Shown one piece after another: positions 1 to 40,120 of a stretch of DNA of 40,120 nucleotides. The notes below the pieces were generated by a model, which was not told where the DNA came from, did no database searches, and worked only from the letters and a program-made list of their open reading frames with translations. Location of the stretch: assembly GCA_913065025.1 (NCBI GenBank), contig CAJYAP010000008.1, positions 1-40,120 on the forward strand. The letters are read 5' to 3'. The stretch is from an uncultured Gammaproteobacteria bacterium. GTDB lineage: Bacteria; Pseudomonadota; Gammaproteobacteria; Poriferisulfidales; GCA-002705445. Both the position numbers and the translations under genes were made by a program. How positions within the stretch are numbered: position 1 is the first letter of the stretch; every line of letters starts with the position of its first letter.

Positions 1-392
1 GTGAAAATAATTTCTGCTCTATCCAGAAATCCTGCTTTTAAATAATCTTTTGCTAATTCTATAGAGCACTCCTGTCTTATCCTGGGTTGCAATTCGGGTC
101 TTGCAATTAGATTTTGGTGAATTCTTATTGCTCTATCTACCTCCCCTCTATTTCTGAACATATTACCGAGAATTATATGTGTTTCAGCTGTGTCCTTACT
201 GACTTTAACCATTGACATAAAAGTATCAAGCGCTTTATCATGCTGATCCGTCATAAGATAATTCATACTTTGCAAGAATTCAACTGGTATTGGGTTTGAT
301 TTTTTCTTGAGAAACGATTTTATTGCAATATAGAATAATACTGCTGATATTATTATTATAAAGAAAATTATGATTGATATTGCTGTATACAT
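1..392 (-). CDS. lapB: LapB (YciM) lipopolysaccharide assembly protein, N-terminal part, runs off window start
   Basis: Reverse-strand open frame from ATG at 392 (MYTAISIIIFFIIIISAVLFYIAIKSFLKKK...NRGEVDRAIRIHQNLIARPELQ...); TM anchor plus TPR; directly downstream of lapA as usual. Confidence 0.85.
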   Translation of the reverse strand, partial: MYTAISIIIFFIIIISAVLFYIAIKSFLKKKSNPIPVEFLQSMNYLMTDQHDKALDTFMSMVKVSKDTAETHIILGNMFRNRGEVDRAIRIHQNLIARPELQPRIRQECSIELAKDYLKAGFLDRAEIIF

Positions 393-394
393 TT

Positions 395-694
395 TTACTC
401 TTGAATAGGCATTCTTCTTAAATTCTGTACTTCTTTACTTATTAATTCATGTTCCTTTTTTAAAATTTTGTATTTTTTCCTTATGTTGAAAATAATCCCT
501 AATATGAAAAAAGTAGATACTAATACTCCAAAAAGCATAGATATGAATAGCACTATTCCTAATGGCACATCAGAGAATTGAATAATATAAAAGTCTATTG
601 GATAGGACGTATTATTATAGTAAACGGCTACTACACTTATTACACACATTACTACTGCCAATAATAAAGCTATAAATTTAAACATATAATTCAA
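395..694 (-). CDS. lapA: LapA family inner-membrane protein
   Basis: 99 aa, two TM segments, C-terminal coiled region; sits between ihfB and lapB. Confidence 0.8.
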   Translation of the reverse strand: MNYMFKFIALLLAVVMCVISVVAVYYNNTSYPIDFYIIQFSDVPLGIVLFISMLFGVLVSTFFILGIIFNIRKKYKILKKEHELISKEVQNLRRMPIQE

Positions 695-730
695 ATATTT
701 GTAAAATATGATTATATTATATGGTTTTTA

Positions 731-1045
731 TTAATCCATGTCGTGCAAATTATTAATTTTATTGCGTAAAACCTTCCCAGGCTTAAAATGAGCTGCATTT
801 TTACCTGGTAATGATACTGAGTCACCAGTTTTTGGGTTTCTACCAATTCTTGGCTTTCTATAATGAACCGAAAAGCTTCCAAAACCTCTTACTTCCGTTC
901 TATCCCCTTTCGCTAAAGAATCTATAACCTTATCAATTAAAGTTTTAACTGATAGCTCTACGTCTTTACTACTTAATTGTGGTATTTTAGTTGAAATCTT
1001 TTCTATTAAGTCAGATTTTGTAATCGATTGTCTCTTTTCTTCCAT
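731..1045 (-). CDS. ihfB: Integration host factor subunit beta
   Basis: HU/IHF signature [38 protein letters not shown]; adjacent to rpsA. Confidence 0.95.
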
Positions 1046-1082
1046 GTCACTATACCGTGATATTAATTTTAATTAGCTAATA

Positions 1083-2741
1083 TTATTTGTCCATTTGATC
1101 TTTTAAAATATCGCCTAAAGATGCTCCGACAGATTCATTATTTTTATTATATTCATCAAGCGCCTTATTCTCATTCTGTTTTTCTAAAACTTTCATTGAT
1201 AAGCTAATCGCTTGATTTTTCTTATCTATATTTGTGATTATTAAATCTAATTCATCTTCAACTTGCATTGAATCAATATTTTTATCTGATGCAAGTTCAG
1301 ATAATTTTAATGTTCCGATAACTGACTCGTTAAGTTCAATTGACAAGGACTTTGCTAATTTTTCTACTATTTTTCCTTTTACAACTGATCCTTTCTGAAT
1401 TGTTTGGACGTATTCTTGAAATTTGTTTACTGTTAATTGTTTAACTCCTAACGATATTCTTTCTCTATCAATATCTGCTGAAATTAGGATTGTTTTTAGC
1501 TCATCTCCTTTTTTATAATTCCTTACCGCGGTATCACCACTTTCTGTCCAAGATAGATCTGATAGGTGAACCAATCCATCAATACCGTTATCAAGGCCTA
1601 TAAAAATACCAAAATCTGTTATTGATTTAATTTTACCAACTATAATATCTCCAACTTTATGATTATCTATAAATTTAGCCCAAGGGTTTGGTTGACACTG
1701 CTTTATTCCCAAAGATATTCTTCTTCTTTCTGGATCAATATCTAATATTAATACTTCAATTTCTTGACCAATAGTAACTAACTTTTCTGGATTAGCGTTT
1801 TTATTTGTCCAGTCCATTTCAGAAACGTGAACGAGGCCTTCGACTCCGTTATGGATTTCAACAAAACAACCATAATCAGCAATATTTGTAATTTTCCCTT
1901 TTAATTTAGAACCTTCAGGATGGTCCTTACTAATTTCAAACCAAGGGTCTTCATTTAATTGCTTTAACCCAAGTGAAACTCTAGTTTTTTCTTTATCAAA
2001 TTTTAAAACTTTTACATCTATTTCATCACCAATATTTATAAGCTCTGATGGATGCCTAACTCTTTTCCATGCCATATCAGTAATATGGAGCAGTCCATCA
2101 ACTCCACCTAAATCTAAAAATGCTCCATAGTCTGTAATATTTTTAACTATACCTTTTACGACAGAGCCTTCCTCTAAATTAGCTATCAACTCATCTCTTT
2201 CTTCACTGTTTTCTGATTCCAAAACTGCTTTTCTTGAAACAACAACGTTGTTTCTCTTTTTATCTATTTTAATAACTATAAACTCTAAATCTTTACCTTC
2301 TAAGTAAGTTGTCTCTCTTACTGGCCTAACATCGACCAAAGAACCAGGCAAGAAAGCTTTTATATCAGCAAGATCCACTGTGAAACCACCTTTTACTTTA
2401 CCGGTAATTCTTCCTTCGAGAATTTTCTTTTCATCATAAGCTTCTGATAATGAGACCCACGCTCTAGCTTTTTTTGCTTTTTCTCTAGATAATTTTGTTT
2501 CCCCAAAACCGTCTTCTATTGCATCAACCGTTACTTCAACAGTATCACCTTCTTTGACCTCAACTTTTCCGTCAAAACCAATAAATTGATCGATAGGAAT
2601 CATTCCTTCTGATTTAAGACCTGCATTAACGACTACTAGATCTTTTTTCACGTCTATCACTGTACCATTAATTATAGTACCAGCTTTGACTTGTAGTTTA
2701 GAAATACTCTCTTCTAATAAAGTTGAAAAATCTTCGCTCAT
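1083..2741 (-). CDS. rpsA: 30S ribosomal protein S1
   Basis: 552 aa with repeated S1 domains ([32 protein letters not shown]). Confidence 0.97.
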
Positions 2742-3421
2742 ATATTTTTTAAATTATCTCTTATAATGTTTATGGTTCTATTGAATACTTCAGAAGCATC
2801 AATATCGCTTGTATCAATTATTATTGCATCTTTTGCTGGTATCAAAGGAGAAATTAATCTCTCTGTATCAGCTTTATCTCGTAACAAAAGTTTTTGTATG
2901 AGAGCCGGCAAGTTAGCACTAATTCCTTGATCTTTCAACTGATTTAATCGTCTTTCTGCTCTTTTTTCTATAGAGGCTGTTAAATAAAATTTAGTATTTG
3001 CATCAGAAAAGACTTTTGTACCCATATCTCTTCCATCAGCTACCAACCCTGGTGCAGAAAGGTACTTTCTTTGGTATTTTTCAAGCATATCTCTTGCTAT
3101 CGGGTCTTTGGCAATATTTGATGCAAGTATTGCAACTTTTTCTGTTCTTATTTTATCTGTAAAATCTTCATTATTGACAAATATTTGAGCTTTCTGACCG
3201 TCTTTATATCTAAAATCTATAGCTATATCAGAGATCCAATAATCTAAATTTTTTAAAACTTCATCAAAATTATTATTTTTTTCGTATAGTTTTAATGCCA
3301 ATGACCTGTAAAGTGAACCACTATCTAAATAGTTATACCCAAGCTCTTCTGCAATCATTATAGCTATAGTTCCTTTTCCAACACCGCTCGGACCATCAAT
3401 TGTAATTACTTTATGATTCAA
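2738..3421 (-). CDS. cmk: Cytidylate kinase
   Basis: [14 protein letters not shown]-loop, [12 protein letters not shown]; 4-bp overlap with rpsA. Confidence 0.95.
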
Positions 3422-4728
3422 ATATTTTCCCTCTTAATTTTTAACCCCATCTTACGCATTAAATTATCAAACCCAGGAAAAGATGTTGAAACATTCTCGG
3501 TATTTAAAATAGTTATTGTACTTGATGAAGCTATTCCAGCAATTGCAAATGACATTGCTATTCTATGATCATCATAACTGTCTATAGTTGCACCTGATAT
3601 TTTGCCACCTTCTATCTCTATACCATCATCGAGTAAGGTATTATTTATATTGCATTTTAGTAAGCCTTTTGACATTGAAGCAAGTCTATCGCTTTCTTTA
3701 AATCTTAGCTCCATGGCATTTTTAAGTATTGTTTTCCCAGAAGCATTTGCAGCAGCAATAAATAATATTGGAAATTCATCAATTGCGTTCGCAATATATT
3801 TTTCAGGGATATTAATACCTTTTAATTCTGAAGAATAAATTATTATATCTCCAATCTTTTCAGGGCCATATTTTTTTATATTATCAATTTGAATATTTGC
3901 GCCCATTAACTTTAATATCTCTATACCACCTGTACGTAATTCATTTAGTCCAACATTTTTGATTGTAACTTTTGATTTTCTTGATATTAGGCAACCTACG
4001 ATAATAAACATAGCTGAGGATATATCTCCTGGAATATCTATATCATTAGAGACTAATTTCTTTTCAGGATTAACAGTAATTTTATTATTTATTATAGTGA
4101 TACTTCCTCCTAAATAATTAATCATATTTTCTGTATGATCTCTACTTTTAATATTTTCAATAATATTTGTTTTTTCTGAAGAATATAGACTTGCTAATAT
4201 TATAGATGATTTAATTTGCGCGCTATCAATTGGCATTTTATATTCGATTCCAGATATCTTTGTTACAGGACTAATACTTATTGGTGCTGTATTATTTTTT
4301 GATAAATTTATATTAGCTCCCATCATTCTTAGTGGCGAGGATATTCTCTCCATTGGTCTTTTACTTAACGAGCTATCTCCAATTAAATAACTAGGAAATT
4401 TTTGCCCACATAGTAATCCAGAAAGTAACCTCATACTTGTTCCTGAATTACCGCAATCTAAGCTATGGTTTGTGCCTTCTAGACCATGAATACCTTTACC
4501 TATTATGGTATATATATTTTCATCATTCTTAGTAATTTCTACACCAAGCATTCTAAAAATATTTAGTGTGGCTAAACAATCATCAGATTCTAAAAGACCA
4601 GTAATTTTACCAATGCCATCAGATATAGATAATAAAATCAATGATCTATGAGATATTGACTTGTCCCCCGGGACAGAAGTTATGCCACTTATGTTAGTAG
4701 ATGGATTTACGGTATATTTTTCTGACAT
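3418..4728 (-). CDS. aroA: 3-phosphoshikimate 1-carboxyvinyltransferase (EPSP synthase)
   Basis: PGDKSISHRSL, LDCGNSGTSMRLLSGLL, RFKESDRLASMSKGL motifs. Confidence 0.96.
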   Translation of the reverse strand: MSEKYTVNPSTNISGITSVPGDKSISHRSLILLSISDGIGKITGLLESDDCLATLNIFRMLGVEITKNDENIYTIIGKGIHGLEGTNHSLDCGNSGTSMRLLSGLLCGQKFPSYLIGDSSLSKRPMERISSPLRMMGANINLSKNNTAPISISPVTKISGIEYKMPIDSAQIKSSIILASLYSSEKTNIIENIKSRDHTENMINYLGGSITIINNKITVNPEKKLVSNDIDIPGDISSAMFIIVGCLISRKSKVTIKNVGLNELRTGGIEILKLMGANIQIDNIKKYGPEKIGDIIIYSSELKGINIPEKYIANAIDEFPILFIAAANASGKTILKNAMELRFKESDRLASMSKGLLKCNINNTLLDDGIEIEGGKISGATIDSYDDHRIAMSFAIAGIASSSTITILNTENVSTSFPGFDNLMRKMGLKIKRENI

Positions 4729-4734
4729 ATATTA

Positions 4735-5601
4735 TTATTTTTTAGGTGTTGCTCTATTTAAAAAAGAAACTATATCATCATGATTTTTTGAACTTATTTT
4801 AGATTTTAACTCTTTTAATTCTTCAAGATATTTATTTATATATTCAATCATATTATCCTCATTGTCACTGAAAATATTAGCCCATGATTCAGGATCACTA
4901 TTTGAAATTCTAGTCATATCAGAAAGACTTCCTTTAGAATAAATCCATGGAAATTTTTCATTCGTATTAAGGTCATTAATCATTTTAGATAATGAAAAAG
5001 AAATAGCATGTGGAGCATGACTTATTGCAGCTAAAATTTTATCATGTTTAAAAGCATCAATCTCAACTATATTGCAATTTACTGATTCCCACAAATATTT
5101 AACAGAATTAATATTATCTAATTTTGAAGAATGTAGCGAGCTGATAAAAGTTATTGCTTCATCATAAAGATTATCTAAAGAATTTTTTATACCAAAATTT
5201 TCTGTACCTGCCATTGGATGAGAAAGAATGAAATTATTTACATCTTGAAATTTATTGTCTTTTATAAAATCTAAAACTGTTTTTTTTGTGCTTAGTGTTT
5301 CTGTGAATACTTTATTGCCATTAAAAAATGATTTTGCTATTTTTAGTAAATTTTTAATTTGGTCTACTGGCACACAAAAAACTATTATGTCTGAATCTTC
5401 TATTGCATTCCCAAGATCTAATTCAAAATTGTCTATATAATTATTATCAAGAGCATATTCCATGACTTCTTTGCTAATATCATGGCCATTTATATTATCG
5501 TAACTATTATTTTTTCTTAAAGATCTGCATAACGAAGAACCAATTAATCCTAGGCCAACTACTAAGATTTTTTTATTTTTATTATTTACTTTATTTGACA
5601 T
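4735..5601 (-). CDS. tyrA: Prephenate dehydrogenase (stand-alone)
   Basis: GLGLIGSSLCRSLR Rossmann motif, HPMAGTENFGI; between pheA and aroA. Confidence 0.9.
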   Translation of the reverse strand: MSNKVNNKNKKILVVGLGLIGSSLCRSLRKNNSYDNINGHDISKEVMEYALDNNYIDNFELDLGNAIEDSDIIVFCVPVDQIKNLLKIAKSFFNGNKVFTETLSTKKTVLDFIKDNKFQDVNNFILSHPMAGTENFGIKNSLDNLYDEAITFISSLHSSKLDNINSVKYLWESVNCNIVEIDAFKHDKILAAISHAPHAISFSLSKMINDLNTNEKFPWIYSKGSLSDMTRISNSDPESWANIFSDNEDNMIEYINKYLEELKELKSKISSKNHDDIVSFLNRATPKK

Positions 5602-6685
5602 TTTTTGTATTTACCGCAGCAGGATATGAACCTAGAAATCTATATAAACTTGCTTCCCTTTTTATATCCTCATTAGCTTTTTCTAAAGACTTATCTTTTA
5701 TATGCCCAATTAAATCTAAGTAAAAAATATATTCCCAATTATTATGCTTAGATGGTCTTGATTCTATTCTTGTCATGCTTACATTATTTTTAGATAGTGG
5801 TTCTAACAAACTATATAATGCGCCAGAATTATTTTTTGCAGATACAATAATACTAGTTTTATCGTTCCCAGAGGGTTCTGTGTCTCTTTCACCTATTACT
5901 AAGAATCTAGTTGAATTATTACGGTTATCTTCAATATTTTTACTTAGCGTTTGTAATTGATATATTTCAGCTGCTACTGTACTTGCTATAGCTGCAGAAT
6001 TATTTTCTTTTGACGAAATCAAAGCAGCCTCAGCATTACTAGAAGAGTTTATTTTTTCTGATTTTGGAAGATTTTTATCTAACCACTCTTTACATTGAGA
6101 AAATGATTGCGGATGTGCATAAATCTTTTTTATTTCGTTTAAGTTATTAGATTTCGATAAAATGTTATGGTTGATTGAAATTTCAATTTCTCCAGAAATT
6201 CTTAAATTTGACCGCATAAACATATCAAGAGTTGATGCAACAATTCCTTGTGTAGAATTTTCTACTGGAACTACTCCATAGTGTGTATCTCTTTTTTCTA
6301 CTGAGCAAAAAACTTCTTCAACATCAGAATACGGCATAGATAATACAGAAGATCCAAAATGATTTTGCGCTGCTAGCTGTGTATAGGTTCCTTCGGGACC
6401 AAGATATGAAACTTTTAGTGGCGCCTCTAAAGAAAGGCATGCTGACATTATTTCTCTATATAGTCTACAAATATTATCTTCTGACAACGGTCCTTTATTT
6501 AATTCTTTGATACGTCTAATTACCTGCGCCTCTCTTTCAGGATTATAAAAATTATCAGAACCTTTAGATTTTTGTTTTTCTTTAGATATATTTACAGCCT
6601 GCTGAGCTCTTTTATTTAATAACTCAAGGAGTTCATTATCTAATGAATCAATATTGTCTCTAATTTTCTTAATATCTTCTGTCAT
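5591..6685 (-). CDS. pheA: Bifunctional chorismate mutase / prephenate dehydratase
   Basis: N-terminal CM domain (IRDNIDSLDNELLELLNKRAQ), PDT domain (YLGPEGTYTQLAA), ACT domain (ESRPSK). Start placed at MTEDIKK (6685) rather than ORF-track 6760, which would overlap gyrA. Confidence 0.94.
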   Translation of the reverse strand: MTEDIKKIRDNIDSLDNELLELLNKRAQQAVNISKEKQKSKGSDNFYNPEREAQVIRRIKELNKGPLSEDNICRLYREIMSACLSLEAPLKVSYLGPEGTYTQLAAQNHFGSSVLSMPYSDVEEVFCSVEKRDTHYGVVPVENSTQGIVASTLDMFMRSNLRISGEIEISINHNILSKSNNLNEIKKIYAHPQSFSQCKEWLDKNLPKSEKINSSSNAEAALISSKENNSAAIASTVAAEIYQLQTLSKNIEDNRNNSTRFLVIGERDTEPSGNDKTSIIVSAKNNSGALYSLLEPLSKNNVSMTRIESRPSKHNNWEYIFYLDLIGHIKDKSLEKANEDIKREASLYRFLGSYPAAVNTKNVK

Positions 6686-6695
6686 TTTTTTTAAT

Positions 6696-9254
6696 TTATA
6701 TTTCTTCGACTTTTTCTTCTTCAACTTTTTCAATTTGAGATAGTTTTTCATCTTTCCCAAGTTTTTGCAATCTTACTCCTTGTGTATTTCTTCCTAACTG
6801 AGATATATCTTTAATGGATGTTCTTGCTAAAGTACCATGATCAGTAATTAACATTAAATCATCATTTTCTTTAACTTTTAGAGCCCCTATGACATTACCA
6901 TTACGATCTGAAGTTTTCACAGCTATGTTTCCTTTACCTGCCCTTTTTTGAAGAGAAAACTCATCTATTTTTGTTCTTTTTCCATAACCGTTTTCAGTTG
7001 CAATTAAAATATCGTCTGTATCACCTTCATGACTTATAATCATACTAATTACTAACTGATCTTTTGCAATAGTTATTCCTTTAACCCCTGAAGCACTTCT
7101 TCCTACACAATTTACATCCGATTCATTAAATCTAATAGTTTTCCCTGCGCTAGAGAAGAGCATGATTTGTTTTTTTCCATCTGTAACGCTAGCTTCTATT
7201 AAGTTATCACCATCTTTCAAATTTATTGCTATAAGCCCTGATGGCCTTGGTCTTGAAAATTCTGTTAATTTTGTTTTCTTAATTATTCCTTTGCTTGTTG
7301 ACATCAATACAAATAAATCTTCATCATAATTACTAATTTTTTGTATTGCAGTAATTTTTTCAAACTGCGCAAGAGATAATATATTCACAATAGCTTTTCC
7401 CTTTGCAGATCTTCCAGATTGCGGAATATCATAAACTTTTAACCAATAGACTTTTCCCAGACTTGAAAAGCATAAAATTGTATCGTGAGAGTTAGCAACA
7501 AATAATTTCTCAATAAAGTCTTCTTCTTTTACTGTAGCTGCAGTCTTTCCTCTGCCTCCTCTTTTTTGAGAGCTGTATGTATCTACAGGTTGTGCTTTTA
7601 CGTAACCAGCATTTGATAATGTCACAACTAAATCTTCTTCTTTTGTTAGATCTTCTTTTGAAAAATTAATAAGCTTTTGAAATTGCGTTCTTCTTTTATC
7701 TCCATATATTTTTTTAATTTCTTCAAGTTCTTCTCTAATTAAATTCATTAAAATTTTATTATCACTTAAAATGAGTTGATAATGCTTAATAGCATCAATA
7801 AGCTCCTTATAATCTAATAGAATTTTGTCTTGCTCTAGGGCTGTTAGCCTGCTCAATTTCATTTCTAATATAGCTTGAGCTTGAATTTCTGATAGCAAAT
7901 ATTTGTCTTTAGTTAATCCAAGATTGGTATTTAAATCATCTGGCTTTGTGATAGAGCTTTTTGAAGAATCTAACATCTTTAGAATAAGGCCAGCTTTCCA
8001 TTTTATAGATAATAATTTTATCTTAGCTTCTTGAGAATTTTTTGATTCCTTAATAAGTTTAATTATTTCATCTATATTTGATAGTGCGACAGCCAGACCT
8101 TCCAATATATGGGCTTTTTCCCTAGCTTTTTTTAGCTCAAATATTGTCCTTCTTGTTACAATCTCTTTCCTGTGTTGTATGAATGCTGATAATATCTCTT
8201 TTAAATTTACTGCTCTTGGTTTCCCATCTATCAATGCAACCATATTAATACTAAATGATGTTCTCATTTGAGTTTGTTGAAATAGATTATTTAAAAGAAC
8301 GCCAGAAATTTCAGATTTTTTTAATTCAATTACCACCCTCATACCATCTTTATCTGACTCATCTCTTAATTCAGAAATTCCCTCTATTTTTTTATCTCGA
8401 ACTAGCTCTGCTATTTTTTCTATTAACCTAGCTTTATTAACTTGATAAGGAAGTTCTGTAATTATTATTTTTTCTCGTGATGTTTTTTTATCTATCTCGA
8501 TATTTGTCATTGCTTGCATGATGACTCTGCCCTTACCTGTTTTATAAGCTGACTCAATTCCATTTATTTCATTCTTATCTGTAGTTATAATTCCTGCTGT
8601 TGGGAAATCAGGCCCAGGTATATATTTCATTAAATCTTTAATATCCATATCAGCTTTTTTACTTAATTCTATAACAGCATTAATTACTTCTGTTAAGTTA
8701 TGAGGTGGTATATTTGTAGCCATACCAACAGCTATGCCAGAAGAACCATTAACTAATAAATTTGGAACTCTTGTTGGAAGAACAACAGGTTCAATTTCTG
8801 TTTCATCATAATTGGGTCTGAAATCAACTGTCTCTTTATCTAAATCTGAAAGAATTTCATGTGCGATTTTAGCCATCCTAACTTCTGTATATCTCATAGC
8901 TGCTGGCGAATCGCCATCAATAGAGCCGAAGTTACCTTGCCCGTCAACTAAAACATATCTCATTGAAAAGTCTTGTGCCATCCTTACGATAGTATCGTAT
9001 GCAGCAGTGTCGCCATGAGGGTGATATTTTCCAATCACGTCTCCAACTACACGTGCAGATTTTTTATAAGGTTTGTTTGAGTAATTGCCCATCGACTCCA
9101 TTGCATACAAAACTCTTCTATGAACTGGCTTTAATCCGTCCCTAATATCTGGCAAAGCTCTTCCGATAATTACACTCATAGCATATTCTAGATATGCTTT
9201 ATTTGTTTCTTTTTCAATTGAAACTGGTAATAATTCTTTCGCAAATTCTGCCAT
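6696..9254 (-). CDS. gyrA: DNA gyrase subunit A
   Basis: [32 protein letters not shown] catalytic Tyr, GyrA-box QKRGGRGK. Start placed at [16 protein letters not shown] (9254). Confidence 0.97.
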
Positions 9255-9389
9255 TATGACTCTATAAATTAAATGTTTGGAATGTTTATATTCTAACATG
9301 AGTGGGCTTTTTTCACTAGATTATCGTCTAAAAATTGGTAAATTATAGGCGCTATTAATGCTAATTTATAATAAATGGGATAATATGTA

Positions 9390-10091
9390 ATGATGAATGT
9401 AGACGATAAAGAAGTTCAAAAATTTGATGATATTTCATATAGTTGGTGGGATCCTGAAGGGCCATTTAAACCACTGCATATGCTAAATCCTGTAAGGATA
9501 AATTTTATAAAAAAAAACATTGATCTTGAGAATAAATCATTAATAGATGTTGGTTGTGGTGGTGGCCTCCTTTGCGAAAATTTAACTTCTAAAAATACAA
9601 AAATAAAAGGTATTGATATGTCAAATGAAGCTATAGAAATAGCCAAAGCTCATCAATCTCTAAATAACCTAAATATAGATTATCAAAAAATAAGCTTGGA
9701 AGAATTAATAAAAGAATCAAAGAAAAAATATGATGTTTTAACATGCCTTGAGTTAATTGAACATGTGCCTGACCCCGAAAAACTAATTCAAGATTGCATA
9801 AAAATTACTAAAAAGAATTCTGAATTATTTTTTTCTACACTAAATAGAAATTTAATTTCATACTTAGTTTCTATAATAGGAGCTGAATATATATTCAATA
9901 TTTTGCCGCGTGGCACTCATGATTATAAAAATTTTATAAAACCTTCTGAATTCTGCAGTCTACTAAGAAAAAATTCTTTAGAAATTAAAAATATAAAAGG
10001 TATTAATTATAATATACTTAATAAGAGTTTTTATGAATCCAGTACTCCAAATATTAATTACATAATATATTGTAAAAAGAATAATGATTAA
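9390..10091 (+). CDS. ubiG: Ubiquinone biosynthesis O-methyltransferase UbiG
   Basis: FDDISYSWWDPEGPFKPLHMLNPVR and SAM motif LIDVGCGGGLLCENL. Confidence 0.95.
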   Translation: MMNVDDKEVQKFDDISYSWWDPEGPFKPLHMLNPVRINFIKKNIDLENKSLIDVGCGGGLLCENLTSKNTKIKGIDMSNEAIEIAKAHQSLNNLNIDYQKISLEELIKESKKKYDVLTCLELIEHVPDPEKLIQDCIKITKKNSELFFSTLNRNLISYLVSIIGAEYIFNILPRGTHDYKNFIKPSEFCSLLRKNSLEIKNIKGINYNILNKSFYESSTPNINYIIYCKKNND

Positions 10092-10743
10092 TAGAAAAAT
10101 TGATGCAATGCTTTTTGATTTTGATGGAACACTTGCTGATACATCTTTCGATATGGTGAATTGTTTAAATATTTTACTTAATCAACATAATAAAAAAGAG
10201 GTAGAATTAGAATATGCTAAAAAATATATTTCAAGAGGTGCTGGTGGTTTAGTAGATTTTTCATGTCCTGAGTTGTCTAAGGATGATAGAAATAATTTTA
10301 TATCTGAATACTTAGAAATTTATAAAAATAATTTATTTATTAACACTCATTTATTTGATGGAGTTGAATACATTATTAACACTTTAGTAAAAAAAAATTA
10401 TAAATGGGGTATTGTCACAAACAAGCCTAGTTTTCTTGTGTTACCAATTATTGAGATGCTTAACTTTACCCATACACCTAATTGTATTGTTGCTGGAGAT
10501 ACTCTTAATGTGAAAAAGCCAAATCCAGAGCCGTTGTTGTATGCTTCTAAACAAATATCATGTGACCCTATTTTTTGCGCTTATGTTGGAGACGATATTC
10601 GCGATATTACCGCTGCTAATTCAGCAAATATGTTCTCTGTCGCTGCAGCTTATGGGTTTATCGATGACATGAGTAATGTAAAAGAATGGGGAAGTGATTA
10701 TATAATCAATTCCCCATTAGATTTAGAAAAATTTATTAATTAA
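10084..10743 (+). CDS. gph: HAD-family phosphoglycolate phosphatase-like hydrolase
   Basis: LFDFDGTLADTSFDM, GIVTNKPSFL, VGDDIRDITAANSANM; follows ubiG as in many gammaproteobacteria. Confidence 0.85.
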   Translation: MINRKIDAMLFDFDGTLADTSFDMVNCLNILLNQHNKKEVELEYAKKYISRGAGGLVDFSCPELSKDDRNNFISEYLEIYKNNLFINTHLFDGVEYIINTLVKKNYKWGIVTNKPSFLVLPIIEMLNFTHTPNCIVAGDTLNVKKPNPEPLLYASKQISCDPIFCAYVGDDIRDITAANSANMFSVAAAYGFIDDMSNVKEWGSDYIINSPLDLEKFIN

Positions 10744-12161
10744 CTAAGATTTAATGCTTGAACAATTTCTTCTGTAGTTTTCTTCGCATCACCTAACAAC
10801 ATCATTGTTTTATCTCTAAAAAATAAATCGTTATCAACACCTGCATAACCAGAAGCCATAGATCTTTTTAAGAATAATGTTGTCGCGGCTTTCTCTACAT
10901 CTAATATTGGCATTCCATAAATTGGGCTTTGGGGGTCTGTTTTTGCTAATGGATTTGTAACATCATTAGCACCTATTACGAATGCTACATCAGCTGTTGC
11001 GAACTCGTGATTAATTTCTTCAAGTTCAAAAACTTCATCATATGGGACATTGGCTTCAGCTAACAACACATTCATATGCCCTGGCATTCTTCCTGCTACA
11101 GGATGAATTGCATATCTTACCTCAACACCTTTTTCTTTAAGTATGTCACACATTTCTCGCAATGCATGTTGAGCTTGCGAAACAGCCATACCATACCCTG
11201 GAACAATAATTACCTTTTGTGCATTACTCATAATGAAAGACGCATCATCTGCACTTCCTTGCTTAACATTCCCTTTTGGTCCACCTGCTGCTGCTGCTGC
11301 TGCTGCATCGCCATCACCACCGAAACCACCAAGTAGAACGCTTACAATTGATCTATTCATTCCTTTACACATGATATAACTTAAAATGGCCCCAGAAGAA
11401 CCAACCAGCGCACCAGTTATAATTAATGCTGTATTTTGAAGTGTAAATCCAATTCCACATGCTGCCCATCCAGAATAAGAATTTAACATTGATACAACTA
11501 CTGGCATATCTGCGCCACCAATTGGAAGAACAACTAAGAAACCTATAAAGAAAGATAATCCAACAATCATCCAAAAATATTGTTCTGTAGAAGGACTCAT
11601 AGGATCTACAGCTGTCATATAAATTAAAGTTAATATTCCTAAAAATATAATAAGGTTAATTAAATGCTGACCCTTAAATACTAATGGGTTTCCACTAACC
11701 AAGCCTTGCAGTTTTGCAAAGGCAATAACCGAACCAGAAAATGTTATTGCTCCAATTGCTAAACCTAGACTCATTTCTATCATACTGCCTGTGCTTATTA
11801 TTCCGCCATCAAAAAATGCAGCTGGATTCTTATATGCTCCGATGGCAACAAAAACAGCTGCTAATCCAACCAAACTATGAAATGCAGCAACTAATTGCGG
11901 TAAAGCTGTCATGCTAATTTTTCTAGCAAGCACAGATCCAAAGAGACCACCTATTGCCACCGCTATAATAATATTTGTGTAACTTGATAATTCTAAGCCT
12001 GATCCTGCTCCATAAAGAGTAGTAGCTACAGCTATAGTCATTCCAAGCATCCCGTAAGTATTTCCCTTTCTAGCTGAAACAGGTGAAGAAAGACCTTTTA
12101 ATGCTAAGATGAAAAGTACTCCAGAAAGAAGATATGCAAAACCAATTATTGTTGTATTCAT
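10740..12161 (-). CDS. pntB: NAD(P) transhydrogenase subunit beta
   Basis: VIIVPGYGMAVSQAQHALREM, HPVAGRMPGHMNVLLAEA, VIGANDVTNP; contains seven-Ala GCA tract. Confidence 0.96.
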   Translation of the reverse strand: MNTTIIGFAYLLSGVLFILALKGLSSPVSARKGNTYGMLGMTIAVATTLYGAGSGLELSSYTNIIIAVAIGGLFGSVLARKISMTALPQLVAAFHSLVGLAAVFVAIGAYKNPAAFFDGGIISTGSMIEMSLGLAIGAITFSGSVIAFAKLQGLVSGNPLVFKGQHLINLIIFLGILTLIYMTAVDPMSPSTEQYFWMIVGLSFFIGFLVVLPIGGADMPVVVSMLNSYSGWAACGIGFTLQNTALIITGALVGSSGAILSYIMCKGMNRSIVSVLLGGFGGDGDAAAAAAAGGPKGNVKQGSADDASFIMSNAQKVIIVPGYGMAVSQAQHALREMCDILKEKGVEVRYAIHPVAGRMPGHMNVLLAEANVPYDEVFELEEINHEFATADVAFVIGANDVTNPLAKTDPQSPIYGMPILDVEKAATTLFLKRSMASGYAGVDNDLFFRDKTMMLLGDAKKTTEEIVQALNLS

Positions 12162-12175
12162 TTATATTTACCTAT

Positions 12176-12460
12176 TTATTTTTTCTTTTTAAACATTGCT
12201 AGCATTCTTTGTGCAACCATAAAACCGCCAAAAATATTTACGGATGCTAGAAGGACAGCGATTAATCCCATTGTGCTAGATAAATCTATAATACCTTTAC
12301 TAGCGACTGCAGCAATAAGGCCTCCAACGATGATTACTGATGATATTGCATTTGTTACAGCTAACAAAGGAGAATGTAATGCTGGAGTTACACCCCACAC
12401 TACATAGAACCCTACAAAAACTGATAACACAAAAATTGAAAACAAACTTAAAAAATCCAT
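12176..12460 (-). CDS. pntAb: NAD(P) transhydrogenase alpha subunit, membrane part (PntAb)
   Basis: 94 aa hydrophobic protein, VVWGVTPALHSPLLAVTNAISSVIIVGG. Confidence 0.93.
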   Translation of the reverse strand: MDFLSLFSIFVLSVFVGFYVVWGVTPALHSPLLAVTNAISSVIIVGGLIAAVASKGIIDLSSTMGLIAVLLASVNIFGGFMVAQRMLAMFKKKK

Positions 12461-13611
12461 TATGAAACTCCTTTAACGATTTCACTTACAATACTTCCAC
12501 CTTTAGTAACTAAAGTATTTTTTACTGTCTCATCTTCCCAATCTAACTCTAGTTTGTTTGTTTCATTGTTTACATGCGGAGAAAGAAAATTAAGTAAATT
12601 TTTTGCAAACAAAGTGCTTGCGTCTTTTGGTAGCTCGCCAGGTAAATTATCAAATCCGACAATTTTTACACCGTCAGCATCAAAAATTTCATTTCTTTTT
12701 GTCAACTCACAGTTACCACCCATCTCTGCTGCCAAATCAACTACAACTGATCCTGTTCTCATTGAATTCACCATTTCTGCTGTCACTAATTTTGGAGCAG
12801 GCCTTCCTGGTATTAAAGCTGTTGTTATTACTATATCCTGATCTTTGATATGCTTTTTAATAACCTCTTGCTCTTTTTTCTTATATTCCTCGGTCATTTC
12901 CTTAGCGTAGCCACCTGAAGTTTCTGCTTCTTTCATAGCCTCTTCATCAACAATAAGAAATTTTCCACCTAAACTCTCAACTTGTTCTTTTGTTGCGGCC
13001 CTAACATCATATGCGGTGACTATTGCACCCATTCTCTTTGCGGTTGCAATGGCTTGCAGTCCTGCAACACCTACTCCCATTATAAAAACTTTAGCTGGGG
13101 CCACAGTTCCTGCAGCTGTCATCATCATTGGGAAAGCGCTATTAAAGCTACTTGCTCCTTTTATAACTGCTTGATATCCAGATAAATTAGACTGCGATGA
13201 TAAAACGTCCATTGATTGTGCTCTTGTTATTCTTGGCATTAGATCCATAGCAAAAGTTGTTAATGAAGCTTTTGCATATTCCTCAGAATCTTTCTTTGAA
13301 ACTAATGCTGACATATGTGCAAGTACCATTGCATCTTTCTTACACATTGAAATTTCATCAATTTCATCATTTGATGTCATTAAACGCTGTATTTTAAATA
13401 TAATATCCGCATTACTTAATGTAGATTTTGTATCGGACGCAATTTTAGCACCTGCCTCTTTAAATATCTCATCTGTAAAACCTGAATTTTGCCCTGCACC
13501 ACTCTCTACAGTTACCTCAAAGCCCATTGCCGTAAATTTTTTGACTACTTCTGGAGAAGCTGCAACCCTGGTCTCTCCAACCCTATTTTCTTTTGGAATT
13601 GAAATTTTCAT
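12460..13611 (-). CDS. pntAa: NAD(P) transhydrogenase alpha subunit, NAD-binding part (PntAa)
   Basis: PKENRVGETRVAASPEVVKKF, GVGVAGLQAIATAKRMGAIVTAYDVR. Confidence 0.95.
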   Translation of the reverse strand: MKISIPKENRVGETRVAASPEVVKKFTAMGFEVTVESGAGQNSGFTDEIFKEAGAKIASDTKSTLSNADIIFKIQRLMTSNDEIDEISMCKKDAMVLAHMSALVSKKDSEEYAKASLTTFAMDLMPRITRAQSMDVLSSQSNLSGYQAVIKGASSFNSAFPMMMTAAGTVAPAKVFIMGVGVAGLQAIATAKRMGAIVTAYDVRAATKEQVESLGGKFLIVDEEAMKEAETSGGYAKEMTEEYKKKEQEVIKKHIKDQDIVITTALIPGRPAPKLVTAEMVNSMRTGSVVVDLAAEMGGNCELTKRNEIFDADGVKIVGFDNLPGELPKDASTLFAKNLLNFLSPHVNNETNKLELDWEDETVKNTLVTKGGSIVSEIVKGVS

Positions 13612-13741
13612 GTTATTACCGTTTGTTTAATAATTGTTCGTCTTGATGGTACGACAATATATTCTAATATTCCGAATTACTCAAGAAAAAATACCCAAAA
13701 AGAGCTATAAAGGTCGAAAAAAGTAATAAATCTTAGTATTT

Positions 13742-14377
13742 TTAATGAATATTATCTTCGTTATATTCTTCTGCCTTAGGATCAATTAAATCATTATCTT
13801 TTTCATTATTTAAATTTGTATCTAACAAGCCTAGTTGTTGTTTTTCTTGCTCTGAAAGCTCTATAATATCATCAAGTTTGGGCAACTGATTTAGAGTTGT
13901 TAGATTATGTGAATCCAAAAATTCTTTTGTTGAGCCAAAAATTGCAGGCTTACCAGGCACATCTTTATAACCCAAAATTTTTATCCATTCTCTTTCAAGA
14001 AGAGTTTTTATAATATTGCTACTTACGCTAACACCGCGAACGGCTTCAATTTCAGTTCTTGTTATAGGCTGTTTATATATAATTAATGCTAAAGTTTCCA
14101 TTAATGCCCTTGAATATTTTTGAGGTTTTTCGGGATAGAAATTTGTAACCCACTCGTTACATTCTTCTGAAACCTGAAATCTATATCCAGTAGAGACTTT
14201 TTTTAAATTAACACCTGAATTTAAATATTGTATTTGGAGCTCAGAAATTAATTCTTCTAATAATTTTAAAGAGATTTTCTCGTCAGAAAAAAAGTTTCTT
14301 AGCTCTTTTATAGATATCGGCGAGGAAGACGAAAATATTAAAGATTCAATAATTTTTTTTAATTTAGAATTTTTCAA
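13742..14377 (-). CDS. scpB: Segregation and condensation protein B
   Basis: ScpB winged-helix: LALIIYKQPITRTEIEAVRGVSVSSNIIKTLLEREWIKILGYKDVPGKPAIFGSTKEFLD; downstream of scpA. Confidence 0.94.
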   Translation of the reverse strand: MKNSKLKKIIESLIFSSSSPISIKELRNFFSDEKISLKLLEELISELQIQYLNSGVNLKKVSTGYRFQVSEECNEWVTNFYPEKPQKYSRALMETLALIIYKQPITRTEIEAVRGVSVSSNIIKTLLEREWIKILGYKDVPGKPAIFGSTKEFLDSHNLTTLNQLPKLDDIIELSEQEKQQLGLLDTNLNNEKDNDLIDPKAEEYNEDNIH

Positions 14378-14396
14378 AAGATACTCTCTTAAGTTT

Positions 14397-15209
14397 TTAT
14401 TTTAATTTGATAAATATAGCAGAATCATTATTTGCTTGAGCACAGTCTATTAATGTTAGTTTTATTAATTCTAGTATAGCTAAGAAAGAAACTATTAATC
14501 CTGACTTACCTTCACTTGAATTCAATAAATCTTTAAAATCGATAAATTCATCTTGTTTTAATATGTTTAAAATTAATGTCATTTTTTCTCTTACAGATAA
14601 AAAGTCTTTTTTGACATCATGTGGAGTTAAAAATTTTGTTTGCTCCATTAACTTATGAAAAATAATTACAAGTTTATCCAAATCAATATTTTGATAAGCT
14701 TCATCTTTTTTTACAGTCTCATAAGGAACCTTATTTAGAATATAAAAGTCCCTGTCTATTCTAGGTAAAGCATCAAGATTAAAACTTGCTTTCTTATATC
14801 TTTCATATTCTTGCAACCTTCTTATTAATTCTGCCCTAGGATCGTCTTCCTCCCCCAGCTCTTCCTCAATTGATGGTAGTAATAATTTAGATTTTATCTC
14901 GGTTAATGTGGCAGCCATTAACATGTATTCTGCCGCTAACTCTAATTCTAAGTCTTGCATTAAATCTATGTACTGAACGTATTGCTCGGTTATTTTTGCT
15001 ACTGGTAATTCAAGAATATCAAAGTTTTGACTTTTTATTAAATAGAGCAAAAGATCTAAAGGACCTTCAAATGACTCAAGAACAACTTCTAGAGCATCAG
15101 GTGGTAGGTACAAATCTTCAGGTATATTTAGATATGGCTCACCTTTTACATAAGCTAAGGGAATATTAATATTCTCTAAATCTTTAAGCTCACCAGGTTT
15201 TGTATCCAT
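14397..15209 (-). CDS. scpA: Segregation and condensation protein A
   Basis: FEGPLDLLLYLIKSQNFDILELPVAKITEQYVQYI, AAEYMLMAATLTEIKSKLLLP. Confidence 0.95.
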   Translation of the reverse strand: MDTKPGELKDLENINIPLAYVKGEPYLNIPEDLYLPPDALEVVLESFEGPLDLLLYLIKSQNFDILELPVAKITEQYVQYIDLMQDLELELAAEYMLMAATLTEIKSKLLLPSIEEELGEEDDPRAELIRRLQEYERYKKASFNLDALPRIDRDFYILNKVPYETVKKDEAYQNIDLDKLVIIFHKLMEQTKFLTPHDVKKDFLSVREKMTLILNILKQDEFIDFKDLLNSSEGKSGLIVSFLAILELIKLTLIDCAQANNDSAIFIKLK

Positions 15210-15295
15210 TCACTTATATTATGTTATTATTTAATAAATATTATATCATTATATGAAATTAACTTAACATATTTCTAATTTTTTTGGGGTTTATT

Positions 15296-15898
15296 TTGAA
15301 AGCATTTATTGACTTTATTCCTGTCTTTTTCTTTTTTCTATCTTATATTTTTTACACAGATATACCAATCAGTTACATAAATGATGTAAATAATATATTT
15401 GGTATTTCATTAAATTCAAATAAATCTAACGGAATATACTTTGCAACTTTAGTTTTAATGATTACTTATTCTGTACAATTTTTGGCGCTATTTATTACCA
15501 GTAATGTTAAAAAAATACACTACATAACATTATTTATAATATTAATTGCAGGTTTTAGTACGCTATATTTTAAAAATCCTTATTTTATTAAAATAAAACC
15601 ATCTATAGTTTATTGGGGCTTTGCAATATTTTTTATACTTAACAATATTTTTGGAAAAGAAAATATAATTAAAAAATTACTTCAAGAGCAAATAATTCTT
15701 GATGATAAAAAATGGTCCCTACTATCAAATTCGTGGATAGTATTTTTCATACTGTGTGGCTTTTTAAATCTGTATGTTGCAAATTTTTATTCTGAGGTAA
15801 AATGGGTTGAGTTTAAGTTCTATATATTAGGAATAATATTACCAGTAGTATTTATAATACTAAATGGTGTTTACATCGGATTTAATACGAAAAAATAA
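15296..15898 (+). CDS. yciB: Inner-membrane septation protein YciB (IspZ family)
   Basis: KAFIDFIPVFFFFLSY ... WSLLSNSWIVFFILCGFLNLYVANFYSEVKWVEFKFYI. Proposed TTG start at 15296 with GGGG about 7 nt upstream; ORF track begins at an in-frame TTG at 15284. Confidence 0.85.
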   Translation: MKAFIDFIPVFFFFLSYIFYTDIPISYINDVNNIFGISLNSNKSNGIYFATLVLMITYSVQFLALFITSNVKKIHYITLFIILIAGFSTLYFKNPYFIKIKPSIVYWGFAIFFILNNIFGKENIIKKLLQEQIILDDKKWSLLSNSWIVFFILCGFLNLYVANFYSEVKWVEFKFYILGIILPVVFIILNGVYIGFNTKK

Positions 15899-15905
15899 AA
15901 AATTA

Positions 15906-16631
15906 TTAATCGGCAATATCAGAAGTTAAACTAGAATCGTCTAAGTCTCCATCAGCAATATCAAATTCTCTTTGCTCTAAATATGCATCTTTGTACAATG
16001 TATATTTATCATCTGATATTTCACTAGCTATGTCTTCCTTGGCAAGTAAATTTGATCTCGAATCAACCGCATTTACTCCTACCATAATATTTCTAAATGA
16101 AACATCATCTAACCAAGCCAATGGATTTAGATACATAGACAATATCCTGCCAGGCATATCTCTGACACTACTTGAACCAAGAAGTGGTAAAACAACATAT
16201 GGTCCTGCCCCTGCTCCAAGAGCTCCAAAAGTCTGTCCTAGATCTTCTGGCGCGTGAGTTAATCCCATATGTGACGCAACATCAATTATTCCGGCCAATC
16301 CTATAGTCGAATTTATAGCAAGTCTTCCGATAGAAGTTCCGAATTGATTTGGTTTACCTTGAAATAAATTATTTAAAGCATTATCAATTTCGTTAAGATT
16401 TGAAAAAAAGTTTGTCACACCAGTTTTTACTGGTTGAGGCGTAATTGCATCGTAACCTTTTGCGAGAGGCTTGAATAAAGCCTGGTCAAAAGCATCGTTA
16501 ACTGCGAAAACAGGTCTGTTGACAGTCTGCCAAGGGTCATTTGAATCAGACATAGAATTTCCAGAATAAGTAGCACATCCACTTAATACTAATGAAGCTA
16601 AGGCTAAAGATAGTACTCTTAAATTTCTCAT
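15906..16631 (-). CDS. mlaA: MlaA (VacJ) outer-membrane lipid-asymmetry lipoprotein
   Basis: Lipobox LVLSGCATYS; NDPWQTVNRPVFAVNDAFDQALFKPLAKGYDAITPQPVKTGVTNFFSNL. Confidence 0.95.
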   Translation of the reverse strand: MRNLRVLSLALASLVLSGCATYSGNSMSDSNDPWQTVNRPVFAVNDAFDQALFKPLAKGYDAITPQPVKTGVTNFFSNLNEIDNALNNLFQGKPNQFGTSIGRLAINSTIGLAGIIDVASHMGLTHAPEDLGQTFGALGAGAGPYVVLPLLGSSSVRDMPGRILSMYLNPLAWLDDVSFRNIMVGVNAVDSRSNLLAKEDIASEISDDKYTLYKDAYLEQREFDIADGDLDDSSLTSDIAD

Positions 16632-16713
16632 TTTCTCCTCTCAACTGCCTTTTAAAAGCAATATTTCATTTTTATGAACTAATAATAAGCTGGATAAGAA
16701 AATAAGTACAGTA

Positions 16714-17925
16714 TTAGTTTTTTAACTTATTTTTTAATCTTAAAGCGTTTAGTGCTATAAAACCTTGCGCATCTTTATGATCATAAGATCCCTTGTCATC
16801 ATCAAATGTTGCAAGATTCTCTTTATACAAGCTATTATTTTCAGACTTTCTTCCCTCTATAATAATATTCCCCTTATATAAGGATAATCTAACAAAACCG
16901 TTAACAGTTTTTTGAGTGGCATCAATAAATGTTTGTAAATTTTCTCTTTCTGGGCTCCACCAAAAACCATTATAAATAATATTAGCATATTTGGGCATTA
17001 GTTCTGTCTTTAGATGAGCTACTTCTCTATCCAGAGTAACTGACTCTATAGCTCTTCTTGAATGGAGTATAATTGTACCACCTGGAGTTTCATAACAGCC
17101 TCTTGATTTCATACCCACATATCTATTTTCGATTATATCTAGCCTTCCTATAGCATGTTTTGCACCCAAATTGTTTAGAGCCTCCAAGATAATGGCAGGA
17201 CTCATCTTCTTTCCATTTAATGCTACAGGATCTCCTTCGCAAAATTCTATTTCTATTTCTTCAGCTTTATCTGGAGCATTATGTGGGGCAGTGGTCCATC
17301 TCCACATACTCTCTGGAGGAGAAGCCCATGGATCTTCTAAAACTTTACCCTCGTAAGATATATGAAGAAGATTCGCGTCCATTGAATATGGGGGAGCATT
17401 TTTTTTATCCATATCAATTGGGATATCATTTTCGGCAGCATAAGATAAAAGTTTATCTCTAGAATTTAAATCCCATTCTCTCCAAGGCGCAATAATTTTT
17501 ATTTTTGGGTTTAAAGAATAAGCTGATAATTCAAAACGAACTTGATCATTACCTTTCCCTGTTGCCCCATGAGAGATAGCATCAGCATTACATTTTTCAG
17601 CGACCTCTACTAATTTTTTTGAAATCAACGGACGAGCTATTGCGGTACCTAATAGATACTGTTCTTCATATAAAGCATTTGCTCTAAACATTGGAAAGAT
17701 AAAATCTTTTGTAAACTCTTCTTTTAAGTCATCTAAAAATATTTGAGATACACCAAGTTCCTTTGCTTTTTTCTTTGCGGATTCAATTTCACCTTTTTGT
17801 CCTAAATCGGCTGTGTATGTTATTACTTCACACTTATAATTGTCTTGCAGCCACTTAACTATAATAGAAGTGTCTAAACCTCCAGAATATGCCAAAACAA
17901 CTTTCTTAATATTTTTATCTTTCAT
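16714..17925 (-). CDS. argG: Argininosuccinate synthase
   Basis: [34 protein letters not shown]. Confidence 0.96.
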
Positions 17926-17931
17926 TATTTT

Positions 17932-18246
17932 TTATGAGTTAGCTTCATCTATCATTTTTTTTAATTCACCTTTTTCATGAAGCTCAAGAGTGATATCACA
18001 TCCACCTATAAATTCACCATTTATATAAACTTGAGGGAAAGTTGGCCAATCAGCAAATTTAGGTAAATTTTGAAATATTTCTGGATCCATTAATATATTT
18101 ACATACGCAAATTCTGATCCACATTGTTTTAGAGCCTCGGAAGTTCTACTTGAAAATCCGCATTGTGGCATTTGTGGCGTACCCTTCATATATATGATTA
18201 CCTTATTACTCTCTACTTGCTCTTTTATTCTTTCTAAAACGTCCAT
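17932..18246 (-). CDS. grxD: Monothiol glutaredoxin (Grx4 type)
   Basis: IIYMKGTPQMPQCGFSSRTSEAL, WPTFPQVYINGEFIGGCDI (CGFS active site). Confidence 0.95.
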   Translation of the reverse strand: MDVLERIKEQVESNKVIIYMKGTPQMPQCGFSSRTSEALKQCGSEFAYVNILMDPEIFQNLPKFADWPTFPQVYINGEFIGGCDITLELHEKGELKKMIDEANS

Positions 18247-18267
18247 AATTTCTCCTGATTATATATC

Positions 18268-20028
18268 TTAGTCTAAATTTTCCTGAAACCATAATTCGGT
18301 AGCTGCAGCATGCCACAACTTATTTCCATCTATAGCGGTCTTATAATTATTAGGCATCTTTAATAATTTTTCTATATATTTCCTATTATAAAGATTCCTA
18401 TTATTACATTTTCTAGAGTTAAGAATATCACAAACAAAATCATAATATTCGCCCCTTATATACTTTAGTGCCGGCATTGGAAAGTAGCCTTTTTTTCTGC
18501 TAATTATATCTCTGGGTAAAAGATTATCAGAAATCGCTTTTAATATATTTTTTCCATTTCTTTTTAAATGCAACCTAGGGTCTATTTTTGCAGATGCCTC
18601 AATTAAATCATGATCTAAAAAAGGTACTCTTGCTTCTAGCCCCCAAGCCATAGTCATATTATCCACTCTTTTTACAGGGTCATCTACAACTAGAGTTGTA
18701 ATATCAAGATTTAAAACATTTCCTATTAACGTTTTAGAATTAATCAAATTTAATTTATCTTGTACCAGTCTAGATGTGTAGTCATTTTTAAATTTTATTT
18801 TCAAGAATTCTTTTAATTCTGCATCACTTCTATCGACATAGTGTTTTAAGAAATTATTATAGTTATTTTCTTCTAAAGCAATTTTCTTGTACCAAAAATA
18901 TCCCGCAAATCCCTCATCAGCGCCTTGTCCAGATAGAATAACTTTTACATCTTTACTGACTAGCTCGGATAGCATATAAAAAGCTACTGCATCTTGGGCA
19001 ACCATTGGTTCTGACATAGACTTAAATGCATCTGGCAACTTAGATAAAACGACAGCATTATCAATAATATATTTTTGGTGATTAGTGTTAAATTTTTTTG
19101 CCACTTGATCAGAATAAAAGAATTCACTTCCTTTTTCCTCTTTGTCGTCTTCAAAACCTATACTGAAAGTTTTTAATTTGGGAAATTTATCTTTAGCTAA
19201 AGCAACTATTAAGCTTGAATCCAAACCCCCTGAGAGTAAAACTCCAACATCTATGTCAGATGCTGATAATCTTTTTTCAACAGACTTTGATAATAAGTCT
19301 CTAATTAAACTTATCGCTTCATTTTCGTCTTCAATAAGATTATTGTCTTTACTATCAAGTTCCCAATATTTTTCTAATATTACTTTTTTTTCTTCGTTAA
19401 TTATTAAATAGTGCCCAGGTGGAACTTTTTTTATATTTTCAAATATAGTATTTGGTGCAGGTACTACAGCATGCAAAGAAAAATGCATATGTAAAGACTT
19501 AGGATCTAACTTCATATCAATATCTTTATTTACAATAATTGATTGTAGCGTTGAGCCAAATCTAAAAAATTTTTTAGAATACGAAAAATATAATGGCTTT
19601 ACGCCAAATCTATCTCTTGCAAGAAAAAGACTTCTTTTTTTTATATCCCAAATAGCCAAAGAAAAATCTCCTTCAAACATATTCAAACATTCTTTACCCC
19701 ATTCTATATAAGATTTTAGAACCACTTCTGTATCTCCAGAGGTTTTAAAAGAGTGATTTTTTTTAATTAGTTTATTTCTTAGATCTACATAATTATATAT
19801 GCAGCCATTATAAACCATACTTAAATCTGCTTCTTTGTCTTCAAATGGTTGGTTAGAAGCGCTAGAAAGATCAATTATAGATAATCGTGAGTGACCTAAA
19901 CAAATATGATCTTTTATTTTAAATCCTGAATAATCTGGCCCTCTGGACTTAATTTTGTTGAGCATTAGTTCAATATTGTGATCACCACATTTATTATTAA
20001 AAAAATATTCGCCTACAATTCCACACAT
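18268..20028 (-). CDS. Glutamine amidotransferase of the asparagine synthase family; resembles N-acetylglutaminylglutamine amidotransferase type
   Basis: N-terminal Cys nucleophile MCGIVGE, SGGLDSSLIVAL PP-loop; LHAVVPAPNTIF, VVDDPVKRVDNMTMAWGLEARVPFLDHDLIEASAKI, KKGYFPMPALKYIRG resemble the NAGGN amidotransferase subfamily as recalled. Confidence 0.8.
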   Translation of the reverse strand: MCGIVGEYFFNNKCGDHNIELMLNKIKSRGPDYSGFKIKDHICLGHSRLSIIDLSSASNQPFEDKEADLSMVYNGCIYNYVDLRNKLIKKNHSFKTSGDTEVVLKSYIEWGKECLNMFEGDFSLAIWDIKKRSLFLARDRFGVKPLYFSYSKKFFRFGSTLQSIIVNKDIDMKLDPKSLHMHFSLHAVVPAPNTIFENIKKVPPGHYLIINEEKKVILEKYWELDSKDNNLIEDENEAISLIRDLLSKSVEKRLSASDIDVGVLLSGGLDSSLIVALAKDKFPKLKTFSIGFEDDKEEKGSEFFYSDQVAKKFNTNHQKYIIDNAVVLSKLPDAFKSMSEPMVAQDAVAFYMLSELVSKDVKVILSGQGADEGFAGYFWYKKIALEENNYNNFLKHYVDRSDAELKEFLKIKFKNDYTSRLVQDKLNLINSKTLIGNVLNLDITTLVVDDPVKRVDNMTMAWGLEARVPFLDHDLIEASAKIDPRLHLKRNGKNILKAISDNLLPRDIISRKKGYFPMPALKYIRGEYYDFVCDILNSRKCNNRNLYNRKYIEKLLKMPNNYKTAIDGNKLWHAAATELWFQENLD

Positions 20029-20064
20029 TGTATAATTATAACAATATTATTTAAAAAGACTTGT

Positions 20065-21120
20065 ATGAAATCACAATTATTAAAAAGTAAAATTAAAGAT
20101 TGGGCGCATGATCTTGGATTTAATGATGTTGGTTTCACAGATATTGATCTTAAAGAAGATGAAACCCATTTACTAAATTGGTTGGAGAATAAGTTCCATG
20201 GTGAAATGCACTACATGGAAAAGCACGGGGTTAAAAGATCACGGCCTAATAAATTAATGCCTGGTACTGTTAGAGTAATTTCATTCAGAATGAACTACTT
20301 GCAAGAAAATACATATGATTCAAAAAAAGTCTTAGAAAATAAAAATCTTGGCTATATATCTAGGTATGCCCTAGGAAAAGATTATCATTCAGAAATGAGA
20401 GATAGGCTTCATATAATTGCTAAAAAAATTAATAATGAAGTTGATGATTTTAAATATAGAGCATTTGTTGACTCGGCGCCTGTTCTAGAGAAAGCAATTG
20501 GTCAAAAATCTGGTTTGGGGTGGATTGGTAAAAATACTTTATTAATTAATAAAAAAAATGGATCTTATTTTTTTCTTGGCGAAATATATACCAATATTGA
20601 ATTTGATATAGATAAGAAATCAGAAAACTTTTGTGGCCAGTGCTCAGAATGCATAGACAAGTGTCCAACAAACGCAATAATATCACCATATGTTTTAGAT
20701 GCTAAAAAATGTATTGCATATTTAACAATTGAATTAAAAGGCTCAATCCCGAATGAGTATAGAGATAGCATTGGTAATAGAATATTTGGTTGCGATGATT
20801 GCCAATTAGTTTGCCCATGGAATCGATTTAGCGAAGAAACAAGAATCGAAGAATTCACTCACAAACATGAATTAGATTCCCCAACACTGATAAATTTATT
20901 TAACTGGACTGAAAAAGAATTTAAAGATAACACTAAAGATACTCCTATTAATCGGATATCATATTTTCAATGGCTAAGAAATATAACGATTGGTTTAGGG
21001 AATTCTGAAAAGAGCCAAGATATAATTCAAGCTCTCAAGAAAAAAAAGAAAAATCAAAACAGTGAAATATTAAACGAGCATATTGATTGGGCTATAAGAA
21101 AACTAGAATGCTCTAGCTAA
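20065..21120 (+). CDS. queG: Epoxyqueuosine reductase QueG
   Basis: CGQCSECIDKCPTNAI and CDDCQLVCPWNRF 4Fe-4S motifs; start placed at MKSQLLKSKIKDWAHDLGF (20065). Confidence 0.94.
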   Translation: MKSQLLKSKIKDWAHDLGFNDVGFTDIDLKEDETHLLNWLENKFHGEMHYMEKHGVKRSRPNKLMPGTVRVISFRMNYLQENTYDSKKVLENKNLGYISRYALGKDYHSEMRDRLHIIAKKINNEVDDFKYRAFVDSAPVLEKAIGQKSGLGWIGKNTLLINKKNGSYFFLGEIYTNIEFDIDKKSENFCGQCSECIDKCPTNAIISPYVLDAKKCIAYLTIELKGSIPNEYRDSIGNRIFGCDDCQLVCPWNRFSEETRIEEFTHKHELDSPTLINLFNWTEKEFKDNTKDTPINRISYFQWLRNITIGLGNSEKSQDIIQALKKKKKNQNSEILNEHIDWAIRKLECSS

Positions 21121-22708
21121 GATATTTTTTTATTGTTTCATTATTTATTTTTTTATTTTTATTTTTTGCCAATTTTATATCTTGATATATTTCCTTAGCT
21201 TTAATTTTCCCAATTTCAACAGCCCATTGATCAAATGAATTAATTCCATACAATAAGCCTAAAACATAAGTCTTGTGTTCATAAAATGCTAATAGCTCAC
21301 CGAGCGATTCAGGAGATAGCTTATTTAACAAAATTGCGTTAGCAGGTTTGTTACCTGATAGTATTAAGTTTTTAATAACTAAATTTTTATCTAAACCAAG
21401 TTTTGAAAATTTTTTCTCATACAACTCTTTTGCTTGTGATTCCGAAAAACCCTTATTTAAAATTTCTAGATGACTTAAAAAATTAGAAAACAGCATGTTA
21501 TGATTATCTTGGCTACCAGAATCAGTCTTTTTAGAAATTATAAAGTCAGCTGGTATTAATAAATTACCTTGATGTAGCAATTGATAAAAAGAATGCTGAG
21601 AACAACTTCCTGAACCACCCCAAACTATATTTCCAGATTTACTAAAAATATCTTTACCAAAAATATCTAAGGATTTTCCGTTACTTTCCATTTCTACTTG
21701 CTGAATATGATCGTGCAAAAATCTCAGTCTAAAATTATATGGTAAAATTAGATGACTTTGTGTGCCAAAAAAAGATGTATAGTAATAAGACAATAAAGCC
21801 ATAATCACAGGAATATTTACGCTATATTTGTTTTTATAAAAATGTGCATCCGCATTTTCAGCACCTTTTAGAAATTTAGAAAAGTTACTAAACCCAATAG
21901 ATATGATAAGTCCAATACTTACTCCTGACCAAATAGAGTATCTACCACCTATCCATTCCCATATTTTGATTATATTATCACTACAAATACCAAGCTTTAA
22001 AGCTTCTGCTTCATTCTCTGTAACGGCTAAAAAATTACCCATAATATTCTTCCCATTAAAATCCTTATTTAACCAATATTTAATTTTTTTTATATTTTCT
22101 AGCGTTTCAATCGTTTTAAAACTTTTAGAAACAACAATAAATAAAGTTTTTTCAGGATCTAATGAAGAAAGCAAATCTTTATTTTCTGTGAAATCTAAAT
22201 TGGAAATAAAATGAAGATTAATTTTTTTTGAACTATAATTTTTTAAACCTTCATATGCAGCTTTAATTCCAAAATATGAACCTCCAGTGCCTACTGACAC
22301 AATATCGGTAAATTTCTTCCTGCTAAATGATTTTTTTTTACCTGAACGAATATCATTTGATATTTTTTTTAAGATTTTTTTATGGCTATCAATATTTTTG
22401 ACTATACTTTTATCAAGAGATTTTGTAACGCCTCGCAGTGCTGGATGAAGAACTTTTCTTTGTTCTGACGTATTTATTTGATAACCATTGATTAATTTTT
22501 TATAGCTATTTTTTATGTCAATAATATTAGCTAATTTTAATAATTCACTTAAAGTTTTTTTATCAACAATATTTCTTGAATAATTAAAATATAAGTTATC
22601 TGTTTCTAAAAAAAAATTTTTATTGTTTTTTAATGCTTTCTTTGAATTTTTAAATCTTAGAGTTTCTTTTTTTATTTTTCTTGTTTGTTCTAAAAAAATT
22701 TTATTCAT
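21113..22708 (-). CDS. pgi: Glucose-6-phosphate isomerase
   Basis: VGTGGSYFGIKAAYEGL, GGRYSIWSGVSIGL, ESNGKSL, FDQWAVEIGK. Confidence 0.94.
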   Translation of the reverse strand: MNKIFLEQTRKIKKETLRFKNSKKALKNNKNFFLETDNLYFNYSRNIVDKKTLSELLKLANIIDIKNSYKKLINGYQINTSEQRKVLHPALRGVTKSLDKSIVKNIDSHKKILKKISNDIRSGKKKSFSRKKFTDIVSVGTGGSYFGIKAAYEGLKNYSSKKINLHFISNLDFTENKDLLSSLDPEKTLFIVVSKSFKTIETLENIKKIKYWLNKDFNGKNIMGNFLAVTENEAEALKLGICSDNIIKIWEWIGGRYSIWSGVSIGLIISIGFSNFSKFLKGAENADAHFYKNKYSVNIPVIMALLSYYYTSFFGTQSHLILPYNFRLRFLHDHIQQVEMESNGKSLDIFGKDIFSKSGNIVWGGSGSCSQHSFYQLLHQGNLLIPADFIISKKTDSGSQDNHNMLFSNFLSHLEILNKGFSESQAKELYEKKFSKLGLDKNLVIKNLILSGNKPANAILLNKLSPESLGELLAFYEHKTYVLGLLYGINSFDQWAVEIGKIKAKEIYQDIKLAKNKNKKINNETIKKYLS

Positions 22709-22727
22709 TTATTTTATATAATAATTA

Positions 22728-23108
22728 TTACACTAGCTGCATTGCTATGCTCGCAGTCTTCTTAATAATTTTATTATCTTCGTCGAGATATATTAAGATT
22801 GGCTTATGTTTTTTTATTTGTTCTTTTGGTACATCTATATATGAGCATATTACTAATTTATCTCCTGGGCTTGCCTTGTGTGCCGCCGCGCCATTTACTG
22901 ATATTATTCCACTTCCTGGTTGAGCTAATATCGTATACGTTGAAAGCCTCTCTCCATTAGTAACATTATAAATATCAATTTTCTCATATTCATGAATTGA
23001 TGCTTGTGCCAAAATATCGCTATCAATAGCACAAGAGCCATCATAATCTAACTCTGAATGTGTAACGCGAGCTCCATGTAATTTTGATTTTAAAAATGTT
23101 AAGTTCAT
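22728..23108 (-). CDS. panD: Aspartate 1-decarboxylase precursor
   Basis: KLHGARVTHSELDYDGSCAIDSDIL with Gly-Ser self-processing site. Confidence 0.96.
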   Translation of the reverse strand: MNLTFLKSKLHGARVTHSELDYDGSCAIDSDILAQASIHEYEKIDIYNVTNGERLSTYTILAQPGSGIISVNGAAAHKASPGDKLVICSYIDVPKEQIKKHKPILIYLDEDNKIIKKTASIAMQLV

Positions 23109-23139
23109 TTAAATGCCTTTGTATATAATTCTATTGATT

Positions 23140-23967
23140 TTAGGATCTAGATTTTATAATCATATTATCAATAAGTCTAACTCCCTCTAAGTAACAAGCT
23201 ATAATTGCTATTAAATCACTATCATTTCCATGCTGCAACGATTTTAAATTTCTTATAGTAAAATACTCTAATTTCAAAGGAGTTTTATCAAAAAAATCAT
23301 ATATGTTTTCAATTATCCTATCTAATGGAACATTATTATCATATAAATCCTTAGACAAGATTAATGATTTAAAGATACTATTAGCAACAATTATACCATC
23401 TTTTGAAAGATGAGAGTTTCTAGAACTTAAGGCAAGGCCTTCTTTATTTCTAACAACTGGAGCAGAAATAACGCTAATATTGTAGTCACAAATTTTTACA
23501 AGTTCTTTAATACAAATAATTTGCTGAAAATCCTTTTCTCCTAAAATAATTTTTTCTGGTTTAATAATTTGAAAAAATCTATGAATAATATCCATAACCG
23601 CTAGGAAGTGGCCTGACCTATATTTACCACATAGATCAGTGGTTAATTTTTTTGGCTCTAATTTAAAATCAAAAGCCTTAGAATATTTATTTATATCTTG
23701 CTTACTGGGAATTAATAAATAATCAACATGTTTTGATTCAAGCTTCTCAATATCTTGCTTTAATGTGATGGGGTAGTTATCGAAATCCTTCTTATCAGTA
23801 AATTGGTTTTCATTTATATATATGCTTACACATACATTACCGTAATCTTTTTTTGCCACATCTATTAATGACAAATGGCCTTCATGAAGATTTCCCATTG
23901 TTGGAATAAATATGTTAACTTTTAATTCAGAACTAATAAATTCCTCTATAGATTTAAAAATCTTCAT
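23140..23967 (-). CDS. panC: Pantothenate synthetase
   Basis: IPTMGNLHEGHLSLI, ILGEKDFQQI, LALSSRNSHLS. Confidence 0.95.
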   Translation of the reverse strand: MKIFKSIEEFISSELKVNIFIPTMGNLHEGHLSLIDVAKKDYGNVCVSIYINENQFTDKKDFDNYPITLKQDIEKLESKHVDYLLIPSKQDINKYSKAFDFKLEPKKLTTDLCGKYRSGHFLAVMDIIHRFFQIIKPEKIILGEKDFQQIICIKELVKICDYNISVISAPVVRNKEGLALSSRNSHLSKDGIIVANSIFKSLILSKDLYDNNVPLDRIIENIYDFFDKTPLKLEYFTIRNLKSLQHGNDSDLIAIIACYLEGVRLIDNMIIKSRS

Positions 23968-23974
23968 AAATTAT

Positions 23975-24739
23975 TTAATTCTTAATTGATTTAACATAAT
24001 TATAAAAATCTTTTAGCGCCTTTTTAATACTTCCATTTTCTTTTAAAAAGTCTTTTGAAAATTTTGGAGGGTTATTTGAAACACCAATTAAATCGTATAA
24101 AACTTGGACTTGACCATTACAGAACTCTCCAGAACCAATTCCAATAACCGGTATTTTTACAGAGTTAGTAATATCTTTTGACAACTCTGAATTAACGCAT
24201 TCAAGTAAAATCATATTTGCCCCAAGTTTTTCTAAACTATGGGCTTGTTGGAGTAATTTGTCTCTTTCATCTCTATCTTTCCCATAAATTCTAATATCTT
24301 GTATTGATAAAGCGTATTGAGGCAGTAGTCCAATATGCGCACATACGGGTATATTTTTTGAAATTAAAGTTTTCACTATTTCTGCATGATTATCTTTATA
24401 TTCTATTTTTACAATATCGGCTTTTTTGTCTAATAATTTTTTTGAGTTTGTATATGCAATTTCAGGATCTTTATACGAATTTATAGGCAAGTCAGCCATT
24501 AAGATAAAATTATTTTTGTTTTTTGCTACACACGATGTGTGATATAAAATATCTTCAATAGTTACATTGTGAGTGTTAGTTTCTCCCTTGATAACCATTC
24601 CCAAAGAATCTCCAACAAGGACAATGTCAATACTAAGATCATCTAGAATTTTGCTGAATGATGCGTCGTAACATGTAATACAAACTATTTGATTTTTTTC
24701 ATCAATATAACTATTAAGTTTTTTTTTAATATTACTCAT
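23975..24739 (-). CDS. panB: 3-methyl-2-oxobutanoate hydroxymethyltransferase
   Basis: CYDASFSKIL, VLVGDSLGMVIKGETNTHNVTIEDILYHT. Confidence 0.95.
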   Translation of the reverse strand: MSNIKKKLNSYIDEKNQIVCITCYDASFSKILDDLSIDIVLVGDSLGMVIKGETNTHNVTIEDILYHTSCVAKNKNNFILMADLPINSYKDPEIAYTNSKKLLDKKADIVKIEYKDNHAEIVKTLISKNIPVCAHIGLLPQYALSIQDIRIYGKDRDERDKLLQQAHSLEKLGANMILLECVNSELSKDITNSVKIPVIGIGSGEFCNGQVQVLYDLIGVSNNPPKFSKDFLKENGSIKKALKDFYNYVKSIKN

Positions 24740-25388
24740 TTATTATACTTGCCAACGGATTAAAGTAGTGTCTTCCTTTATCAATAGAATAAATCTTATC
24801 TAGTAAATTTTTGTAATCAATTGCATTATTAACAAAATCAATATCTTCAGCATTTACAATCAATAAAGGGGATCCATCATAATTACTAAAAAATTTTAAA
24901 TACATAGAGTTTAATCTTTCAAGGTATTCTGTATTAATATATTTTTCAAAATTTCTACCTCTTTTTTTAATTCTTTTCATCAAAACATTTGCTGGCGCTT
25001 GCAAGTAAATTAATAAGTCAGGCTTAGGTATATCTACAGCCATATATGAATATAGTTGATCATATAAATCATATTCCTCATTATTTAATGTAACTTGTGC
25101 AAATAGCCTATCTTTTTGTAACATAAAATCAGAAACCCTAGTTTGTGAAAAAATATCCTGCTGTTTAAAACTTTGAACCTGTCTAGTTCTGGTTAATAAA
25201 AAGTAAAGCTGGGTCTGTAGTGAGACTTCTCTTGGATTTTTGTAAAATTTTGATAGAAATGGATTATCATCAACATTTTCAAGTATAAGCTCTGCATCCC
25301 ATTCAAGTGCTAGCTTATTAGATAAACTGGTTTTACCAACCCCAATAGGGCCTTCAATAACAATATATTTAGAAGTTAAATCTTTCAT
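24732..25388 (-). CDS. Deoxynucleoside kinase family protein
   Basis: IVIEGPIGVGKTSLSNKLA, ENVDDNPFLSKFYKNP, PDLLIYLQAPANVLMKRIKKRGRNFE; between folK and panB. Confidence 0.9.
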   Translation of the reverse strand: MKDLTSKYIVIEGPIGVGKTSLSNKLALEWDAELILENVDDNPFLSKFYKNPREVSLQTQLYFLLTRTRQVQSFKQQDIFSQTRVSDFMLQKDRLFAQVTLNNEEYDLYDQLYSYMAVDIPKPDLLIYLQAPANVLMKRIKKRGRNFEKYINTEYLERLNSMYLKFFSNYDGSPLLIVNAEDIDFVNNAIDYKNLLDKIYSIDKGRHYFNPLASIINE

Positions 25389-25897
25389 TATTTCTCTATT
25401 TTTTTAATATTTTTATATAAACAATTTTTCACCAAATCTTTTGCGAAACCTTTATTAGGTATAAATATATCAGGATTTATATCTAAAATAGGAAATAAAA
25501 CAAATGCCCTTTCATGAGCATACATATGTGGGATTGTTAGAAATTCTGATTCATATGTTAAGTCACCATAAAGAATTATATCTAAATCTATTATTCTTTC
25601 GGACCATTTTACTGAACTTTTCTTTCTCCCCATAGAGAACTCTATATCCTTTAATAATTTTAATATATCTTCTGGGGATTCGCTACTTTTAAACATAACA
25701 GCAGTATTTAAGTAATTATTTTGGTCGCTTGGCCCCATTGGAGGGCTTTCATAAAAACTAGAACTTTTAATATCATTTAATTTATCTAGTTGAGATAAAA
25801 ATTTTATAGCTTTGTTTAATTGAAGAATTGGATTGCTTAAATTACTTCCAATACCAATGTATAGATCTCTAGAATTATTTACTTTTTCTTTTTCCAT
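25388..25897 (-). CDS. folK: 2-amino-4-hydroxy-6-hydroxymethyldihydropteridine pyrophosphokinase
   Basis: YIGIGSNLSNP, VKWSERIIDLDIILYGD, IPHMYAHERAFVLFPI. Confidence 0.95.
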   Translation of the reverse strand: MEKEKVNNSRDLYIGIGSNLSNPILQLNKAIKFLSQLDKLNDIKSSSFYESPPMGPSDQNNYLNTAVMFKSSESPEDILKLLKDIEFSMGRKKSSVKWSERIIDLDIILYGDLTYESEFLTIPHMYAHERAFVLFPILDINPDIFIPNKGFAKDLVKNCLYKNIKKIEK

Positions 25898-27140
25898 TAC
25901 GATTATGCTTTCTATTTATTTTTTTACTCTTAACGCTTTTTTGTATTTCATACCATTTATGAGCATATTCCTTTAAATCTGGTTCAATTAAAGATCTAAT
26001 ATGAAAAAAATCATATGCCGCCCTAAATTTACTTAATTCTTTAACATACTGAATATTTCTAGAGCTCAAATTTAAAAAACTACTTTGCAATGACCATATC
26101 GTGAATATTGTTGATTTAAAAAAATCAGGTATAGATATGTACTTAGCTTGTGATTCAATAACACGCCTAAAAATACTATCAAAATCTTTTACGTCAGGGC
26201 TCGTTTCTTCCATTTCTTTAAAATATGGCCATAGAAAAACTGCATAAATAAATGAAGGATTAACATGAAGTCCGTCATTAATTCTTATGTCAGTATTTTT
26301 TAATGCCGCCATAAAAAAGTCGTTATATTTTTCATCAATAATAAGAATATTATTAGTATAAGGAAATAAATATTTAAATAAATCATGCTCTCTTAATTTT
26401 AGGTATCCTTCTACACCCTTTCCTGAATGCATTATTTTTAATATTTCATCAAAGAGTCTAAAAGGAGAGACATTGTTAATAAGATGCGACATTTTTTTTA
26501 TTGAGCTGCTACATTCTTCAGTTAATCTAATATTTAATTTTGATTCAAACCTAATAGCTCTTAACATTCTTACTGGGTCTTCTTGATAACTTATTGAAGG
26601 CTTTTTTATTAACTTTAATTTTTTATTTTTTATATCGTTAATACCGCCAACATAGTCATGAAGATTTTCACTATCTAAATCTAGATACAAGGAATTAATT
26701 GTAAAATCTCTTCTTTGTGCATCTTGGCTTATAGTTCCAAATACATTATCTCTTTTAATCATTCCATGAGTTTTTTTAAATTTTTTTTCATTATTTTTTT
26801 TTCTTGCATCGGATCTGAATGTTGTGACCTCAAAGTACTTTTTATCAGATACATAAACGTGAACTATTTTAAATCTCCTACCGATTATTCTAGCATTATT
26901 AAATAGTTTACATATTACCGATGGGCTTGCATCTGTAGCTATATCAAAGTCTTTGGGTTTTTTATTTAAAAGAATATCTCTAATGCAGCCACCTACTAGG
27001 AATGCCTGAAATCCATTATTTATTAATATATCAGATACTGTTATAACATCAGGATCAATGTCCTTTTTATATATTCCATGATCCTCTTTAGAGAACTGTT
27101 CTAGGCTAGTTTTCATCTTATCTTTAATGTAAATGAACAT
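25875..27140 (-). CDS. pcnB: Poly(A) polymerase I (PcnB)
   Basis: FLVGGCIRDILLNKKPKDFDIATDA, ARIIGRRFKIVHV, RRDFTINSLYLD; basic C-terminal tail; adjacent to folK. Start could be an internal Met (MKTSLEQ). Confidence 0.9.
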   Translation of the reverse strand: MFIYIKDKMKTSLEQFSKEDHGIYKKDIDPDVITVSDILINNGFQAFLVGGCIRDILLNKKPKDFDIATDASPSVICKLFNNARIIGRRFKIVHVYVSDKKYFEVTTFRSDARKKNNEKKFKKTHGMIKRDNVFGTISQDAQRRDFTINSLYLDLDSENLHDYVGGINDIKNKKLKLIKKPSISYQEDPVRMLRAIRFESKLNIRLTEECSSSIKKMSHLINNVSPFRLFDEILKIMHSGKGVEGYLKLREHDLFKYLFPYTNNILIIDEKYNDFFMAALKNTDIRINDGLHVNPSFIYAVFLWPYFKEMEETSPDVKDFDSIFRRVIESQAKYISIPDFFKSTIFTIWSLQSSFLNLSSRNIQYVKELSKFRAAYDFFHIRSLIEPDLKEYAHKWYEIQKSVKSKKINRKHNRNGKRKSK

Positions 27141-27217
27141 GATATATTAAATACAATGACATATCACTTTTAGATTACGATTTACTTTGTTAAAGATAGA
27201 AGTAATATCTTGCAGAG

Positions 27218-27793
27218 CTATATAAAGTCTTTTGCTAATTCAAATCTTACACTTTCAGTAATTATATGGGAGGCATCGTACTCAGGATGACTTACTCCAA
27301 TAGAAACAGGACTTCCATTTTTAAAGTCATGAATTTGATTTTTACTAAACTCCCATCTCAAGAAATGAACTGCTGAAGTTTTAGTATCATCTTCTCTCTC
27401 CAAGTCTTCATCTGCAATTGGATACACTAAATCGTTAGTACCAACTTTTATCCAAATTTTCTTTTCTACGCCTTTTAATTTCTGTAATTTTATTTTCCTT
27501 TCAGAAACATCTGAATATTCTATCAACATAGTAGCTTTAAGATTTTTTCCCTCTGGAATTAATGGATTATAGGTGTCAAGTTCTTCTTGAATTAATTCGG
27601 ATTCAAAAATTTTCTCTATCCTTAGCATTTCTTGAATTTGATATTTTATTGTTAAAGAATTTTCAAATAGTAAATTTATATGATTACCAACTAAAATTGA
27701 TCTGTGTTTCTTTGTCGCAAGAACCTCAGATTTAAATTTTTTCCTTTCTATAGAATATTCTTCTAATTTATAAAGATCTTCTTTTTTTAACAT
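27218..27793 (-). CDS. DUF3501 family protein
   Basis: MLKKEDLYKLEEYSIERKKFKSEVLATKKHRSILVGNHINLLFENSLTIKYQIQEMLRIEKI; follows the CCG-domain Fe-S gene; start preferred at MLKKEDL. Confidence 0.8.
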   Translation of the reverse strand: MLKKEDLYKLEEYSIERKKFKSEVLATKKHRSILVGNHINLLFENSLTIKYQIQEMLRIEKIFESELIQEELDTYNPLIPEGKNLKATMLIEYSDVSERKIKLQKLKGVEKKIWIKVGTNDLVYPIADEDLEREDDTKTSAVHFLRWEFSKNQIHDFKNGSPVSIGVSHPEYDASHIITESVRFELAKDFI

Positions 27794-27810
27794 AATATTC
27801 TCCATGTCAT

Positions 27811-29172
27811 TTAAATTTCGTAAGCAGATTTCAAAATAGATATTGGATGTAACTCTATTTCAATATTATTTTTATTAAGTGCATTTCCTATATGTTTTGC
27901 AGCCATTGGACAATCACTTGTAAAAACTTTATATTCATCTTTTTCAATCCTTGATACTACTGGTTTTCTTATTTTTAAAGATTTTTTGAAAGACTCTAAT
28001 TTTATTGCATATGTTCCATCATGTCCTGAACATCTTTCTATCATTGTAATTTCTGATCCTGGTATTTTAGATAGTATATTTTTTGTTTTAGGGCCAAAAT
28101 TTTGTACTCTTTGATGACAAGCAGTTTGGTATGCTATTTTTCCAGTAGAATTTTTAAATTCAGAATTGAATAAACCTTCCTCATCTCTAAGATTCAAATA
28201 TTCAAATGGGTCAAAAATACTTTTCTGAACTAATTTAACGTCTTCATTATCTGGAAATAGTAAAGGTAACTCTTGTTTAAACATTAGTACGCAAGATGGG
28301 ACTGGGGAAACAATATCATAACCTTCTTTTACCGCTTTTACTAAATTAGGTATATTTTTCTTCATTAGCTCTTCAACAGATTTTAAGTCTCCTAGTTCAA
28401 GTTTTGGCATACCACAACAATTTTCATTATTAAAAATTTCTGTTTGAATATTGTTATGTAAAAAAACTTTTATTAGATCTTCGGCTAATTCTGGCTGGCT
28501 ACTTGTACAATAACATGTTGAGAATAATTTTACTTTTCCATTTGTTTTTTGAGTCTTAGTAATATTTATTTTGTAATTTTTTATTTTTTCAAATCTTTTT
28601 TTAATATTATTAGAATTCATTAATGGTAAGTCAGCATCTCGGTGTATTTTTAGCATCTTTTCCAATATTATTCTTACGATTCTATTTGTTAATAAATAGT
28701 TTATTAGATTTGATATAATAGGGTATGAGCCATTTTTAAAGACTATATCTGTAGAGCTTAGAATATAATTTCTTAACTTCATCATTTTTTTTGTATTGCT
28801 ATTTTGTGTTTTAAATTTTTCTGCTTTGGCTCTCAACATCAAATGAGGGAAATCTATCGCCCATTCATGCGGCGGCACGTAAGGACATTTAGTTTGATAA
28901 CATAAGTCGCACATATAGCATTCGTCCACGACTTTAATAAAGTCTTTTGTATCTACAGATTCTAAATCAAAGTTTTCTGATTCATCTATTAAATCAAATA
29001 AAGTTGGAAATGCCTCGCAGAGACTTACGCATCTTCTACATCCATGACAGGCTTCGAAGACACGACTTAACTCATTATTTATTGACTTTGTGTCGTAAAA
29101 GAGATCTTCTTTCCATCCTATATTATGTCTAGTTGGGGCCGACAAACCGCCTTCTGTTGTATTCACAGACAT
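27811..29172 (-). CDS. (Fe-S)-binding, heterodisulfide reductase/GlpC-like protein associated with rubrerythrin
   Basis: Two 4Fe-4S motifs (CHGCRRCVSLC, CYMCDLCYQTKCP), a CCG domain (FNNENCCGMPKLELGD) and a CSG variant (ERCSGHDGTYA). Confidence 0.88.
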   Translation of the reverse strand: MSVNTTEGGLSAPTRHNIGWKEDLFYDTKSINNELSRVFEACHGCRRCVSLCEAFPTLFDLIDESENFDLESVDTKDFIKVVDECYMCDLCYQTKCPYVPPHEWAIDFPHLMLRAKAEKFKTQNSNTKKMMKLRNYILSSTDIVFKNGSYPIISNLINYLLTNRIVRIILEKMLKIHRDADLPLMNSNNIKKRFEKIKNYKINITKTQKTNGKVKLFSTCYCTSSQPELAEDLIKVFLHNNIQTEIFNNENCCGMPKLELGDLKSVEELMKKNIPNLVKAVKEGYDIVSPVPSCVLMFKQELPLLFPDNEDVKLVQKSIFDPFEYLNLRDEEGLFNSEFKNSTGKIAYQTACHQRVQNFGPKTKNILSKIPGSEITMIERCSGHDGTYAIKLESFKKSLKIRKPVVSRIEKDEYKVFTSDCPMAAKHIGNALNKNNIEIELHPISILKSAYEI

Positions 29173-29201
29173 ACTATTACTCCACTCTGATAGATAAATA
29201 C

Positions 29202-29225
29202 TAAAGGAGCTTCCTTTCTCCTTTA
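29202..29225. other. Intercistronic stem-loop between rubrerythrin and Fe-S genes
   Basis: Perfect 8-bp inverted repeat TAAAGGAG / CTCCTTTA with 8-nt loop; weak T-tract, so attenuator or 3'-end stabiliser. Confidence 0.55.
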
Positions 29226-29237
29226 AATATTATTTTA

Positions 29238-29654
29238 TTAAGCTACTTCATCCAATGCTTTTTGGAATCTATTTGCATGAGATCTTTCAGCTTTAGCTAA
29301 AGTCTCAAACCAATCTGCAATTTCATCAAATCCTTCGTCTCTAGCAGATTTTGCCATTCCTGGATACATATCAGTGTATTCATGAGTTTCTCCAGCTATA
29401 GCTGTTTCTAGATTAGCCACTGTATCTCCAAAAGGTTTACCTGTTGCAGGATCGCCACATTCTTCGAGATACTCTAGATGACCATGAGCGTGACCAGTTT
29501 CACCTTCTGCTGTTGATCTAAATACTGCTGCAACATCGTTATATCCTTCTACATCAGCTTTAGCAGCAAAATATAAATACCTTCTATTAGCCTGTGATTC
29601 TCCAGCAAAAGCATCTTGGAGGTTTTTTTCAGTTTTTGAACCTTTTAAGTCCAT
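29238..29654 (-). CDS. Rubrerythrin-family diiron protein lacking the rubredoxin domain
   Basis: AFAGESQANRRYLYFA, AEGETGHAHGHLEYL, AIAGETHEYTDMY, AKAERSHANRF; ends without a CxxC rubredoxin domain. Start placed at MDLKGSKTEKN with AGGAG upstream. Confidence 0.93.
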   Translation of the reverse strand: MDLKGSKTEKNLQDAFAGESQANRRYLYFAAKADVEGYNDVAAVFRSTAEGETGHAHGHLEYLEECGDPATGKPFGDTVANLETAIAGETHEYTDMYPGMAKSARDEGFDEIADWFETLAKAERSHANRFQKALDEVA

Positions 29655-29688
29655 GATATTTCTCCTATTAAATTTAAACTTCAATTCA

Positions 29689-29716
29689 ATTATCCTTATT
29701 AGAAGTATTGATTCAA
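29689..29716 (-). promoter_or_regulatory. Predicted promoter for the rubrerythrin operon
   Basis: On the minus strand: -35 TTGAAT (29716-29711), 16-nt spacer, -10 GATAAT (29694-29689). Confidence 0.5.
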
Positions 29717-29753
29717 GACGTTAAAAACTATATTATATATAGATAATAACTAT
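29717..29753. promoter_or_regulatory. Predicted OxyR binding site
   Basis: GACGTTAAAAACTAT-N7-ATAGATAATAACTAT against the published ATAGnTnnnAnCTAT-N7-ATAGnTnnnAnCTAT; second half perfect (10/10), first half 7/10, exact 7-nt spacing; abuts the predicted -35. Confidence 0.7.
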
Positions 29754-29786
29754 TAATAATTAAACCTTATAAGGTTTTAATAATAT

Positions 29787-30701
29787 ATGAATATACGAGA
29801 TTTAGAATATTTAATTGCAGTATCAAAACATAAAAGTTTTGTAAAAGCTTCGTTAGAATGTCATGTATCCCAACCTACTTTAAGTGGTCAAATAAGGAAA
29901 CTTGAAGGTTACCTTGGAGCTCAAATCTTTGAAAGGACTACCAAGCAAGTGACAGTGACCAGCTTTGGAAAAGAAATTATTAATAAAGCAAGAGTAATAA
30001 TAGATAAGACATATGAGATAAAAAATTTATCGACTGATTATCAAGACCCTTGGCATCAACCAATTAAGATTGGTGTAATTCCATCTTTAGGACCTTATTT
30101 GATTCCTAATTTCATATTGAACTTGAGAAAAAATAATAAAAGCTCAAAAATATTTATAGATGAAGACATTACCGAGAATATTACAAAAAAACTTGAAAGT
30201 AGAGAGCTTGATGTTATTTTATTAGCAACTGACGTTGATAGTGAAAAATTCGAACAAATTAAACTTTTTGATGAGCCCTTCTGGGTGGCATATTCAAAAA
30301 ATAAAGAACTTGATAAGCTCGATGAAATAAAAACAACAGACTTAAACTTAAAACAGATGCTTCTTCTTTCTGATGGCCATTGTCTTAGAGATCAGATAAT
30401 GGAAATTTGGGAGGCTTATGATAAGAATAATATATTGCATCGATATGATACCAAAGCTTCAAGTTTAGAAACATTGGTAAATTTAGTATCTGTAGGAGAA
30501 GGGTTTACATTTGTTCCTGCTCTTGCACTTCAATCAGCATGGACAACTGATAAAGGCATACAGGTAAGAAAATTAAATCACAAGAAAGCCTATAGAAGAA
30601 TAAGACTTGTTTTTAGAAGAAATTATTATAAAAAAGATTTATTAACAAACCTATCAAAAATACTTTTAGAATTTCTTCCTAACACTGTTAAGAAAATATA
30701 A
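29787..30701 (+). CDS. oxyR: LysR-family peroxide regulator OxyR
   Basis: MNIRDLEYLIAVSKHKSF...CHVSQPTLSGQIRKLEGYLG, IGVIPSLGPYLIPNF, LLLSDGHCLRDQIMEIW, ASSLETLVNLVSVGEGFTFVPALAL align with E. coli OxyR. Confidence 0.93.
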   Translation: MNIRDLEYLIAVSKHKSFVKASLECHVSQPTLSGQIRKLEGYLGAQIFERTTKQVTVTSFGKEIINKARVIIDKTYEIKNLSTDYQDPWHQPIKIGVIPSLGPYLIPNFILNLRKNNKSSKIFIDEDITENITKKLESRELDVILLATDVDSEKFEQIKLFDEPFWVAYSKNKELDKLDEIKTTDLNLKQMLLLSDGHCLRDQIMEIWEAYDKNNILHRYDTKASSLETLVNLVSVGEGFTFVPALALQSAWTTDKGIQVRKLNHKKAYRRIRLVFRRNYYKKDLLTNLSKILLEFLPNTVKKI

Positions 30702-30705
30702 ATTA

Positions 30706-31179
30706 TTATTTTTTCTCAAGTTTTAATAAACTTCTTTTTATAAACATCATATCTCCATTTTCTTTTATGTCTTCTCCAGAAAAACCTCCAATATTATTTA
30801 TTCCTACAACTCTGTGACAAGGAACTAATAATTGAATAGGATTATTCCTGCATGCATTACCAACTGGTCTAGGATGAGTTTCATTTAATTTTGCTATTTC
30901 AGAGTAAGTAATTGTATTTCCATAACTTATTCTTGCAACTTCTTTTAAAATTTTAGCTTGATATTTAGTACCTGATACTTTGAAAGGAACATCAAATATA
31001 CTTAGTTTCTTATTAAAGTATGAATCTAACTGCTTACAAACTTCTTTTAGAAATATATTTTTTGGCTTTATCTTCTTTAATTTTTTATCAAACTTTAATT
31101 CATTAATTACTTCATCATAAGTATTAATTCCTATTGGTCCAATTGGACTAATAAAAACCATTTCATAATTTTTTACCAT
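30706..31179 (-). CDS. ogt: Methylated-DNA--protein-cysteine S-methyltransferase
   Basis: GNACRNNPIQLLVPCHRVVG; PCHRV active site. Confidence 0.92.
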   Translation of the reverse strand: MVKNYEMVFISPIGPIGINTYDEVINELKFDKKLKKIKPKNIFLKEVCKQLDSYFNKKLSIFDVPFKVSGTKYQAKILKEVARISYGNTITYSEIAKLNETHPRPVGNACRNNPIQLLVPCHRVVGINNIGGFSGEDIKENGDMMFIKRSLLKLEKK

Positions 31180-31185
31180 TAATGA

Positions 31186-31536
31186 TTATTTTCTTGGGGC
31201 CAGCTTTTCTTTAATTCTAGCTGCTTTACCTGACAGTTCACGTAAATAATATAATTTTGAACGCCTCACTCTACCTCTTCTTTTAAGCTCTATACTTGCT
31301 ATTAAAGGGCTATGAGTTTGGAAAACTCTCTCAACACCTTCCCCATGAGATATTTTTCTAACTGTAAAAGATGAATTTACTCCACGATTTTTCAATGCAA
31401 TAACAACACCCTCAAACGCTTGAAGTCTTTCTCTTTCACCCTCTTTAACTCTTACTTGAACAACAATATCATCACCTGGTGAAAACTCAGGGATTTCTTT
31501 AATTTGCTCTTTGTTGATTTCGTCAATTATATTCAT
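31186..31536 (-). CDS. rplS: 50S ribosomal protein L19
   Basis: [60 protein letters not shown]. Confidence 0.97.
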
Positions 31537-31581
31537 TGTGATTCTCTATTTAGAAAACAGATGATATCTTCTGTTGACCTT

Positions 31582-32268
31582 TTATGAAAGCTTTTTTTTG
31601 ATTAAATCGCTTCTTTTGTTGTTTGTGACCAGCATAGCCTGTTTTTCTCTCCAAACCCTTATTTCTTCATGATTCCCACTCAATAAAACTTTGGGAACAT
31701 TTTTTCCCTCTACTTTCTCTGGCCTTGTGTAATGCGGATATTCTAAGTATCCATTAGTAAAAGACTCCTCTTTATTTGAATCTTCATGTCCTAAAACACC
31801 AGGTATCATTCTTGCTACAGCATCAATTATCACACACGCAGCGACTTCGCCTCCGCTTAAAATATAATCACCAATTGACCACTCTTCATCAACTTCTAGG
31901 TCAATAAACCTTTGATCGACGCCTTCATAACGGCCAGCTATAATTATTAAATTATCATTGTTAGCTGTTTTCACAATCATTTCTTGATTAACTTTTTTTC
32001 CTTTTGGAGATAAGTATATACATTTATAATTTTTTAATTTAGATTTTACGTATCTAGTTGCATCAATCAAAGGTTGTGCTTGAAGAACCATGCCTGCACC
32101 TCCACCATATGGTTTATCATCTACATAACCATTTTTATCTGAAAAATCTCTTAAATTAATAGTTTCAATATTAATTAAAGATTTATCTTGTCCTTTTTTT
32201 AAAACACCATAATTTATAAAATCTCTAATTAATTCAGGAAATACTGATATTACATATATATGTCTCAT
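31582..32268 (-). CDS. trmD: tRNA (guanine-N1)-methyltransferase
   Basis: SVFPELI, YVDDKPYGGGAGMVLQAQPL, GRYEGVDQRFI, SIGDYILSGGEVAA; start at MRHIYVIS. Confidence 0.96.
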   Translation of the reverse strand: MRHIYVISVFPELIRDFINYGVLKKGQDKSLINIETINLRDFSDKNGYVDDKPYGGGAGMVLQAQPLIDATRYVKSKLKNYKCIYLSPKGKKVNQEMIVKTANNDNLIIIAGRYEGVDQRFIDLEVDEEWSIGDYILSGGEVAACVIIDAVARMIPGVLGHEDSNKEESFTNGYLEYPHYTRPEKVEGKNVPKVLLSGNHEEIRVWREKQAMLVTNNKRSDLIKKKLS

Positions 32269-32272
32269 TTCA

Positions 32273-32776
32273 CTACTCACAATACATCTTATTAATGATA
32301 ATTTTTTTTTCTTCTATGATTACTTCTTTGATAGACTCTCCAAATATATAAGGAATCAAAATTTCCTCATCTCCTTTTATAATTAAAACATCATTTGAAC
32401 CTGTCTCTATTATATCACTAACCACTCCAATTTTTTTTTCACTATCTAAGTAAGCAGTTAAACCGATTAGGTCATCCCAGTAGAATTGATTTTCTCGGAG
32501 TTTATCCAACTGATCTCTTGCTATAAAAATATCTTTTCCAATATAGTCGTTAGAATCTTCCCTGCAATTAAAATCTTTAAATTTTACTTTTATAGATTTT
32601 CCAATCAATATATCTTCTACATATAATTGGATATACTCTCTACCTTTTAAAATATAAAAATACTGGTAGCTTGAAAATTTCTTTTTAGTTTCTGAGAATG
32701 AGTATATTTTTAACCAACCATTTAAACCTTGGTGGGCTTGAATTTTTGCAATGAGAATTTTTTCAGAGTCTTGCAA
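32273..32776 (-). CDS. rimM: 16S rRNA processing protein RimM
   Basis: AKIQAHQGLNGWLKIYSF, FYWDDLIGLTAY, ILIPYIF; in rpsP-rimM-trmD-rplS order. Confidence 0.94.
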   Translation of the reverse strand: MQDSEKILIAKIQAHQGLNGWLKIYSFSETKKKFSSYQYFYILKGREYIQLYVEDILIGKSIKVKFKDFNCREDSNDYIGKDIFIARDQLDKLRENQFYWDDLIGLTAYLDSEKKIGVVSDIIETGSNDVLIIKGDEEILIPYIFGESIKEVIIEEKKIIINKMYCE

Positions 32777-32784
32777 CTTTTAAG

Positions 32785-33021
32785 TTAATCTTGCTTTAAA
32801 AGCTTAGCAACTCTATCAGATGTTTTTGCGCCTACAGATAACCAGTAGTCAATTCTTTCGCTATTTAATCGAAGTTTAATCTCTTGCCCAGTTGCCATTG
32901 GATTAAAAAAACCTAATCTTTCGATATAACCACTTCCTCTTCTTTTTCTAGAATCTGTAGCAACCAAATGATAGAAAGGTTTTTTCTTGGCACCACCTCT
33001 TGATAATCTTATTTTAACCAT
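32785..33021 (-). CDS. rpsP: 30S ribosomal protein S16
   Basis: [41 protein letters not shown]. Confidence 0.97.
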
Positions 33022-33130
33022 ATTCTTAACTTCACATTTACTTATTTATTTGTAAGAGTCGCTATTCTACTTGAAAACATATCAATAAGTAAAGATTATA
33101 CTTTCCTAGAGTGTATAATATTTCTAATAT

Positions 33131-33217
33131 GCCGCTGTGGTGGAATTGGTAGACACGTCGGATTCAAAATCCGATTCCCGCAAGGGAGTAACGGTTCAAG
33201 TCCGTTCAGCGGTACCA
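33131..33217 (+). tRNA. tRNA-Leu (CAA)
   Basis: 87 nt; acceptor GCCGCTG/CAGCGGT, anticodon loop TTCAAAA between TCGGA/TCCGA, long variable arm, GGTTCAAGTCC T-arm, encoded CCA. TATAAT at 33114-33119 upstream. Confidence 0.95.
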
Positions 33218-33228
33218 TGCGAAAAATT

Positions 33229-33305
33229 GCCCTGATGGCACAACTGGATAGCGCGTCCCCCTCCTAAGGGGAAGGTTGCAGGTTCGACCCCTGCTCAGGG
33301 CACCA
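33229..33305 (+). tRNA. tRNA-Arg (CCT)
   Basis: 77 nt; acceptor GCCCTGA/TCAGGGC, anticodon loop CTCCTAA between TCCCC/GGGGA, T-arm GCAGGTTCGACCCCTGC, encoded CCA. Confidence 0.94.
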
Positions 33306-33329
33306 TTAAATATTTAGAAAATTACATAA

Positions 33330-33896
33330 TTAATAATTATCAATAGTTTCTTTTAGAAAATTTAAGTTTCGATTTATAGTTTTCTTAAAAACTGACTCAC
33401 CAATAAAAGGTGGTAGCGACATTGTTGCTAAAAAATTTGAATAATATGTAACTTTAGATTTACCAATATTTTGACTAGATTTAATAATCCATGAAGTTTT
33501 ACCTGATCTCATTGGACTTTCATCACTGGGCATCACTTCTGAATTAATAACGCAATGACTATTATCTATACAATAACTTAATATAGATTCATACATTATC
33601 ATTTCCCTACAAAAGAAAAGTATACAATCCCTAAATGTACTTTTTAATACTAATCTATCAGAGTCTCGACTTTTTATCTGTGTGCCAACTAACGAAGGAT
33701 TAAATCTATGAATATTTTTAAAATCTGTTAAAAGATTAAAATTTTTTCTTACACTATTAGATGAGTTAAAAGAAAATTTAATATCAAAACTTCTAGAACC
33801 ATCGCTGTTTTTTTTAACAAAAATTTCTTCAGAATATGCGTGTGTACTAAAACCAAAAGAAATTACAGCAATGATTATTACTACAATTCTTTTCAT
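33330..33896 (-). CDS. Exported SRPBCC/START-like (coenzyme Q-binding type) protein
   Basis: Signal peptide MKRIVVIIIAVISFGFSTHAYSEE; FNLLTDFKNIHRFNPSLVGTQIKSRDSDRLVLKSTFRDC resembles the RatA/Coq10 fold. Confidence 0.55.
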   Translation of the reverse strand: MKRIVVIIIAVISFGFSTHAYSEEIFVKKNSDGSRSFDIKFSFNSSNSVRKNFNLLTDFKNIHRFNPSLVGTQIKSRDSDRLVLKSTFRDCILFFCREMIMYESILSYCIDNSHCVINSEVMPSDESPMRSGKTSWIIKSSQNIGKSKVTYYSNFLATMSLPPFIGESVFKKTINRNLNFLKETIDNY

Positions 33897-33902
33897 TATT
33901 AT

Positions 33903-34247
33903 TTAACAATTATCTATAACAAAAAATTTCTTAAATGAACTTTTTATAGTCCAGACTGACTTAATGCCTTTATGAAAAAGTACTACGTCTCCTTTATTTA
34001 GATTATAATTTTCTGTTTCCGTTTCTATTAATAAGCTGCCTTCTAAAACATGAATATACTCATCACCCGGAAATTCATAGTCAAATTTCATAGGCTCACA
34101 TCGCCACAGTCCTGAAAAAGTCGGCAGGTCACTTGAATTAGTTGTGCCAAGCCAATGAACTTCTCCTGCCTGCTTATCTCCAATCATGAATGGTTCATAT
34201 TCATTTGCATTAACTGTTGTTTTTAGAAAACCTGTGTTATTAACCAT
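33903..34247 (-). CDS. Small cupin-domain protein
   Basis: GLWRCEPMKFDYEFPGDEYIHVLEGSLLIETETENYNLNKGDVVLFHKGIKSVWTI. Confidence 0.8.
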   Translation of the reverse strand: MVNNTGFLKTTVNANEYEPFMIGDKQAGEVHWLGTTNSSDLPTFSGLWRCEPMKFDYEFPGDEYIHVLEGSLLIETETENYNLNKGDVVLFHKGIKSVWTIKSSFKKFFVIDNC

Positions 34248-34274
34248 TATTACTCCTATTTTTTATTTTTGTTT

Positions 34275-34874
34275 TTATGGGGAAAGTCTCTCAACTTTCC
34301 AATCTGAACTATCCTTATGAAATTTTAATCTATCATGAATACGACCTTCATGTCCTTGCCAAAATTCTATTGTCTTAGGAACTATGATGAACCCTCCCCA
34401 ATGGTCTGGTCTAGGTATTTTTTTGTTTTCGAATTTTTTTTCTAATTCTTCTAGTTTTTTGGTAATTACCTCATAATCCTCAATAACTTGGCTCTGGTTT
34501 GATGCGTGTGCACCTAATTGGCTTAATCTTGCACGCGACGAAAAATATTCATCTGATACTTTTGAATCAATTTTTTTGATTTCACCCTCTACCCTTACTT
34601 GTCTTTCTAACGCGTCCCAAAAAAAATTAAGAGCAACATTAGGATTTTCAATAATTTCTTTCGATTTTCTACTTGTGTAATTCGTATAAAATATAAAGCC
34701 ATTTTCGTCGAAAGATTTTAAAAGAACCATTCTTGATGACGGAATACCATCTTTTGAGGCAGACGCAACATTCATTGCATTAGGATCTTTTAGTCCAATT
34801 TTTTTAGCTTCATTAAACCAAATTTCAAACTGCTTGAAAGGGTTACGATCTATGTTTTCTTCAGTTAGGTACAT
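34275..34874 (-). CDS. pdxH: Pyridoxamine 5'-phosphate oxidase
   Basis: NAMNVASASKDGIPSSRMVLLKSFDENGFIFYTNYTSRKSKEI, RPDHWGGFIIVP, IEFWQGHEGRIHDRL. Confidence 0.96.
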   Translation of the reverse strand: MYLTEENIDRNPFKQFEIWFNEAKKIGLKDPNAMNVASASKDGIPSSRMVLLKSFDENGFIFYTNYTSRKSKEIIENPNVALNFFWDALERQVRVEGEIKKIDSKVSDEYFSSRARLSQLGAHASNQSQVIEDYEVITKKLEELEKKFENKKIPRPDHWGGFIIVPKTIEFWQGHEGRIHDRLKFHKDSSDWKVERLSP

Positions 34875-34953
34875 ATTTTAAGTTTATACTAGATACAATT
34901 AAAAATTAAGTTTATAATGACCTATACATTTCAATCACACAAAATAGAATAAA

Positions 34954-35166
34954 ATGGCAGAGACACTACTAAGAAAAAATGAAGATGCTGGCTACATAAT
35001 AGCTTGGAAACATAAACAAAATCACGATGATTTAGGAAAATTTGACAAAGAAATGACTTATGGCGAAGCTCTGAAAGAATGCGATAAACTCATTAGTGAA
35101 AATAGCGAGAAAACTTTTTGGCCTGAAAAGTCAGAAGAATCAAAAGAAGGATTTGCTTTTCCTTAA
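34954..35166 (+). CDS. Hypothetical small acidic protein (70 aa)
   Basis: Clean ORF between pdxH and msrA, no overlapping gene: MAETLLRKNEDAGYIIAWKHKQNHDDLGKFDKEMTYGEALKECDKLI... Confidence 0.6.
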   Translation: MAETLLRKNEDAGYIIAWKHKQNHDDLGKFDKEMTYGEALKECDKLISENSEKTFWPEKSEESKEGFAFP

Positions 35167-35167
35167 T

Positions 35168-35785
35168 TTATATATCTAAATTTAATCCTAATCCCTGAAT
35201 TCCACAATATCCTTGCGGATTCTTCGCCAAGTATTGTTGGTGATAATCTTCTGCATTAAAGAATCTTTCGTTCATTTTTATTTCTGTGGTAATCAATTTA
35301 TTAAAATTATTTTTTTCTAAAGTATCTTGGTATTCTTTTAGTAAACTAATCGACAAGTCATGATAAACATCATTATTAGTATATATGCATGATCTATATT
35401 GTGTTCCTATATCGTTACCTTGCCTCATACCTTGTGTTGGGTCATGATTTTCAAAAAAAACTTTTAATACTTTTTTAAAGATATTTTGCTGTTTCTCAAA
35501 TACAACTTTTACCAACTCAGCATGTCCTGTTTTTCCAGAGCAAATATCTTGATAGGTTGGATTTTTTGTAAAACCTCCACCATAACCAACCGAAGTTATA
35601 TGGACATATGGCAATTCCCAAAATAATCTTTCAGCTCCCCAAAAACAACCAAGACCAAGAAAAACTTCCGAATAATTATCAGTATGATAATTTTTTACAC
35701 TATTCTTATTTACATAATGATATTCATTTATTTGAATTTCATTTTCTCTGTCAGGCAATGCACTATTTTTATTTACCTCTATCAT
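35168..35785 (-). CDS. msrA: Peptide methionine sulfoxide reductase A
   Basis: GLGCFWGAERLFWELPYVHITSVGYGGG, NPTYQDICSGKTGHAE, HDPTQGMRQGNDIGTQYRSCIY. Confidence 0.95.
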   Translation of the reverse strand: MIEVNKNSALPDRENEIQINEYHYVNKNSVKNYHTDNYSEVFLGLGCFWGAERLFWELPYVHITSVGYGGGFTKNPTYQDICSGKTGHAELVKVVFEKQQNIFKKVLKVFFENHDPTQGMRQGNDIGTQYRSCIYTNNDVYHDLSISLLKEYQDTLEKNNFNKLITTEIKMNERFFNAEDYHQQYLAKNPQGYCGIQGLGLNLDI

Positions 35786-35807
35786 TTTTTTATTTTTAAC
35801 ATATTAA

Positions 35808-35840
35808 TTTACATAAAACAAAGGCCGCAAAAGCGACCTT
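35808..35840 (-). terminator. Rho-independent terminator downstream of the DUF1326 gene
   Basis: Minus-strand RNA AAGGUCGC-UUUU-GCGGCCUU followed by UGUUUUAUGU; 8-bp stem with one G-U. Confidence 0.8.
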
Positions 35841-35857
35841 AAGAGCTCAACATATAT

Positions 35858-35875
35858 ATTATTATTATTATTATT
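35858..35875. repeat. (ATT)6 microsatellite
   Basis: Six perfect ATT units, 2 nt from the DUF1326 stop codon. Confidence 0.9.
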
Positions 35876-35877
35876 CT

Positions 35878-36498
35878 TTAGTTAGGACCATATGCGAATG
35901 GTGATGCTAAACCAACCTTCCCTGTTTGAGAGAAGTTTTTACCATTACCTGTATATGTATTCTTAACAGATTTGAATACTTGAATATCGAATGGAGGTGC
36001 AACTGCTAATGGCATGTTACTAACTTTAACAGCACCGCCATCCATTCCAGTTACAGCAACAAGTTCTTCGTGACCTACATCACCTATTTTGAGAAGTTTC
36101 TTTTCACTAGAATCTTCTATAGTGATTGGAGCTTTCTCAGCACTCATTACTTCTCCTACTAAACTAGCTATTACGGCTAAGTGGCCGCCATGATTTCCGC
36201 TCCACAATTCGCATATTGCATTGAATTGCTCGTCTGAAGCACCGTCATCAACATATAAAGCCAATGACCATCCACCATCAGTTAAATTTCCTGTTTCCCC
36301 TTTACATGGGGCATGTAGCCAAGCAGCAACTTTTCTTCCACTTAAATCTACGCCATCTAAGTTACCCTCATCTATTGTCCATCCCACTTGAGCTTCACAA
36401 AAACCTTCTGTTGGTGGCTCTAAAAATATGCATGGACAAACTAAATCACAATTACATGATTCAAAATAATTACCCTTTACGCTCCAATTGTCTGACAT
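35878..36498 (-). CDS. DUF1326 family protein, Cys-rich N-terminus
   Basis: GNYFESCNCDLVCPCIFLEPPTEGFCEAQVGW. Confidence 0.88.
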   Translation of the reverse strand: MSDNWSVKGNYFESCNCDLVCPCIFLEPPTEGFCEAQVGWTIDEGNLDGVDLSGRKVAAWLHAPCKGETGNLTDGGWSLALYVDDGASDEQFNAICELWSGNHGGHLAVIASLVGEVMSAEKAPITIEDSSEKKLLKIGDVGHEELVAVTGMDGGAVKVSNMPLAVAPPFDIQVFKSVKNTYTGNGKNFSQTGKVGLASPFAYGPN

Positions 36499-36735
36499 TA
36501 TCTTCTCCCCTAGTTAATTCAATTTTTTATACATACAATTACTATCAATGATTAATACTTTATCTTTCCTGTTAATAATGTCAATCTTTTAGATAAGCCA
36601 ATAAAATCATATATTTAAGATACATAATTTTTTTAAAAGTATGATTTATAAAGAAAAATAAACATTCAGCATGTTGAAAAAATACTTACAAAGTATAGAA
36701 TTCTACGAAATAAAAAAAATAATTAAGGGACTTGC

Positions 36736-38037
36736 ATGTCTAGTCAAGAAAATTTAAGCAGAATACAAAAAAATACTGTTATCGCAGGAATACTAGCTGT
36801 TTCATTAGCTGGCTGGTACTTTCTTTTTGCTATGGATGCGAATATGAAAAGTATGAATATGGATATGTCTAGCGGCATGCACATGAATATGAAAATGGAA
36901 CAAAAATCCAAAACAAAAATGGAAATATCTGCATCTGAAATGAAAATATCAAGACCTGTCGTTAGACTTGTGCCTCCAAATTTAGGCATGACAGCTGGCT
37001 ATATTACATTGGAGAATTTATCTAATGAAAATGTAAGCTTAATCGGAGCTTCATCTAAGGACTATAATAGTATTGAGATTCACGAAACTATCATTGATAA
37101 CGACAAAGCAATGATGAATGCCATTGAATCACTTGAAATAAAAGCAAAGAGTAAATCAGAATTAAAGCCTTTAGGATATCATTTAATGTTAATGGGCCCA
37201 TTAAAAGTATTTAAGGAAGATGACAATGTAATAATCAATCTTATCTTTGCTAATGGAAAACAAATGAGTGTTGACTTTACTGTTAAAAGAAATGTTATGG
37301 ATATGGAAATGGATATCGATATGGATCACGGTGATATGGGAATGATGGATGTAGATACCTGGTTACCAAACACATGGTGGATGCCACCAATGCACAATGT
37401 GTGGAGCTCAAATGACTTTTATCAGCTTGTTATAATGTGGTCAATAATGATGGTGGCAATGATGAGCCCAAGTATTATTCCCACAGTTTTAATGTTTGCT
37501 ACTGTCAATAAAGCAAAACAAAAAAATAATTTACAATACACCCCAACCTACATTTTTTACTTTGGCTACCTGATTGCATGGATATTATTTTCAATTGCAA
37601 TTTCTATTATTCAATATCCTCTCCACCAGATCAGTCTAATAAATCCTATGATGGCATCGATGAATAATTATTTCTCTGGTCTAGTTTTAATACTTGCTGG
37701 AATATATCAATTAACTCCTTACAAAAATGCTTGTCTAGATAAATGTCGATCACCTTTATCACTAGTTATGTCTAAATGGAAAGATGGTAATTTTGGTGCA
37801 TTAAGAATGGGGCTTGGACATGGATTTTATTGTGTATTTTGTTGTTGGTTCTTAATGGCTATCTTACTAGTAGCCGGTGTTATGAATATGTACTTTGTAG
37901 TTGCTCTTACGGTTTTTGTTCTTTTAGAAAAACTAATTTTGACTCCAGAATCTTTTGAAAATACTTTTCAGAAATTAATTACAGTAGTTCCAGGCATAGC
38001 CTTTATAATAGGCGGTATATACTATTTATTTAGCTAA
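36736..38037 (+). CDS. DUF2182 integral membrane protein with inserted PCuAC-type copper-chaperone domain
   Basis: DUF2182 hallmarks: MWSIMMVAMMSPSIIPTVLMFA, ACLDKCRSPLS, MGLGHGFYCVFCCWFLMAILLVAGVMN, LLEKL. PCuAC domain between TM1 and TM2: GYITLENLSNE...HETIIDNDKAMM...LKPLGYHLMLMGPL. Confidence 0.85.
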   Translation: MSSQENLSRIQKNTVIAGILAVSLAGWYFLFAMDANMKSMNMDMSSGMHMNMKMEQKSKTKMEISASEMKISRPVVRLVPPNLGMTAGYITLENLSNENVSLIGASSKDYNSIEIHETIIDNDKAMMNAIESLEIKAKSKSELKPLGYHLMLMGPLKVFKEDDNVIINLIFANGKQMSVDFTVKRNVMDMEMDIDMDHGDMGMMDVDTWLPNTWWMPPMHNVWSSNDFYQLVIMWSIMMVAMMSPSIIPTVLMFATVNKAKQKNNLQYTPTYIFYFGYLIAWILFSIAISIIQYPLHQISLINPMMASMNNYFSGLVLILAGIYQLTPYKNACLDKCRSPLSLVMSKWKDGNFGALRMGLGHGFYCVFCCWFLMAILLVAGVMNMYFVVALTVFVLLEKLILTPESFENTFQKLITVVPGIAFIIGGIYYLFS

Positions 38038-38160
38038 AAATATTTTCTTGCAAAAACTATAAATACTGGTTTATCATAGAAATACGTATAAAGTTTCTCT
38101 TTATACAGCCATAAAGCATGGGGAAAAAGCTTACCTTAAGTTACTTTATAAGGAGGCAAT

Positions 38161-38262
38161 ATGTATAAACTTGCAAAAATAATGGCGGCACATCCAAATA
38201 GGAAAATCAATGGCCAGTACAGAAGATTGTACTATCGTGGAGTAATGCCACACAAGCTGTAA
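38161..38262 (+). CDS. Untracked 33-aa basic small protein, unknown function
   Basis: MYKLAKIMAAHPNRKINGQYRRLYYRGVMPHKL; AAGGAGG at 38150-38156, 4 nt before ATG; possible promoter TTGCAA-N18-TATCAT (38048-38077). Confidence 0.5.
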   Translation: MYKLAKIMAAHPNRKINGQYRRLYYRGVMPHKL

Positions 38263-38288
38263 GCTATACTTAACCTAATGTTAAGAAA

Positions 38289-38314
38289 GAGTCCATCTAT
38301 TTATAGATGGGCTC
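38289..38314. terminator. Strong hairpin, probable terminator for the 38313-38942 gene on the minus strand
   Basis: GAGTCCATCTAT-TT-ATAGATGGGCTC, 12-bp potential stem with one G-U; on the minus strand followed by TTTCTT. Confidence 0.65.
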
Positions 38315-38942
38315 ACTTAGGTTCATTAGTTATAAAAAAATTTTCTACTCTTTTTTTTAAATATAATTCAGATAAATAAAACGGTAACATGTCACGACAT
38401 TTTAATCCTAATTTCTCAGCTGCATTTACATCTTTTTCTTTATTTTTTTTTGTTACTTCTTTAGCCTCTAAAACTTGAGGATCTTTTTCTTGAATCTCTT
38501 TTTTTAAAACCCCACCTAATAAAAAAATTACTCTGCTAGCATGTCTGTTACCAAGTAAAAATTCGTCTATGTCATTAGATACCTCTTTTGAAGTATGGTT
38601 TCCTAAGCTATCAAAATTTAATTTACCTTCTTTTTTGGCTACAAACTCTTTATTAATTAAATCAAATAATTTTTTTTCAAATTTTTTAAATTCATTGGGG
38701 CAGATATGATTCTCAAAGCATAATTTCAATATTGTTTGATCTGGCGATGAGCTATAAGGTTTTTTATTTGTAATCAACTCTGATAAAGCAACCGTTTTAA
38801 AAAAGTATCCTATCATATATGGATCTGTCCACATTTTTTCAGGTACTTTTTTTTCTGGTGACCATTCTTCTATAGAACTTAATAAAGTAGATAGAGATTC
38901 GTAAATTTTTTTTGCCTTTGAAGCTTTTGATAATCCAAACAT
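38313..38942 (-). CDS. Hypothetical protein (209 aa)
   Basis: Long clean ORF MFGLSKASKAKKIYESLSTLLSSIEEWSPEKKVPEKMWTDPYMIGYFFKTVALSELI...; no family recognised. Confidence 0.65.
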   Translation of the reverse strand: MFGLSKASKAKKIYESLSTLLSSIEEWSPEKKVPEKMWTDPYMIGYFFKTVALSELITNKKPYSSSPDQTILKLCFENHICPNEFKKFEKKLFDLINKEFVAKKEGKLNFDSLGNHTSKEVSNDIDEFLLGNRHASRVIFLLGGVLKKEIQEKDPQVLEAKEVTKKNKEKDVNAAEKLGLKCRDMLPFYLSELYLKKRVENFFITNEPK

Positions 38943-38954
38943 ATTTTTATTATA

Positions 38955-39374
38955 TTATTCGCCCATTATATTAACAATTACTTTTCGACTGTAACCACGA
39001 TTTCTATGTTCATATAAATACAAACCTTGCCATGTCCCAAGCTCTAGCTTCGAATTAATTATTGGTATAGAAAGACTTGTGTTTGTCAAAAGGCTTCTTA
39101 TATGTGCTGGCATATCATCAGGTCCTTCAGAGTTATGCTCGTATAGATTTTCATCTTCAGTTACCAGCCTTTTAAAAAATGATTCTATATCTCTTAAAAC
39201 AGATGGGTCTGCGTTTTCTTGTATTATTAATGAAGCGGAGGTATGTTGTATAAATAAAGAACACAATCCATTTTGGACTTTTGAGTTTTCCACTTGTTGA
39301 GAAATTTCATAAGTAATATCAATTAAGCATTTTGGTTTAGTATTGATGTTGAGATTTAAATTAATAGTCTTCAT
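38955..39374 (-). CDS. yjbQ: YjbQ family protein (UPF0047)
   Basis: GLCSLFIQHTSASLIIQENADPSVLRDIESFFKRL, LGTWQGLYLYEHRNRGYSRKVIV. Confidence 0.92.
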   Translation of the reverse strand: MKTINLNLNINTKPKCLIDITYEISQQVENSKVQNGLCSLFIQHTSASLIIQENADPSVLRDIESFFKRLVTEDENLYEHNSEGPDDMPAHIRSLLTNTSLSIPIINSKLELGTWQGLYLYEHRNRGYSRKVIVNIMGE

Positions 39375-39446
39375 AATTTATTTAAAGTATTATATAAATA
39401 ATATTTTTGCAAATTCGTTTAACATAGTTATATTTTATAAAGACAT

Positions 39447-40120
39447 ATGATCGTTAAAGAACAATATGATTATCAAATTGGTACTGATACATTTCAGGGA
39501 TTCATTTGTTATGATAATGAAATTGAAAAACCCCTTTCTGGAATTTTAGTATCTCATCAATATTCAGGATGCTCTAAGTTAGAAGAAAGAAAATGTGAGT
39601 TTTTAGCAAAAGCTGGATATTTTGCATTTGCTGTCGATCTTTATGGAAAAGGGATAAGAGGAAAAACACCAGAAGAGTCTTTAGATTTAATGAATGAACT
39701 ATCGAAAGATAGAACTGTAATATCAAAAAGATTAAATCATTGCTTAACTTTATTAAAAGATCAAAAGCTGGTTGACAGCAATAAAGTCGCAGCAATTGGA
39801 TACTGTTTTGGCGGGAGATGTGTTCTTGATTTAGCTAGATCTGGTGCAGAATTAAATTTAGTTGTTTCTTTTCATGGAATATATGACAGGCCAAATATAG
39901 GTAACCCTAAAAATATAAAAACTCCAGTACTAATATTGCATGGTGACGAAGATCCTTATGCAACAGAAAATGATCTTAAAAATCTCCTAACTGAATTAAA
40001 AGAAAAAAATACAAAATGGTTTGTGCATATCTTTGGTGGTGTTGCGCATGCTTTTACTAATCCAGATGCCAATGACGAATCAAATGGTCTTAAATATGAT
40101 AGGGATGCAATGCATATGTC
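39447..40120 (+). CDS. Dienelactone hydrolase family protein, runs off window end
   Basis: MIVKEQYDYQIGTDTFQGFICYDN...; nucleophile elbow GYCFGGRC, ILHGDEDPY, GGVAHAFTNP. Not in ORF track because there is no stop inside the window. Confidence 0.9.
   Translation, partial: MIVKEQYDYQIGTDTFQGFICYDNEIEKPLSGILVSHQYSGCSKLEERKCEFLAKAGYFAFAVDLYGKGIRGKTPEESLDLMNELSKDRTVISKRLNHCLTLLKDQKLVDSNKVAAIGYCFGGRCVLDLARSGAELNLVVSFHGIYDRPNIGNPKNIKTPVLILHGDEDPYATENDLKNLLTELKEKNTKWFVHIFGGVAHAFTNPDANDESNGLKYDRDAMHM

Follow-up and report, generated by a model that had tools for sequence, protein, structure and literature searches.

A PCuAC domain inserted in the TM1-TM2 loop of a PpoB2 (DUF2182) membrane protein of an uncultured gammaproteobacterium

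A PpoB2 (formerly DUF2182) membrane protein of 433 residues, coded in the genome of one uncultured gammaproteobacterium, harbours a complete PCuAC domain between its first two transmembrane helices. We propose that the inserted domain probably collects Cu(I) for the PpoB2 core, for import or for onward delivery to a cuproenzyme. The gene is real and intact, as judged from ORF calling, Pfam signatures and sequence matches to solved structures, and it spans positions 36736-38037 (+) of the window, i.e., the whole 40,120-nucleotide stretch of DNA analysed here. Its PCuAC domain (PF04314; residues 71-179, positions 36946-37272, +) is detected with an E value of 1.1e-26 over profile positions 1-109 of 109, and its PpoB2 core (PF09948; residues 232-408, positions 37429-37959, +) with an E value of 1.8e-59 over profile positions 1-174 of 188. 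This core comprises six further helices, TM2 to TM7, reaching the C-terminus. Both scores are far above the Pfam cut-offs (93.3 vs 29.4 bits for PCuAC and 201.3 vs 28.7 bits, a curated value, for PpoB2), and the sequence also matches the solved PCuAC structures 2k6w (E = 6e-13), 9yah (E = 5e-12) and 1x9l (E = 9e-11). This two-domain architecture had been put forward in a preliminary description, with a profile or structure search for PCuAC set beforehand as the test that could overturn it, and it survives these searches. The protein has no match in NCBIfam and no relative in a viral-contig search.

PCuAC proteins bind Cu(I) through an H(M)x10Mx21HxM motif (PMC7558416), and the same motif is given in PMC13006917. 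In the insert, it reads H116-x10-M127-x21-H149-x-M151 (positions 37081-37188, +), exactly the spacing counted in the preliminary description. The motif has a single occurrence (residues 116-151), and shuffling the loop sequence 20,000 times produced it in 26 cases. With a full-length PF04314 domain and a Cu(I) motif, the insert resembles TTHA1943/Tt-PCuAC, AccA and DR1885. However, the latter are free periplasmic proteins, whereas the domain described here sits within a multi-helix inner-membrane protein and is a domain of the PCuAC type rather than a free chaperone.

The cytoplasmic N-terminus and TM1 (residues 1-34, positions 36736-36837, +) are conserved in same-genus orthologues that lack the insert. 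The PCuAC domain is preceded by a Met-rich linker (residues 35-69, positions 36838-36942, +), where the orthologues have a Met-rich spacer of approximately 5 to 60 residues. It is followed by a Met-rich tail (approximately residues 184-207, VMDMEMDIDMDHGDMGMMD; positions 37285-37356, +, delimited with sequence inspection included) that resembles the Met-rich stretch by which PCuAC is followed in the barrel-fused paralogues described below. Altogether the TM1-TM2 loop is 188 residues long, whereas that of 67 homologues has 25 residues on average and never more than 66. Met-rich character is usual at this place, as 62 of 68 sequences have at least four Met and His residues in the last 60 positions before the TM2 motif. 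The 67 homologues have on average 2.1, 3.5 and 4.4 Lys and Arg residues in the N-terminus, loop 2 and loop 4, respectively, compared with only 1.1 and 0.3 in loops 1 and 3. With the positive charges concentrated in the former three segments, loop 1, which bears PCuAC, is predicted to be outside the cytoplasm. The charge pattern of the homologues thus agrees with the periplasmic rather than cytoplasmic location initially proposed for the insert.

The preliminary description regarded DUF2182 as known only as a predicted metal-binding membrane protein, which is outdated. Pfam now names the family 'PpoB2, Copper chaperone', and PpoB2 of Marinomonas mediterranea (COG5486) was reported to transfer copper specifically to the tyrosinase PpoB1, as a chaperone for this one tyrosinase and not as a transporter (PMC2855505). 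Copper is very likely the substrate, as had been suggested, but the suggestion is not new. Since the family takes its name from a copper-supplying protein, the fusion supports a link already made, and the new element is the species-level PCuAC-PpoB2 fusion itself. The window protein and Marinomonas PpoB2 belong to a common membrane family, PF09948. They differ in that no PCuAC has been described for the latter, which serves a tyrosinase (PMC2855505); a search for tyrosinases in the window genome was negative (the genome is 83% complete, and the control set was likewise silent).

All residues typical of the family, MWxxMMxxMM, CxxxC and HxxxCxxCC, are present in the window protein. TM2 harbours two overlapping MxxxM pairs (M234, W235, M238, M239, M242 and M243; positions 37435-37464, +) that are invariant in 68 of 68 sequences. 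On the cytoplasmic side of TM4-TM5, C333, C337, H362, C366, C369, C370 and M374 (positions 37732-37857, +) form a second conserved set, in which the Cys residues and M374 are found in 68/68 sequences and H362 in 96%. These invariant MxxxM pairs and the Cys/His cluster suggest a Cu(I) path in the core. CTR1-type Cu(I) importers have paired MxxxM motifs in a helix, a Met-rich outer segment and inner Cys/His residues. The layout of PpoB2 is similar to that of CTR1- and CcoA-type importers in these three features, and an MxxxM/HxxxM motif was described for CcoA (PMC6362234). However, the core has no Pfam match to either of them, and a fold search with the whole AlphaFold model returned no PDB match at E <1, leaving the core without a fold match. 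As no homology was found, we regard the likeness as a functional analogy only. The model of the full protein is good for the core, but pLDDT values are below 50 over most of PCuAC, whose placement is unusable, the insert being present in this one sequence only.

Taken together, these features are consistent with the following scenario. A PCuAC domain with its Met-rich tail would have been inserted into the periplasmic TM1-TM2 loop, itself Met-rich, of a PpoB2-family inner-membrane protein. The tethered domain would capture and hold periplasmic Cu(I), and the Met-rich segments on either side of it would serve to hand the metal to the MxxxM pairs of TM2 and the Cys/His cluster on the cytoplasmic side. 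From there, copper would either enter the cell or move on to a cuproenzyme in the membrane, for which the single aa3 cytochrome c oxidase is the most plausible candidate. The domains, their intact ligands, the topology, the conservation and the recent gain are read from the sequences. Given the unusable placement of PCuAC in the model and the absence of a PDB fold match for the core, this transfer path is a proposal, and we infer copper binding by the protein, the direction of transfer and the client.

Clients were looked for family by family in the same genome. It has a single cluster for an aa3 cytochrome c oxidase, Cox11 included, and COX2 and SCO1 are present. A homologue of SBP56, a copper-dependent methanethiol oxidase (PMC5739008), has two SCO1/SenC-like genes and a gene for a MauG-like di-haem peroxidase on its flanks (G000:C1, L210:4301-8525). 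The aa3 oxidase and the methanethiol oxidase homologue were the only candidates seen, and both are plausible clients of the PpoB2 protein.

In this bacterial family, no free PCuAC was found; apart from the window insert, every PCuAC seen makes up the N-terminal part of a barrel protein of the outer membrane, approximately 470 to 520 residues long. In the window genome, this protein (G000:C2:41856-43247; L002, L211) has a Met-rich linker between PCuAC and a Phenol_MetA_deg-like barrel. Similar fusions are found in 10 of the 11 other genomes of the family (all but G002), whereas the other barrels of this type in the class sample lack PCuAC. The barrel-fused domains are the closest PCuAC relatives of the insert, and a Met-rich stretch directly follows PCuAC in both contexts, but the barrel proteins have a signal peptide and an outer-membrane barrel in place of the PpoB2 core. 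The insert groups with the barrel-fused domains of the family (support 96/89), and we propose that it descends from them or shares a common ancestor with them. Its nearest relative is the barrel-fused PCuAC of G011, from another genus, at 56% identity, compared with 38% for the paralogue in its own genome. This placement is not decisive, as the grouping has a support of 93/81 and alternatives are not rejected (AU p 0.16-0.17). One may naturally suspect that the insertion arose by exchange between stretches rich in Met codons, but the only direct repeats on the two sides of the insert are ATG-rich matches of 15-21 nt, too short to demonstrate it.

A small, exported-looking ORF ending in RAPP was identified upstream of the PCuAC-barrel gene (L048:5387-5788, -; L049:4687-5067, +; also at L160, L163, L165, L167 and L168). 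Its two vicinal Cys residues keep a constant distance from the Arg, which they precede by 45/44 residues, and the ORF has no Pfam match. It resembles the copper-sensing leader CruR/DUF2946 (PMC9426467), with CC where CruR has CXXC. One could imagine a tethered copper uptake relay from the outer to the inner membrane, with the barrel-PCuAC protein behind the CruR-like ORF and PCuAC-PpoB2 as the Cu(I) importer, but we consider such an extended system rather improbable.

The absence of free PCuAC in the family, in which only barrel-fused copies and the window insert were found, could also mean that PpoB2 serves mainly as an anchor. A membrane-anchored PCuAC and SCO1 would then load the CuA centre of oxidase subunit II with no copper crossing the membrane, as PCuAC is known to load CuA (PMC7558416) and COX2, Cox11 and SCO1 are all present in the genome. 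We find this unlikely: the core keeps every invariant Met, Cys and His residue of the family, which a mere anchor need not do, and oxidase assembly does not need the fusion, because the same-genus PpoB2 relatives have PCuAC in the barrel form only.

The insertion looks recent from sequence comparisons. Seven PpoB2 orthologues were found in the genus, and all of them lack PCuAC, with at most a Met-rich spacer of approximately 60 residues at this place. Their cores are up to 90% identical to that of the window protein (75-88% over the matched stretch), and six of the seven have the same TM1, the seventh (G002) being cut by a contig end. In the core tree, the window protein is sister to the insert-less G005 protein (97/97), and both fall in an otherwise insert-less group (100/99), together with G007 and the truncated G002. 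Since the window core is nested in that group, the insert was most simply gained once. Of 156 distinct PpoB2 ORFs from several phyla, 80 of which come from a GTDB genome scan that kept 80 of 369 confirmed stretches, only that of the window has PCuAC. No second case was found in 369 genomes of the class, 399 genomes of the phylum and 181 plasmid records, which are samples rather than a census, and the long PpoB2 frames of other genomes (360-973 residues) have no PCuAC. The preliminary description saw in this architecture a candidate for an under-described system; with one species only and no second case, we rejected the idea of a recurrent fusion system. The closest named relative, a MAG labelled 'uncultured Thiothrix sp. 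AH-287-I11' (L080), has a PpoB2 core identical to that of G001, and this label looks doubtful for a 1.1 Mb genome.

This restricted distribution raises the prospect that a recent domain capture was nearly neutral, PpoB2 working as in the sister species, whose cores are 85-90% identical and without insert. The same-genus orthologues evidently work without PCuAC, and thus the insert may add little. Nevertheless, the domain spans all 109 positions in frame and has its four ligands intact despite only 56% identity to its nearest relative, which suggests that it was kept under constraint, here or in its source. We give near-neutrality a low probability.

The fusion is unreplicated and comes from one probably metagenome-assembled genome in 36 contigs. 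In G011, the PpoB2 gene is cut at a contig end, inside a tandem GDMKMDKS repeat of its Met-rich loop (L047:2-271), and PCuAC was matched only in the barrel-fused protein. Repeats of this kind may interrupt or mislead assemblies precisely where the insert lies. Although incompleteness of the genome and Met-rich repeats that can mislead assemblers leave room for a PCuAC fragment of another genome joined into the gene, such an artefact is highly improbable, as it needs two in-frame misjoins within a few hundred bases, exactly in the Met-rich loop, while the flanking gene order is that of G005 (MsrA, DUF1326, PpoB2 and the next two genes), the insert has GC and GC3 values (0.32/0.26) close to those of the core (0.33/0.28), and there are zero Ns.

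The PpoB2 gene has a divergent neighbour coding for a DUF1326 protein (positions 35878-36498, -; identified with Pfam). In other genomes, a DUF1326 ORF is found at most 1.5 kb from 74 of 80 DUF2182 ORFs, on the same strand in 71 cases, and because they are near-constant neighbours, the two proteins very likely work together. The neighbourhood spans several phyla, including archaeal and actinobacterial records (L080-L159). DUF1326 proteins harbour a conserved CxC-x3-CxC motif. The predicted model is confident (pLDDT 94), and its best PDB matches are acetoacetate decarboxylases (E = 2e-5), with poor superposition (TM 0.37-0.43), so that we dropped a functional assignment from this fold match.

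PpoB2/DUF2182 proteins are widespread, and the literature searched assigns them a single function, that of copper chaperone to one tyrosinase. That a PpoB2 protein is naturally fused to a domain whose Cu(I) chemistry is known represents independent evidence that the PpoB2 family handles periplasmic Cu(I). The fusion also provides a compact construct for telling copper import by PpoB2 apart from copper delivery to enzymes.
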